Made by a program: the position numbers and the translations under genes
From: Oscillibacter sp.
GTDB lineage: Bacteria; Bacillota; Clostridia; Oscillospirales; Oscillospiraceae
Reading direction: 5' to 3'
DNA length: 46,540 nt
NCBI GenBank assembly: GCA_017482345.1
Contig: JAFUNB010000015.1
Location: forward strand, 1 to 46,540
In this document: one piece after another, positions 1-46,540 of the stretch
Position numbering within the stretch: position 1 is the stretch's first letter
How the letters are laid out: every line of letters begins with the position of its first letter
The notes under the pieces: model-generated
Database searches by the model: none
What the model saw: the letters and a program-made list of their open reading frames with translations, nothing else
What the model was told of the DNA's origin: nothing

Positions 1-348
1 ATTCGCGAGCGCTGGCTGGACGCCTTCGCCGAGAATGTGTCCGAGGCGGACCTGGGCAAGTATGTGCTGGCCAAGGGCAACTACCTGTGGCACATCTTCT
101 CCTGGAAGCTGACCGAGCATCTGGAGGGCGAGGCCGCCACGACTGCCGTGCCCGAGGGTGAGTGCTGGCTGTTCTACATGGAGTATCCCCCCATGGGCCA
201 GGCCCACACCCGCACCGTGACGAAGGCTGACATCCCCTCCCTGCCCGCCGATCTGGACTGGTATCTGGTGGACAAGGACTTCACCTGGACCTACGCCCAT
301 CCCCACGAGGCCGACCTCGGCCCCTACTTCTGCAAGGCAGAGCAGTAA
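1..348 (+). CDS. DUF4275-like protein, C-terminal part (cut by window edge)
   Basis: The reading frame is open from base 1, so the gene starts outside the window; the visible part encodes about 115 residues. A GTG at 37 is only an internal codon. Seen motifs are a central LWHIFSWK segment and a C-terminal VDKDFTWTYAHPHE..LGPYF segment. From memory this pair resembles the uncharacterised DUF4275 family of small soluble Firmicutes proteins; I could not check this with a profile. No signal peptide or membrane segment is visible in this part. It ends six bases before the next gene, so the two are probably cotranscribed. Function unknown. Confidence 0.7.
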   Translation: MRERWLDAFAENVSEADLGKYVLAKGNYLWHIFSWKLTEHLEGEAATTAVPEGECWLFYMEYPPMGQAHTRTVTKADIPSLPADLDWYLVDKDFTWTYAHPHEADLGPYFCKAEQ

Positions 349-354
349 CTTCTG

Positions 355-906
355 ATGAAAAAGCTGTTATTGGTCACAGGCGATCTGGCCACCGGAAAAT
401 CCACATTTTCCGACCAACTCTCTGCCCGCTACCAGATCCCGGTATATCACAAGGATTCCATCAAGGAAGTCCTGGGCGATACCATCGGCTTTGTCAACCG
501 GGAGGAAAACCTGAAGCTGTCTGCCGCGACTATGGAGCTTATGCAGTTCCTTTTTCAGGAGCAGACAAAGCTGCAGACCGATCTGATTCTGGAGGCCAAC
601 TTCCGCCAGCACGAAATCGAGAAGCTGCACACTCTGGCAAATGCCAATGGTTACGATGTGCTGACGCTGGTATTCCGCGGCGATGACCACATTCTGCACC
701 GGCGCTATCTGCATCGCATCCACAGCGAAAACCGCCATCCTGTGCATCTCAGCACGACCTTCGAACAGTTTGACGCGTTCAGCGCATACATCAACGCCGC
801 AAGAACGGTTGTGGTTCCCGGAAACCAGCTGACTGTGCAGGCAGACGACTTTGCGTATCAGACCGACGGCGCACTGCTGAAAACCATCGAAGCATTTCTA
901 ATATAA
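355..906 (+). CDS. P-loop AAA/zeta-type small-molecule kinase
   Basis: A 183-residue soluble protein with an N-terminal Walker A motif, GDLATGKST, at residues 9-17. An Asp in HKDSIKE (near residue 34) and a basic LID-like stretch, HRRYLHRIHSENRHP (near 115-130), give the layout of small P-loop kinases such as zeta toxin and chloramphenicol phosphotransferase-like proteins. These phosphorylate small molecules with ATP; the substrate cannot be told from sequence. The ATG lies six bases after the previous stop without a strong ribosome binding site, so translation is probably coupled. A strong hairpin terminator follows. No toxin-antitoxin partner is recognised next to it. Confidence 0.8.
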   Translation: MKKLLLVTGDLATGKSTFSDQLSARYQIPVYHKDSIKEVLGDTIGFVNREENLKLSAATMELMQFLFQEQTKLQTDLILEANFRQHEIEKLHTLANANGYDVLTLVFRGDDHILHRRYLHRIHSENRHPVHLSTTFEQFDAFSAYINAARTVVVPGNQLTVQADDFAYQTDGALLKTIEAFLI

Positions 907-912
907 ATAGTA

Positions 913-943
913 GCAGGCCGCCCGGTTTGGGCGGCCTGCTTGT
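913..943 (+). terminator. Rho-independent terminator
   Basis: An 11-bp perfect GC-rich stem (913-923 with 929-939) and a 5-nt loop are followed by a short T-rich stretch. It ends the kinase gene at 906. Confidence 0.75.
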
Positions 944-954
944 CTGTCCGGAGA

Positions 955-994
955 AACAAAAACAGCGCACCGAACTTCGGTGCGCTGCTTTTTT
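955..994. terminator. Bidirectional terminator
   Basis: A 10-bp stem (963-972 with 978-987) has a T run on its right for the plus strand (989-994) and an A-rich run on its left (955-962) that reads as T on the minus strand. It can back up the kinase terminator and end the minus-strand infC-rpmI-rplT operon. Confidence 0.75.
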
Positions 995-1023
995 CATCCA
1001 TCCAATCTGAAACCAACGGGAAA

Positions 1024-1374
1024 TCAGGCCTTCTTGGCGATCTCGACCAGCTGGGTGAAGGCGGCGGCGTCGTTGACAGCCAGCTCAGCCAGCATCTTGC
1101 GGTTGATCTCGATGCCGGCGACCTTCAGGCCGTGCATGAAGGTGGAGTAGTTCATGCCGTTCATCTTTGCGGCAGCAGAGATGCGGGTGATCCACAGGGA
1201 ACGGAAGTCACGCTTCTTCAGCTTGCGGCCGACATAAGCGTAGGACAGGGACTTCATGACAGCCTGGTTGGCAACACGGAAGTGCTTGGACTTGGAACCC
1301 CAGTAGCCCTTGGCCATCTTCAGAACTTTATTTCTTCTCTTGCGCGTCATCATCGCGCCCTTAACTCTAGCCAT
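1024..1374 (-). CDS. rplT: 50S ribosomal protein L20
   Basis: A 116-residue basic protein of the expected length, starting [24 protein letters not shown] and containing the conserved [21 protein letters not shown] core. L20 binds 23S rRNA and is needed early in assembly of the large subunit. In Firmicutes it also represses its own operon by binding the infC leader. It is the last gene of infC-rpmI-rplT, 35 bases after rpmI, and is followed by the bidirectional terminator at 955-994. The ATG has an AGGAGG-type site just upstream. Confidence 0.98.
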
Positions 1375-1409
1375 TGTAAAAAGCCTCCTATTCTAAAACG
1401 TATCGTATC

Positions 1410-1607
1410 TTACTTGTAGGGGATCAGCTCGCGGACGGTTGCGGCGTTGGTCACGTCAGCATAGCCGCCGGCACGCAGACGACGAGTACGCTTGGTATCC
1501 TTCTTGGTCAGGATGTGGCTCTTGAAGGCCTTGGCACGCTTGACCTTGCCGGTCTTGGTCAGGTTGAATCTCTTCTTGGCACCGCTATGGGTTTTCAGCT
1601 TAGGCAT
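1410..1607 (-). CDS. rpmI: 50S ribosomal protein L35
   Basis: A 65-residue, very basic protein starting [14 protein letters not shown], the L35 signature, with the [10 protein letters not shown]-like C-terminal region. Length matches the family (about 64-66 residues). It is the middle gene of the infC-rpmI-rplT operon, 54 bases after infC, with a GGAGC-type ribosome binding site ahead of the ATG. L35 is a component of the large ribosomal subunit. Confidence 0.98.
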
Positions 1608-1661
1608 AGTAGTAGCTCCTTCCGTGTGTTTGAAAAATCTGTTTGATTTTGGTTACGAATG

Positions 1662-2180
1662 TTATTTGCCGGACTTGGGAGACAGGAAGATGGACATCAT
1701 TCTGCCTTCCAGCTTGGCGGGTTTATCCAGGTTTGCGACCTCGGCGCACTGCTCGGCGAACCGGTCCAGCAGATCCTTACCGATCTCGGTATGGGCCATC
1801 TCGCGGCCGCGGAAACGAACAGAGACCTTGACGCGGTTGCCGTCGGCAACGAACTTCTGGGCGTTCTTCAGCTTGGTGTTGAAGTCACCAACGTCGATAC
1901 CGGGAGACATGCGGATCTCCTTGATCTCGACCACGTGCTGGTTCTTCTTTGCTTCCTTTTCCCGCTTGCTCTGCTCGAAACGGAACTTGCCGTAGTTCAT
2001 CAGCTTGCAGACAGGAGGAACGGCCTGGGGAGAAATCTTGACCAGATCCAGACCCTGCTCATCGGCGATCTTCAGAGCCTCAGCGGAGGACATGATGCCC
2101 AGCTGCTCACCCTCGGAACCGATCAGGCGGACTTCCTTGTCGTTGATCTCTTCATTCAGTTCATGCACTAACTTAGCTAT
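1662..2180 (-). CDS. infC: Translation initiation factor IF-3, probable non-AUG start
   Basis: IF-3 binds the 30S subunit and rejects wrong initiator tRNA or start codons. Both domains are present: the N-terminal EEINDKEVRLIGSEGEQLG region and the C-terminal KEIRMSPGIDVGDFNTKL and RFRGREMAH motifs. The frame stays open to a TTG at 2201, but the only ribosome binding site (GGAGG, 2195-2191) lies inside that stretch, and there is no in-frame ATG or GTG near it. The candidates are TTG at 2186, 4 nt after GGAGG, and ATA at 2180, 10 nt after it. I chose ATA because it matches the position of the B. subtilis AUU start relative to the conserved EVRL and fits the known IF-3 autoregulation through rare AUU/AUA-type codons. 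TTG 2186 remains possible. First gene of the infC-rpmI-rplT operon. Confidence 0.9.
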   Translation of the reverse strand: MAKLVHELNEEINDKEVRLIGSEGEQLGIMSSAEALKIADEQGLDLVKISPQAVPPVCKLMNYGKFRFEQSKREKEAKKNQHVVEIKEIRMSPGIDVGDFNTKLKNAQKFVADGNRVKVSVRFRGREMAHTEIGKDLLDRFAEQCAEVANLDKPAKLEGRMMSIFLSPKSGK

Positions 2181-2201
2181 GGTCAAAGCACCTCCATCCA
2201 A

Positions 2202-2340
2202 AAATCACAAAACGCGGATACCTGATGGCATCCGCGCAACAACAAACCGCTCCTATAGCGGTCTGGTAACAACGTTGTTAACCTCTTTGCCCGATTGCTG
2301 GAGGTGAGGCGGATGCGCGCCTTCTTTGTTTTGCTGGTTT
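2202..2340 (-). promoter_or_regulatory. infC leader with attenuator (L20-leader type)
   Basis: The transcribed leader of the infC operon carries a 9-10-bp hairpin (2236-2227 with 2222-2213, loop 2226-2223). A T-rich run, 2212-2202, follows directly and ends just before the infC ribosome binding site, so this reads as a transcription attenuator. Upstream segments such as 2270-2240 could form alternative pairings. Firmicutes infC-rpmI-rplT operons are known to be controlled by L20 binding such a leader; assignment to that class is by context, not by a covariance search. Confidence 0.7.
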
Positions 2341-2369
2341 AGTATACCAGTACCTTTCGGCTTTGTCAA
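2341..2369 (-). promoter_or_regulatory. Sigma-A promoter of infC-rpmI-rplT
   Basis: A perfect -35 TTGACA (2369-2364), a 17-bp spacer and -10 TATACT (2346-2341). It lies about 160 bases upstream of infC, leaving room for the attenuated leader. Confidence 0.85.
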
Positions 2370-2470
2370 CTAAAATTTTATAATTTTTTTGTGTTTTTTG
2401 ATACATACTTTTTTCCGCCCCTGCCAAACTAACGGCGTACCCAACCAGGTGCGAAAGGAGAACATCTGTT

Positions 2471-2581
2471 ATGCAGAATCGCGAAAACAACCAGAATAAC
2501 CAGCGCAATCAGGACCAGAAGCAGAACGAGAAGCAGAATCAGCAGAACAGCCAGCGCAACCAGAAGGAAAACCGCAGATAA
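2471..2581 (+). CDS. Q/N-rich 36-residue microprotein
   Basis: A short open frame, ATG to TAA, encodes 36 residues of almost only Gln, Asn, Arg, Lys and Glu, starting MQNRENNQNNQRNQ and ending QKENRR. It is preceded by a good ribosome binding site (AAAGGAG, 2454-2460, ten bases ahead) and followed by a strong hairpin at 2605-2633. Site, frame and terminator together argue for a real gene. The composition predicts a disordered, very hydrophilic basic peptide with no membrane segment. I do not recognise a family; small Q/N-rich spore or nucleoid peptides of Clostridia are a loose comparison only. Confidence 0.6.
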   Translation: MQNRENNQNNQRNQDQKQNEKQNQQNSQRNQKENRR

Positions 2582-2604
2582 CGTCTTCCCTCTCTTTTCT
2601 CACG

Positions 2605-2640
2605 CAGCGGCGGGCCAATCTGGCCCGCCGCTGTGCGTTT
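2605..2640 (+). terminator. Hairpin terminator after the Q/N-rich micro-ORF
   Basis: A 13-bp GC-rich stem (2605-2617 with 2621-2633, 3-nt loop) is followed by TGCGTTTGCTT. It lies between convergent genes, so it may also limit read-through from the minus-strand acetyltransferase. Confidence 0.65.
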
Positions 2641-2642
2641 GC

Positions 2643-3392
2643 TTATTTCAGGATATAGGTCACCATATGGCTGACCACCTCCATGCCAACACTGGCATAG
2701 ATGGGTTCGCCGTAGACGGAGGCCTGCAGGCTGATGACGGGATAGCCCAGATCCCGTGCGTCAGCGATGGAGCGGTTCAGCAGCGCCCGGCAGCAGCCCC
2801 GGCCCCGGCACTCCGGCAGGGTGGCCACCTCATGGATGCCGGCGTTGCCCGGCTGCAGAGACAGCATCAGCGTGGCCACGATCTGTCCGTCCAGACGGTA
2901 GCCGTAAAAGAGGCAGGTAGGATCCTGATAGAAGCGCTTGATCGTTTCCAGCTGATCTTCTTTCCGATTGAAGCCCACCGTGCAGACCGCAGACCACTGG
3001 GGCAGCTCCGCCTCCGTGATCCGCTCCACATGAGGGTCCATCTCGCGCACCTCATAGTCGGCGGCGTTCATGACCATGCCGTTCTGCCGTTTCTTCACCG
3101 TGAAGCCCTGTTTTTCCAGCTCCGCGGACAATCCCGGCGCTTCCTCCTCCGCCAGCATTACCAGCGGCGGCCGCGCTCCCGCCCGGATGTCCTCCGCGAG
3201 ACGGGCGGCCATGGCGGCCTCCTCCCCTGCCGGACACATATTAATATAGGTACGGCAGTAGCCGGAGGATATGACGTCCGTTTTGAACATGATGAGCTGC
3301 TCAGACTCCACCGGCGCGTCGCCGGTCTGGCGCAGCAGCTTTCCGCTTAAGTTGATGAGGCTCTCCTTTGCCAGAAACACGGCGTTCTTCAT
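2643..3392 (-). CDS. GNAT-family N-acetyltransferase
   Basis: A 249-residue soluble protein. The C-terminal half carries the acetyl-CoA binding signature of the GNAT fold, EVATLPECRGRGCCRALL (about residues 190-207), and a late GEPIYASVGMEVV motif. GNAT enzymes move an acetyl group from acetyl-CoA to an amine; the substrate here is not predictable. The N-terminal half (residues 1-110) is less conserved. The ATG has a GAGGAG site ahead. It starts 15 bases after the SLH-GH25 gene, so the two are likely one transcript, although nothing links their functions. Confidence 0.85.
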   Translation of the reverse strand: MKNAVFLAKESLINLSGKLLRQTGDAPVESEQLIMFKTDVISSGYCRTYINMCPAGEEAAMAARLAEDIRAGARPPLVMLAEEEAPGLSAELEKQGFTVKKRQNGMVMNAADYEVREMDPHVERITEAELPQWSAVCTVGFNRKEDQLETIKRFYQDPTCLFYGYRLDGQIVATLMLSLQPGNAGIHEVATLPECRGRGCCRALLNRSIADARDLGYPVISLQASVYGEPIYASVGMEVVSHMVTYILK

Positions 3393-3407
3393 GGTTGACC
3401 GCTCCTC

Positions 3408-5081
3408 TCAGCGAATAAATTGCAGATTGCCGTCCACACGGCCCACGATGCCGTTCACCTCGATGGAACTGGAATACTGCCAGTAATCCATCTGATAGTA
3501 GAAGGCGGGATACAGCTTTTCGGAGGATTCGCTCTTATATTCGGGGTACCAGCTCAGGTAAGGCGCCAGCGCGCCCTGGTCATACTTCATATAACTGACA
3601 TACTGGCCGGCGTAGACCATGGCGTCGTAGCCCGCCTTTTCAATGGTCTCACAGAAGGCCACGGCGCAGGCGGTTGCCATTTCCGGCGGGGTGCCGTAGA
3701 CACGGTAGCTGGAGTTGTGCATCTCCCAGTCGTAGGCCACGGGGCCGTCGATCTCGCAGTCCTCCAGCAGCTCCAGCACATATTCGGCCTCCTCGATGGC
3801 CTCCTCCACACTGATGGCCTGGGCGAAGAAATACACGCCGGTCTCAATGCCAGCGTCCATGGCGCCCTCGATGTTTTCCAGATAATACTCGTCGGTGTTC
3901 ATGCTGCCGGTGGCGGTGCCGCGGTAGCCGATGCGCACCATACAGAAATCCACACCGTCGTCGGCCACGGCCTCCCAGTCGATGCCGTCCTCGCCGCAGG
4001 CCCGGTTCTGATAGGCGGACACGTCAATGCCGAAACGGGTGCGGAACTCGTCGCCGTCATATTCCAGCCGGCCGTCCTCCCAGTAGAAGTCGCCGTCGTA
4101 CAGGCGGGTAGGCTCCGCGTCCCGGTACACCGGGATGGCCTTGCCGTCATACATAAAATACTCGCCGGTGGTTTTGCCGGGCTCATAGACCTCCATGGGC
4201 AGGATGGGTTCCTCTTCCTCCCAGTCGTCCCCCTCGTCCTTCCGGCCGGAGTCGGGCTTTTCCGGCTCCTCCTCTTCCCGCAGGATCAGCTCCGGCGCGA
4301 TGCCGCTGAAGTTGAAGATCTGGCCGTTGATGAGGACGTTTTCCAGCTGCACCGGCTCCGTGACGCCGGGGGCGATGATCAGGTCGCCCAAAATGTGCAT
4401 ATCCAGCAGATGTACCTGCCCGCCGGCGTTGATCATGACGTTGCCGGGGATGGTGCCGGTGTAGGTCTCCGGCGTCTGGATCAGAATACGGATCATGTTG
4501 TTGAGGATATTCACCATCTCCGCCCGGGTGATGGGCTCCGTGGGCCGGAAGCGGCCGTCGGGACAGTCGGTTATGAAGCCCCAGCCGGTCATCTCTCCCA
4601 CCGCCTCCTGGGCGTAGGAGGAGATCTGCCCCACGTCGGAATAGGGCAGGATGGCGTATTCACTGGCGGTGATGCCGAAGGCCCGGGCGATCATGGTGAC
4701 CGCCTGCTGGCGGGTGATGGAGGCGCCGGGACTGGCCTTGCCGTTGTTGCCTAAGTACACGCCGGAGGCGTGGAGCTTCAAAATGGCGTCCTCCCAATAG
4801 GTGCCGGCGGTGTCGGAAAAGGTGCTGGCCGGGGACTTGTCCTGAAATTTCAGGAAACGGTCCATGATGCCGGCGAAAGCGCCCCGGGTGATGGAGTTGT
4901 CCGGCCGGAAGGAGCCGTCCTCGTAGCCGGTGATGAGGCCGTAGCCCTCGCTCCAGCGGTCGATGGCGTCGGCGGCCCAGTGGTCCTCCGTATCGGTAAA
5001 GGAGGCGGAGGCTCCGGTCACACACAGTCCGGCGGCCAGCGCAAGGGCTGCTAACCGTCCGGGCAGTCGGAATTTCTTCAT
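3408..5081 (-). CDS. Secreted SLH-domain GH25 lysozyme
   Basis: 557 residues. A signal peptide (residues 1-27) is followed by three S-layer homology repeats (about 28-70, 87-130, 147-190), each with the DG.FRP...ITR type motif. A Glu/Asp-rich linker (about 268-292) leads to a C-terminal glycoside hydrolase family 25 domain (about 350-557). GH25 residues visible are Asp353 in GIDVSAYQ and the DxE pair Asp451/Glu453 in YDWEMH. SLH domains bind pyruvylated secondary wall polymers, so this is probably a wall-attached muramidase used in wall turnover. I chose the ATG at 5081, which has AGGAG 8 bases ahead and starts a clean signal peptide; an ATG 60 bases upstream lacks this. The leader contains a terminator-like hairpin (5122-5152). 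Confidence 0.93.
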   Translation of the reverse strand: MKKFRLPGRLAALALAAGLCVTGASASFTDTEDHWAADAIDRWSEGYGLITGYEDGSFRPDNSITRGAFAGIMDRFLKFQDKSPASTFSDTAGTYWEDAILKLHASGVYLGNNGKASPGASITRQQAVTMIARAFGITASEYAILPYSDVGQISSYAQEAVGEMTGWGFITDCPDGRFRPTEPITRAEMVNILNNMIRILIQTPETYTGTIPGNVMINAGGQVHLLDMHILGDLIIAPGVTEPVQLENVLINGQIFNFSGIAPELILREEEEPEKPDSGRKDEGDDWEEEEPILPMEVYEPGKTTGEYFMYDGKAIPVYRDAEPTRLYDGDFYWEDGRLEYDGDEFRTRFGIDVSAYQNRACGEDGIDWEAVADDGVDFCMVRIGYRGTATGSMNTDEYYLENIEGAMDAGIETGVYFFAQAISVEEAIEEAEYVLELLEDCEIDGPVAYDWEMHNSSYRVYGTPPEMATACAVAFCETIEKAGYDAMVYAGQYVSYMKYDQGALAPYLSWYPEYKSESSEKLYPAFYYQMDYWQYSSSIEVNGIVGRVDGNLQFIR

Positions 5082-5121
5082 AGTGGTTCTCCTCTTGTCA
5101 GAATCTGTCGAACGTATCTGC

Positions 5122-5152
5122 AAAAAACACCGCAGCCCCAAGCAGGCTGCGG
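5122..5152 (-). terminator. Terminator-like hairpin in the SLH-GH25 leader
   Basis: On the minus strand an 8-bp GC stem (5152-5145 with 5137-5130, 7-nt loop) is followed by TGTTTTTTG (5129-5121). It sits between the promoter at 5225-5197 and the start codon at 5081, so it would stop transcription before the gene unless bypassed. This suggests attenuation; no known riboswitch was recognised in the roughly 40 bases ahead of it. Confidence 0.6.
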
Positions 5153-5196
5153 AACGTTATGTTACCTGTCAAATAATAGGTGCAGCGCCAGTTTTG

Positions 5197-5225
5197 ATTA
5201 TAAACCATGCGCCATATGCGGTCAA
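5197..5225 (-). promoter_or_regulatory. Sigma-A promoter of the SLH-GH25 gene
   Basis: -35 TTGACC (5225-5220), 17-bp spacer, -10 TATAAT (5202-5197), about 116 bases ahead of the start codon. Confidence 0.8.
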
Positions 5226-5343
5226 TATCTATTATAGATTTTCCTGTGAAGAAAAATTATGTCAAGTATTTTGGAGCTGCTCCGGCAGGCGGGGAATAAC
5301 CTGCGGGAAATGGGAAATCCTGCTGGTATGGAGGTGTCCGCCT

Positions 5344-6030
5344 TTGATCACAGCTTTTACACGCACCATCATCCTCTATTTTCTCATCATGCTGGTCCTG
5401 CGGATCATGGGAAAACGGCAGATCGGCCAGCTGGAGCCCAGCGAGCTGGTACTGACCATGATGATCTCGGATCTGGCCTCTGTCCCCATGCAGGACTTTG
5501 GCCTTCCCCTGCTGGCCGGCATTATCCCCATTCTGACGCTGGTGGCCCTCTCCCTGCTCATCAGCCAGCTGTCGCTGCACCATCTCCGGTTCCGGGCGCT
5601 GTTCTGCGGCACGCCGGCCCTCCTCATCCGGGACGGCCGCGTCCAGCAGGAGACCATGCGGAAAAACCGCTACACCATCGACGAGCTGCTGGAGGAGCTG
5701 CGGGCCCAGGGCTACTCCTCCATCGAGGACATCAAATACGCCGTGCTGGAAAACTCCGGCAAGCTATCCCTCCTGCCCCGCGCTTCCCAGTCGCCTCCCA
5801 CCGCCGCCCAGCTGCAGCTAAGCGTGGAGGACACGGCGACGCTGCCGGTGGTGCTCATCAACGACGGGCGGGTGCTGGACAGCAACCTGAAGGCCCGGGG
5901 ACTGAACCGGGTCTGGCTGGAACAGCAGCTGAAGAACCAGGGATTCTCCTCCCCGCAGGAGGTCTTTCTTCTGACCATCGACGAGCACAACGCCGTATTC
6001 CTTATTAAAAAGGAGGCTGAGTCCCCATGA
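5344..6030 (+). CDS. DUF421 membrane protein (YetF family), TTG start
   Basis: About 228 residues. An N-terminal membrane part with three hydrophobic segments includes the family signature LRIMGKRQIGQLEPSELVLTMMISDLASVPM. Two cytoplasmic DUF421-type modules follow, containing the RYTIDELLEELRAQGYSSIEDIKYAVLENSG motif. The frame is open far upstream but has no suitable ATG. TTG at 5344 has GGAGG (5330-5334) nine bases ahead and gives ITAFTRTIILYFLIM, matching the family's usual N-terminus. DUF421 proteins are linked in Bacillus to spore germination and membrane quality, but the biochemical role is unclear. Its stop overlaps the next start (ATGA), a coupling typical of DUF421-DUF4363 pairs in Clostridia. 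Confidence 0.88.
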   Translation: MITAFTRTIILYFLIMLVLRIMGKRQIGQLEPSELVLTMMISDLASVPMQDFGLPLLAGIIPILTLVALSLLISQLSLHHLRFRALFCGTPALLIRDGRVQQETMRKNRYTIDELLEELRAQGYSSIEDIKYAVLENSGKLSLLPRASQSPPTAAQLQLSVEDTATLPVVLINDGRVLDSNLKARGLNRVWLEQQLKNQGFSSPQEVFLLTIDEHNAVFLIKKEAESP

Positions 6031-6410
6031 AACGCGCCTATCTTCCGCCCATTTTGCTGCTCTCGGTCATGCTGGCCCTGTCCCTTTGGAACGGCAGCCG
6101 CATCACCCGGGACACGGAGCGGTGGCGGTCTCAGCTGGAGCATGTGGACACGCTGGCGCAGGCAAAGCAGTGGCCGGAATCCATCGCCGCGCTGGAGGAC
6201 AGCCACCGGGACTGGCAGGGGCGGCAGACCTATCTCCACATCGTCACGGAGCACGCCGTGCTGGACGACGCGGAGGCCATGTATCACCGGGCCGCCGCCT
6301 TCGCCCGAGAGCGGGAGACGGCGGAATTCCGGGCAGAAATACAGCATCTCCGCCACCAGCTGACGCTGATGGCGGAGATGGAGCGATTCAGTATCAAAAA
6401 TGTGCTGTAG
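6027..6410 (+). CDS. DUF4363-family protein paired with DUF421
   Basis: 127 residues: an N-terminal hydrophobic segment (about 5-22), then a charged helical domain rich in Arg, Glu and His (W...QLEHVDTLAQAKQWPESI...W). Topology predicts a single anchor with an extracellular helical domain. The start overlaps the DUF421 stop by four bases. Small proteins of this shape next to DUF421 genes are known in Clostridia as DUF4363; the assignment rests mainly on context, size and topology. Function unknown, probably in the same membrane complex as its neighbour. Confidence 0.7.
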   Translation: MKRAYLPPILLLSVMLALSLWNGSRITRDTERWRSQLEHVDTLAQAKQWPESIAALEDSHRDWQGRQTYLHIVTEHAVLDDAEAMYHRAAAFARERETAEFRAEIQHLRHQLTLMAEMERFSIKNVL

Positions 6411-6412
6411 CC

Positions 6413-6868
6413 TTACTTCTCGGACAGTAGCTTCGTCAGCTCGGCCATGAAGGTATCGATGTCCTTGAACTGACGGTAAACGGAGGCAAAACGGACGTAG
6501 GCCACCTGGTCCACATTGCGCAGACGGTCCATGACCTTCTCGCCGATAGCCACGGTGCTGATCTCACGCTCCATGGAATTCTGGATGTCCTGCTCAATCT
6601 CCTCTGCGATCTTCTCCAGATCGGCCAGGGGCACGGGGCGCTTTTCGCAGGCGCGGATCATGCCGGAGAGGACCTTGCGGCGCTCGAAGCTCTGGCGGCT
6701 GCCGTCCTTTTTCACAACCACCATGGGCAGGCTCTCCACCGTCTCATAGGTGGTGAAGCGCTTGCTGCAGGAGAGGCACTCTCTTCTGCGGCGGATGCTG
6801 GAGCCCTCGTCGGCGGGGCGGGAGTCGATGACCTTGCTCTCACTGTAGCCACAATACGGACACTTCAT
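6413..6868 (-). CDS. nrdR: Transcriptional repressor NrdR
   Basis: 152 residues from the ATG at 6868, which has GGAGG five bases ahead; earlier in-frame codons lie inside or before that site. The N-terminus is a zinc ribbon with Cys pairs in MKCPYCGY and [11 protein letters not shown], followed by an ATP-cone domain ([20 protein letters not shown]...). NrdR senses (d)ATP and represses ribonucleotide reductase genes by binding NrdR boxes. Length and motifs are standard. It is convergent with the DUF4363 gene, two bases between stops. Confidence 0.97.
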
Positions 6869-6928
6869 ATTGACCTCCAATTAACCTCTGGCGCCGGTCT
6901 GGCCGGCGGAGTCATCATAGTTGTAGGT

Positions 6929-6937
6929 ATTATAGCA
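6929..6937 (-). promoter_or_regulatory. Extended -10 promoter of nrdR
   Basis: TGCTATAAT on the minus strand (6937-6929) is a TGn extended -10 with a consensus TATAAT; the -35 region is weak. It lies about 60 bases upstream of nrdR. Confidence 0.55.
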
Positions 6938-6966
6938 CAGCACCACAAAATATGGTATCTCTTTTT

Positions 6967-7506
6967 TTAGGTTTTCACAATTTTTTCGTCCTCCGGCAGG
7001 CAGGGCGTCTCCGCGGCGTCAAAGGAAAACACCGCGTACTCCCGTCCCCGGATGCGGCAGATGCGGCAAAGGCAGAACAGCTGGGTCAGCGGGAAGGGCT
7101 TTTCGGCCTCGTAGGGAATGGCTACCCAGGTCCGTCCCTGTTCCGTGCGAAGCAGGATGTCCTTTCGCCCCGCCAGCTCCCGCCGCAGCCACGGCGTGCG
7201 GAAGGGCAGCTGACCGCCCGCCCACCAGTCCGCCTCCCCACCGCCGAAGGGCCGCAGCCGGGCGCAGCGCAGCGTGCCCAGCTGCCCCCAGCTCCGCAGG
7301 GACAGCCGCTTGCGCAGAACGGCCCGCTCCCCCGCCGGCTCCAGCAGTCCTAACCGCAGCTCGCCGCTCTCCCCCACCAGCCACACATGCCACATGCCCT
7401 CGCCGGGCAGGCGGCACGAACAGGAAAAGCAGGTATACAGCCCCGCCGTCTCCACCGTCAGCGTCCCCACCGTCTCCTCCTGCCACAGCAGCGGAAACCG
7501 CTCCAT
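6967..7506 (-). CDS. Hypothetical protein
   Basis: 179 residues, no signal peptide or membrane segment. It begins MERFPLLWQEETVGTLTVET and is rich in Trp, Arg, Leu and Gly, with a predicted beta-rich N-terminal part (LYTCFSCSCRLPGEGMWHVWLVGESGELRLG). There is a cluster of five Cys (CFSCSC early; CLCRIC late). A GAGGAGG site sits ahead of the ATG, and codon use matches neighbours, so the gene is very likely real. I do not recognise the family. It follows the terminator at 7525-7567, and its end is next to the nrdR promoter. Confidence 0.75.
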   Translation of the reverse strand: MERFPLLWQEETVGTLTVETAGLYTCFSCSCRLPGEGMWHVWLVGESGELRLGLLEPAGERAVLRKRLSLRSWGQLGTLRCARLRPFGGGEADWWAGGQLPFRTPWLRRELAGRKDILLRTEQGRTWVAIPYEAEKPFPLTQLFCLCRICRIRGREYAVFSFDAAETPCLPEDEKIVKT

Positions 7507-7524
7507 ATCCCCGCCTCCTCACAT

Positions 7525-7567
7525 AAAAAAACTGCCTGTGCCATCCTATGCACAGACAGTTTTTGAT
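7525..7567 (-). terminator. Terminator after the secreted protein gene
   Basis: A stem of about 15 bp with one mismatch and an 8-nt loop, flanked by A and T runs on both sides. On the minus strand it ends in TTTTTTTAT, so it ends the 7576-8061 transcript. Confidence 0.75.
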
Positions 7568-7575
7568 ATGTAAGC

Positions 7576-8061
7576 TCAGTTGATGACGTAGCTGCCCCGG
7601 GCCAGCACCTTCACCGTGTCGGAGGTAGCCAAAACGCCGCGATCTTCAATGGTCATCATATACAGGTGGTTGGTCACCAGCGCGCCGCCGTTGTTCAGCG
7701 TAGAAGCGGCAGACTCGTCGATCAGGCCCGGCGAGGAGGGGGAAACGCACACCGCCGTGCCCACACGCAGCATGACCTCGCAGCCGATGTCGCCCACCAG
7801 GGTCTGGCCGTTGGAGAGGGTCACCACAGTGAAGCCGTCTCCGCCGCCGCCCAGCTGGGAGGCCAGTTCATCGTTCCGCTGGTCGATCTTCTCATCCACC
7901 TTGTCCAGGACCTCGTCCATAAAGACCTCCTCCAGGTAGCTGAGGGTGATGAGGGGGTCCTTGGAGGAGCCCACCGTGGCGGCCACCGAGAGGGTGGTCA
8001 TCAGCAGGGCGCTCAGCATCACCAGTGCTGCCGCCCGCAGCATCCATCTGTTCTTTTTCAT
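7576..8061 (-). CDS. Secreted hypothetical protein
   Basis: 161 residues with a clear signal peptide (MKKNRWMLRAAALVMLSALLMTTLSVAA) and a mature start near VGSSKDPLITLSYLEEVF. The middle is a charged helix (residues about 45-70), then a glycine hinge. The beta-rich C-terminus has the pattern LVGDIGCEVMLRVGTAVC...GLIDESAASTLNNGGALVTNHLYMM...RG.Y. I recall exported clostridial proteins with this DPLITLSYL plus GxxxNGxxxxxNHL layout, but none with a known role. GGAGG is ahead of the ATG. It has its own terminator and an inverted repeat upstream at 8094-8131. Confidence 0.8.
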   Translation of the reverse strand: MKKNRWMLRAAALVMLSALLMTTLSVAATVGSSKDPLITLSYLEEVFMDEVLDKVDEKIDQRNDELASQLGGGGDGFTVVTLSNGQTLVGDIGCEVMLRVGTAVCVSPSSPGLIDESAASTLNNGGALVTNHLYMMTIEDRGVLATSDTVKVLARGSYVIN

Positions 8062-8093
8062 TCGTATGTACCTCCAAATTTATCAGGCAGCGT

Positions 8094-8131
8094 GGTTCCC
8101 CTGAAGTGCCTGTTTTGCGTTCAGGGGAACC
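8094..8131. repeat. 12-bp inverted repeat between MazF and the secreted protein gene
   Basis: Perfect 12-bp arms (8094-8105 and 8120-8131) with a 14-nt loop and no T run. It lies just after the MazF stop codon. It may be an mRNA end structure or a protein site. Confidence 0.6.
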
Positions 8132-8136
8132 ATCGG

Positions 8137-8505
8137 TCAAACCAACTGGTCCCGCGGCAGTCCGAAGCTGACCGCGATCGCCAGATCCACCTTCTCCATG
8201 ACCCGTTCCTCCACGTGGCCCATGCGCTCCCGCAGCCGCTTTTTGTCCAGAGTCCGCACCTGCTCCAGCAGGATGATGGAGTCCCGGCTCAGACCGCAGG
8301 TCTCATCCACGGGAAGGTCGATATGTGTCGGCAGCCGCGCCTTTCCCGTCTGGGATGTAATGGCTGCCGCAATGACGGTGGGACTGTAACGGTTTCCGGT
8401 GTCGTTCTGAATGATCAGAACGGGACGGACGCCGCCCTGCTCGCTTCCCACCACCGGAGAGAGATCGGCATAGTAAATATCACCGCGCTTGACACTTGTA
8501 TCCAC
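8137..8505 (-). CDS. MazF/PemK-family endoribonuclease (EndoA-like)
   Basis: About 122 residues with the full MazF core: [44 protein letters not shown], then LPTHIDL and [16 protein letters not shown]. It is very close to B. subtilis NdoA (EndoA), an mRNA interferase cutting at UACAU. The frame is open further upstream, but homology begins at VKRGD. I chose GTG 8505, with GGAG ten bases ahead; GTG 8514 is the alternative. It follows alr, as in Bacillus, but the usual small antitoxin gene (ndoAI/mazE) is missing: only 165 bases separate it from alr, and I see no antitoxin-like frame there. Confidence 0.92.
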
Positions 8506-8670
8506 AATGTTCACACTCCGCCGAAAGAAGTACCCGCCACCGAAAGCTTCATCGGTGAGGCCACTTTCATTCTCCCACGCCGCCGCGGAATTTATACCGG
8601 CCAGGCCGTAAAATTCCGCCGCCCGCGCCCGTACCATTCTATGCCCGGTACAGGACGGAAGTGTGTGTCG

Positions 8671-9840
8671 TTACAGTAGGATGCGCAGCGTCCGTTCAAC
8701 GATCTCCCCGTGCTCCAGATACCGCCGGGGGACACGCTTGCTGACCGCGCAGGTCAATTCGTAAGGAATGGTTCCCGCCAGCTCCGCCAGCAGATCCACG
8801 CTCTGACGGCGGCCGAAGATCTCCACCGTGTCGCCCACATGCACGTCCGGCAGATCCGTCAGATCCACCATGCACATGTCCATGCAGATGCGGCCCAGTT
8901 GCGGTGCGGGGCCGGAATCCGTCATCACGCTCACCCGGCCGGACAGGGCGCGGAAGAATCCGTCCGCGTAGCCGATGGGCAGAACACCCACACGCTCCTT
9001 CCCCTCCGTGCGATACAGCCGGCCGTAGCTGACGTCCGTATCCGGGTCGTGAACTTTAATGGTGGACACGGAGGACATGAGCCGCATGACGGGCCGCAGG
9101 CCCAGCGGCTCCGCGTCGGCGCCCATGCCGTACAGGGCGATGCCCGGCCGCACCATGTCCAGATACATCTCCGGATAGCGGGCCAGCGCGCCGCTGTTGG
9201 CACAATGGCGGATGGCAAAGGTGCATCCCCGCTCCGCCAGCGCGCCGATCACGGCCATGAACACCGCGAACTGCTCATGGGTGTATTCCTCGCTGGGCTC
9301 ATCGTCGGCGTCGGAGACGGCGAAGTGGGTGAAAATGCCCTCCGTCTCCAGTCCCGGCAGGGCACAGGCGTCCAGAATTCCCTGCACGCCGCCCTCAAAA
9401 TGCCGGCCCCGCACCAAAAAGCCCAGCCGGGACATGCCGGTGTCCACCTTCATGTGGACCTTCAGCGTGCCGCCGCAGGCCACAGCCTGCGCGCTGTATT
9501 CCCGTGCCTTGGACAGGGCGGACACCGCCTGGGTAATGCGGTAGCGGATCAGCTCCGGCACCATCTCCGGCGGCGTGTGGCCCAGAATGAGGATGGGGGC
9601 GTTCACGCCGCCATGGCGCAGCTCCCGGGCCTCGTCCAGACTGGACACCGCCAGATAATCCGTGCCCAGCTGCTCCAGCTTCCGGGCCACCTGCACGGCG
9701 CCATGGCCGTAGGCGTCCGCCTTGACCACGCCCAGATATTTCACTCCGGGGCCGACGATCTCCCGGGCCCGGCGGTAATTGTGCTCCAGCGCATCCAGGT
9801 CGATCTCCGCCCAGGTGCGCCGCAGGATCTTATCTTCCAT
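8671..9840 (-). CDS. alr: Alanine racemase
   Basis: 389 residues from ATG 9840, which has AGGAG 8 bases ahead; an earlier in-frame start lacks a site. It is a PLP enzyme interconverting L- and D-alanine for peptidoglycan. The cofactor Lys is K40 in VVKADAYGHG, and the catalytic Tyr region is DVSYGRLYR. The barrel and C-terminal beta domain are both present, and length fits the family. It follows the lipoprotein gene by 13 bases in the order nnrDE-lipoprotein-alr-mazF, the same order seen around B. subtilis alr. Confidence 0.97.
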   Translation of the reverse strand: MEDKILRRTWAEIDLDALEHNYRRAREIVGPGVKYLGVVKADAYGHGAVQVARKLEQLGTDYLAVSSLDEARELRHGGVNAPILILGHTPPEMVPELIRYRITQAVSALSKAREYSAQAVACGGTLKVHMKVDTGMSRLGFLVRGRHFEGGVQGILDACALPGLETEGIFTHFAVSDADDEPSEEYTHEQFAVFMAVIGALAERGCTFAIRHCANSGALARYPEMYLDMVRPGIALYGMGADAEPLGLRPVMRLMSSVSTIKVHDPDTDVSYGRLYRTEGKERVGVLPIGYADGFFRALSGRVSVMTDSGPAPQLGRICMDMCMVDLTDLPDVHVGDTVEIFGRRQSVDLLAELAGTIPYELTCAVSKRVPRRYLEHGEIVERTLRILL

Positions 9841-9853
9841 AAATGGTCTCCTC

Positions 9854-10462
9854 TTATGTTCCGGAGGGCGCTCCCTCCTGACCATTCATTGTATCATAAA
9901 AGGCAAAGGCCGTAAACTCCGCTGTCAAAATTATTTCCCCGTCCACGGCGATCTCCCCCCGCAGAGGCGTGCCGTCCTCCCGCAGCCATACGGTGGAGAC
10001 GATCTTGCCTCCGTCCGCGCCGCTTTGGTCCAGCGTCAGCCGCCGGCAGGGCACCTCGCCCCACGATTCCTCGTTCTCCTCCAGCAGCCAGCCCTCCCGC
10101 AATGCGCTCATCAGGCGGGGCAGGCAGGCCGCGGGACTGATGCGCCGGGCGCTGAGGGTCCCCGCGTCCAGACACAGCTCCTCAAATTCCAGCGCCAGCT
10201 CCTCTCCCCGCAGCACCGCCGTCACGCCGGCGATATGCTCCGGGCCAAGGACTTCCACCCGACTCTCCTTCGCCTGCCAGTCGCAGGCCAACTCCGCCTC
10301 CCACAGCCGGTCAGACTGGGTGCAGGTCACCTGGGCCTCCATGCGGCAGCCGGTCATCTCAACATACGGTTGCCGGGGATCGGGTTTCTCCGTTTCCGCG
10401 TCGCCGCAGGACACCAGCAGCAGACACAGCATCATCATTGGTACGCAAAGCCATTTACGCAC
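9854..10462 (-). CDS. Lipoprotein of the alr operon
   Basis: 202 residues from a GTG start (10462) with GGAGG nine bases ahead. A lipobox, LLVSC (Cys19), ends a short signal peptide, so the protein should be lipid-anchored outside the membrane. The mature part is beta-rich, with late strands REDGTPLRGEIAVDGEIILTAEFTAFAF. This recalls the LolA-like/outer membrane lipoprotein-sorting fold used by Gram-positive YdcC-type lipoproteins; in B. subtilis ydcC is also the gene before alr. Role unknown. It starts 15 bases after nnrDE and ends 13 before alr. Confidence 0.85.
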   Translation of the reverse strand: MRKWLCVPMMMLCLLLVSCGDAETEKPDPRQPYVEMTGCRMEAQVTCTQSDRLWEAELACDWQAKESRVEVLGPEHIAGVTAVLRGEELALEFEELCLDAGTLSARRISPAACLPRLMSALREGWLLEENEESWGEVPCRRLTLDQSGADGGKIVSTVWLREDGTPLRGEIAVDGEIILTAEFTAFAFYDTMNGQEGAPSGT

Positions 10463-10477
10463 CCAAATGTTCCTCCG

Positions 10478-12019
10478 TTACGGCAAGATCGTGCGGATCC
10501 CCTCCGGCAGAGCGGCGATGACGTCCTCCGGCGTCACGGCGTATTCCGTCAGCCATTCCGCCGCCGTATCGCCGGCGCGGCCGTGGAGCCAGACGCCCAG
10601 AGCCGCCGCCTGTGCCGCCGTGGCCCCCTGGGCCAGCAGCGAGGCGATGACGCCGGTCAATACGTCGCCGCTGCCGCCCTTGGCAAGGCCGGAATTGCCC
10701 GTGGTATTCACCAGCACGTTGCCGGTGGGCATGGCGATCACTGTCCGGTGGCCCTTCAGCACCAACACGCAGCCGTAGCGCATGGCGAACGCTCTGGCGG
10801 CGCCCACCCGGTCGCCTCCGCTGAGATCGCCGCCCAAGCGGGCAAACTCGCCGTCATGGGGCGTCAGAATGGTGACGCGGCCCCGGCGGGAATCCAGTAC
10901 ATCCATATGCTCCGCCAGTGCGTTTATGCCGTCGGCGTCCAGCACCACCGGCTTCTCCGTCCGCCACAGCAGATTGCACACCAGATCTGTCACCTGCTGG
11001 CTCCGGCCCAGTCCCGGGCCCAGCGCCAGCACGTGACAGAGCGCCAATTTCTCTTCGATTTTCTGTAAAGCGTCACAACTTAACATACCTTCATATTCAG
11101 GCAGTGGAAACGGCATAGCGGATGTGCACTTCACCGCCTCCACCGGCCAGATGCACCCCGGCACGCCAAGGAACACCAGCCCGCAGCCGGTGCGTACGGC
11201 GGCGCTGGCCGTCAGATACGGCGCGCCGGTGTAGCCCACCGCGCCGCCCACCACCAGCAGCTTGCCAAAGTCGCCCTTGTGGCCGTCAGCCTTTCGGGGC
11301 GGCAGAGCCTCCGCCGCCAGCTCCTCCTCCATGGTCTGCACGGTACAGACTGTTTTGGTCGTCAGCTCCTCCGGGATGCCGATGTCCCACACCGTCACCT
11401 GGCCGGAGCACAGGGCGCCCTCGCCCACAAACTGGCCGATTTTAGGCAGTGTAAAGGTAATTGTCCTGTCAGCTTTTACCGCGCAGCCCAGCACAGCGCC
11501 GCTGTCTGCCGCCACGCCGCTGGCGATATCCGCCGCCACCACCGGCGCCGGACTGCCGTTCATGAGGGCGATGGCCCGGGCATAGGGGGAATCCGGACGG
11601 ATTTCCCGGGAAAGTCCCACGCCGAACACGGCGTCGATGATGACTTGGGCCCGGTTCGTCCAAGCGGCCTGCGCAAGACTCTCCGGGTCATACGGCTCCA
11701 ACGCTCCGCCGCTCTCCGTCAGGCGGCGCTCCTCTTCTCTAGCGTCCGGTGTCAGCTTCTCCCGGCTGCCCACCAGAAACACCCGCACGTCCACGCCTTT
11801 CTCCCGCAGCATCCGTCCGGCAGCAATGCCGTCGCCGCCGTTGTTTCCGCTGCCGCAGAACACGGCTGCCGCCGCCTTTTTGGGCCGGGGCAGGTACGCA
11901 AGGGCCGTCAGCGCCACGCCCTCCGCCGCCCGCTCCATCAATTCGATGGAGGGAATACCGGCCTCCTCGATGGCCTGCCGGTCCAGTTCTCTCATCTGCG
12001 CTGCTGACGCTAATTTCAT
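10478..12019 (-). CDS. nnr: Bifunctional NAD(P)H-hydrate epimerase/dehydratase
   Basis: 513 residues, the length of fused Nnr (YjeF). The N-terminal epimerase domain (about 1-215) has CGSGNNGGDG. The C-terminal ADP-dependent (S)-NAD(P)H-hydrate dehydratase domain (about 230-513) has ALGPGLG, LDADGINAL, TPHDGEFARL and NSGLAKGGSGDVLTG. The enzyme repairs hydrated NAD(P)H. First gene of the operon running through the lipoprotein and alr; the acpS gene often found upstream in Firmicutes is not here. GGAGG precedes the ATG, and a good promoter lies at 12087-12059. Confidence 0.96.
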   Translation of the reverse strand: MKLASAAQMRELDRQAIEEAGIPSIELMERAAEGVALTALAYLPRPKKAAAAVFCGSGNNGGDGIAAGRMLREKGVDVRVFLVGSREKLTPDAREEERRLTESGGALEPYDPESLAQAAWTNRAQVIIDAVFGVGLSREIRPDSPYARAIALMNGSPAPVVAADIASGVAADSGAVLGCAVKADRTITFTLPKIGQFVGEGALCSGQVTVWDIGIPEELTTKTVCTVQTMEEELAAEALPPRKADGHKGDFGKLLVVGGAVGYTGAPYLTASAAVRTGCGLVFLGVPGCIWPVEAVKCTSAMPFPLPEYEGMLSCDALQKIEEKLALCHVLALGPGLGRSQQVTDLVCNLLWRTEKPVVLDADGINALAEHMDVLDSRRGRVTILTPHDGEFARLGGDLSGGDRVGAARAFAMRYGCVLVLKGHRTVIAMPTGNVLVNTTGNSGLAKGGSGDVLTGVIASLLAQGATAAQAAALGVWLHGRAGDTAAEWLTEYAVTPEDVIAALPEGIRTILP

Positions 12020-12058
12020 ATCCGTGTCCTCCTGCGGTCATTTTCTCTATGATTCCTC

Positions 12059-12087
12059 ATTATAAAAGATTCCGCTGCCTTGGGCAA
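12059..12087 (-). promoter_or_regulatory. Sigma-A promoter of nnr-lipoprotein-alr
   Basis: -35 TTGCCC (12087-12082), 17-bp spacer, -10 TATAAT (12064-12059), 40 bases before the nnr start. Confidence 0.75.
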
Positions 12088-12238
12088 TCATTTCCCTTTT
12101 CAGCGGCAGAAAAAGCTGATAAAATCAGGATGCAACCGAAACTTTACACATATTTCTTCAAACGCAACAGGAACTTGCTGGCATTGACAGGCCCGCTCAG
12201 GTAGGCTGAGACCATCAAATCTCAGGAGGTACTCCCCC

Positions 12239-13129
12239 ATGGCATTTTCCGAAAATCTCCAATACATCCGCAGCCGCGATCATGTGACCCAGGAACAGCT
12301 GGCCGAGCAGCTGGATGTCTCCCGCCAGTCTGTCAGCAAATGGGAGAGCGGCGCCAGTTTCCCCGAAATGGATACGCTGCTGCGGCTGTGCGAGCTGTAC
12401 CATGTCGATCTGGACACGCTGCTGCGGGGCAGCGTGGAGGAAATCGATGTGGCCGACACCGCCGGATACGACCGCTTTATGAATCGCTTCTCCTGGAAGA
12501 TCTCCCTCTCCATCGCCGCCATCATCGCTGGCGTCAGCATGATGCTGCTTCTGCAGATTTTCGGCGTCCACGAGATGCTGGCCTCGGCGCTGTTTTTGCT
12601 GGTGGTGACCATCTCCGTGGTGGTACTGGTGGCCAGCGGCATCCAGCACGAGCACTTCTGCAAGCGCCATCCCGTCATCAGCGATTTTTACACGGACGAC
12701 GAGAAAGACCGCTTTCATCAGAAGTTCATCTGGCTCATCGCCGGAGGCGTGGGCGCCGTACTGTTCGGCGTGGTGCTGATGCTGCTGTTTTTCTCCTTCT
12801 TCCCGGAGCAGGAGCCTTACGAAACCATCGTCTGCTCCCTCTTCCTGCTCATCATTGCCTGCGCGGTGCTGGCCTTTATCTACGCCGGTCTTCAAAATGA
12901 AAAATACCAGATCTGGAAATACAACCGGGACAACTCTCCCACCCCGGAGGCCAAAAAACGGCTGGACCTGATCGGCACCATCTGCGGCTGCCTCATGCTG
13001 CTGGCCACCGCGGTATATGTGGGACTGGGCTTTACAAACGGCTCCTGGGGCACCACCTGGTGGGTATTCCCCGTGGGCGGCATTCTCTGCGCCGTGGTCA
13101 ATGTGGCACTTGATCCATACCGGGACTGA
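12239..13129 (+). CDS. XRE-family regulator with C-terminal membrane domain
   Basis: 296 residues. An N-terminal XRE helix-turn-helix (about 5-62) contains TQEQLAEQLDVSRQSVSKWESGASFPEMDTLLRLCELYHVDLDTLL. A long membrane region follows with about five hydrophobic segments (near 85-105, 113-130, 160-185, 198-215, 250-290). Regulators of this form tie a DNA-binding head to a membrane sensor of unknown signal, and often control neighbouring transport genes. The ATG has CAGGAGG ahead. The next gene also encodes a small membrane protein and may be cotranscribed. Confidence 0.85.
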   Translation: MAFSENLQYIRSRDHVTQEQLAEQLDVSRQSVSKWESGASFPEMDTLLRLCELYHVDLDTLLRGSVEEIDVADTAGYDRFMNRFSWKISLSIAAIIAGVSMMLLLQIFGVHEMLASALFLLVVTISVVVLVASGIQHEHFCKRHPVISDFYTDDEKDRFHQKFIWLIAGGVGAVLFGVVLMLLFFSFFPEQEPYETIVCSLFLLIIACAVLAFIYAGLQNEKYQIWKYNRDNSPTPEAKKRLDLIGTICGCLMLLATAVYVGLGFTNGSWGTTWWVFPVGGILCAVVNVALDPYRD

Positions 13130-13269
13130 TTTTGTCATTTCTGGCGAGATTTTGATATCGAATTTTCAATTCTCTGTTACCAAATCGTCACGATTTTCCC
13201 TCCTGATTCCGGTATGATGGTACCATAGAAGCAAAGAAGACCGGAACGCGAGAAAAGGAGGGTTTTTTG

Positions 13270-13563
13270 ATGGAGATCGTGTTGTTTATTCTGTATGCAA
13301 TCGCTTTGACACTGCAGCTTTTCCTGCTGGGCCGGGCGGTAAAGTACTCCGTTTCCGCCAGCTGGACCGACCTGTATGCCACAGAGATCATCTCCGCGCT
13401 GGCGGCCTTCCTGCTGTTCCTGTATTACGAGACCCTGTCCGGTCTCCACGGCATGACATACTCCGCCGAGAGCTTCTGCTCCCTCATCGCCGCGGCGGTG
13501 TTTGCCGGTATGCTGGCCATCTCCTCCATGATCGGCGCCTCTCTGGGCGCAAAGCAGAACTGA
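13270..13563 (+). CDS. Small membrane protein, three hydrophobic segments
   Basis: 97 residues starting MEIVLFILYAIALTLQLFLLG, with hydrophobic segments near 3-22, 38-55 and 70-90 and few charges. The ATG at 13270 has AAGGAGG eight bases ahead; a TTG just before it is not needed. No family recognised. It lies 140 bases after the XRE membrane regulator in the same direction and ends at a strong terminator (13576-13608). Confidence 0.75.
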   Translation: MEIVLFILYAIALTLQLFLLGRAVKYSVSASWTDLYATEIISALAAFLLFLYYETLSGLHGMTYSAESFCSLIAAAVFAGMLAISSMIGASLGAKQN

Positions 13564-13575
13564 AATCCGCTCTTT

Positions 13576-13608
13576 CCGCCGCAGGCCTGATCGCCTGCGG
13601 CGGTTTTT
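13576..13608 (+). terminator. Rho-independent terminator
   Basis: Perfect 11-bp GC stem (13576-13586 with 13593-13603), 6-nt loop and TTTTT, ending the small membrane protein transcript. Confidence 0.9.
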
Positions 13609-13640
13609 GCGTGGATATCGCCGGAATCGGCTTTTTTCTC

Positions 13641-13669
13641 TTGCAATTCCCCACTTAATATGGTATAAG
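13641..13669 (+). promoter_or_regulatory. Sigma-A promoter of the pheST T-box transcript
   Basis: -35 TTGCAA (13641-13646), 17-bp spacer, -10 TATAAG (13664-13669), placed so that transcription begins at the T-box stem I. Confidence 0.75.
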
Positions 13670-13675
13670 TGTTAC

Positions 13676-13914
13676 TTGATATCAGCGATGAACGGGAAAA
13701 TAACCGCGATACGCCGCCAAGAGAGGTCTGGTCACCGGCTGCAAGCCAGACTGCGGACGCCCGGTTTGGTTCGCCCGGGAGCCGCCATGGAGACATGGCC
13801 GGAAGCCCACCGTTACAGGGGCAGCAAGTGCGCGCCATTCTGGTGCGAATTTGGGTGGTACCGCGGAAGGACAGGCCTTTCGTCCCAATGGTTGGGACGG
13901 AGGGTTATTTTTTT
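13676..13914 (+). promoter_or_regulatory. T-box leader (tRNA-Phe responsive) of pheST
   Basis: The T-box signature AATTTGGGTGGTACCGCGG is at 13848-13866. It is followed by a terminator hairpin (13881-13888 with 13892-13899, lower stem extended) and a T run at 13905-13913. The 170 bases before the signature form stem-loops, with an AGAGAGG-type element near 13730. A TTC at 13770-13772 is the likely specifier codon (TTT at 13765 is an alternative in the same loop), which matches Phe and the downstream pheST genes. Uncharged tRNA-Phe would pair with the specifier and the TGGT bulge, favour the antiterminator and switch pheST on. Confidence 0.93.
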
Positions 13915-13960
13915 GTCTCAAATTTCGTGATTCAATTATATTTTATAAGGAGCATCAACT

Positions 13961-14986
13961 ATGAAGGAACAACTGGAAGCCATTCGCAAAGCGGCTCTGG
14001 AAGCCATCGCCGGCACCCAGGAGCGCAGTGAGCTGGATGCCGTCCGTGTCCAGTACCTGGGCAAGAAGGGCGAGCTGACCGCCGTTCTGAAGCAGATGGG
14101 CAAGCTCTCCCCTGAGGAGCGCCCCATCATGGGTCAGGTGGCCAACGAGGTCCGCGCCGATCTGGAGCAGGCCATTGAGGCTCAGGCCGCCGTTCTGGCC
14201 GAGAAGGCCCTGATCGACAAGCTGGCCGCCGAGACGCTGGACGTCACCATTCCCGGCAAGGACGTGAAGATCGGCCACAAGCACCCCATGTATATCGCCC
14301 TGGACGAGATCAAGGACATCTTCGTGGGCATGGGCTTCACCGTGCTGGACGGCCCTGAGGTGGAGTTCGCCGAGCTGAACTTTGACCGCCTGAACGCCGA
14401 GGAGGGCCACCCCTCCCGCGACTGGTCCGACACCTTCTATTTCGACGAGGACAGCCGTGTCATGCTGCGCTCTCAGACCTCTCCCATGCAGGTCCGCGCC
14501 ATGGACACCATGGAGCTGCCCATCCGCATCATCGCCCCCGGCCGCGTCTACCGTAAGGACGAGGTGGACGCCACCCACTCCCCCATGTTCCATCAGGTGG
14601 AGGGCATGGTCATCGACAAGAACGTCACCATGGCCGACCTGAAGGGCACCCTGAACACCGTGGTTGAGAAGCTGTACGGCGAGGGCACCAAGACCCGCTT
14701 CCGTCCCCACCACTTCCCCTTCACCGAGCCCTCCTGCGAGATGGACGTCCAGTGCCACAAGTGCGGCGGCGTTGGCTGCCCCACCTGCAAGGGCGAGGGC
14801 TGGATCGAGCTGCTGGGCGCCGGCATGGTGCATCCCCGGGTTCTGGAGATGGCCGGCATCGACCCCGAGAAGTATTCCGGCTGGGCCTTCGGCATGGGTC
14901 TGGAGCGTACCGCCATGCGCCGCTTCAAGATCGCCGACCTGCGCCTCATTTTCGAAAATGATGTCCGTTTCCTTGAACAATTTTAA
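13961..14986 (+). CDS. pheS: Phenylalanine-tRNA ligase alpha subunit
   Basis: 341 residues, the usual bacterial length. A coiled-coil N-terminus (1-100) binds tRNA. The class II catalytic core follows, with the motif 2 region VYRKDEVDATHSPMFHQVEG, the PFTEPSCEMDVQC segment and motif 3 GWAFGMGLERTAMRRF. It forms the alpha2-beta2 enzyme that charges tRNA-Phe. AAGGAG precedes the ATG. It is first in the pheST operon under T-box control, with pheT 17 bases downstream. Confidence 0.98.
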   Translation: MKEQLEAIRKAALEAIAGTQERSELDAVRVQYLGKKGELTAVLKQMGKLSPEERPIMGQVANEVRADLEQAIEAQAAVLAEKALIDKLAAETLDVTIPGKDVKIGHKHPMYIALDEIKDIFVGMGFTVLDGPEVEFAELNFDRLNAEEGHPSRDWSDTFYFDEDSRVMLRSQTSPMQVRAMDTMELPIRIIAPGRVYRKDEVDATHSPMFHQVEGMVIDKNVTMADLKGTLNTVVEKLYGEGTKTRFRPHHFPFTEPSCEMDVQCHKCGGVGCPTCKGEGWIELLGAGMVHPRVLEMAGIDPEKYSGWAFGMGLERTAMRRFKIADLRLIFENDVRFLEQF

Positions 14987-15003
14987 GAGAGGAGTGCTGA
15001 AGT

Positions 15004-17694
15004 ATGAATTTATCTCGTAAATGGCTGAATGAGTTCGTCACCGTTGACGTGAACGATAAGGAATTTGCCGAGGCTATGACCCTCTCCGGCTCCAAGGTGG
15101 AGGGCACCGCCGACATGGGCGCCGAGATCTCCAACATCGTGGTTGGCAAAATCGTCGCTCTGGAGCGTCACCCCGATTCCGACCACATGTGGATCTGCCA
15201 GCTGGACATCGGCGAGGCCGAGCCCGTCCAGATCGTCACCGGCGCCTGGAACATCCACGTGGGCGATTTTGTCCCCGTGGCAAAGCACAAGTCCACCCTG
15301 CCCGGCGGCAAGAAAATTGAGAAGGGCAAGCTCCGCGGCGTCGTGTCCAACGGCATGCTGTGCGGCCTGTCCGAGCTGGGTCTGGACGAGCGTGACTTCC
15401 CCTACGCCGTCATCACCCCCGCCGCCATCCTGGGCGACTACAAGCCCCTCGACCCCGAAAAGCCCTCCATCCCCGCCGACATCCAGCCCGGCCACAAGAT
15501 CTACGGCCCCGTGGTGGCCGCCAAGGTCAACGCTGTGGAAAACGCCGGCGTGAACCTGTGGAAGGTCTCCCTGTGCAACGGCAGCGGCGCTGTGGAAGTT
15601 GTGACCCCCTGCCAGAAACTGCACGAGGGCGACATGGTGGCTCTGAACACCAAGGCCGGTTCCATCTGCACCCTGGCCGACCTCCACGCCCAGCAGGCCG
15701 AGTTCCCCCACTGCATCACCGACGGCATCTTCATCCTCCACGAGGAGGACATGGTGCTGGGCGCCGACATCAAGCCCATCATCAACGCCGACGACCATGT
15801 TGTGGAGTTTGAGATCACTCCCAACCGTCCCGACTGCCTGAGCATCATCGGCCTGGCCCGCGAGGCCGCCGCCACCTTCGGTTCCGAGCTGCGCCTCCAC
15901 GAGCCCGTGGTCAAGGGCGGTGCCGAGGGCAACCTCATCGAGCTGCTGGACGTTGAGACCCCCGATCCCGACCTGTGCCCCCGCTACACCGCCCGCATGG
16001 TCCGCAACGTGAAGATCGCTCCCTCCCCCAAGTGGATGCGCGAGCGCCTGCGCTCCATGGGCGTGCGCCCCATCAACAACATCGTTGACATCACCAACTA
16101 TGTCATGCTGGAGTACGGCCAGCCCATGCACGCCTTCGACTACCGCTACATCAAGGGCGGCAAGATCATCGTTCGCCGCGCCGCTGAGGGCGAGGAAGTC
16201 ACCACCCTGGACGGCAACGTCCGCAAGCTGAACCACGACCATCTGGTCATCGCTGACGAGACCCGCGCTGTGGGTCTGGCCGGCATCATGGGCGGTCTGA
16301 ACTCCGAGATCGTGGAGGACACCGTGGACGTGGTGTTCGAGTCCGCCAACTTCAACGGCACCTGCATCCGCAAGGGCGCTCTGGCTCTGGGCATGCGCAC
16401 CGAGGCCTCTGCCAAGTTCGAGAAGGGTCTGGACATCCTGAACACCCTGCCCGCCGTCGAGCGTGCCTGCGAGTTGGTCGAAATGCTGGGCGCCGGTGAG
16501 GTCGTGGATGGCATCATCGATATCCTCAACTATGTTCCCAATCCCACCGTTCTGACGCTGGAGCCCGAAAAGATCAACGCTCTGCTGGGCACCGACGTCT
16601 CCGCCGACGAAATGGTCCGCATCCTCAAGAGCGTGGGCTTCCAGGTGGAAGGTGATCAAGTGACGGTTCCCTCCTGGCGCGGCGACGTGCTGCGGATGGC
16701 CGACCTGGCCGAGGAAGTGGCCCGTTTCTACGGCTACAACAACATCCCCTGCACTCTCGTTTCCGGCGAGACCACCCAGGGCGGTTACTCCGAGTCTCAG
16801 AAGCTGGAGCAGGGGCTTGGCAGCGTGTGCCGTACCTGCGGTCACGATGAGATCATCACCTACTCCTTCATCTCCCCCACCTACTATGACAAGATCCGCT
16901 GGGCTGAGGATGATGCCCGCCGCGCATCTTTCAAGATCCTGAACCCCCTGGGCGAGGATACCTCCATCATGCGCACCACCGTTCTGCCCTCCATGCTGGA
17001 GATCCTGACCCGCAACTACAACTACCGCAACAAGACCGCGAAGCTGTACGAGATCGGCCGCATCTATCTGCCCGGCAATGGCGACGGCCTTGCCAACGAG
17101 GCCAAGATGCTCTCCATCGGCGCTTACGGTTCTGAGGTAGACTTCTTCTCCATGAAGGGCGTCATCGAGGCCATTCTGGGCGAGATCCGCGCCGAGAACG
17201 TCCGCTTCGAGGCTGTCAGCGACAATCCCTCCTACCACCCCGGCCGCTGCGCCAAGGTGCTGGTGGACGGTCAGGAGATCGGTGTGTTCGGTCAGATCCA
17301 TCCTCTGGTCTGCAAGAACTACGACGTGGACGCTGAGTTCTACTGCGCCGAGCTGAGCTTTGAGGCGCTGATGAGCGTCCGCGGCGAGGATCCCGTCTAC
17401 CAGCCCCTGCCCAAGTTCCCCGCCGTCACCCGCGACATCGCCGTGGTGTGCGACAAGGCCGTGACCGTCGGCGCTCTGTCCGACTGCATCCGCCGGGGCG
17501 CCAAGGGTCTGCTGAAGGACGTGGCCCTGTTCGACATTTACACCGGCACCGGCATCCCCGAGGGCAAGAAGAGCGTGGCCTTCAACCTGACCCTCCGTGC
17601 CGACGACCGCAGCCTGACCGCTCAGGAGGCCGATGAGGACGTGAAGAACATCCTCGATCTGCTCTCTTCCGAGCTGAACGCCGTCCTGCGCTAA
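15004..17694 (+). CDS. pheT: Phenylalanine-tRNA ligase beta subunit with an extra internal domain
   Basis: 896 residues, about 90 longer than the usual ~800. In order: N-terminal EMAP-like tRNA-binding domain (about 40-134), an insertion (about 135-238), B3/B4 editing region (HVVEFEITPNRPDCLS, then MRNVKIAPSPKWM, PINNIVDITNYVMLEYGQPMHAFD), B5 domain (about 490-560), catalytic-like core, and a C-terminal FDX-ACB anticodon domain (about 800-896, PLPKFPAVTRDIAVV). By eye the insertion repeats the OB core: its residues 169-220 align with 46-98, including the pair LWKVSLCNGSGAVEVVT and MWICQLDIGEAEPVQIVT. Other domains look intact. Confidence 0.97.
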   Translation: MNLSRKWLNEFVTVDVNDKEFAEAMTLSGSKVEGTADMGAEISNIVVGKIVALERHPDSDHMWICQLDIGEAEPVQIVTGAWNIHVGDFVPVAKHKSTLPGGKKIEKGKLRGVVSNGMLCGLSELGLDERDFPYAVITPAAILGDYKPLDPEKPSIPADIQPGHKIYGPVVAAKVNAVENAGVNLWKVSLCNGSGAVEVVTPCQKLHEGDMVALNTKAGSICTLADLHAQQAEFPHCITDGIFILHEEDMVLGADIKPIINADDHVVEFEITPNRPDCLSIIGLAREAAATFGSELRLHEPVVKGGAEGNLIELLDVETPDPDLCPRYTARMVRNVKIAPSPKWMRERLRSMGVRPINNIVDITNYVMLEYGQPMHAFDYRYIKGGKIIVRRAAEGEEVTTLDGNVRKLNHDHLVIADETRAVGLAGIMGGLNSEIVEDTVDVVFESANFNGTCIRKGALALGMRTEASAKFEKGLDILNTLPAVERACELVEMLGAGEVVDGIIDILNYVPNPTVLTLEPEKINALLGTDVSADEMVRILKSVGFQVEGDQVTVPSWRGDVLRMADLAEEVARFYGYNNIPCTLVSGETTQGGYSESQKLEQGLGSVCRTCGHDEIITYSFISPTYYDKIRWAEDDARRASFKILNPLGEDTSIMRTTVLPSMLEILTRNYNYRNKTAKLYEIGRIYLPGNGDGLANEAKMLSIGAYGSEVDFFSMKGVIEAILGEIRAENVRFEAVSDNPSYHPGRCAKVLVDGQEIGVFGQIHPLVCKNYDVDAEFYCAELSFEALMSVRGEDPVYQPLPKFPAVTRDIAVVCDKAVTVGALSDCIRRGAKGLLKDVALFDIYTGTGIPEGKKSVAFNLTLRADDRSLTAQEADEDVKNILDLLSSELNAVLR

Positions 17695-17705
17695 GGTATT
17701 TTCCA

Positions 17706-17744
17706 CTTTGGGTCCTGCCTCGCAGGCGGGACCCAAAGATTTTT
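17706..17744 (+). terminator. Terminator of pheST
   Basis: A 15-bp stem with one wobble (17706-17720 with 17724-17738), 3-nt loop and ATTTTT. Confidence 0.9.
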
Positions 17745-17754
17745 GGGAAAACGC

Positions 17755-17783
17755 TTTACAGTTTTGAAAAAAGCGAGTATACT
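17755..17783 (+). promoter_or_regulatory. Sigma-A promoter of ireB
   Basis: -35 TTTACA (17755-17760), 17-bp spacer, -10 TATACT (17778-17783). Confidence 0.8.
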
Positions 17784-17817
17784 AGCCTATATGTAAAAAG
17801 AGAAAGGTGGTGTCTGT

Positions 17818-18063
17818 ATGGACGATTTTACCCGCAAATTTAAGATCACCATGGATAAGGATGCTGAGATCCGCCACATTCTGACCACTGTCTATCAGGC
17901 ATTGGAGGAAAAGGGCTATAACCCCATCAACCAGATCGTGGGCTACATCCTCTCCGAAGACCCCACCTATATCACCAACCATCTGGGCGCCCGCACCCTG
18001 ATTCGCAAGATCGACCGTGACGAGCTGCTGCAGGTTCTGGTGCGCAAGTATCTGGGCCAGTGA
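17818..18063 (+). CDS. IreB-family regulatory phosphoprotein (DUF965)
   Basis: 81 residues, matching the IreB/YrzL family in length and sequence: [65 protein letters not shown]. In Enterococcus, IreB is a substrate of the Ser/Thr kinase IreK and lowers cephalosporin resistance. A Thr-rich N-terminus ([11 protein letters not shown]) would be the phosphorylation area. It has its own promoter and two terminators. In many Firmicutes it sits with alaS, ruvX and a DUF1292 gene; here it stands alone and the DUF1292 gene is 23 kb away. Confidence 0.92.
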
Positions 18064-18081
18064 TAAAAATTTGCTGATTTG

Positions 18082-18144
18082 ATCCCGCAAGGGCATCCCT
18101 TGCGGGATTTTTCTGCGCCAAATCCGCCTTTTACGGCGGTTTTT
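18082..18144 (+). terminator. Tandem terminators after ireB
   Basis: The first stem is 12 bp (18082-18093 with 18097-18108) ending in TTTTT. The second is a 5-bp GC stem (18124-18128 with 18135-18139) followed by TTTTT. The AT-rich stretch from 18145 to 18306 shows no gene. Confidence 0.85.
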
Positions 18145-18306
18145 GTCACAATTTCAGCCGAAATTTTTCCGCTGCGTTTCCGGTTACAAAAAAGTTACAA
18201 AATCTTCTCCCAGCAAAAGATAAGCAAAACAGTGAATAACCGGTTGTTTTCAAAACTTTTCGGATGCAAAAACGCGTTATTGTCAACTTCACAAAGCCGG
18301 TGGGTA

Positions 18307-18335
18307 TTGACATAATCCGAAAAATTAGTTACAAT
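18307..18335 (+). promoter_or_regulatory. Sigma-A promoter of the conserved 99-residue gene
   Basis: -35 TTGACA (18307-18312), exact 17-bp spacer, -10 TACAAT (18330-18335), 33 bases ahead of the start codon. Confidence 0.8.
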
Positions 18336-18367
18336 TTGGTTACAAGATTTTTATGAGGAGTGTTTCC

Positions 18368-18667
18368 ATGTCCGAAAACAAGGCAAAGACGGAAGGCCTG
18401 ATCTACAGAGGTCGCCCTCTTCGTCGTGTCGATAACTTCATTTACTACGGCACCATGTCCGATAAGTATATTATCATGATGCAGGTTCTGGATACCAAGA
18501 AGGAACAGGATCTGAACGTGGCATCCCGTGTCTCCGTCCAGCTGCAGCTGACCGATCCCTCTCTGAGATCCCGCGATCGTATCGTGAAGAAGAGTGAGAA
18601 GGACAGCCTGTACGCTGCCATGGACGTTGCGGCCATCTGGCTGGAGCGTGCCCTGAAGGAAAAGTAA
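18368..18667 (+). CDS. Conserved hypothetical protein (clostridial)
   Basis: 99 residues from ATG 18368 with GAGGAG ahead. Soluble and basic: EGLIYRGRPLRRVDNFIYYGTMSDKYIIMMQVLDTKKEQDLNVASRVSVQL, then DPSLRSRDRIVKKSEKDSLYAAMDVAAIWLERAL. I recall close relatives annotated as hypothetical in many Clostridia, with the YRGRPL..., YYGxMSDKY and RDRIxKKSEK motifs conserved. No known domain, membrane segment or catalytic motif. A strong promoter just ahead suggests steady high expression. The SH3-NlpC/P60 gene follows by 46 bases and is probably on the same transcript. Confidence 0.85.
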   Translation: MSENKAKTEGLIYRGRPLRRVDNFIYYGTMSDKYIIMMQVLDTKKEQDLNVASRVSVQLQLTDPSLRSRDRIVKKSEKDSLYAAMDVAAIWLERALKEK

Positions 18668-18713
18668 GAATTTTTCCTCCCCTTTACAAAAGATTACGAA
18701 AGGAAGCAACACC

Positions 18714-19622
18714 ATGACACACTTCGCAGGCAAGGCAGCGAAGGTCCTGTTCCTGACCGGAATCATGACTGTGCTGCTGACAGCCCACACCATGGCCGCT
18801 GATATCGCCATCGGTGCCGGCTGCACCACCGGCTCTTCCCTGAGAATGCGCGCCGAGGCCTCTACTTCCTCCAGCATCGTCACCACTCTGGATAAGAGTG
18901 TGGCAGTGGCAATTCTGGAAAATACCAACGACGAGTGGTTCAAGATCTCCTACGCCGGCAACACCGGCTATGTCTCCGCCGACTATCTGCTGGTGGATCA
19001 GGACAACGTGTTCGAGACCTATGGCCGCGTCAACGGCACCGGCGTGAATGTCCGCGCCGAGGCCACCACTGAGTCCGAAGCTCTGGCCTCTGTGGATACT
19101 AACACCATCGTCACTGTCAACGGTCTGGTGGACGGCTGGTACTCCGTCACCTGTCAGTACGGTACCGTGGGCTACATCCGCAGCGATTTCCTGGATCTGG
19201 TGGAAAGCGCCGAGACCCGCGTTCTCCCCGCCTCCGCCAACGGCAGCTCCATTGTGGACTTTGCCAAGCAGTTCAAGGGCACCCCCTATGCCTGGGGCGG
19301 CTCCTCCCCCCGCGGTTTTGACTGCTCCGGCTTCACCATGTATGTCTACGGCCAGTACGGCTACTCTCTGCCCCACACGGCCACCGGCCAGTGGCAGAGC
19401 GGGATCGGCACCCGCATCTACAGCATCAGCGAGCTGCAGCCCGGCGACCTGGTCTTCTTCTGTGACCCCAGCCGCTCCAACGGCAAGGCCTGCTCTCACG
19501 CCGGCATCTACATCGGCAATGGTCAGCACATCCACGCCTCCTCTTCCAAGAGCGGCGTCGTGGTCAGCGATCTGACCAGCGGCTACTACAACCGCTACTT
19601 CGTTGGCGGCATCCGCGCCTGA
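18714..19622 (+). CDS. Secreted SH3-NlpC/P60 peptidoglycan endopeptidase
   Basis: 302 residues: signal peptide (1-29), two bacterial SH3 domains (about 34-94 and 104-164), and a C-terminal NlpC/P60 domain (about 178-302). The catalytic Cys204 is in FDCSGF, His262 in CSHAGIYIG and His274 in QHIHASS. Such enzymes cut gamma-D-Glu-diaminopimelate links in wall peptides. The ATG has AAAGGAAG ahead. A strong terminator follows. Together with the SLH-GH25 lysozyme and the two penicillin-binding proteins it makes the window rich in wall-remodelling enzymes. Confidence 0.95.
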   Translation: MTHFAGKAAKVLFLTGIMTVLLTAHTMAADIAIGAGCTTGSSLRMRAEASTSSSIVTTLDKSVAVAILENTNDEWFKISYAGNTGYVSADYLLVDQDNVFETYGRVNGTGVNVRAEATTESEALASVDTNTIVTVNGLVDGWYSVTCQYGTVGYIRSDFLDLVESAETRVLPASANGSSIVDFAKQFKGTPYAWGGSSPRGFDCSGFTMYVYGQYGYSLPHTATGQWQSGIGTRIYSISELQPGDLVFFCDPSRSNGKACSHAGIYIGNGQHIHASSSKSGVVVSDLTSGYYNRYFVGGIRA

Positions 19623-19634
19623 TCACTACATAAG

Positions 19635-19667
19635 AAAAGCGGCACGCATCGCGTGCCGCTTTTTTTG
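19635..19667 (+). terminator. Terminator of the NlpC/P60 gene
   Basis: 10-bp perfect stem (19638-19647 with 19651-19660), 3-nt loop and a run of seven T. Confidence 0.92.
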
Positions 19668-19730
19668 TGGCGCCAAATGGATATTCCCTTTTTGTGGTTT
19701 GTGGGAATAGAATAACCCAATTGGAATTGG

Positions 19731-20192
19731 TTAATCAGATGTTTTGATTGAATACAGAACGGCATTTAGCTCACGCAAAGCGATTTCTTTTGCACTGTCT
19801 ATGTTGCTGTCACCCTCAAAAATTAAGTAATTCCATAAATCGTGTAATTGATTTGCTGACTTGCTATCATCGCAGAACTGATAGGCAGCATAGACATTGC
19901 TAATTAGTCCTCTCATCGTTCCATCATCTGTTAGGTCACCATTTTCAGCTTTATCTATTGCAAATTTAATCAGTGTGCTACAGCGTTCAATTCTTGCATT
20001 ACTGTTTTTTTGCTCTGTCAAATGACTTCCAAAGAAAAAGGATACAACCATTAAGGCAATAATCAATATCGCAACAACTATCTTATTTATCGTTTGGTTC
20101 ACTTTATCATATTTCTCTGTTTCTTTCAATGCACAGCGAAATTGCCGGAGTTGTACCCCGTCAGTCCAAAGTGAAAAAGAGAGAACGGACAA
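19731..20192 (-). CDS. AT-rich membrane-anchored hypothetical protein, start uncertain
   Basis: Up to 153 residues. A single strong membrane segment (NKIVVAILIIALMVVSFFFGSHL, about 36-58) is followed by an outer helical part (RIERCSTLIKFAIDKAENGDL...NLYSIKTSD-type end). Four sequence lines inside it (19741-19980) count 90 G/C of 240, or 37.5%, far below the roughly 60% of neighbours. Codon use is also different (many AAT, ATT, TTA-type codons), so recent transfer is likely. The longest frame starts at TTG 20192, with a G-rich site too close. A TTG near 20127 is the other option; neither has a clear ribosome binding site. It is flanked by terminators and a divergent promoter, with no transposase nearby. 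Confidence 0.55.
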   Translation of the reverse strand: MSVLSFSLWTDGVQLRQFRCALKETEKYDKVNQTINKIVVAILIIALMVVSFFFGSHLTEQKNSNARIERCSTLIKFAIDKAENGDLTDDGTMRGLISNVYAAYQFCDDSKSANQLHDLWNYLIFEGDSNIDSAKEIALRELNAVLYSIKTSD

Positions 20193-20198
20193 TCCCCC

Positions 20199-20227
20199 TT
20201 GCCAAGGCGCAAAAGCCCTGATATAAT
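20199..20227 (+). promoter_or_regulatory. Sigma-A promoter of the methionine gamma-lyase-family gene
   Basis: -35 TTGCCA (20199-20204), 17-bp spacer, -10 TATAAT (20222-20227). Confidence 0.8.
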
Positions 20228-20269
20228 GACTAATTGTTTGAAAATTGTCGTTTTGAAAGGACGAATTCC

Positions 20270-21550
20270 ATGGATATGCATATGATGTACGACCAGCTGG
20301 GCATCAGCCGGGCTGTGTATGAATACGGCGAGACCGTTCTGCGGGATCTGAAGGAGCGGTTCGAGGCCATCGATCAGGTGGCGGAGTACAACCAGGCCAA
20401 GGTGCTCGCCGCCATGCAGAGCAACCGCGTCAACGCCACCCACTTCGCCGCCACCACCGGCTACGGCTACAACGACGACGGCCGCGACAACTTAGAGCGG
20501 GTCTACGCCGACGTGTTCCACACCGAGGCCGCCCTGGTGCGCCCCCAGATCACCTGCGGCACCCACGCCTTAGCGGTGGCCCTGTCCGCCAACCTGCTGC
20601 CCGGCGACGAGCTGATGAGCCCCGTCGGCGCCCCCTACGACACGCTGGAGGAGGTCATCGGCATCCGGGAGAGCAAGTGCTCCCTGAAGGAATACGGCGT
20701 CACCTACGCCCAGGCCGACCTGAAGGCCGACGGCAGCTTTGACTACGACGCCATCCGTGCCGCCATCAACGAGCGCACCAAGCTCATCACCATCCAGCGC
20801 TCCAAGGGCTACGCCACCCGCCCCTCCTTCTCCGTCACCCAGATCGGCGAGCTGATCGCCTTCTGCAAGAGCGTGAAGCCGGACGTGAAGGTGATGGTGG
20901 ACAACTGCTACGGCGAGTTCGTGGAGACCATCGAGCCCTCCGATGTGGGCGCCGACATGGTGGTTGGCAGTCTCATCAAGAACCCCGGCGGCGGTCTGGC
21001 CCCCATCGGCGGCTACATCTGCGGCACGAAGGAGTGCGTGGATCGCTGCGCCTTCCGCCTGTCCGCCCCCGGTCTGGGCCAGGAGGTCGGCGCGAACCTG
21101 GGCCTCATGCCCGCCCTGTATCAGGGTCTGTTCCTCTCCCCCACCGTGGTGTCCGGCGCGCTGAAGGGCGCCATCTTCGCCGCCAACATCTATGAAAAGC
21201 TGGGCTATGCCTGCGTCCCCAACGCCACCGAGTCCCGCCACGACATCATTCAGGCCGTGACGCTGGGCAGCCGGGAGGCCATGGTGGCCTTCTGCAAGGG
21301 TATTCAGGCCGCCGCTCCCGTGGACAGCTATGTGACCCCCGAGCCCTGGGCCATGCCCGGCTACGATTCCGAAGTGATTATGGCCGCCGGCGCATTCATT
21401 CAGGGCAGCTCCATCGAGCTGTCTGCCGACGGCCCCATTCGTCCTCCCTACGCCGTCTATTTCCAGGGCGGCCTCACCTGGCTCCATGCCAAAACGGGCA
21501 TCCTCATGAGCCTGCAGAAAATGGTGGAAGCCGGTCTGGTAAAGCTGTAA
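20270..21550 (+). CDS. Methionine gamma-lyase-family PLP enzyme (aluminium-resistance type)
   Basis: 426 residues from ATG 20270, which has GAAAGGA nine bases ahead; two further ATGs follow within nine codons. It is a fold-type I PLP protein. A cofactor-binding Lys is at about 237 in GSLIKNPGGGLAPIGGYI; an Asp/Asn pair is in MVDNCYGEF, and a THALAVALSANLLPGDE segment sits before it. This matches the family related to Cys/Met gamma-lyases, named after an aluminium-resistance protein and found beside miaA/hfq in many Firmicutes. The substrate is not established. Own promoter and terminator, so a single-gene unit. Confidence 0.9.
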   Translation: MDMHMMYDQLGISRAVYEYGETVLRDLKERFEAIDQVAEYNQAKVLAAMQSNRVNATHFAATTGYGYNDDGRDNLERVYADVFHTEAALVRPQITCGTHALAVALSANLLPGDELMSPVGAPYDTLEEVIGIRESKCSLKEYGVTYAQADLKADGSFDYDAIRAAINERTKLITIQRSKGYATRPSFSVTQIGELIAFCKSVKPDVKVMVDNCYGEFVETIEPSDVGADMVVGSLIKNPGGGLAPIGGYICGTKECVDRCAFRLSAPGLGQEVGANLGLMPALYQGLFLSPTVVSGALKGAIFAANIYEKLGYACVPNATESRHDIIQAVTLGSREAMVAFCKGIQAAAPVDSYVTPEPWAMPGYDSEVIMAAGAFIQGSSIELSADGPIRPPYAVYFQGGLTWLHAKTGILMSLQKMVEAGLVKL

Positions 21551-21560
21551 ACCCACTGAA

Positions 21561-21596
21561 AACGACACTGCGTATTTGACGCAGTGTCGTTTTTTA
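21561..21596 (+). terminator. Terminator
   Basis: Perfect 13-bp stem (21561-21573 with 21579-21591), 5-nt loop and TTTTTT, ending the PLP enzyme gene. Confidence 0.92.
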
Positions 21597-21733
21597 TGCG
21601 CTCTGGCGGGCGGCGCGCTCTGTTCCGGTTTCCGGTATTTGCGAAAAATAATCTGTCAAAAGCAGTAGCATTTCCGCAAGGGCGGTGCTACAATGAGGGC
21701 GACATTAAGAGTTCTTTACGGGGGAGGTCCTGC

Positions 21734-23101
21734 ATGGCGCAAAAAACCTATTCCATCGATATGTGCACCGGGGCCATCCTGCCCAAAATGCTGCGGTTCT
21801 CCATTCCCCTGATCTGCTCCGGTCTGCTGCAGCTGCTGTTCAACACGGCGGACATCATCGTGGTGGGCCGCTTCGCCGGAGACAACTCCCTGGCCGCCGT
21901 GGGCTCCACCACCTCCCTCATCTATCTGTTGGTGAACCTCTTTATGGGCCTGTCCACCGGTGCCAGTATTCTGGCCGCCCGGCACTTCGGCGCCAAGGAG
22001 GACGAGGAGGTCCACAAAACCGTCCACACCGCCATGCTGCTGAGCCTCATCAGCGGCGCGGCGCTGGCCCTCATCGGCGTGCTGGGCGCGCCGACCATCC
22101 TGCGGCTGATGAAGTCCCCGCCGGAGGTGCTGCCCCTGTCCATCCTGTATCTGCGGATCTACTTTCTGGGCATGCCCGCCACCATGCTGTATAACTTCGG
22201 CGCCGCTCTCCTCCGGGCCGCCGGCGACACCCGCCGCCCCCTGTACTATCTGAGCTTCGCCGGCGTCGTCAACGTGACGCTGAACCTCATTTTCGTCATC
22301 GTGTTCCACATGGACGTGGCCGGCGTGGCGCTGGCCACCATTATCGCCCAGGGTATTTCCGCTTACTTTGTGGTGCGCTGTCTCATGGGCGAGAGCAGCG
22401 TGTTCCGTCTGGATCCGCGGCAGCTGCGGATCTACCCCGACAAATTCCTCCAGATTTTGAGAATCGGCGTCCCCGCCGGACTGCAGGGCGTCCTTTTCTC
22501 TCTGTCCAACGTGGTGATCCAGTCCTCCGTCAACACCTTCGGCGAGGTGGTGGTGGCGGGCAACTCCGCCGCCAACAGCGTGGAGGGATTCCTGTATGTG
22601 TCGGTGAACGCCTTCCATCAGGCCAACATCTCCTTCACCAGCCAGAACTACGGTGCCGGCCACTATCGCCGTATCTGGCGGGTGTTTTTCCTGTCCACCG
22701 CCTGCGCCATGGTGGTGGGCGGCGTACTGGGCGGTCTGGTGATTGCGTCCGGCCCCGTTCTGCTGGGCCTGTATACCACCAGCGCCGCCGTCATCGAGGC
22801 GGGCATGACCCGGCTCCGCATCACCTGCATGGCCTATTCCATCGGCTCCATGATGGACGTCACCGTGGGCACCGTCCGGGGCCTTGGCTATTCGGTTTTG
22901 CCCACCGTCGTCACCCTGCTGGGCGCCTGTATTCTGCGGCTGGTCTGGGTGGCCACCGTGTTCCAGCTTCCCCAATATCACACCATTTCCACCATCTACT
23001 GGTCCTATCCCATCACCTGGCTGCTGACCGCCCTGGTCCACTGCGTCTGCGTGGTGCTCATCATGGGGCGGCTGAAGCGGGCGCTGGCTCCGGAATCTTA
23101 A
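21734..23101 (+). CDS. MATE-family efflux transporter (first copy)
   Basis: 455 residues with twelve hydrophobic segments in two repeats, the MatE layout. Typical motifs are IPLICSGLLQLLFNTADIIVVGRFAGDNSLAAVGST and RAAGDTRRPLYYLSFAGVVNVTLNLIFV. ATG 21734 has GGGGAGG ahead; the longer open frame upstream is not coding-like. MATE proteins export cationic drugs or metabolites using Na+ or H+. It is 27 bases ahead of a close paralogue, with the same start pattern (S.DMC.G.ILPK.LRF..PLICS). Confidence 0.95.
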   Translation: MAQKTYSIDMCTGAILPKMLRFSIPLICSGLLQLLFNTADIIVVGRFAGDNSLAAVGSTTSLIYLLVNLFMGLSTGASILAARHFGAKEDEEVHKTVHTAMLLSLISGAALALIGVLGAPTILRLMKSPPEVLPLSILYLRIYFLGMPATMLYNFGAALLRAAGDTRRPLYYLSFAGVVNVTLNLIFVIVFHMDVAGVALATIIAQGISAYFVVRCLMGESSVFRLDPRQLRIYPDKFLQILRIGVPAGLQGVLFSLSNVVIQSSVNTFGEVVVAGNSAANSVEGFLYVSVNAFHQANISFTSQNYGAGHYRRIWRVFFLSTACAMVVGGVLGGLVIASGPVLLGLYTTSAAVIEAGMTRLRITCMAYSIGSMMDVTVGTVRGLGYSVLPTVVTLLGACILRLVWVATVFQLPQYHTISTIYWSYPITWLLTALVHCVCVVLIMGRLKRALAPES

Positions 23102-23128
23102 GTTTTTCCGTTTGTGAGGTGACTGTTT

Positions 23129-24499
23129 ATGGTTCGTAACCGCACCAAAAGCTACTCCATGGATATGTGCTCCGGCCCCATTCTGCCGAAGCTCCTGCGT
23201 TTCACCGTTCCGCTGATCTGCTCCAGCATGCTGCAGCTGCTGTTCAACACGGCGGACATCATCGTGGTGGGCCGCTTTGCCGGAGAAAATTCTCTGGCCG
23301 CCGTCGGCTCCACCTCCTCCCTCATCAATCTGCTGGTGAACCTGTTTATGGGCCTGTCCGTGGGCGCCAACATTCTGGCTGCCAAGCACTTCGGCGGCAA
23401 GGATGATAAGGCTCTCCATGAGACCGTCCACACCGCCATGGCGCTAAGCCTCATCAGCGGTCTGGCCGTCACGATGGTGGGCCTTTTCGGCGCCCGTTGG
23501 ATTCTGGTGCTGATGCAGTCTCCGCCGGAGGTGCTGGAGCTGGCCGTTTTGTATCTGCGGATCTATTTCCTGGGTATGACGGCCACCATGCTCTATAACT
23601 TCGGCGCAGCCCTGCTGCGGGCGGTGGGCGATACCCAGCGGCCGCTGTATTACCTGACTCTTTCCGGTGTGGTGAACGTGGTTTTGAACCTGGTGTTCGT
23701 CATCGTGTTCCACATGGACGTGGCGGGCGTGGCACTGGCCACCGTCATTGCCCAGTGCATCTCCGCTGTGCTGGTGGTACGCTGTCTCATCCGGGAGACG
23801 GGCGCCATCCATCTGGATCTGCGGAAGCTGAAGATCTACGCCGTTCCCCTGAAGCAGATCTTGCGGGTGGGTCTGCCCGCCGGACTGCAGGGCGTGCTGT
23901 TCTCCCTGTCCAACGTGGTGATCCAGTCCTCCATCAACACCTTCGGTGAGATGGTGGTGGCGGGAACCTCCGCCGCCAGCAGTGTGGAAAACTTCCTGTA
24001 TATCGCCATGAACAGCATCCACCACGCCACCATCTCCTTCACCAGTCAGAACTACGGCGCCGGCCAGTACAAGCGCATCCGGAGGATCTTCTTCATTGCG
24101 GAGGGCTGTGTCATTGTGGTGGGACTTACCATGGGCGGTCTGCTGCTCCGGTTTGCCACCACCGTTTTGAAGCTCTATACCACCAACCCCTTCGTCGTCA
24201 CCCACGCGCTGGTGCGGATGCGCATCCTGTGCGCCACCTATTTCCTGTGCGGCATGATGGACGTGGCGGTGGGCCTGCTGCGGGGCGTGGGCCAATCGGT
24301 GCTGCCCATGCTGGTGTCTCTGGTGGGCGTGTGCGGCCTGCGGCTGCTCTGGGTGGCCACCATTTTCCAGATTCCCCAGTTCCATACCATCAATACCGTC
24401 TATACCGCCTATCCCATCTCCTGGGCCGTCACAGCCATCGTTCACTTCATCTCCGTCTATTTTGTATTGAAACAGGTGAAAAAACAATTCGAATCATGA
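23129..24499 (+). CDS. MATE-family efflux transporter (second copy)
   Basis: 456 residues, about two thirds identical by eye to the gene before it over the whole length, so a tandem duplication. The twelve-segment MatE layout is intact, with VPLICSSMLQLLFNTADIIVVGRFAGENSLAAVGST and RAVGDTQRPLYYLTLSGVVNVVLNLVFV. The most different parts are the tenth to twelfth segments and the N-terminal tail (MVRNRTKSYSMDMCSG). GAGGTGA precedes the ATG. The two products could work on different substrates or pair up; no regulator is adjacent. Ends at a strong terminator. Confidence 0.95.
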   Translation: MVRNRTKSYSMDMCSGPILPKLLRFTVPLICSSMLQLLFNTADIIVVGRFAGENSLAAVGSTSSLINLLVNLFMGLSVGANILAAKHFGGKDDKALHETVHTAMALSLISGLAVTMVGLFGARWILVLMQSPPEVLELAVLYLRIYFLGMTATMLYNFGAALLRAVGDTQRPLYYLTLSGVVNVVLNLVFVIVFHMDVAGVALATVIAQCISAVLVVRCLIRETGAIHLDLRKLKIYAVPLKQILRVGLPAGLQGVLFSLSNVVIQSSINTFGEMVVAGTSAASSVENFLYIAMNSIHHATISFTSQNYGAGQYKRIRRIFFIAEGCVIVVGLTMGGLLLRFATTVLKLYTTNPFVVTHALVRMRILCATYFLCGMMDVAVGLLRGVGQSVLPMLVSLVGVCGLRLLWVATIFQIPQFHTINTVYTAYPISWAVTAIVHFISVYFVLKQVKKQFES

Positions 24500-24502
24500 A
24501 AA

Positions 24503-24541
24503 AACGCTGTGTACCAACCCGGTACACAGCGTTCTCTTTTT
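24503..24541. terminator. Bidirectional terminator
   Basis: A 13-bp perfect stem (24503-24515 with 24521-24533), 5-nt loop, a T-rich tail on the right and an A run on the left. It serves both the MATE pair and the convergent minus-strand cell-wall operon. Confidence 0.9.
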
Positions 24542-24841
24542 TTACAGGCCGAACCACATTTTGACACTTACTGCCGCGCAGCCCAGCAGCAAAATGGCCA
24601 GCGCGCCGGAGCCCCACAGCAGGTTGTAGGTCACAGCCTCCTTGTCCTTTTCCCGCCCCGCGACAACGGAGACAAACACATACAGTGCGATGGGGAACGA
24701 CACGATGGAGGCCAGTCCCGCGACCACGCCCCATTTCAGCGCGGACGCCGCCATATACAGCACAAAGCCGATCCCCGCCACGCAAACACCCTGGTTCATC
24801 TGCTTCACCGTCTGAAGCAGCAGGCTCTTTTTCTCTTTCAT
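24542..24841 (-). CDS. Small membrane protein at the end of the FHA-SEDS/PBP operon
   Basis: 99 residues with three hydrophobic segments (about 18-35, 37-60, 74-95) and charged ends (MKEKKSLLLQTVKQMNQG..., GREKDKEA between segments 2 and 3). GAGAGG precedes the ATG. It starts 18 bases after the penicillin-binding protein gene, so it is probably cotranscribed. No family recognised; operon position suggests a role in envelope growth, but this is inference only. Confidence 0.75.
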   Translation of the reverse strand: MKEKKSLLLQTVKQMNQGVCVAGIGFVLYMAASALKWGVVAGLASIVSFPIALYVFVSVVAGREKDKEAVTYNLLWGSGALAILLLGCAAVSVKMWFGL

Positions 24842-24859
24842 ACGCCTCTCCTTTGTATC

Positions 24860-26227
24860 TCAATATCCGTTTACGATCAGATCCAGTACCTTACTGGCCA
24901 CACTGCCGGCCACGCTGCTGCCTCCGCCGCCGTTTTCCACCAGCACCACGAAGGCATAGGGTGTCCGCTCTCCCCGCAGGAAGCCGGTAAACCAAGCGTG
25001 GGGCAGCTGGTCGATGCCCACCTCCGCCGTGCCGGACTTGGCGCACAGGTCCATGTTGGGAAAGCGCTGGGTGCCGTAGGTCTTTTCCACGTTGGCGGCC
25101 ATCAGGTCCGCCAGCTGCTCCGCTGTCTGGGCGGAGATGAGGGTATCCGTCTTACCCGGCAGCTTCGGCAGAGACGGCACGCCCATGGCGGATACCGTCT
25201 TTTGCACAAGGTACGGCTCCGCCGCCTTGCCGCCGTTTGCGATGGCGCCCATATACACCATCAGGGCGCAGGGGTTCACCTGGTCGTGGTGCTGACCCAC
25301 ACCGGCCCAGCCCAGCTGGCCGTCCGTCAGAGTTTCCCAGGAAAAGGTACCCGCCGCCGTGGGCAGTCCGCTGACGGAATAGCTGTCCGTCAAACCGGCC
25401 TTTTCCGTATACCGCTTCAGGGTCTCCGCCCCAAGTTCCTTTGCAATCAGGGCAAAGGCCACGTTGCAGCTGTTGGCGAAGGCGTCGCCGATGTGCTGCT
25501 GGCCGTGGGTTCCGGCGCAGACGATGGTCTCGTCCCCCAGCTGTACCTTGCCCTCGCACAGCCAGGTGCGGCTGTCCAGTCCCGGCAGCTCCTCCAGCGC
25601 CGCCGCCAGCGTCACCGTCTTATAGACGGAGCCGGGAATGAACGTGGAGGTGAGGAAGCGGTTCAAATACGCACCCTCATAGCGGTCGTTGGTCTCGATG
25701 TCCGCCGGAACGTGCAGAGGGTCGTAGCTGGGGGCGGACACCATACACAAAATCTCGCCGGTCTTATAGTTGTATACCGCCACCGTGCCGCTCTTTCCGC
25801 CCAGTGCCTGATAGGCGGCGTAGTTGTAGCGGGCGTCGATGGTCAGATACAGGTCGTTGCCCCGGTCCGCGCCGAAGGCGCCGTTTACAAGGCTGTAGCC
25901 GGTCAGCTTGTCGGCAAAGGCGTTCAGGGCGCCGGTGCCAATGCTGCCCTGCAGGTCGCCAACCGCGTGGAGGGTGGCCTTGCGGACAGTCTCATCGTCG
26001 TAATAGGTGCGCTTGCCTCCCTCCGCCGTGGTGAGGACGTCGCCGTCCCGGTCCAGCACGGTGCCGCTGGCCAGAACGCCGCTGGAGTCATACAGATGGC
26101 GGTTGAAGGCCGAGGAGGCCCACTGGCCGCCGCTGGTGAAATACCGGAACAGAAACACGCACATGCCCGCCGCCAGCAGCATGGCCAGCACGCTGCAGAC
26201 GAAGGCTCTTCTCTCAATCTTCTTCAT
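24860..26227 (-). CDS. Class B penicillin-binding protein (PbpA/FtsI type transpeptidase)
   Basis: 455 residues: a short cytoplasmic tail, one membrane anchor (about 8-28), a reduced dimerisation region and the transpeptidase domain (about 145-455). The three penicillin-binding motifs are S200-V-Y-K203 (PGSVYK), SCN (253-255) and KSG in CAKSGTAEVG. It crosslinks peptidoglycan and needs a SEDS glycosyltransferase partner; that partner is the gene just upstream, whose end overlaps this start by 14 bases. The short N-terminal half is like actinobacterial and clostridial PbpA rather than long FtsI. Confidence 0.94.
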   Translation of the reverse strand: MKKIERRAFVCSVLAMLLAAGMCVFLFRYFTSGGQWASSAFNRHLYDSSGVLASGTVLDRDGDVLTTAEGGKRTYYDDETVRKATLHAVGDLQGSIGTGALNAFADKLTGYSLVNGAFGADRGNDLYLTIDARYNYAAYQALGGKSGTVAVYNYKTGEILCMVSAPSYDPLHVPADIETNDRYEGAYLNRFLTSTFIPGSVYKTVTLAAALEELPGLDSRTWLCEGKVQLGDETIVCAGTHGQQHIGDAFANSCNVAFALIAKELGAETLKRYTEKAGLTDSYSVSGLPTAAGTFSWETLTDGQLGWAGVGQHHDQVNPCALMVYMGAIANGGKAAEPYLVQKTVSAMGVPSLPKLPGKTDTLISAQTAEQLADLMAANVEKTYGTQRFPNMDLCAKSGTAEVGIDQLPHAWFTGFLRGERTPYAFVVLVENGGGGSSVAGSVASKVLDLIVNGY

Positions 26228-28034
26228 CGTCCGCCTCCTTTTCCCAGTCGAAGGGCCGGTTCAGCGCCTCAGTCCGGCGGATGGCCTCCTCCGTCAGCTT
26301 GCGCTGGGCGCGGCCGCGGATGGCGAAGCTGGCGTTCTGGCGGGTGTCCATGGCCTTCAGGAAGGCCAGCAGGCCCCAGGAGGACATCATGGCGGAGCCG
26401 CCGTTGGACACGAAGGGGAACGTGACGCCGGTCAGGGGCAGCAGGTCCACGGAGCCGAACACGTTCAGACAGGTCTGGAACACCAGCAGAGACCCCGCCG
26501 CGCAGGCGGCGATGGTATAGAAGCTGGAGCGTCCCACCCGGATGGCCCGGACGGCGAAAAACGCCAGTGTGATGATGGACGCCACCGCCAGCAGAGCGAT
26601 GAGCAGCCCCCACTCCTCGCACAGCATGCCGAACACCAGATCCGTGTCCGCCGCCGGGATGCGGTGGAGCCAGCCGTTTCCGGCGCCCATGCCGATGAGA
26701 CCGCCGGAGGCCGCCGCGGACATGGTGCGGGTCTGCTGGTAGCCGGTGGTGGAGGCAGCCTCCCACGCGTGGCCCCAGGAGGCAAAGCGGCTGAGGATAT
26801 AGGGTTTGAATTTTACGATGATGCCCGCGCCGAACACCGCGCCGCCGCAGATGAGGGACAGCGTGGCGAAGTCGCCGGAGCGCAGGTACGCGATGACAAG
26901 GAAGGTCACGAAGAAAATGGCTGCCGTGCCGAAGTCGCTCATCAGACCCAGAAGGCCGATGCATACGCCGGTCAGTACGATGAACAGCGTGATATTTCTC
27001 CGGCGGAACAGACGCTCCAGTGTGGCGGAGCCGGCGAAGATATAGCAGATTTTGGCGATCTCCGAGGGCTGGAAGGACATGCCGCCGATGGAGATCCAGT
27101 TGACGGCGCCGTATTTGGCCGTGCCCAGCACCAGCGTGATACCAAGCAGGCCGATGGCCCCTGCCGCCATGAGCCAGCGGATCTTCTGCACCCGGCTCAG
27201 GTCCCGCAGGAACAGGCCCAACACCAGAAACAGGATCAGACCCAGCAGAATCGCCATAAACTGTTTAAAGAGGCTCCCCGGCGCGCTGGAGGCCGTGACG
27301 GCCAGCGACAGCGTGGAGAGGAAGAAAGCGATGGTCTCCAGCTCGAAGCCCACGCAGCGGGTGCACCACAGCACCACATAGTAAAGCCACATGACGAGAG
27401 TCAGCCCCAGGAAGGCCAGCGGGATCATGACGGAGGCCTCCTGCCCCGCCGCCACGATCAGCTGCAGGCAGGTCAAAGCCTGAAACAGCGTCAGCCACAG
27501 GAAGGAGGGCCAGATGGCGGAGGGGCGCTCCGCTTTGCGCTTTTCGTCCAGCTCCACCCGCTCCTCCACGGTTTGGGGCAGAAACACCAGCGGCACGCCG
27601 CCAAGCAGAATGGTGTCTCCCATCTTCACCGGGGCGGAGTCCTCCACTTCCCTGCCGTTCACCACGGTGCCGCCCTTGGAGCCAAGGTCGTAGATGGTCC
27701 ACTGCTCGTCCTCGCCCCGGCACAGGGCCGCGTGCTGGCGGGAAATGCTGGGGTAATTGAGCCGGACATCCACCGCGCCGCTGCGGCCGATGATATTCTC
27801 CCAGTGGGTCAGCGGAATGGACGCGCCGTTGGGCAGACTCAGCTGGCCCCAGGTCTCCGGCGTGTGGGGGATCCGCAGCAGAGCGCGAATGGCCCGGAAC
27901 AGGATCAGCACCGCCAGTACCGGAAACAGGAAGCGGACAAAGGCCATATACCATTCGCCCGCCAGCGGGTGCGCCGCCAGAAACGCCGTCAGCACATCCA
28001 TAACGCCCTGCAAAGCGTCTCGCGCCTGTATCAT
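26214..28034 (-). CDS. FHA domain fused to FtsW/RodA/SpoVE (SEDS) glycosyltransferase
   Basis: 606 residues. A membrane anchor (about 27-48) is followed by a forkhead-associated domain (about 63-153) with the key residues GR (83-84), S.SRQH (96-101) and LGSKGGTVVNG (117-127). A complete SEDS membrane domain (about 170-580) has WISIGGMSFQPSEIAKI, the SDFGTA segment and LTGVTFPFVSNGGSAM. SEDS proteins polymerise lipid II into glycan strands with a class B PBP. FHA domains bind phosphothreonine, so activity or placement may depend on a PrkC/IreK-type kinase. AAGGAGG precedes the ATG. First gene of a three-gene minus-strand operon. Confidence 0.95.
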   Translation of the reverse strand: MIQARDALQGVMDVLTAFLAAHPLAGEWYMAFVRFLFPVLAVLILFRAIRALLRIPHTPETWGQLSLPNGASIPLTHWENIIGRSGAVDVRLNYPSISRQHAALCRGEDEQWTIYDLGSKGGTVVNGREVEDSAPVKMGDTILLGGVPLVFLPQTVEERVELDEKRKAERPSAIWPSFLWLTLFQALTCLQLIVAAGQEASVMIPLAFLGLTLVMWLYYVVLWCTRCVGFELETIAFFLSTLSLAVTASSAPGSLFKQFMAILLGLILFLVLGLFLRDLSRVQKIRWLMAAGAIGLLGITLVLGTAKYGAVNWISIGGMSFQPSEIAKICYIFAGSATLERLFRRRNITLFIVLTGVCIGLLGLMSDFGTAAIFFVTFLVIAYLRSGDFATLSLICGGAVFGAGIIVKFKPYILSRFASWGHAWEAASTTGYQQTRTMSAAASGGLIGMGAGNGWLHRIPAADTDLVFGMLCEEWGLLIALLAVASIITLAFFAVRAIRVGRSSFYTIAACAAGSLLVFQTCLNVFGSVDLLPLTGVTFPFVSNGGSAMMSSWGLLAFLKAMDTRQNASFAIRGRAQRKLTEEAIRRTEALNRPFDWEKEADDEED

Positions 28035-28181
28035 ATTGTCCGCCTCCTTTCATGTTCAAAATATCAGTTGATTATAACAGCTTTCGCCCGCATTGTACAG
28101 TCATACCGCAATTTGTTTATTTTTCGGAAACAAATCTCATGTTTTTCCGTCATGCAGACTGTCAGATTTTCTGTTTTTCTC

Positions 28182-28210
28182 TTGACCTGCCCACAAAAAT
28201 CTATTACAAT
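28182..28210 (+). promoter_or_regulatory. Sigma-A promoter of the radical SAM gene
   Basis: -35 TTGACC (28182-28187), 17-bp spacer, -10 TACAAT (28205-28210). It lies in an AT-rich stretch between divergent genes (28035-28291) in which I see no other feature. Confidence 0.75.
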
Positions 28211-28291
28211 ATTCAATTGACCATGGATATTTCAAAATGGTTTTTTTAACGCCATTTTAACTTTATACTTTATTGCGAAAGGCCGATCGAC

Positions 28292-29176
28292 ATGAAACAT
28301 CCCTATAAGACCCGTGAAGGCGGCGCAACTGTTACCATATTTGTTCCCTATGACTGCAAGAACCACTGCCCGTTCTGCATCAACAAGGGTGAATATGCGG
28401 ACCTGACCGGCTTCTCTCTGGAGAAGATCTGCGAGAGCATCCGCCGCATGGATTCCATCACGCCCTACTGTGACTTCGTGTTCACCGGCGGCGAGCCCTT
28501 TGCCGACATTGAGCAGCTGCAGGTCATGCTGGACGAGATCCCCACCACTCACAGGGTCTTTATCAACACCACCCTGCCCGTCTCCGAGCACACCAGCGAG
28601 GAGGACATTTTGGCTTTTGCCGAGCGCAACAAGCGCAAGATCACCTGCATCAACATCTCCCGCCATATGCAGAAGTATGTGGTGGAGTCCAATGATGGTC
28701 TGGTGTCCCGCCTGCCTGTTCCCTTCCGCATCAACTGCGTCCTGTATAAGAACTATCCCACCGAGGGTCTGGTTCCCTACATGGAGCGCTTCCTGAAGAT
28801 CCCCGGCGCCAACATCCAGTTCCGGTTCGACTACACGGCCACCACGCCGGAGAACCTGTACGACGAGGAGGGCGACCGCATCCTGCACGATCTGAAGCAG
28901 ATCGCCACCTACACGGGCCTTGACGGCTGCCGGATGCGCTGCGGCTTCCACTTTGACTACAAGGGCATGGAGCTGACCTATCACAAGACTCTGCCCTACT
29001 CCACCATCGTGGAGACCGACGAGAATGGCGTCACCTATGACATTCTGTACGATATCCTCATCAAGCAGAACGGTGACATCCACTCCGACTGGACCGGCGT
29101 CATGATGGACGTGGACGCCTATGAGAAGGTCGTCTTCGAGCCCTATGACCTGAAGTGGCTGGAAAAGATCGGCTGA
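28292..29176 (+). CDS. Radical SAM protein of unknown substrate
   Basis: 294 residues. The [4Fe-4S] motif is C22-x3-C26-x2-C29 in YDCKNHCPFC, followed by FTGGEPF, the SAM-binding GGE motif. The remaining barrel strands are present (VFINTTLPV, ITCINISRH, FRINCVLYK, IQFRFDYTATTP). The C-terminal part (about 200-294) has only two more Cys, in CRMRCGFHF, so there is no SPASM or twitch cluster set. Relatives activate peptides, cofactors or nucleotides, but there is no substrate clue: it is a single-gene unit with its own promoter and terminator, beside the selD operon end. Confidence 0.88.
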   Translation: MKHPYKTREGGATVTIFVPYDCKNHCPFCINKGEYADLTGFSLEKICESIRRMDSITPYCDFVFTGGEPFADIEQLQVMLDEIPTTHRVFINTTLPVSEHTSEEDILAFAERNKRKITCINISRHMQKYVVESNDGLVSRLPVPFRINCVLYKNYPTEGLVPYMERFLKIPGANIQFRFDYTATTPENLYDEEGDRILHDLKQIATYTGLDGCRMRCGFHFDYKGMELTYHKTLPYSTIVETDENGVTYDILYDILIKQNGDIHSDWTGVMMDVDAYEKVVFEPYDLKWLEKIG

Positions 29177-29192
29177 TTATCTATATAGACCA

Positions 29193-29225
29193 AAGCGGCG
29201 GAACTTTTGTTCCGCCGCTTTTTTC
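29193..29225 (+). terminator. Terminator of the radical SAM gene
   Basis: 11-bp perfect stem (29193-29203 with 29210-29220), 6-nt loop and TTTTTT. Confidence 0.92.
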
Positions 29226-29235
29226 ATGCCTTGAT

Positions 29236-30276
29236 TCACTTGAGAAAAATGCGCTTGCCGCCCCGGTATTCTCCGACACTGCCAATGCGCTGGGCGCTGG
29301 GCACGCAAGTCTGCAGCTCCGCAAACAGCGCCTGCGCATCCTCCGGATGGACGGCCATCAGCAGTCCACCCGCCGTCTGGGGGTCGTACAGCAGATCCTG
29401 ACGACACAGCTCCACTCCCCCCGCGTCCACGCCCTCCTCGGCGAAGGCGCGGTTGCGGTACATACCCGCCGGCAGGAGGCCCATGCGTGCCAGCTCCACA
29501 GCCTCATCGATCAGGTCGATTTCATTTACCTGCAGCTCCGCCTCCGCGTCGCTGCCCTGCATCATCTCGTACAGGTGGCCCAGCAGGCCGAAGCCGGTCA
29601 CGTCCGTGCAGGCGTGGACCCGGTATTTTACCATGGCGTTCCGGGCCGCCTTGTTGAGGGTGGTCATGAGCCGGTAGGCCAAAACCATGCCCTCTTTTGA
29701 GGTCATGTCCGCTTTGGCGCCCGTGGTCAGCACGCCGATGCCGATGGGCTTCGTCAGCAGCAGAACGTCCCCCGGCTTTGCACCGGCGTTGGTCAGCACA
29801 CGGTCCGGGTGGACAAAACCCGTCACGGCCAGACCGTATTTCGGCTCCTCGTCCAGAATGGTGTGGCCGCCGGTGATGAGGGCGCCCGCCTCGTACACCT
29901 TGTCATAGCCGCCCCGCAGCAGCTGGTGGACGGCCTCCTTCGGCATATCCTCCGGCACCGCCATCACGTTCAGGCACAGCTTCGGCTCGCCGCCCATGGC
30001 GTACACATCGCTGAGGGCATTGGTGGCCGCGATCTGGCCAAACAGGTAGGGATCGTCGGCGATGGGCGGGAAGAAATCCACCGTCTGCACCAGCGCCAGC
30101 TCGTCTGAAATTTGATAGACCGATGCGTCGTCGCTCTTGTCAAAGCCCACCAGCAGATTCGGGTCGTGGTGGACGCGGATATCCTCCAGCAGCTGGGCCA
30201 GCACGCCGGCGCCCACCTTGGCGCCGCAGCCGGCACACTTGGCCAATTTTGTCAGTTTTACTTCGTTTTCCGCCAT
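29236..30276 (-). CDS. selD: Selenide, water dikinase
   Basis: 346 residues. It makes selenophosphate from selenide and ATP. The catalytic loop KCAGCGAK has Cys14, Cys17 and Lys20; Cys17 and Lys20 match the essential E. coli residues, while E. coli Cys19 is Ala here. The enzyme is the Cys form, not the Sec form. Glycine-rich ATP sites follow (TVDFFPPIADDPYLFGQIAATNALSDVYAMGG; ACTDVTGFGLLGH). It starts two bases before the yqeB stop region ends (gene gap 1 base), last in yqeC-yqeB-selD. With these partners and no selA/selB in view, the likely use is the labile selenium cofactor of molybdenum hydroxylases, though selenoproteins elsewhere are possible. Confidence 0.97.
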   Translation of the reverse strand: MAENEVKLTKLAKCAGCGAKVGAGVLAQLLEDIRVHHDPNLLVGFDKSDDASVYQISDELALVQTVDFFPPIADDPYLFGQIAATNALSDVYAMGGEPKLCLNVMAVPEDMPKEAVHQLLRGGYDKVYEAGALITGGHTILDEEPKYGLAVTGFVHPDRVLTNAGAKPGDVLLLTKPIGIGVLTTGAKADMTSKEGMVLAYRLMTTLNKAARNAMVKYRVHACTDVTGFGLLGHLYEMMQGSDAEAELQVNEIDLIDEAVELARMGLLPAGMYRNRAFAEEGVDAGGVELCRQDLLYDPQTAGGLLMAVHPEDAQALFAELQTCVPSAQRIGSVGEYRGGKRIFLK

Positions 30277-30277
30277 A

Positions 30278-31072
30278 TCAACGCTCCAATACGCCGCTCA
30301 GGTTCAAAATTGCCTCCAGCACGCCGCCGCCAACGGCAAGTGCCTTATCGCTGGCGCAGTAGCAGTGGCCGATCTCGCAGCGGGGGTCGATGTCACCGGC
30401 CTTCATGCCCTTGTGGACGGGGGTACCGTCCGCCAGAATACCCCGCAGGATTCCGTCCAGCGTGCAGACCATAGGCTCGCCGCCCACAGTGGCGGCGATG
30501 TCCCCCATCTTCACCTGGGCGCCGATCTCCAGCAGCTGGCGGAACTCGCCGTCCGCCGGAGCGCGCAGCACCCGCTCACCGGCAAAGCCGCCGATGAGGC
30601 CGGGGATGCCGGTGTTGGGCAGGGAGCCGCCCTGATAGATCGCGCGGCCCAGATAGTGGCCCCGCATGGTCTCCACCACCGCGTGGCAGTCCTCGCCGGC
30701 GGTAAAGCCGGGACCGACGCCGATGACCACCGGTGCGTCCGTGATGCGGGTCCCCAAATTTTCCTTGGCCAGAATGGCGTCCACCACCGCGTCCGGCTTC
30801 AATGCCGGGATACACGCTCCCGCCGGATCGGCCAGCACGGGAATGACACCGCTTTTCAGAAGTTCAGCGGCCTCTTCCGCGTTTGCGGCCTTTCGGGCCG
30901 TCACGTTCTCCACCACCGTCTCGCCGTGGACAACGGCCTGGGAAAAGCAAACGGTGCGGCGAATGGAGGTGGGCCGCTCCACCTCCGTCATCACCACCTG
31001 CATCCCCGCCCGCCAAAGCCGGAGGGCGATGCCGGTGGCCAGATCGCCGGCGCCTCTGATCACAACACGCAT
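30278..31072 (-). CDS. yqeB: Selenium-dependent molybdenum hydroxylase system protein YqeB
   Basis: 264 residues from ATG 31072 (AAGGAG ten bases ahead); the longer frame upstream overlaps yqeC. It begins MRVVIRGAGDLATGIALRLWRAG, a Rossmann-like start, and contains GVIPVLADP, VVIGVGPGFTAGEDCHAVVETMRGH and GRAIYQG. This is the EF2563/YqeB family, which with YqeC and SelD marks genomes carrying selenium-dependent molybdenum hydroxylases (known family association). It probably acts in making or inserting the selenium ligand of the molybdenum site. The start overlaps the yqeC end by 13 bases, so translation is coupled. Confidence 0.93.
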   Translation of the reverse strand: MRVVIRGAGDLATGIALRLWRAGMQVVMTEVERPTSIRRTVCFSQAVVHGETVVENVTARKAANAEEAAELLKSGVIPVLADPAGACIPALKPDAVVDAILAKENLGTRITDAPVVIGVGPGFTAGEDCHAVVETMRGHYLGRAIYQGGSLPNTGIPGLIGGFAGERVLRAPADGEFRQLLEIGAQVKMGDIAATVGGEPMVCTLDGILRGILADGTPVHKGMKAGDIDPRCEIGHCYCASDKALAVGGGVLEAILNLSGVLER

Positions 31073-31740
31073 GTTCCGCAGACTCCTTTCCGCAGGGCCG
31101 CCGCGGTAAAGGGCCGGTCCAGCAGCGCGCCGCACCGGCGCGCCCACTCCCACTGCTCCACCGCGTCCGCCTGATTGAATACATATCGGTCCGCCAGCGA
31201 TTCCGCCCGCAGCACCCAGGCCACAAGCTCCGGTGTGGCGGGCGTATCCACAGTCACGCCGGCCAGTTCCGCAAATCGGTCCGACCGGTGGGCCGCCTCC
31301 CGGATGGTTCGTCCGAAGCCGGAAAGGCCCACCACGCAGATGGTTTGCCCCGCCTCGACCGGGATGACCGGCTCGTGGCTCTCATGGGCCTTCAGGGGCA
31401 ATCCCGCCGAGCCGTCCGCCTCCACCAGCACATAGTCCGCCAGCCGCGCCAGCCGGGCCATGGAGAGCTTCGGTGCCGTCAGCTTGCCGGTATCGCCGAA
31501 AGGACTGCCCACGCAGACCAGCTTCCGCTCCGCCAATGCGTCGGAAAGGGCCGATTCTGTGGGCTCTGTCAGCGTTTCCACACCGGAAAAGGGGAAGATC
31601 TTCGTAGTGGTGGTCAACACCACACGGTGGCCCGCCGCTGCCAATTCGCTGCCCAGCGTCCGCAGCAGCGTGGTCTTTCCGCCGCTGCCGATGACCGCCG
31701 TAACGCCCGGCCGGATCGCCATTCCCTCTGCCATCGCCAT
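31060..31740 (-). CDS. yqeC: Selenium cofactor biosynthesis protein YqeC
   Basis: 226 residues. A P-loop, GSGGKTT (18-24), is followed by VLTTTTKIFPF and VLVEADGSAGLPLKAHESHEPVIP, the YqeC signature. It is a probable nucleotide-binding enzyme of the selenium-dependent molybdenum hydroxylase cofactor route. First gene of yqeC-yqeB-selD. The ATG has AAGGAGG nine bases ahead. Its promoter (31804-31775) is overlapped by a perfect palindrome (31760-31783) related to sites at the moaA and modA promoters, which implies repression by a shared regulator. Confidence 0.93.
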   Translation of the reverse strand: MAMAEGMAIRPGVTAVIGSGGKTTLLRTLGSELAAAGHRVVLTTTTKIFPFSGVETLTEPTESALSDALAERKLVCVGSPFGDTGKLTAPKLSMARLARLADYVLVEADGSAGLPLKAHESHEPVIPVEAGQTICVVGLSGFGRTIREAAHRSDRFAELAGVTVDTPATPELVAWVLRAESLADRYVFNQADAVEQWEWARRCGALLDRPFTAAALRKGVCGTCVL

Positions 31741-31759
31741 ACCGCGTCCCCTCCTTTTT

Positions 31760-31783
31760 CGTTATTCTTTCAATAGAATAACA
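31760..31783. promoter_or_regulatory. ModE-like operator A at the yqeC promoter
   Basis: Arms CGTTATTCT (31760-31768) and AGAATAACA (31775-31783) around a 6-base spacer; the inner eight bases of each arm form a perfect inverted repeat. It overlaps the -10 of the yqeC promoter, so a bound protein would block transcription. The left arm is identical to that of site C at modA. Confidence 0.7.
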
Positions 31784-31804
31784 TTATGCATTTTCCACTG
31801 TCAA
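31775..31804 (-). promoter_or_regulatory. Promoter of yqeC-yqeB-selD
   Basis: -35 TTGACA (31804-31799) and -10 TATTCT (31780-31775) with an 18-bp spacer and an upstream TGT extended element. The -10 lies inside operator A. Confidence 0.65.
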
Positions 31805-31834
31805 GTCCGCGCCAAAACAGCATAGCCGCTCGTC

Positions 31835-31862
31835 TTGACATTTCATGGGAACATGGTATTAT
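31835..31862 (+). promoter_or_regulatory. Promoter of moaA-moaC-MoeA-like
   Basis: -35 TTGACA (31835-31840) and -10 TATTAT (31857-31862), spacer 16; TATAAT at 31860-31865 with spacer 19 is an alternative. Operator B lies just downstream. Confidence 0.75.
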
Positions 31863-31875
31863 AATATATCATAAG

Positions 31876-31899
31876 CGTTTATCTCATTTGAGTATCACG
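31876..31899. promoter_or_regulatory. ModE-like operator B at the moaA promoter
   Basis: Arms CGTTTATCT (31876-31884) and AGTATCACG (31891-31899) around CATTTG. It matches site C at modA in 21 of 24 positions. It lies between the expected transcription start and the ribosome binding site, fitting a roadblock or start-site repressor. Confidence 0.7.
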
Positions 31900-31915
31900 G
31901 TAAAGGAGGCCCGCC

Positions 31916-32860
31916 ATGCTGGATCAATGCGGAAGAACCATTGACTATCTGCGTCTTTCGGTAACAGATCTGTGCAATTACCGCTGCCAGTACTGTATGC
32001 CCGCAGACGGCGTGGTCAAGCGCCCCCATACCGAGATCCTGACTCTTGAGGAGTTGGTTGAGATCTCCGAAGCCTGCATTGCCTGCGGTGTAAAGAAAAT
32101 CCGCTTGACAGGAGGAGAACCTCTGGTACGCCGGGGCATCGTGGATTTGTGCCGGCAGCTGCGTCAGCTGCCCGGTCTGGAGGAGCTGTGTATCACCACA
32201 AACGGCGCTCTGCTGCCCCAACTGGCCCAGCCTTTGCGGGACGCCGGCGTGGACCGGCTGAACATCAGCATGGACACCCTGCGGCCTGACCGCTTCGCCT
32301 CCATCACCCGCCTCGGCTCTCTGGAGACCGTGCAGCGGGGCATCGAGGCCGCTCAGAAGGCCGGCTTTGACCGACTGAAATTTGACGCCGTACTCATCGG
32401 CGGCTTCAACGACGATGAGATCGGCGATTTTCTGGAGCTGACCCGGACGCACCCCTGGGAGATCCGCTTCATCGAGCTGATGGCCATGGGCCCCTGCGCC
32501 GCGTGGGACAAATCCTGCTTTATCTCTGCGGATACTGTGCTGGAAAGGTATTCTGCTTTACAGCAAATCGAGTCTCAGGGCGTGGCCCGGCGGTATCGTT
32601 TGCCCGGCGCCGCGGGCACCATCGGACTCATCTCCCCCGTCAGCCACGAGTTCTGCAGCCAGTGCAGCCGCATCCGCGTGACGGCGGACGGCAAGCTGAA
32701 GGGCTGTCTCCACGCACGGGAGGAGATCTCCCTGCGGGGCCTGCACGGGCAGGCGCTGCAGGACGCCATCTGCCAGGGTATTTTGCAAAAGCCCAAAAAG
32801 CACCATCTGGCCGAACGCCCCAGCGACACCCCCCGCAACATGAATGAGATTGGAGGCTGA
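31916..32860 (+). CDS. moaA: GTP 3',8-cyclase
   Basis: 314 residues. It is a radical SAM enzyme that, with MoaC, turns GTP into cyclic pyranopterin monophosphate, the first step of molybdopterin synthesis. The N-terminal cluster is C20-x3-C24-x2-C27 ([14 protein letters not shown]). LTGGEPLVR and the C-terminal second cluster [20 protein letters not shown] bind the substrate. The C-terminal GG tail is absent, as the protein ends EIGG after a Lys/Arg-rich stretch, so it is in fact present as the last two residues. AAAGGAGG precedes the ATG. First of the moaA-moaC-MoeA-like set, under operator B. Confidence 0.97.
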
Positions 32861-32861
32861 C

Positions 32862-33341
32862 ATGGACGGTTTGACTCACTTCAATGAACAGGGCCGGGCC
32901 CGCATGGTGGATGTGACGGAAAAGGCCGTCACCCAGCGGACGGCCATTGCCGCCGGCGAGATCCATATGGCGCCGGAAACCATGGAGCGCATCAAGGCCG
33001 GCACCATGAAAAAGGGCGACGTGCTGGCTGTGGCCCAGGTGGCCGGTATTCAGGCCGCCAAGCACAACTGGGAGCTGATCCCCATGTGTCATCCCCTGCC
33101 CCTCACCGGCATCGACATCGCCTTCTCCCTGTCTGACGAGCCCTGCATGGTAGAGATCCGCGCCACCGTGTCCTGCACCGGCGTCACCGGCGTGGAGATG
33201 GAGGCGCTGACCGCGGTTTCCGTGGCGGCACTGACCATCTACGACATGTGCAAGGCCGTGCAGAAGGATATGCAGATCACCAACATCCGCCTGCTGGAAA
33301 AGCTGGGCGGCAAGAGCGGGCACTACATCGCCCAGGACTAA
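32862..33341 (+). CDS. moaC: Cyclic pyranopterin monophosphate synthase
   Basis: 159 residues, the usual length. It contains [47 protein letters not shown] and [29 protein letters not shown], which carry the active-site residues of MoaC. It completes cPMP formation after MoaA. ATG 32862 lies one base after the moaA stop with GGAGG ahead, so the two are coupled; an upstream in-frame ATG inside moaA is not needed. Confidence 0.97.
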
Positions 33342-33356
33342 CCATCGAGGTGGCTT

Positions 33357-34376
33357 ATGAAACTGATTCAGACTGTAGACGCCGTTGGCCACGTTCTGTG
33401 CCACGATATGACTCAGATCATCCGGGGCGAGTATAAGGACGCCCGCTTCCGCAAGGGCCATGTGGTCCGCGAGGAGGATATCCCCGTCCTGCTCTCCATG
33501 GGTAAGGAGCACCTGTATGTCTGGGAGATGAACTCCAACATGGTGCATGAAAACGACGCCGCTGAGCGGCTGTATCCCCTGTGCGCCAATGAAAACATGG
33601 AGCGCAGCCAGGTGAAGGAGGGCAAGATCGAACTGACCGCCGCCTGCGACGGTCTGTTCCGCGTCAACTCCCAGCGGCTCATCGCTGTCAACACCGTGGA
33701 TGACATCATGATCGCCACCCGCCACGGCAACACCGCCGTCCGCAAGGGCGACAAGCTGGCCGGTATGCGGGTCATTCCCCTCATCATCGAGGAGGAAAAG
33801 CTGGCCGCCGCCGAGGCTGCCGCAGGCGATACTCCCCTGCTGGAGCTGCTGCCCTATGTGAAGAAGACCGCCGCCATCGTGGCCACCGGCAGCGAGGTGA
33901 AGAAGGGCCTCATCAAGGACACCTTCACCCCCGTTGTGAAAGACAAGCTGGCCGCCTACGGCATCGAGACCATCTCCATCACCTATTCCGGTGACGGTGT
34001 GGAAAACGTGGCCGCGGCCATCGCCGAGGCCCGCAAGACCGGCGCGGACATCGTGCTGTGCACCGGCGGTATGAGCGTGGACCCCGATGACAACACCCCC
34101 GGCGGCATCAAGGCCTCCGGCGCCCGCATCGTCACCTACGGTGCCCCCGTCCTGCCCGGCGCCATGTTCCTGCTGGGCTACTATGAGGACGGCACCGCGG
34201 TCATGGGTCTCCCCGGCTGCGTCATGTATGCCGGCGCCACCATCTTCGACCTGGTGCTGCCCCGTGTGGCTGCCGGCGTTGAGGTGAACAAGGCCGATCT
34301 GGTGGGTTACGGCGAGGGCGGACTGTGCCTTGGCTGCAAGCCCTGCCACTGGCCCAACTGCCCCTTCGGCAAATAA
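33357..34376 (+). CDS. MoeA-like molybdopterin-binding protein with C-terminal Cys motif
   Basis: 339 residues, shorter than MoeA (about 400). The middle and C-terminal part (about 165-315) is a MoCF-biosynthesis/MogA-like fold: AAIVATGSEVKKG, LCTGGMSVDPDDNTP and GLPGCVMYAGATIFDLVLPRVAAG. The N-terminal part (1-160) lacks the typical MoeA domain I-II pattern. The extreme C-terminus has four Cys in CLGCKPCHWPNCPFGK, suitable for metal or Fe-S binding. Proteins of this type are annotated as molybdopterin-binding in Clostridia. Role inferred: molybdenum insertion or holding the cofactor, perhaps for the selenium-dependent hydroxylases. It starts 15 bases after moaC. Confidence 0.88.
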   Translation: MKLIQTVDAVGHVLCHDMTQIIRGEYKDARFRKGHVVREEDIPVLLSMGKEHLYVWEMNSNMVHENDAAERLYPLCANENMERSQVKEGKIELTAACDGLFRVNSQRLIAVNTVDDIMIATRHGNTAVRKGDKLAGMRVIPLIIEEEKLAAAEAAAGDTPLLELLPYVKKTAAIVATGSEVKKGLIKDTFTPVVKDKLAAYGIETISITYSGDGVENVAAAIAEARKTGADIVLCTGGMSVDPDDNTPGGIKASGARIVTYGAPVLPGAMFLLGYYEDGTAVMGLPGCVMYAGATIFDLVLPRVAAGVEVNKADLVGYGEGGLCLGCKPCHWPNCPFGK

Positions 34377-34377
34377 C

Positions 34378-34413
34378 CAAAAGCGCGCCGGAGCTTACCG
34401 GCGCCGCTTTTCG
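34378..34413 (+). terminator. Terminator between the MoeA-like gene and modA
   Basis: A hairpin with a 7-bp upper stem (34385-34391 with 34398-34404, 6-nt loop) and a lower A/T stem across one bulge, ending in TTTT. modA follows with its own promoter. Confidence 0.7.
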
Positions 34414-34418
34414 GCAAC

Positions 34419-34442
34419 CGTTATTCTCGTTTGAGTATCACG
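34419..34442. promoter_or_regulatory. ModE-like operator C at the modA promoter
   Basis: Arms CGTTATTCT (34419-34427) and AGTATCACG (34434-34442) around CGTTTG. It matches operator B in 21 of 24 positions and shares its whole left arm with operator A. It ends 11 bases upstream of the -35. Confidence 0.7.
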
Positions 34443-34453
34443 TTGCATTTTCC

Positions 34454-34482
34454 TTGCGGAATCTACATAAATCAGCTATGAT
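34454..34482 (+). promoter_or_regulatory. Promoter of modABC-mogA
   Basis: -35 TTGCGG (34454-34459), 17-bp spacer, -10 TATGAT (34477-34482), 20 bases ahead of modA. Confidence 0.65.
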
Positions 34483-34502
34483 AAATGAAAGGAATGTGTT
34501 GT

Positions 34503-35345
34503 ATGAAAAGGTATTTGTCTCTCCTGCTGGCCCTGTGCCTGGCTCTGACCCTGACCGCCTGCGGCGGCAAGAAGGCTGCCCCCGCAGAAAAAGAGGAAGC
34601 TGCCGAACCCGTTGAAATCACCGTGTTCGCCGCCGCCTCCATGCAGGAGTCCCTGAACGCCGCCATCGAGGGCTACAAGGCCGTGGCGCCCAACGTCACC
34701 GTGGTCACCACCTATGATTCCTCCGGCACCCTGAAGACCCAGATCCAGGAGGGCGCTCCCTGCGACCTGTTCATCTCCGCCGCTCCCAAGCAGATGAACG
34801 CGCTGGACGGCTCCCTGAAGGGCGACGCCGACAAGAATCCCGACGGTCTGGACTTCGTGGTGGAGGGCACCCGTTTGAACCTGCTGGAGAACAAGGTGAC
34901 GCTGTCCGTGCCCGAGGGCAACCCCGCCGGCATCGAGAGCTTCGACCAGCTGGCAGAGCTGCTGCTGGGCGGCGACGTGATGCTGGCCATGGGCAACAGC
35001 GACGTGCCTGTGGGCCAGTACACCCAGAAGATCTTCACCTACTACGGCATCGACGAGGCTGCCATCGCCCACAAGCTGACCTACGGCTCCAACGTGAAGG
35101 AGGTCACCACCCAGGTCTCCGAGGCTGCTGTGGACTGCGGCATCATCTACGGCACTGACGCCTTCTCCGCCGGCCTGACGGTGGTGGACAGCGCCACCGC
35201 CGAGATGTGCGGCCAGGTCATCTATCCCGCCGCCGTCATCAACAGCGGCGAGCAGAGCGAGGCCGCCCAGGAATTCCTCGCCTATCTGCAGACTCCCGAG
35301 GCCCTGGCCTGCTTTGAGGCTGTGGGCTTCTCCCCCATGGTTTGA
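34503..35345 (+). CDS. modA: Molybdate-binding lipoprotein ModA
   Basis: 280 residues from ATG 34503 (GAAAGGA ahead). A lipoprotein signal ends in LTLTAC, then a Lys/Glu linker and the periplasmic-binding fold: VFAAASMQESLNAAI, YDSSGTLKTQI, GAPCDLFISAAPKQMNAL and DCGIIYGTDAF. These are the ModA oxyanion-binding segments (AAASM, SSGTL). It captures molybdate (or tungstate) at the cell surface for ModBC. Its own promoter and an operator upstream point to control by molybdenum. A hairpin separates it from modB. Confidence 0.96.
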   Translation: MKRYLSLLLALCLALTLTACGGKKAAPAEKEEAAEPVEITVFAAASMQESLNAAIEGYKAVAPNVTVVTTYDSSGTLKTQIQEGAPCDLFISAAPKQMNALDGSLKGDADKNPDGLDFVVEGTRLNLLENKVTLSVPEGNPAGIESFDQLAELLLGGDVMLAMGNSDVPVGQYTQKIFTYYGIDEAAIAHKLTYGSNVKEVTTQVSEAAVDCGIIYGTDAFSAGLTVVDSATAEMCGQVIYPAAVINSGEQSEAAQEFLAYLQTPEALACFEAVGFSPMV

Positions 35346-35353
35346 TCTTTCGC

Positions 35354-35395
35354 GGGTGCGTGCCTGTTCAGGCGCGCACCCATTCCCCCTTTTGT
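35354..35395 (+). terminator. Hairpin between modA and modB
   Basis: A 12-bp stem with one wobble (35354-35365 with 35370-35381), 4-nt loop, followed by ATTCCCCCTTTT. The tail is weak, so it probably lets some transcription pass and keeps binding protein above permease level, or protects the modA mRNA end. Confidence 0.6.
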
Positions 35396-35408
35396 GAGGT
35401 GAGCACCT

Positions 35409-36074
35409 TTGGACTGGTATCCCCTTTTGAACTCCCTGCGGATCGCCGCCATCTCCACGGCGGCAGTCTTCTTCCTGGGCATTTTTGCCGCCCATTATAT
35501 CGCAAAGCTGCCCCGGCTGGTGAAGGGCGTGCTGGACGTGGTGCTGACGCTGCCGCTGGTGCTGCCGCCCACGGTGGTGGGCTGGCTGCTGCTGGTGCTG
35601 CTGGGCCCCAAGCACCCCATCGGCGCGTGGGTGCTGGACACCTTCGGCGTGCGGCTGACCATGAACTGGTGGTCCGCCATCTTCGCCACCATCGTGGTGG
35701 CCTTCCCCCTCATGTACCGCACCGCCCGCGGCGCCTTCGAGAGCTTCGACCAGAATCTGGCGGACGCCGGCCGCACGCTGGGCCGGTCTGAAACCTGGAT
35801 TTTCTGGCGGGTGCAGATGCCCGTTTGCAAGCAGGGCATCCTGGCCGGCACAGTGCTGGCCTTTGCCCGGGCGCTGGGTGAATACGGCGCCACCAGCATG
35901 GTCGCCGGCTACACCCCCGGCCGCACCGCCACCATCTCCACCACCGTCTATCAGCTCTGGCGCACCAACGACGATATCGGCGCTCTGAAATGGGTGCTGG
36001 TGAACATCGCCATCTCCGCGGTGTTTTTGCTGGCAGTGAACCTGCTGGAGAGCCGGAAAGGAGGCCGCCGATGA
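35409..36074 (+). CDS. modB: Molybdate ABC transporter permease ModB, TTG start
   Basis: 221 residues with five to six membrane segments. The permease motif that docks the ATPase is visible (NLADAGRTLGRSETWIFWRVQMP), and so is the ModB signature ARALGEYGATSMVAGYTPGRT. The start is TTG 35409 (LDWYPLLNSLRIAAIST), with GAGGTGA ahead; no ATG is available. It passes molybdate from ModA through the membrane. Its stop overlaps the modC ATG (ATGA). Confidence 0.96.
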   Translation: MDWYPLLNSLRIAAISTAAVFFLGIFAAHYIAKLPRLVKGVLDVVLTLPLVLPPTVVGWLLLVLLGPKHPIGAWVLDTFGVRLTMNWWSAIFATIVVAFPLMYRTARGAFESFDQNLADAGRTLGRSETWIFWRVQMPVCKQGILAGTVLAFARALGEYGATSMVAGYTPGRTATISTTVYQLWRTNDDIGALKWVLVNIAISAVFLLAVNLLESRKGGRR

Positions 36075-37114
36075 GCCTCACCGTCCGAATCAAAAAGCAG
36101 CTGGGCGACTTCTGTCTGGAGGCGGACTTCACCGCCGAACAGGAGACGCTGGCCCTGCTGGGCGCCTCCGGCTGCGGCAAGAGCGTCACGCTGAAATGCA
36201 TCGCCGGTATCCTGCAGCCCGACGAGGGCCTTATCCAGCTGGATGGGCAGACCCTCTACGACAGTGCCGCCGGCGTCTGCCTGCCGCCCCAGAAGCGGGG
36301 CGTGGGCTATCTGTTCCAAAACTACGCCCTCTTCCCCAACATGACCGTCCGGCAGAACATCGCCGCGGCGGTGACGGACAAGAGCCGCCGCCGGGCCGTG
36401 GCGGAGGAAAAGCTGCGGCAGTTCCAGCTGGAACCTCTGGCGGACCTGAAGCCCGCCCAGCTCTCCGGCGGCCAGCAGCAGCGCACCGCGCTGGCCCGTA
36501 TTCTGGCCTCGGAGCCCCGGGCCATTCTGCTGGACGAGCCCTTCTCCGCGCTGGACAGCTATCTGAAATACCAGATGGAGCTGGAGCTGACGGAGATGCT
36601 GGAGCGCTTCTCCGGCCCCATCCTCTTCGTCACCCACGATCAGGGCGAGGTATTCCGGGCCTGCCGGCGGGTGTGCGTCATGGATCAGGGCCGGACCCAG
36701 GGCGTCCTCACCCTCCGGGAGCTGTTCCACGCGCCGGGCACCCAGGCGGCCGCCCGCCTGTCCGGCTGCAAAAACCTCGCCGACGCCGTGCCGCAGGGCA
36801 CGAAGGCAGTGCTGCCCCAGTGGGGTCTGACCCTGGAATGTGACCGCCCTGTGCCTGCGGATATCCGCTGCGCGGGCATCCGTGCCGACCTGATCTCCCC
36901 CCACCCCCAGGAGGGCGCCAACGCCGTCCCCTGCACGGTGCAGCGGGTCATTCAGGACGTGTTCACCACCATCGTCCTCCTTCGTCCGGAGGGCGCCGCG
37001 GTCGATGCGCCGCCTCTGCGGATGGAAGTCGACCGGGATGCGCGGCAGACTGTGGAAAATGGCAGCCGCCTGACCGTATTCATTCAGTCCAGAGACATTC
37101 TGCTTTTGAAATAA
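36071..37114 (+). CDS. modC: Molybdate ABC transporter ATP-binding protein ModC
   Basis: 347 residues from ATG 36071, overlapping the modB stop; a longer frame upstream lies inside modB. Walker A is GASGCGKS (about 34-41), the Q-loop [11 protein letters not shown], signature [15 protein letters not shown], Walker [13 protein letters not shown], and the switch His is in VTHDQGE. A C-terminal regulatory part (about 230-347) has the MOP/TOBE-like form found in ModC. It powers molybdate import. mogA follows by 11 bases. Confidence 0.95.
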
Positions 37115-37125
37115 GGAGGAACCCC

Positions 37126-37623
37126 ATGTATCGTGCAGCAGTTTTGACCGTCAGTGACCGCAGCTTCCGGGGCGAGCGGCCTGACGCAGGCGGCCCCCTG
37201 ATCGCCCAGATGTTGCGGGACGCCGGATATGACGTGGTGCTCACCGCCATCGTGCCGGATGAGCAGGCGGAGATTGAGGCATTTCTGGCAGATGCGGCGG
37301 ACCGCCGTGTTGCGGAGCTGATCGTCACCACCGGCGGCACCGGCTTCGCCCCCCGGGACGTGACGCCGGAGGCCACCATGGCCGTGTGCCAGCGGATGAC
37401 GCCGGGCATCCCCGAGGCCATGCGCTATGCCTCTATGCAGGTGACGAACCGGGCCATGCTCTCCCGCTCTCAGGCGGGCATCCGGGAGCGGAGCCTCATC
37501 ATCAACCGCCCCGGCTCCCCCAAGGCCGCAAAGGAGAATCTGGAGGCCGTCCTCCCCGCTCTGGCCCATGGACTGGAGATGCTGGCCGGCGGTCCGGCCG
37601 ACTGCGCCAGCCTGACCAACTGA
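37126..37623 (+). CDS. mogA: Molybdopterin adenylyltransferase (MogA/MoaB family)
   Basis: 165 residues, one MoCF-biosynthesis domain: AAVLTVSDRSFRGERPDAGGPLI, VTTGGTGFAPRDVTPEAT and INRPGSPKAAKENLEAVLPAL. These carry the molybdopterin-binding TGGTG and Asp residues. It adenylates molybdopterin before molybdenum insertion. AAGGAGG precedes the ATG, 11 bases after modC, so uptake and insertion genes are one transcript. The MogA/MoaB split cannot be made surely from sequence. Confidence 0.94.
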   Translation: MYRAAVLTVSDRSFRGERPDAGGPLIAQMLRDAGYDVVLTAIVPDEQAEIEAFLADAADRRVAELIVTTGGTGFAPRDVTPEATMAVCQRMTPGIPEAMRYASMQVTNRAMLSRSQAGIRERSLIINRPGSPKAAKENLEAVLPALAHGLEMLAGGPADCASLTN

Positions 37624-37631
37624 TATACCTG

Positions 37632-37657
37632 TCGAAAAACCTGCGGGTTTTCCGACA
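37632..37657. repeat. Hairpin after mogA
   Basis: An inverted repeat of 11 positions with one mismatch (37632-37641 region with 37646-37657, 4-nt loop TGCG), not followed by a T run on the plus strand. It may be a weak end structure of the mod transcript. Confidence 0.5.
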
Positions 37658-37820
37658 AAAGGGGCTGCAGAGCGCCGCATCGCACTCGTTGTTCGCTTAC
37701 AGCGACCAGCTCGCACGTTTGCGCTCTGAGAAGCATTTTCGTCCACGTACACGCCGCGGCCGAAAATAATACAACTTTCTTTGCCGCTTATGCGGCAAAC
37801 TCTGCGAGGCTTCTTTACCA
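37658..37820. other. Non-coding stretch, possible dispersed repeat
   Basis: Between mogA and the PBP1A terminator. It shows no supported gene, but on the plus strand reads as a short peptide of the kind SAASHSLFAYSDQLARLRSEKHFRPRTRRGRK. I recall peptides like this annotated many times in Clostridia genomes, which would fit a dispersed intergenic repeat. Only one copy is in this window. Confidence 0.35.
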
Positions 37821-37824
37821 AACA

Positions 37825-37860
37825 AAAAAGACCAACGTTCCAAAGAACGTTGGTCTTTTT
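37825..37860. terminator. Bidirectional terminator
   Basis: A 16-bp perfect stem (37825-37840 with 37845-37860), 4-nt loop, with A and T runs at both ends. It ends the PBP1A gene and could end the mod transcript. Confidence 0.93.
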
Positions 37861-37868
37861 GCTTGGGG

Positions 37869-40604
37869 TTACACAGGATCCTGCCACAGGCCTGCGAACC
37901 AGTCCTCGTCAGAATCCGGCTCCGCGGGCACCTCAGGCGCCACCGGCGTCTCCGGCTGAACGGGAGGCGTCACAGGGGTCTCAGGTGTCACCGTGCCGGG
38001 ATCCTCCGGCGTGACAGGCGTTTCGGGATCCACGGGATAACTGGTTCCTGGCCAGCCGGGAATATCCATACCGGCGTCACCAAAGCCGCCGGAGGGATCG
38101 TAATAGGGGCTGTTGGGATCCATGATGTCGGGATACATTTCCGGATCGTAATACATACCGCTGTGGACGGGACAGCCGCCGGGAGAGCCGACGGGGTTCT
38201 CCTCCGTAGGCAGCACCGGCTCGATGGCCTTCTGCAGACTGCTCAGCAGATAGGCGTCGTCCTCGGCCACGATCCTGCTGTTTTCCGGATCCTCGGGCTT
38301 GGTGAAGTACTCCTCGCGGGTCCAGTCCAGCACGCCCACGGTGGTCACAGACTCGAAGGGGCAGGTCAGGCCGGAGAGGCACTTGCCGTCCTTGCAGTAG
38401 CTGACCACGGTGTGCATGGTGCAGGGCTCCACAGGCTCGCTGCCCTGAGGCACCTCCACGGTCACGGTGCGGTCACCGCGCAGGTCGGCGCGGCAGGCAT
38501 CCGTGGGCAGCATGCCGCTGTCCTTACAGACCTTGACAGTGGCAATGCCGCTCTCAGGCTTGTTGAAGGACTTGTTGGGGCACTCCATGTGGATCTCTTC
38601 CATGACCTTTTTCCACATGGTAATGGCCGGGTTGCCGCTGGCGCTGATCTTCTCCGGCTGGTCATAGCCGGTCCAGACAGCGGCGGAGTAATAGGGCGTG
38701 TAGCCCACGAAATAACGGTCGTAGTTTTCGCTGGTGGTACCGGTCTTACCGGCGATGGCCATGCCGTTGAAGCGGGCGCTGGTTCCGGTACCGCCGGTGA
38801 CGACGCCCTGCAGCAGCTTGTTCATGAAGTAGGCGGTGGTCTCCTTCATGGCCACATGCTCGGTGACTTCCTTCTCCAGAACCACGGTCTCGCCATCAGA
38901 GGCCGTCACCTTCACATAGGTGCGGGGCTGGCGGTAGATGCCGTCAGCGGCAAAGCTGGCGTAGGCGGCAGCCATCTCCGTGGTGTTCAGGCCGTGGGTC
39001 AGACCGCCCAGGCCCAGCGCCGCGGTGTTAATGTCGTCAGCCACCAGGTTCAGACCCAGCTTCTCCGTGGCGAAGGCGTAGGAGGCGGGGGTGGTCAGCG
39101 CCTCGACTACCTGCACGGCCACAGTGTTGATGGAGCTGGCGACGCCCTGGGTCAGGGTAGTCCAGCCGGTGTACTTGTTGGGGGAGTTCTTGGGCCAGGG
39201 GGTGTCATTCAGCAGGCGGACGGGATAGTTATCGAAGGTGCTCGCCATGGTGATGACGCCTGCGTCCAGAGCGGGAGCGTAAACCGTCAGCGGCTTGATG
39301 GAGGAACCCACCTGGCGGCGGCCGGTGGCGTAGTTCCACATCAGGTTGCCTTCCTTCTCACCCACCGCACCCACCATGGCCACGATGTCGCCGGTGGCGG
39401 GGTCGATGATGGTGATGCCGGACTGCAGCTGCTGGCCGCTGCGGGAGGTGATATCCAGATTGCTGCGGTCCTCATAGACGGACTCGGCGATCTCCTGAAT
39501 ATGGGGATCCAGCGTGGTGTAGATATTGTAGCCGCTGTTGAGGATCTTCTGCTTGGCGGACGCCACGGAGATATCCTCCTTCTCCGCCAGGTCGTTGGCC
39601 ACATCCAGATACACCTGATCCACAAACCAGCTGTTCACCTTGATGCCGCCGCTGGAGGCTGCCACGATATCCTCAGCGGAGGTGGTGCCGTCGGTGAAGT
39701 ACAGGACCTCCTTCTTCGCAGCCTCATACTGCTTCTCATCCAGATAGCACAGGCCGGTCTCCGGATCATACATCTTCCACAGGATGTTCTCCTGACGGCT
39801 CTTGTTCAGCTCGCGGGCGGTGACCTTGGTGCCATCGTCCCGGGTGATGACCAGAGAGGACATGGGGCTGTATTGATAGGGGTTGTTGGTAATGGCAATC
39901 AGGCAGGCGCACTCCGCCGCGCTCAGCTCCGACACATCCTTGCCGAAGTAGTAATTGGCGGCGGTCTGCACGCCGTAGCAGCCCTTGCCCAGATAGATGG
40001 TGTTGAGATACAGCTCCAGGATCTGTTCCTTGCTGTAGTTCTTCTCAAATTCCAGCGCCCGGAAGATCTCGCGGACCTTTCGGTTGACGGTGCCGTCGTT
40101 GTCTCCAGTCATGTTTTTCAGCAGCTGCTGAGTGATGGTAGAGCCGCCGAAGGTATTGCGCATGCCCACAAACATATTCACTGTGGCACCGGCGGTACGC
40201 TTCCAGTCCACGCCCTGATGCTGGAAGAAGCGCTCGTCCTCGATGGCCACGACCGCCTGCCACAGCTCGTCAGGCATATCCTCGATGTCCGCCCAGATGC
40301 GGTTTTCCGTACCGTACAGGGTCTGGTACTCCACCCACTCTCCCGTGGTCTTGTCCTGATAGTAGACATGGGAGCTGAGATTCATGGTATAGTCCTCGGC
40401 CCGCACCTGCAGAGTGGGCGTCAGGGTGGTCTCCACATAGGTCATGAAGATTCCCGCCAGCAGCACCACGGTACATATACCGATGACCATCAGCGTAAAA
40501 ATTCCCAGCAGGAACTTTCCGAACCATCTTCTTTTGGTGCGTTTCTGCTTTTTCGGCTTGCGGGAAGCTTCCTCCCGGGCCGTCTCACGCTTTCCGTGTT
40601 CCAA
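37869..40604 (-). CDS. Class A penicillin-binding protein (PBP1A type)
   Basis: 911 residues. A basic cytoplasmic tail (1-29) and membrane anchor (about 31-56) lead to a GT51 glycosyltransferase domain (about 80-250) with catalytic Glu122 in EDERFF and GGSTITQQLLKN. The transpeptidase domain (about 380-680) has S434-S-I-K437, SIN in ASSINT and KTGT in GKTGTTSENYD. A Cys-containing outer region (CTMHTVVSYCKDGKCLSGLTC) and a long Pro/Glu/Asp/Thr tail (about 800-911) with VTPETPVTPP repeats follow. It polymerises and crosslinks peptidoglycan. Single-gene unit ended by the strong terminator at 37825-37860. Confidence 0.96.
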   Translation of the reverse strand: MEHGKRETAREEASRKPKKQKRTKRRWFGKFLLGIFTLMVIGICTVVLLAGIFMTYVETTLTPTLQVRAEDYTMNLSSHVYYQDKTTGEWVEYQTLYGTENRIWADIEDMPDELWQAVVAIEDERFFQHQGVDWKRTAGATVNMFVGMRNTFGGSTITQQLLKNMTGDNDGTVNRKVREIFRALEFEKNYSKEQILELYLNTIYLGKGCYGVQTAANYYFGKDVSELSAAECACLIAITNNPYQYSPMSSLVITRDDGTKVTARELNKSRQENILWKMYDPETGLCYLDEKQYEAAKKEVLYFTDGTTSAEDIVAASSGGIKVNSWFVDQVYLDVANDLAEKEDISVASAKQKILNSGYNIYTTLDPHIQEIAESVYEDRSNLDITSRSGQQLQSGITIIDPATGDIVAMVGAVGEKEGNLMWNYATGRRQVGSSIKPLTVYAPALDAGVITMASTFDNYPVRLLNDTPWPKNSPNKYTGWTTLTQGVASSINTVAVQVVEALTTPASYAFATEKLGLNLVADDINTAALGLGGLTHGLNTTEMAAAYASFAADGIYRQPRTYVKVTASDGETVVLEKEVTEHVAMKETTAYFMNKLLQGVVTGGTGTSARFNGMAIAGKTGTTSENYDRYFVGYTPYYSAAVWTGYDQPEKISASGNPAITMWKKVMEEIHMECPNKSFNKPESGIATVKVCKDSGMLPTDACRADLRGDRTVTVEVPQGSEPVEPCTMHTVVSYCKDGKCLSGLTCPFESVTTVGVLDWTREEYFTKPEDPENSRIVAEDDAYLLSSLQKAIEPVLPTEENPVGSPGGCPVHSGMYYDPEMYPDIMDPNSPYYDPSGGFGDAGMDIPGWPGTSYPVDPETPVTPEDPGTVTPETPVTPPVQPETPVAPEVPAEPDSDEDWFAGLWQDPV

Positions 40605-40838
40605 GGCAGAGCACCTCCTTCTTTCGTAAAATTTTCAGCAATTTGCCCCGCCGGACCAACGGCAGGCACAAAGGTACATGGTACGCCATAATACTTACTA
40701 TTGTACCATCCTCTGTCAACACTGAAAATGTCGTATTTTCTCTAAAAAAAGTTCCCCGGCACGAAAAATTTATCCGTTTTCGCCAATTTTACCTTGTTAT
40801 TTTTGGCCGTGTTTCCTGATTTTTGAAATTCCGCGCCC

Positions 40839-40867
40839 TTGCAAAACCGGCGGATGTCGGGTACAAT
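40839..40867 (+). promoter_or_regulatory. Sigma-A promoter of the DUF1292 gene
   Basis: -35 TTGCAA (40839-40844), 17-bp spacer, -10 TACAAT (40862-40867). The rest of the intergenic stretch from 40605 is AT-rich, with no gene seen. Confidence 0.75.
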
Positions 40868-40901
40868 AGAGCCAATCTAAACAAAAAGGAGCCTTTGCGT
40901 T

Positions 40902-41189
40902 ATGTCTGAAGATTTTGGCCCCAATTTCATCACACTGACGGATGAAGACGGCAAAGAGATCGTAATGGAGCATATCTCCACCCTGGAATACGAGGGTGCG
41001 CAGTACTGCATGTTCCTCCCCGCCGAGCTGGAGGGCGAGGAGATCCCCGAAGAGGAAATGGGCTATGTGATCCTGCAGATCGTGGAAGAAGACGGCGAGG
41101 AGCTGCTGGCCAGCGTCGATGACGAGGCCGTGGAGGAAGCTGTCTACAACCTGTTCATGGAGGAGCTGTTCGAGGAAGAGGAGGAGTAA
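40902..41189 (+). CDS. DUF1292 (YrzB-family) acidic protein
   Basis: 95 residues, very acidic. It begins MSEDFGPNFITLTDEDGKEIVMEHISTLEYEGAQYCMFLPAE, the DUF1292 pattern, continues EMGYVILQIVEEDGEELLASVDDE and ends in a run of Glu. The family occurs with ireB and ruvX in many Firmicutes; its role is unknown. AAAGGAG precedes the ATG. Here it is alone with its own promoter and is followed by the noncoding RNA gene. Confidence 0.9.
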   Translation: MSEDFGPNFITLTDEDGKEIVMEHISTLEYEGAQYCMFLPAELEGEEIPEEEMGYVILQIVEEDGEELLASVDDEAVEEAVYNLFMEELFEEEEE

Positions 41190-41237
41190 TTCCTTTCCCT
41201 CCCCAAAATTTTCCGCTTCGGCCACACCCGGTTTCGA

Positions 41238-41266
41238 TTGCATTTCTTTACTGGATGTGATACCGT
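41238..41266 (+). promoter_or_regulatory. Promoter of the noncoding RNA gene
   Basis: -35 TTGCAT (41238-41243), 17-bp spacer, extended -10 TGATACCGT (TG at 41258, hexamer 41261-41266). Transcription would begin near 41273, at the base of the predicted closing stem. Confidence 0.55.
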
Positions 41267-41272
41267 AGTATT

Positions 41273-41514
41273 GTACCCTGCGGGGCTCGTGATAGATCTT
41301 TTTTTAACCCACATTTCGTTATAAGGGATGCCGGATCAAGTCGTGGTTCGCAGGCCTCCCGGCTGCCGTCTGCGGCTGGATGTTGGAAGCGATGAAGCGC
41401 CTTGGAGGCGACCCACCTGTCCGTAAAGGTGCAGGTTATAACGAGGTCTACACGGCCACTGCGGGGTTCTTGTTTCCTTCAACGGACAAAGCCTTGTGCT
41501 TTGTCCGCTTTTTT
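41273..41514 (+). ncRNA. Structured noncoding RNA (6S-like or raiA-motif-like, family unresolved)
   Basis: No coding frame with a ribosome binding site is present, but the segment has a promoter, dense base pairing and a terminator. The ends pair in steps: 41275-41281 with 41461-41467, GGC 41284-41286 with 41455-41457, CGTG 41288-41291 with 41451-41454, TAGA 41293-41296 with 41447-41450, and CGTTATAA 41317-41324 with 41436-41443. Inside are hairpins 41359-41366/41372-41379 (8 bp), 41398-41402/41406-41410, and CACCT/AGGTG near 41414-41430. The terminator is 41484-41492/41498-41506 plus TTTTTT. The body of about 190 bases and a CTGCGG near each end suit 6S RNA; the branched centre suits the raiA motif better. 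I could not run a covariance search. Confidence 0.65.
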
Positions 41515-41572
41515 CAGCTTATTTTCAGCCGGACAAGGTATCATACACAAGTGTCCTGCCGGGAATTAACAC

Positions 41573-41601
41573 TTGCAGAACAGCACGCTATCCATTATAA
41601 T
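41573..41601 (+). promoter_or_regulatory. Sigma-A promoter of the prsA-like gene
   Basis: -35 TTGCAG (41573-41578), 17-bp spacer, -10 TATAAT (41596-41601). Confidence 0.8.
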
Positions 41602-41664
41602 AGACAAGTGCGTAATTGACGGCTTTTTGCCGGCACCGAATATTTGAGAGGACTGAAACAACAA

Positions 41665-43233
41665 ATGAGCGCTTCTAGAGAAAAGAAGACCCGTCAGGAA
41701 CTGGCGGGCACCGACTATGTCGATCCCAAGGTCATCCGCGAGGAGGAGCAGCGCCAGGCTGAAAAGCGCAGCAACCGCCTGTACATGATCATCGCCGTGA
41801 TCTTCGTGATCGTCGCCGTGGTCTCCATCGCCTGGAAGTCCAACTTCTTCCAGAAGAAAGCCACCGCCCTCACCATCGGCGATCAGGAGTACACCGCCGC
41901 TGAAGTGAACTACTACTTCCAGCAGACCTACCAGTCTTTCGTGTCCCAGAACTCCTACTTCCTCAGCTACATGGGTCTGGATGTCAACACCGATCTGCGC
42001 GACCAGGCCTATCCCGGCGGTGAGGAGGGCTACACCTGGTTTGACTTCTTCATGGAGCAGACCGAGCAGCAGATGATCACCATCCAGGCTCTGAACGAGT
42101 CTGCCGCCGCCGAGGGCTTCACCTGGAACGACGAGATGCAGGCCAGCCTGGACGCCACCATCGAGTCTCTGAAGGCCGATGTCGCCGCCTCCGGCTACTA
42201 CACCTCCTTCACCCAGTATCTGACCGCCAACTTCGGCTCTACCATGACCGAGAAGGTCTTTGTGGAGCAGACCAAGGCCTCTGCCCTGGCCCAGACCTAC
42301 GCCAACCAGTATGCCGCCGGCCTGGATTACTCCTCTGCCAAGCTGGAGGAGCTGTATGCCGCCGATCCCAAGGCCTATGACAAGGTTGCCTATGAGAGCA
42401 TCCGCGTCAGCGGCTCTCCCGCTGTCGTCACCGACGAGAACGGCAACACTGTGGAGACCACCGACGCCGACAAGGCCGCCGCCATGGAGGCTGCCAAGCA
42501 CACCGCTGAGCATGTGTATGACGATCTGAAGGACGGCAAGAGCCTGGAGGCTCAGGCTGCCGAGAACGAGGAGCTGCACTACACCAACTCCGCCGGCGTC
42601 AGCTACTATGCCGGCGACGTTCTGGGCGAGTGGCTGTTTGACGACGCCCGCAAGGCCGGCGACACCGCCATGCTGAAGGACGAGTCCACCTCTTGCTACT
42701 ATGTGGTCACCTTCGGCGAGCGTTTCCGTGAGGATTACAACACCGTGGCCGTCCGCCACATCCTGGTGGACGTGGACGAGACCGGTCTGGATTCCACCGC
42801 TGATACCTACGAGGCTGATCTGCAGGCCAAGAAGGACGAGGCTCTGGCCGAGGCCGAGGCTCTGCTGGCCCAGTGGAAGTCCGGCGAAGCTACCGACGCC
42901 ACCTTCGCCGCTATGGCCAACGAGTACTCCACCGATCCCGGCTCCAACACCATTGGTGGCCTGTACAGCCAGTTCCCCAAGGGCTACATGGTCGAGGAGT
43001 TCAACGACTGGTGCTTCGATCCCGCCCGTAAGAGCGGCGACACCGGCATCGTCTACGGTGAGAGCACCAGCTACAAGGGCTATCACATCATGTACTTCGT
43101 GGACACCGACCTCCCCTACTGGCAGGTCTCCGCTACCAGCGCTCTGATGACCGAGGAAATGAACGCCTGGTACACCGAAAAGACCGAGGGCTACACTGCT
43201 GTTCAGGAGAGCGGCATGCGTTACGTCGGCTGA
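41665..43233 (+). CDS. Membrane-anchored PrsA/SurA-like peptidyl-prolyl isomerase
   Basis: 522 residues. A charged cytoplasmic N-terminus (1-37) and one membrane anchor (about 39-57) are followed by a SurA-N-like helical chaperone region. A C-terminal parvulin rotamase domain (about 355-485) has VAVRHILVDVDETG, FAAMANEYSTDPGSNTIGGLYSQFPKGYMVEEFNDWCFD and YKGYHIMYF. It should help exported proteins fold outside the membrane. There is no lipobox, unlike classic PrsA. The ATG at 41665 has GAGAGGA 12 bases ahead, a long gap; no better start is seen. Confidence 0.92.
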   Translation: MSASREKKTRQELAGTDYVDPKVIREEEQRQAEKRSNRLYMIIAVIFVIVAVVSIAWKSNFFQKKATALTIGDQEYTAAEVNYYFQQTYQSFVSQNSYFLSYMGLDVNTDLRDQAYPGGEEGYTWFDFFMEQTEQQMITIQALNESAAAEGFTWNDEMQASLDATIESLKADVAASGYYTSFTQYLTANFGSTMTEKVFVEQTKASALAQTYANQYAAGLDYSSAKLEELYAADPKAYDKVAYESIRVSGSPAVVTDENGNTVETTDADKAAAMEAAKHTAEHVYDDLKDGKSLEAQAAENEELHYTNSAGVSYYAGDVLGEWLFDDARKAGDTAMLKDESTSCYYVVTFGERFREDYNTVAVRHILVDVDETGLDSTADTYEADLQAKKDEALAEAEALLAQWKSGEATDATFAAMANEYSTDPGSNTIGGLYSQFPKGYMVEEFNDWCFDPARKSGDTGIVYGESTSYKGYHIMYFVDTDLPYWQVSATSALMTEEMNAWYTEKTEGYTAVQESGMRYVG

Positions 43234-43260
43234 TTCATCCGCACATAATTTCCACAGGAA

Positions 43261-43294
43261 GCCGGCTTTGATCCCAAAGCCGGCTCCCTTTTTA
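43261..43294 (+). terminator. Terminator after the prsA-like gene
   Basis: Perfect 10-bp stem (43261-43270 with 43275-43284), 4-nt loop and CCCTTTTT. It sits just before the tcdA ribosome binding site, so some read-through may feed tcdA. Confidence 0.8.
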
Positions 43295-43312
43295 CCGGAG
43301 GAGGAACTCCCT

Positions 43313-44035
43313 ATGGACAACAACCAGTTTTTACGCAGCGAGATGCTGTGGGGCCCCGAGGGCCAGCGCCGTCTGGCCGAGAGCCATGTGATCCTGTTCG
43401 GTCTGGGCGGCGTGGGCAGCTACACCGCCGAGTGTCTGGCCCGTGCCGGCGTCGGCGAGCTGACCCTTGTGGACAACGACACCGTGGGCCTGACCAACCT
43501 CAACCGCCAGCTGGAGGCACTGCACTCCACCCTGGGCCAGAACAAGACGGACGCCGTGGCCGCCCGCCTGCGGGACATCAACCCCGCCCTGAAGCTCCAC
43601 CCCATCTGCGGCACCTATGACGCCGCCCATCGGGACGAATTTTTCCCGGCGGACTGCCGGTACGACTATATCGTGGACGCCATCGATCTGGTCAGCTGCA
43701 AGCTGGATCTGGCGGAGACGGCCCGGCGGCTGAACATCCCCATGGTCATGGCTCTGGGCACCGGCAATAAGCTGGACCCCACCCTGCTGCGCCTGGCAGA
43801 CATCTCCGAGACCTACGGCTGCCCGCTGGCACGGGTCATGCGTAAAGAGCTGAAGCGCCGGGGCATCCAGCGGATGCGGGTGGTCTTCAGCCCCGAGGAG
43901 CCAGCTCCCACCACCCAGAGCGAGGCTCCCCCTCCCGGCCGCCGCAGCGTCCCCGCCAGCACCCCCTGGGTGCCGGCCACTGCCGGACTGCTGCTGGGCA
44001 GCGCCGTGGTGCGGGATCTGGTGGGTTCCCTCTGA
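43313..44035 (+). CDS. tcdA: tRNA threonylcarbamoyladenosine dehydratase (ThiF/E1-like)
   Basis: 240 residues from ATG 43313, with GGAGGAGG ahead. The ATP-binding E1-like fold shows FGLGGVGSYTAECLARAGVGELTLVDNDTVGLTNLNRQLEA, LGQNKTDAVAARLRDINP and VDAIDLVSCKLDL. The motif YGCPLARVMRKELKRRGI matches TcdA/CsdL. The enzyme makes the cyclic form of t6A37 in tRNAs reading ANN codons. Close relatives act in other ThiF roles, but length and the late motif favour TcdA. Confidence 0.93.
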   Translation: MDNNQFLRSEMLWGPEGQRRLAESHVILFGLGGVGSYTAECLARAGVGELTLVDNDTVGLTNLNRQLEALHSTLGQNKTDAVAARLRDINPALKLHPICGTYDAAHRDEFFPADCRYDYIVDAIDLVSCKLDLAETARRLNIPMVMALGTGNKLDPTLLRLADISETYGCPLARVMRKELKRRGIQRMRVVFSPEEPAPTTQSEAPPPGRRSVPASTPWVPATAGLLLGSAVVRDLVGSL

Positions 44036-44054
44036 TGCAGAAAGAAGGCGTATC

Positions 44055-44786
44055 ATGCTGATTGGTTCCATTGTAAACGGCCTTGCCATCATGGCCGGTG
44101 CCTGCTTCGGCATGCTGCTGACCCATTTGGCCAGCCGCTTCTCCTCCCTGCTGCCCGCCGGCGGCACTTCGCTGGGCCAGCGGCTGCAGACCATCATCAT
44201 GCAGGGCGCGTCCCTGTGTGTCCTGTTCTTAGGCGTTAGCGGCTCTCTGCAGGGCCAGAACAGCCTGCTGGTCATTCTGTCCATGGTCTTCGGCGCCCTC
44301 ATCGGCGAGCTGCTGGATTTGGACAAGCGTATCCAGCAGCTGGGCGACTGGGTCCAGAAAAAGACGGCGCGGCTGAAGACCGGCAGCTCCGCCAGCATCT
44401 CCGAGGGTTTCGTCACCGCCAGTCTCCTGTTCTGCGTGGGCGCTATGGCCATCGTGGGCGCGCTGAACGACGGCCTTACCGGAGACCACAGTGTCCTGTT
44501 TGCCAAGTCCCTGCTGGACGGCATCATCTCCATCGTTCTGGGCGCCTCTCTGGGCCTCGGTGTGGCGTTTTCCGGCGTGGCCGTGTTCCTCTATCAGGGG
44601 ATCATCGCGCTGCTGGCGTCCTTCCTGGCGCCGCTGCTGGCTGACGCCGTCATCGCGGAGATGACCTGTGTCGGCTCCCTGCTGATCGTGGCCCTGGCGC
44701 TGAACATGCTGAACCTGACAAAGATCAAGGTGATGAATCTGGTGCCCGCCATCTTCCTCCCCATCCTGCTCTGCCGCATCATGTAA
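44055..44786 (+). CDS. DUF554 membrane protein
   Basis: 243 residues with six to seven hydrophobic segments; it begins MLIGSIVNGLAIMAGACFGML and has GLGVAFSGVAVFLYQGIIALLA and the late LNMLNLTKIKVMNLVPAIFLPILL, the DUF554 pattern (YdfK-like). Role unknown, likely transport. AAAGAAGG precedes the ATG, 19 bases after tcdA, so probably one transcript. Ends at a good terminator. Confidence 0.9.
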   Translation: MLIGSIVNGLAIMAGACFGMLLTHLASRFSSLLPAGGTSLGQRLQTIIMQGASLCVLFLGVSGSLQGQNSLLVILSMVFGALIGELLDLDKRIQQLGDWVQKKTARLKTGSSASISEGFVTASLLFCVGAMAIVGALNDGLTGDHSVLFAKSLLDGIISIVLGASLGLGVAFSGVAVFLYQGIIALLASFLAPLLADAVIAEMTCVGSLLIVALALNMLNLTKIKVMNLVPAIFLPILLCRIM

Positions 44787-44790
44787 CAAC

Positions 44791-44820
44791 AATGCCCCGC
44801 CGTTGGCGGGGCATTCGTTT
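44791..44820 (+). terminator. Terminator of the DUF554 gene
   Basis: Perfect 11-bp stem (44791-44801 with 44805-44815), 3-nt loop, then CGTTTT. Confidence 0.85.
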
Positions 44821-44833
44821 TGCTCTTTGGACG

Positions 44834-44871
44834 CAAAAAAAGACGCACGGCCAATGCCATGCGTCTTTTTT
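44834..44871. terminator. Bidirectional terminator, end of the rplJ-rplL operon
   Basis: A 7-bp stem (44841-44847 with 44860-44866), extended inward past a mismatch, with an A run on the left and a T run on the right. On the minus strand it ends rplL. Confidence 0.8.
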
Positions 44872-44903
44872 GTTGAAAAGTCGGTTGTTGATCGGGGGAT
44901 CAA

Positions 44904-45272
44904 TTACTTGATCTCGACCTTTGCGCCAGCCTCTTCCAGCTTCTTCTTCAGCTCCTCGGCCTCGTCCTTGGACACAGCCTCCTTCAGGGTCTTGGGAGCA
45001 CCCTCGACGGTAGCCTTAGCCTCAGCCAGGCCCTGGCCGGTGATCTCGCGGACAGCCTTGATGACCTTGATCTTGGCAGCGGCGTCGAAGCCAGCCAGGA
45101 CAACGTCGAACTCGGTCTTCTCCTCAACGGGAGCAGCAGCAGCGGCAGCGGGAGCAGCCATAGCAGCGGCGGAAACGCCGAACTCTTCCTCCAGAGCGTG
45201 AACCAGCTCGGACAGCTCCAGAACGGTCAGAGCCTTGATCTCTTCGATCATAGCAGTAATCTTCTCAGACAT
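44904..45272 (-). CDS. rplL: 50S ribosomal protein L7/L12
   Basis: 122 residues, the usual length. An N-terminal dimerisation helix ([37 protein letters not shown]), an Ala-rich hinge (about 36-50) and a C-terminal domain [45 protein letters not shown]. It forms the ribosomal stalk that recruits elongation factors. Second gene of rplJ-rplL, 48 bases after rplJ. Confidence 0.98.
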
Positions 45273-45320
45273 GATATTTGCCTCCTAATAGTAAAATTAA
45301 AATAGTGTGTTTGCCGTCAA

Positions 45321-45854
45321 TTATTCGGCGGCGGGAGCCTCTTCGGCAGCCTCGGCGGGAGCGCCGTTCTTCTCGGCGATCTGCTTCAGGACGACTGCCA
45401 GGCCAGTGATGGGAGCCAGCATGGTGCCCAGGACCTGAGCCTGCAGGACGGGCAGAGCGGGGATAGAAGCCAGGCGATCGATGGTAGCCATGTCAACGGG
45501 CTTGCCGTCCATGAAACCACCCTTGATCTCGAACTTGTCCTTCATCTTCTTGGCGTAGTCGGCCATGACGCGGGCGGGAGCCACGGGATCATCGCACAGA
45601 GCCAGAGAAGTGGTACCGTTCAGCAGACCATTCAGATCTTCCAGACCGGTGTTGTTGAAAGCGAAGCGGAGCAGAGTGTTCTTCACGACTGCATAGTCCA
45701 CGTTGCTCTCACGGCACTCCTTACGCAGAGCGGTGTCTTCTTCAACGGTAATACCCTTGTAGTCGACAATCACGCCTGCAGTGGCCTTCTGGATCTTTTC
45801 GGTCAGCTCGGCAACGATAGCCTGCTTCTGAGATAAGACCTTTGCGTTAGGCAT
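45321..45854 (-). CDS. rplJ: 50S ribosomal protein L10
   Basis: 177 residues from ATG 45854, which has GGAGGTG ahead; a longer frame upstream covers the leader and is not coding. The family core is KQAIVAELTEKIQKATAGVIVDYKGITVEED..LRKECRESNVDYAVVKNTLLRFA. The Ala/Glu-rich C-terminus binds L7/L12. L10 anchors the stalk and, through its leader, controls its own operon. Confidence 0.97.
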   Translation of the reverse strand: MPNAKVLSQKQAIVAELTEKIQKATAGVIVDYKGITVEEDTALRKECRESNVDYAVVKNTLLRFAFNNTGLEDLNGLLNGTTSLALCDDPVAPARVMADYAKKMKDKFEIKGGFMDGKPVDMATIDRLASIPALPVLQAQVLGTMLAPITGLAVVLKQIAEKNGAPAEAAEEAPAAE

Positions 45855-45864
45855 TCTTGTTTTC

Positions 45865-46000
45865 ACCTCCAGGAAATTTGTCGGTGCGTTCATAAAGGAA
45901 AACCGTCCTTGTGCACAAAGACACAAGGACGGATAGCAAATCATGTTTGCCGCCCTCGGCAGGATTTACGGCTTTCGCCACCTGCTGTCTTTGGAACGCA
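45865..46000 (-). promoter_or_regulatory. L10-type leader of rplJ-rplL with attenuator hairpin
   Basis: The leader carries an 11-bp perfect stem (45932-45922 with 45913-45903, 8-nt loop) followed on the minus strand by TTTTCCTTT, a terminator-like structure before the rplJ ribosome binding site. Upstream pairing segments lie at 45945-45990. Firmicutes rplJ leaders are bound by L10-L12; class assigned from context. Confidence 0.7.
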
Positions 46001-46006
46001 TCAGAT

Positions 46007-46035
46007 ATTATATTCAAGTATTCGACAAATGTCAA
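46007..46035 (-). promoter_or_regulatory. Consensus sigma-A promoter of rplJ-rplL
   Basis: Perfect -35 TTGACA (46035-46030), 17-bp spacer, perfect -10 TATAAT (46012-46007). It lies between rplA and rplJ, so the stalk genes have their own strong start besides any read-through from rplA. Confidence 0.9.
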
Positions 46036-46064
46036 TACTTAAATACGATTTTTTGCGGGGAAAA

Positions 46065-46540
46065 TCAGATCAGCTTAGCAGTGCTGAACTTGACGCCGGG
46101 GCCCATGGTGGAAGCGGCGACGCAGCTCTTGATATACTGACCCTTGGCAGCGGCGGGCTTAGCCTTGACGATAGCGCCGATCAGAGCGTTGTAGTTCTCA
46201 GTCAGCTTCTCGGGGCCGAAGGACACCTTGCCGATGGGGCAGTGGATGATGTTGGTCTTGTCCAGACGATACTCGATCTTACCGGCCTTGACTTCCTTCA
46301 CGGCCTTGGCAACATCGGGAGTAACGGTACCGGCCTTGGGAGAGGGCATCAGACCCTTGGGGCCCAGGACCTTACCCAGACGGCCGACAACGCCCATCAT
46401 GTCGGGAGAAGCGACGACGACATCGAAGTCGAACCAGTTTTCCTTCTGGATCTTCTCAACCAGATCCATATCGCCAACATAGTCGGCACCGGCCTCGCGG
46501 GCAGCGTCGGCCTTGTCGCCCTTGGCGAACACCAGCACGC
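46065..46540 (-). CDS. rplA: 50S ribosomal protein L1, C-terminal part (cut by window edge)
   Basis: About 158 residues are visible; the frame is open to the right edge, so the start is outside. Core motifs are [58 protein letters not shown] and the C-terminal [23 protein letters not shown]1 builds the stalk that moves E-site tRNA. It precedes rplJ-rplL, as in the usual rplKAJL order, with a promoter in the gap. Confidence 0.97.

What the first reader, a model, noticed from the sequence alone, without database searches (positions are those of the whole stretch)
31760..34442. One shared palindromic operator at three molybdenum/selenium cofactor promoters
Three 24-bp elements with 9-bp arms and a 6-bp spacer sit at the promoters of yqeC-yqeB-selD (31760-31783), moaA-moaC-MoeA-like (31876-31899) and modABC-mogA (34419-34442). 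Sites B and C agree in 21 of 24 positions. Sites A and C share the left arm CGTTATTCT exactly, and site A is a perfect 8-bp inverted repeat. Placement fits regulation: over the -10 (A), between start site and ribosome binding site (B), upstream of the -35 (C). The CGTTAT...ATAACG form recalls the E. coli ModE box. If real, one molybdenum sensor controls selenophosphate and selenium-cofactor genes along with molybdate uptake and molybdopterin synthesis; I know of no description of ModE-type control of selD/yqeBC.
Basis: partly seen in the sequence, partly recalled or inferred. Interest (0 to 1): 0.78.

Follow-up and report, generated by a model that had tools for sequence, protein, structure and literature searches.

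The report
Shared switch for molybdenum-selenium enzyme genes
In a group of gut bacteria one short DNA sequence stands in front of the genes for taking up molybdate, building the molybdenum cofactor, supplying selenium and making a selenium-dependent molybdenum enzyme, which suggests that one small ModE-like protein, lacking the usual molybdate-sensing part, controls both trace elements together.

Summary
The three 24-bp sites exist as described; a motif trained on sites of other genera ranks them first to third of about 46,500 window positions. In related loci (MoaA identity 66% or more) a site precedes yqeC in 10 of 11 and modA in 11 of 17; inside the operons 0 of 112 upstream regions score. 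Elsewhere the element lies by the YedE selenium transporter (25 of 30 loci), a Se/S-carrier gene and selenium-dependent xanthine dehydrogenase. The best candidate binder is a single-domain ModE-like protein: it co-occurs with the motif (28 of 33 motif genomes, 42 of 167 others), is divergent from selenium genes across the element in three other genera, and the motif picks out the site before E. coli modA. It has no MOP domain, and none was found in the 12 same-genus genomes searched, so "molybdenum sensor" is unproven. The own, 72%-complete assembly shows no regulator gene. I read this as one regulon for the selenium-dependent molybdenum hydroxylase trait, a new variant of ModE control. No binding data exist.

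The parts
31760..31783 (.). Operator A, CGTTATTCTTTCAATAGAATAACA, upstream of yqeC-yqeB-selD
   Evidence: a site precedes yqeC in 10 of 11 related loci, 10 aligned
31775..31804 (-). Promoter of yqeC-yqeB-selD: TTGACA-18-TATTCT; the -10 lies in operator A, whose arm reads TGTTATTCT (extended -10 form)
   Evidence: the GTCAAG of the -35 is kept in all 11 rows (window plus 10)
31876..31899 (.). Operator B, CGTTTATCTCATTTGAGTATCACG, between the moaA -10 and ribosome-binding site
   Evidence: 13 related loci aligned
31835..31862 (+). Promoter of moaA-moaC-MoCF gene: TTGACA-16-TATTAT
34419..34442 (.). Operator C, CGTTATTCTCGTTTGAGTATCACG, between the MoCF gene and modA
   Evidence: 10 related loci aligned
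31060..31740 (-). yqeC, selenium cofactor biosynthesis protein
   Evidence: TIGR03172 1.1e-47, PF19842
30278..31153 (-). yqeB, selenium-dependent molybdenum cofactor protein (true start probably inside the listed ORF)
   Evidence: TIGR03309 8.4e-109, matched from residue 30
29236..30276 (-). selD, selenophosphate synthetase
   Evidence: TIGR00476 1.8e-121
31916..32860 (+). moaA, GTP 3',8-cyclase
   Evidence: TIGR02666 9.9e-104
32844..33341 (+). moaC
   Evidence: NF006870 1.1e-72
33357..34376 (+). MoCF-domain (MoeA/MoaB-like) molybdopterin-binding protein
   Evidence: PF00994 1.1e-20
34485..35345 (+). modA (listed ORF; by eye the ATG at 34503 is the likelier start)
   Evidence: TIGR01256 5.7e-32; start from the letters
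35409..36074 (+). modB
   Evidence: TIGR02141 4.8e-61
36071..37114 (+). modC-like ATPase, no TOBE domain detected (scanned as the in-frame ORF from 35990)
   Evidence: best NCBIfam match TIGR02142 modC 4.7e-58, below its cut-off; Pfam at E 0.5
37126..37623 (+). mogA/moaB-like molybdopterin adenylyltransferase
   Evidence: NF006932 3.1e-41, below its cut-off; PF00994 above cut-off

Best explanation
The three elements are operators of one regulon serving the selenium-dependent molybdenum hydroxylase trait. A small single-domain ModE-type winged-helix protein (about 125 aa; in some relatives fused to a MocA-like nucleotidyltransferase) most likely binds CGTTATTCT-N6-AGAATAACG as a dimer. Shown by sequence: the operators, their conservation, the regulon (molybdate uptake, cofactor synthesis, yqeCB-selD, Se/S-carrier and yedE, Se-dependent xanthine dehydrogenase, the last two operons seen in relatives only), co-occurrence and gene adjacency. 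Inferred: that this protein is the binder; that it represses at A (on the -10) and B (at the start of the transcript) by blocking RNA polymerase; that C may act otherwise. The signal is unknown; since no MOP domain was found it may be molybdate sensed another way, molybdenum cofactor, or a selenium species.
For: Matrix trained outside the genus ranks A, C, B as the top three window positions. Loci chosen by MoaA similarity, identity 66% or more: score of 8 or more before yqeC 10 of 11, modA 11 of 17, moaA 13 of 21 (in some the best hit is site A in the shared gap); inside operons (yqeB, selD, moaC, MoCF, modB, modC, mogA) 0 of 112. Loci chosen by YedE: 25 of 30 carry a scoring site, reversed control 1 of 30. 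Of 40 stretches that I picked around motif hits in 16 genus genomes, 33 have Mo/Se genes at the site, 5 of them Se-dependent XDH. 200 family genomes: ModE-like protein in 28 of 33 motif genomes and 42 of 167 others, p 1.4e-10; by genus 21 of 23 and 23 of 83, p 3.5e-8; genomes with the reversed control pattern 0 of 6. ModE-like gene divergent from yqeC/yqeB-selD with the site between in 6 loci of 3 genera. A MocA-ModE fusion starts 18 bp downstream of a perfect site in L122. The matrix finds CGTTATATTGTCGCCTACATAACG 19 bp before E. coli modA, score 10.9, next -0.3 in 3,001 bases. Profile A1 matches solved ModE structures 2ijl, 1b9m, 1o7l at 2e-19 to 2e-14.
Against: No binding, expression or mutant data. 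Regulator not found in the window's own assembly, 72% complete. 42 of 70 ModE-like genomes lack a strict motif hit, and 5 of 33 motif genomes, own included, lack a detected regulator; in the genus 7 motif-only and 5 regulator-only of 61 genomes. In the genus the regulator gene had no scoring site beside it in the 9 loci looked at. 5 of 30 yedE loci lack a site. More distant loci (MoaA under 66%) score only for moaA 2 of 23, modA 1 of 6, yqeC 0 of 1, and one MoCF region of 9. In other genera only 18 of 35 stretches, covering all 38 other-genus sites, adjoin clear Mo/Se genes, plus one beside the regulator. The regulator scores below the curated ModE cut-off in all 19 genomes. The matrix's training sites were gathered with a pattern shaped by the window's sites, and 16 of those stretches have no clear link, so it holds some noise.
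Confidence: 0.82

Rival explanations
1. Another factor, such as a LysR-type selenium regulator (LysR_Se/HrsM), binds the motif, and the ModE-like gene merely belongs to the same pathway.
For: LysR_Se was proposed as a selenium regulator (PMC5322559, passages); the own assembly, which shows no ModE-like gene, has two weak HTH matches in frames of LysR length, 304 and 332 aa; 5 of 33 motif genomes lack the ModE-like gene.
Against: In six loci the gene divergent from the selenium operon across the site is the ModE-like one; the motif recovers the site before E. coli modA; LysR_Se is tied mainly to selenocysteine genes in PMC5322559. I did not place the LysR-length genes in the LysR_Se subfamily or test their co-occurrence.
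Confidence: 0.1
2. The regulator is a true molybdate sensor as in E. coli, working with a separate molybdate-binding protein or site, and selenium genes are simply part of a molybdate regulon.
For: Stand-alone MOP matches in 3 of 8 other-genus genomes; modABC and moaA are targets here; single-domain ModE proteins occur in Desulfovibrio (PMC545781, passages).
Against: No MOP match in the 12 same-genus genomes searched; no TOBE detected in the window ModC.
Confidence: 0.35
3. The elements act as RNA (hairpins or a riboswitch) and not as protein-binding DNA.
For: They are inverted repeats near gene starts.
Against: Site A contains the -10 and so is at most partly transcribed; no Moco riboswitch reaches the gathering score in the window; the outer CGTT/ACG letters are conserved, not only complementarity.
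Confidence: 0.02
4. Chance similarity or a repeat family.
For: Some motif hits lie at unrelated genes.
Against: 0 of 100 shuffles, reversed controls near zero, recurrence at orthologous promoters.
Confidence: 0.01

Closest known systems
E. coli ModE and its operator (consensus ATCGCTATATANNNNNNTATATAACGAT as printed in PMC2700814, passages)
   Same: Winged-helix domain related (1b9m E 6.9e-15); 9-6-9 palindrome with CGNTAT-type outer halves; modA as target; site 19 bp before modA there, 16 bp before moaA here
   Different: No MOP/TOBE domain detected; inner trimers TCT/AGA instead of ATA/TAT; selenium genes and a selenium transporter in the regulon
Single-domain ModE proteins of Desulfovibrio (PMC545781, passages) and PDB 2ijl
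   Same: Stand-alone DNA-binding domain; mod operons with a palindrome
   Different: Desulfovibrio motif CGGTCACG-N14-CGTGACCG differs; the word selenium does not occur in that paper (listing)
E. faecalis EF2572 (ModE, COG2005) beside selD and SDMH genes (PMC2432076, passages)
   Same: ModE-type gene in the selenium-cofactor neighbourhood
   Different: Noted there as a neighbour of wider distribution than SelD; no operator or regulon in the passages read
LysR_Se/HrsM (PMC5322559, passages)
   Same: Proposed selenium regulator with a LysR-type HTH
   Different: Has a LysR substrate-binding domain; linked mainly to selenocysteine genes
MocA-ModE fusion, best NCBIfam match DVU_1551 family NTP transferase (NF045665, below cut-off)
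   Same: Nucleotidyltransferase plus ModE-type domain in relatives' mod/moa clusters
   Different: Not found in the own assembly (profile A1)

Membership tests
ModE (canonical, molybdate-responsive) | N-terminal ModE winged-helix domain | tested here: inconclusive
   TIGR00637 E 3e-13 to 4e-18 in 14 of 19 genomes, none above the 98.5-bit cut-off; A1 profile matches 1b9m 6.9e-15. Gene not found in the own assembly.
ModE (canonical, molybdate-responsive) | C-terminal MOP/TOBE molybdate-binding domains | tested here: not met
   No TOBE/MOP match in the ModE-like proteins scanned; no MOP match in 12 of 12 same-genus genomes searched; E. coli ModE shows TOBE in the same scan.
ModE (canonical, molybdate-responsive) | Operator with two CGNTATATA-type halves and a 6-bp spacer | tested here: inconclusive
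   Same length, spacing and outer halves; inner trimers differ; matrix trained here finds the E. coli site.
ModE (canonical, molybdate-responsive) | Regulon includes modABC and moa genes | tested here: met
   Sites before modA and moaA, recurring in relatives.
ModE (canonical, molybdate-responsive) | Molybdate-dependent binding | not testable with these tools
   Needs purified protein.
Single-domain ModE (COG2005 type) | Stand-alone ModE DNA-binding domain of about 110-135 aa | tested here: met
   L118, L128, L129 frames 123-130 aa; closest solved relative 2ijl, 135 aa. In other loci the longest frame is longer and the start was placed by eye. Tested in relatives, not in the own assembly.
LysR_Se/HrsM | LysR C-terminal substrate-binding domain | tested here: not met
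   The stand-alone ModE-like proteins scanned match only HTH_1 above Pfam's cut-off; LysR-length genes of the own assembly were not classified.
Moco riboswitch (Rfam) | Covariance-model match upstream of moaA or modA | tested here: not met
   Only 6S RNA and L10 leader reach the gathering score in the window.

The most novel reading that the evidence does not exclude
A MOP-less ModE protein that does not sense molybdate directly but reads molybdenum-cofactor or selenium status, and so sets uptake and use of both elements for selenium-dependent molybdenum hydroxylases through one operator; the fusion to a cofactor nucleotidyltransferase in relatives hints at a cofactor-linked signal.
Probability: 0.4. 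Interest if true: 0.8.

Novelty: new variant of a known kind. Interest (0 to 1): 0.64.

Why it matters
[quoted passage not shown] whether selD and these enzymes are co-regulated was raised by a reviewer of PMC2276186 (passages). A common operator ties YqeB/YqeC, SelD, the putative selenium transporter YedE and the Se/S-carrier protein to this trait, gives each a testable role, names a candidate regulator, and poses a defined question: what does a ModE protein without molybdate-binding domains sense? My searches of the held open-access library (lists capped at 12-25 papers, and 'ModE' also matches the common word) listed no paper whose title or abstract start describes ModE-type control of selD, yqeBC or yedE; subscription papers are mostly not held.

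Tried and rejected
A further weak site in the own assembly (C28:31223, 3 mismatches) is not near regulon genes by tblastn of the 3-kb locus and is taken as chance. Regulator in the own assembly: only two weak matches in LysR-length frames, none with A1 at 1e-8. YedE was not found in the own assembly; Se-dependent XDH was not searched there. Autoregulation as a general rule was rejected: a site scoring over 10 lies in 13 of 54 ModE-like loci. Loose pattern CGTTAT-N12-ATAACG was too unspecific: the reversed control is often as frequent. RNA and tRNA explanations. The L172 frame first taken for the Se/S carrier matched no family; the carrier match rests on L169, L173 and L174. A Pfam scan of the L336 MOP stretch on the + strand gave nothing, perhaps the wrong strand; not repeated. 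No structure prediction was run.

Counting notes: the 33 of 40 and 18 of 35 tallies were read by eye from maps. The 40 stretches come from 16 of the 47 motif-positive genus genomes and do not cover every site of these; six have no clear Mo/Se link (L298, L305, L314, L315, L329, L334) and one (L328) adjoins a mod-like ABC operon. Of the 39 stretches, L277 and L278 are not motif stretches, and L275 and L276 came and were picked because they looked promising; these four are outside the 35. The 38 training sites are all other-genus sites listed. In one search the rows were chosen by motif match, so conservation inside the sites is inflated. One of the 30 yedE loci (L353) is cut short upstream. In some Se/S-carrier loci the longest frame opens upstream of the site, and I take the start to lie downstream of it.
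Full report
WHAT WAS CLAIMED AND WHAT IS THERE. The three 24-bp elements are present exactly where stated. A is CGTTATTCT-TTCAAT-AGAATAACA, B is CGTTTATCT-CATTTG-AGTATCACG, C is CGTTATTCT-CGTTTG-AGTATCACG. The palindrome with up to 3 mismatches matches A and C and nothing else in the window, 0 in 100 shuffles; a degenerate form made to fit the three finds them and no other forward match in the 1.63-Mb own assembly, control 0. Gene assignments are confirmed by NCBIfam and Pfam; modC and mogA rest on NCBIfam matches below curated cut-offs.

PROMOTER GEOMETRY. For yqeC-yqeB-selD a TTGACA-18-TATTCT promoter has its -10 inside operator A; the operator arm on that strand, TGTTATTCT, has the extended -10 form. 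For moaA a TTGACA-16-TATTAT promoter is followed 13 bp later by operator B, which ends just before the AAAGGAGG ribosome-binding site. Both positions suit a blocking repressor (inference). For modA the scan found no promoter; C ends 42 bp before the first ATG of the listed ORF and 60 bp before the likelier ATG at 34503, and its mode is open.

CONSERVATION. A MoaA search of GTDB genome contigs returned 80 loci. In the Oscillibacter-like loci the elements recur at the same places. With a matrix built from 38 sites of other genera, 300-bp upstream regions of loci with MoaA identity of at least 66% score 8 or more for yqeC in 10 of 11, modA in 11 of 17, moaA in 13 of 21 (in some the best hit is site A in the shared gap), and for yqeB, selD, moaC, the MoCF gene, modB, modC and mogA in 0 of 112; the reversed matrix scored 8 or more in none of the regions. 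More distant loci mostly lack it: moaA 2 of 23, modA 1 of 6, yqeC 0 of 1, MoCF 1 of 9. The interior regions are mostly coding, so they are an easy control. The matrix is not fully independent of the window, because the pattern that collected its sites was shaped by these and earlier hits. In the window it ranks A, C and B first to third. Aligned sites show arms of 1.8 bits a column and flanks of 0.5-0.9, inflated by selection of rows.

THE REGULON IS WIDER. Motif hits elsewhere in relatives were fetched and annotated. They lie, often as a pair, by a small Se/S-carrier gene (PF11823 in L169, L173, L174) and YedE, the putative selenium transporter (TIGR04112, 1e-138 to 2e-153), and before Se-dependent xanthine dehydrogenase (TIGR03311, E 0, for L176). 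Of 40 stretches that I chose from 16 genus genomes, 33 have Mo or Se genes at the site (yqeC, moaA, modA, Se/S-carrier, yedE or XDH, the last in 5); six do not and one adjoins a mod-like ABC operon. YedE loci were then collected without reference to the motif: 25 of 30 (29 genomes) carry a scoring site in the locus, 18 carry two or more, and the reversed control scores in 1. In other genera of the family 18 of 35 stretches, which cover all 38 other-genus sites, adjoin Mo/Se genes, including selD with YedF-like, carrier and Se-lyase-like genes (L240, L251); one more (L273) lies beside the regulator, and 16 do not, some at periplasmic-binding-protein genes of unknown substrate.

WHO BINDS. TIGR00637 finds ModE-like proteins in 14 of 19 genomes at about 3e-13 or better, all below the curated cut-off. 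Stand-alone frames of 123-130 aa are seen in L118, L128 and L129; in other loci the longest frame is longer and I placed the start by alignment. In L116, L121, L122, L124 and L125 the domain ends a frame of 312-337 aa that begins like a MocA-type nucleotidyltransferase (Pfam-checked in L121, L122, L124); three Lachnospiraceae loci have a ModE match in frames of similar length, without scoring sites, their first domain not checked. The best solved relatives are ModE structures 2ijl, 1b9m and 1o7l. In 200 family genomes the profile A1 is found in 70, the strict motif in 33, both in 28; Fisher p 1.4e-10, by genus p 3.5e-8; genomes with the reversed control pattern hold it in 0 of 6. These p-values ignore relatedness beyond the genus collapse. 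In 61 genus genomes both occur in 40, motif only in 7 (own included), protein only in 5, neither in 9, p 7e-4; at completeness 90% or more 26, 1, 1, 3. In six loci of three other genera (L243, L245, L259, L260, L261, L268) the ModE-like gene is divergent from yqeC/yqeB-selD with the site between; in L275, picked because it looked promising, ModE-like, Se/S-carrier, yqeC, yqeB, selD, yedE and XDH genes form one cluster. Finally, the matrix picks CGTTATATTGTCGCCTACATAACG 19 bp before E. coli modA as the top position of the modE-modA region (10.9, next -0.3). That this is the ModE operator is from established knowledge and fits the printed consensus (PMC2700814, passages). Outer halves and spacing are shared; the inner trimers differ.

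WHAT IT SENSES. E. coli ModE shows TOBE domains in the same scan that shows only HTH_1 above cut-off in the stand-alone proteins. TIGR00638 (MOP) has no match in 12 same-genus genomes searched (own included) and matches in 3 of 8 others. So molybdate sensing in the known way is not available in the window's genus, as far as this search sees. A cofactor-linked or selenium-linked signal is possible; nothing here decides it.

RESULTS AGAINST. The own assembly (72% complete) shows neither the regulator nor yedE. 42 of 70 ModE-like genomes in the family draw lack a strict motif hit. In the genus the regulator's own gene has no scoring site in the nine loci looked at. Five of 30 yedE loci lack a site. 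All functional statements are inference.

PRIOR WORK, all seen as passages only. PMC2432076 lists EF2572, ModE COG2005, beside selD and SDMH genes of E. faecalis as a neighbour. PMC545781 describes single-domain ModE in Desulfovibrio with another palindrome. PMC5322559 proposes YedE, DUF3343 and LysR_Se. PMC2276186 has a reviewer asking whether selD and SDMH genes are co-regulated. PMC11448449 cites a SigL promoter, predicted to answer to DioR, at yqeB of C. difficile, a different control. PMC9312934 names LysR_Se as a selenium-specific regulator. The passages of PMC6147048 and PMC7701990 give no such regulon. Searches listed no paper whose title or abstract start describes ModE-type control of selD, yqeBC or yedE; the lists were capped.

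VERDICT. A real, conserved operator and a joint molybdenum-selenium regulon; binder probably a single-domain ModE protein; signal unknown. New variant of a known kind.

Noticed in passing
L116, L121, L122, L124, L125; L060-L062: ModE-type DNA-binding domain fused to a MocA-like cofactor nucleotidyltransferase, encoded in the mod/moa cluster (first domain not checked in L060-L062); an enzyme-regulator fusion of unknown role.
   Followed up: partly
L247 1628-2818, L257 1954-3024, L273 99-1157: Motif sites beside periplasmic binding proteins of the PF01497 type (in L273 next to a ModE-like gene), possibly further oxyanion uptake genes of the regulon.
   Followed up: no
L264 682-1614: Motif site before a DUF4213/DUF364 gene (putative heavy-metal chelation).
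   Followed up: no
G053:C17, G216:C4, G214:C55 (L336-L338): MOP-domain matches in 89-107 aa frames in three genomes that also have the ModE-like protein, possible separate sensor.
   Followed up: no
window 41272-41471 (+) and 45888-46012 (-): 6S RNA and ribosomal protein L10 leader.
   Followed up: no
window 26214-28034 (-): FHA-type domain before an FtsW/RodA-like domain in one 606-aa frame.
   Followed up: no
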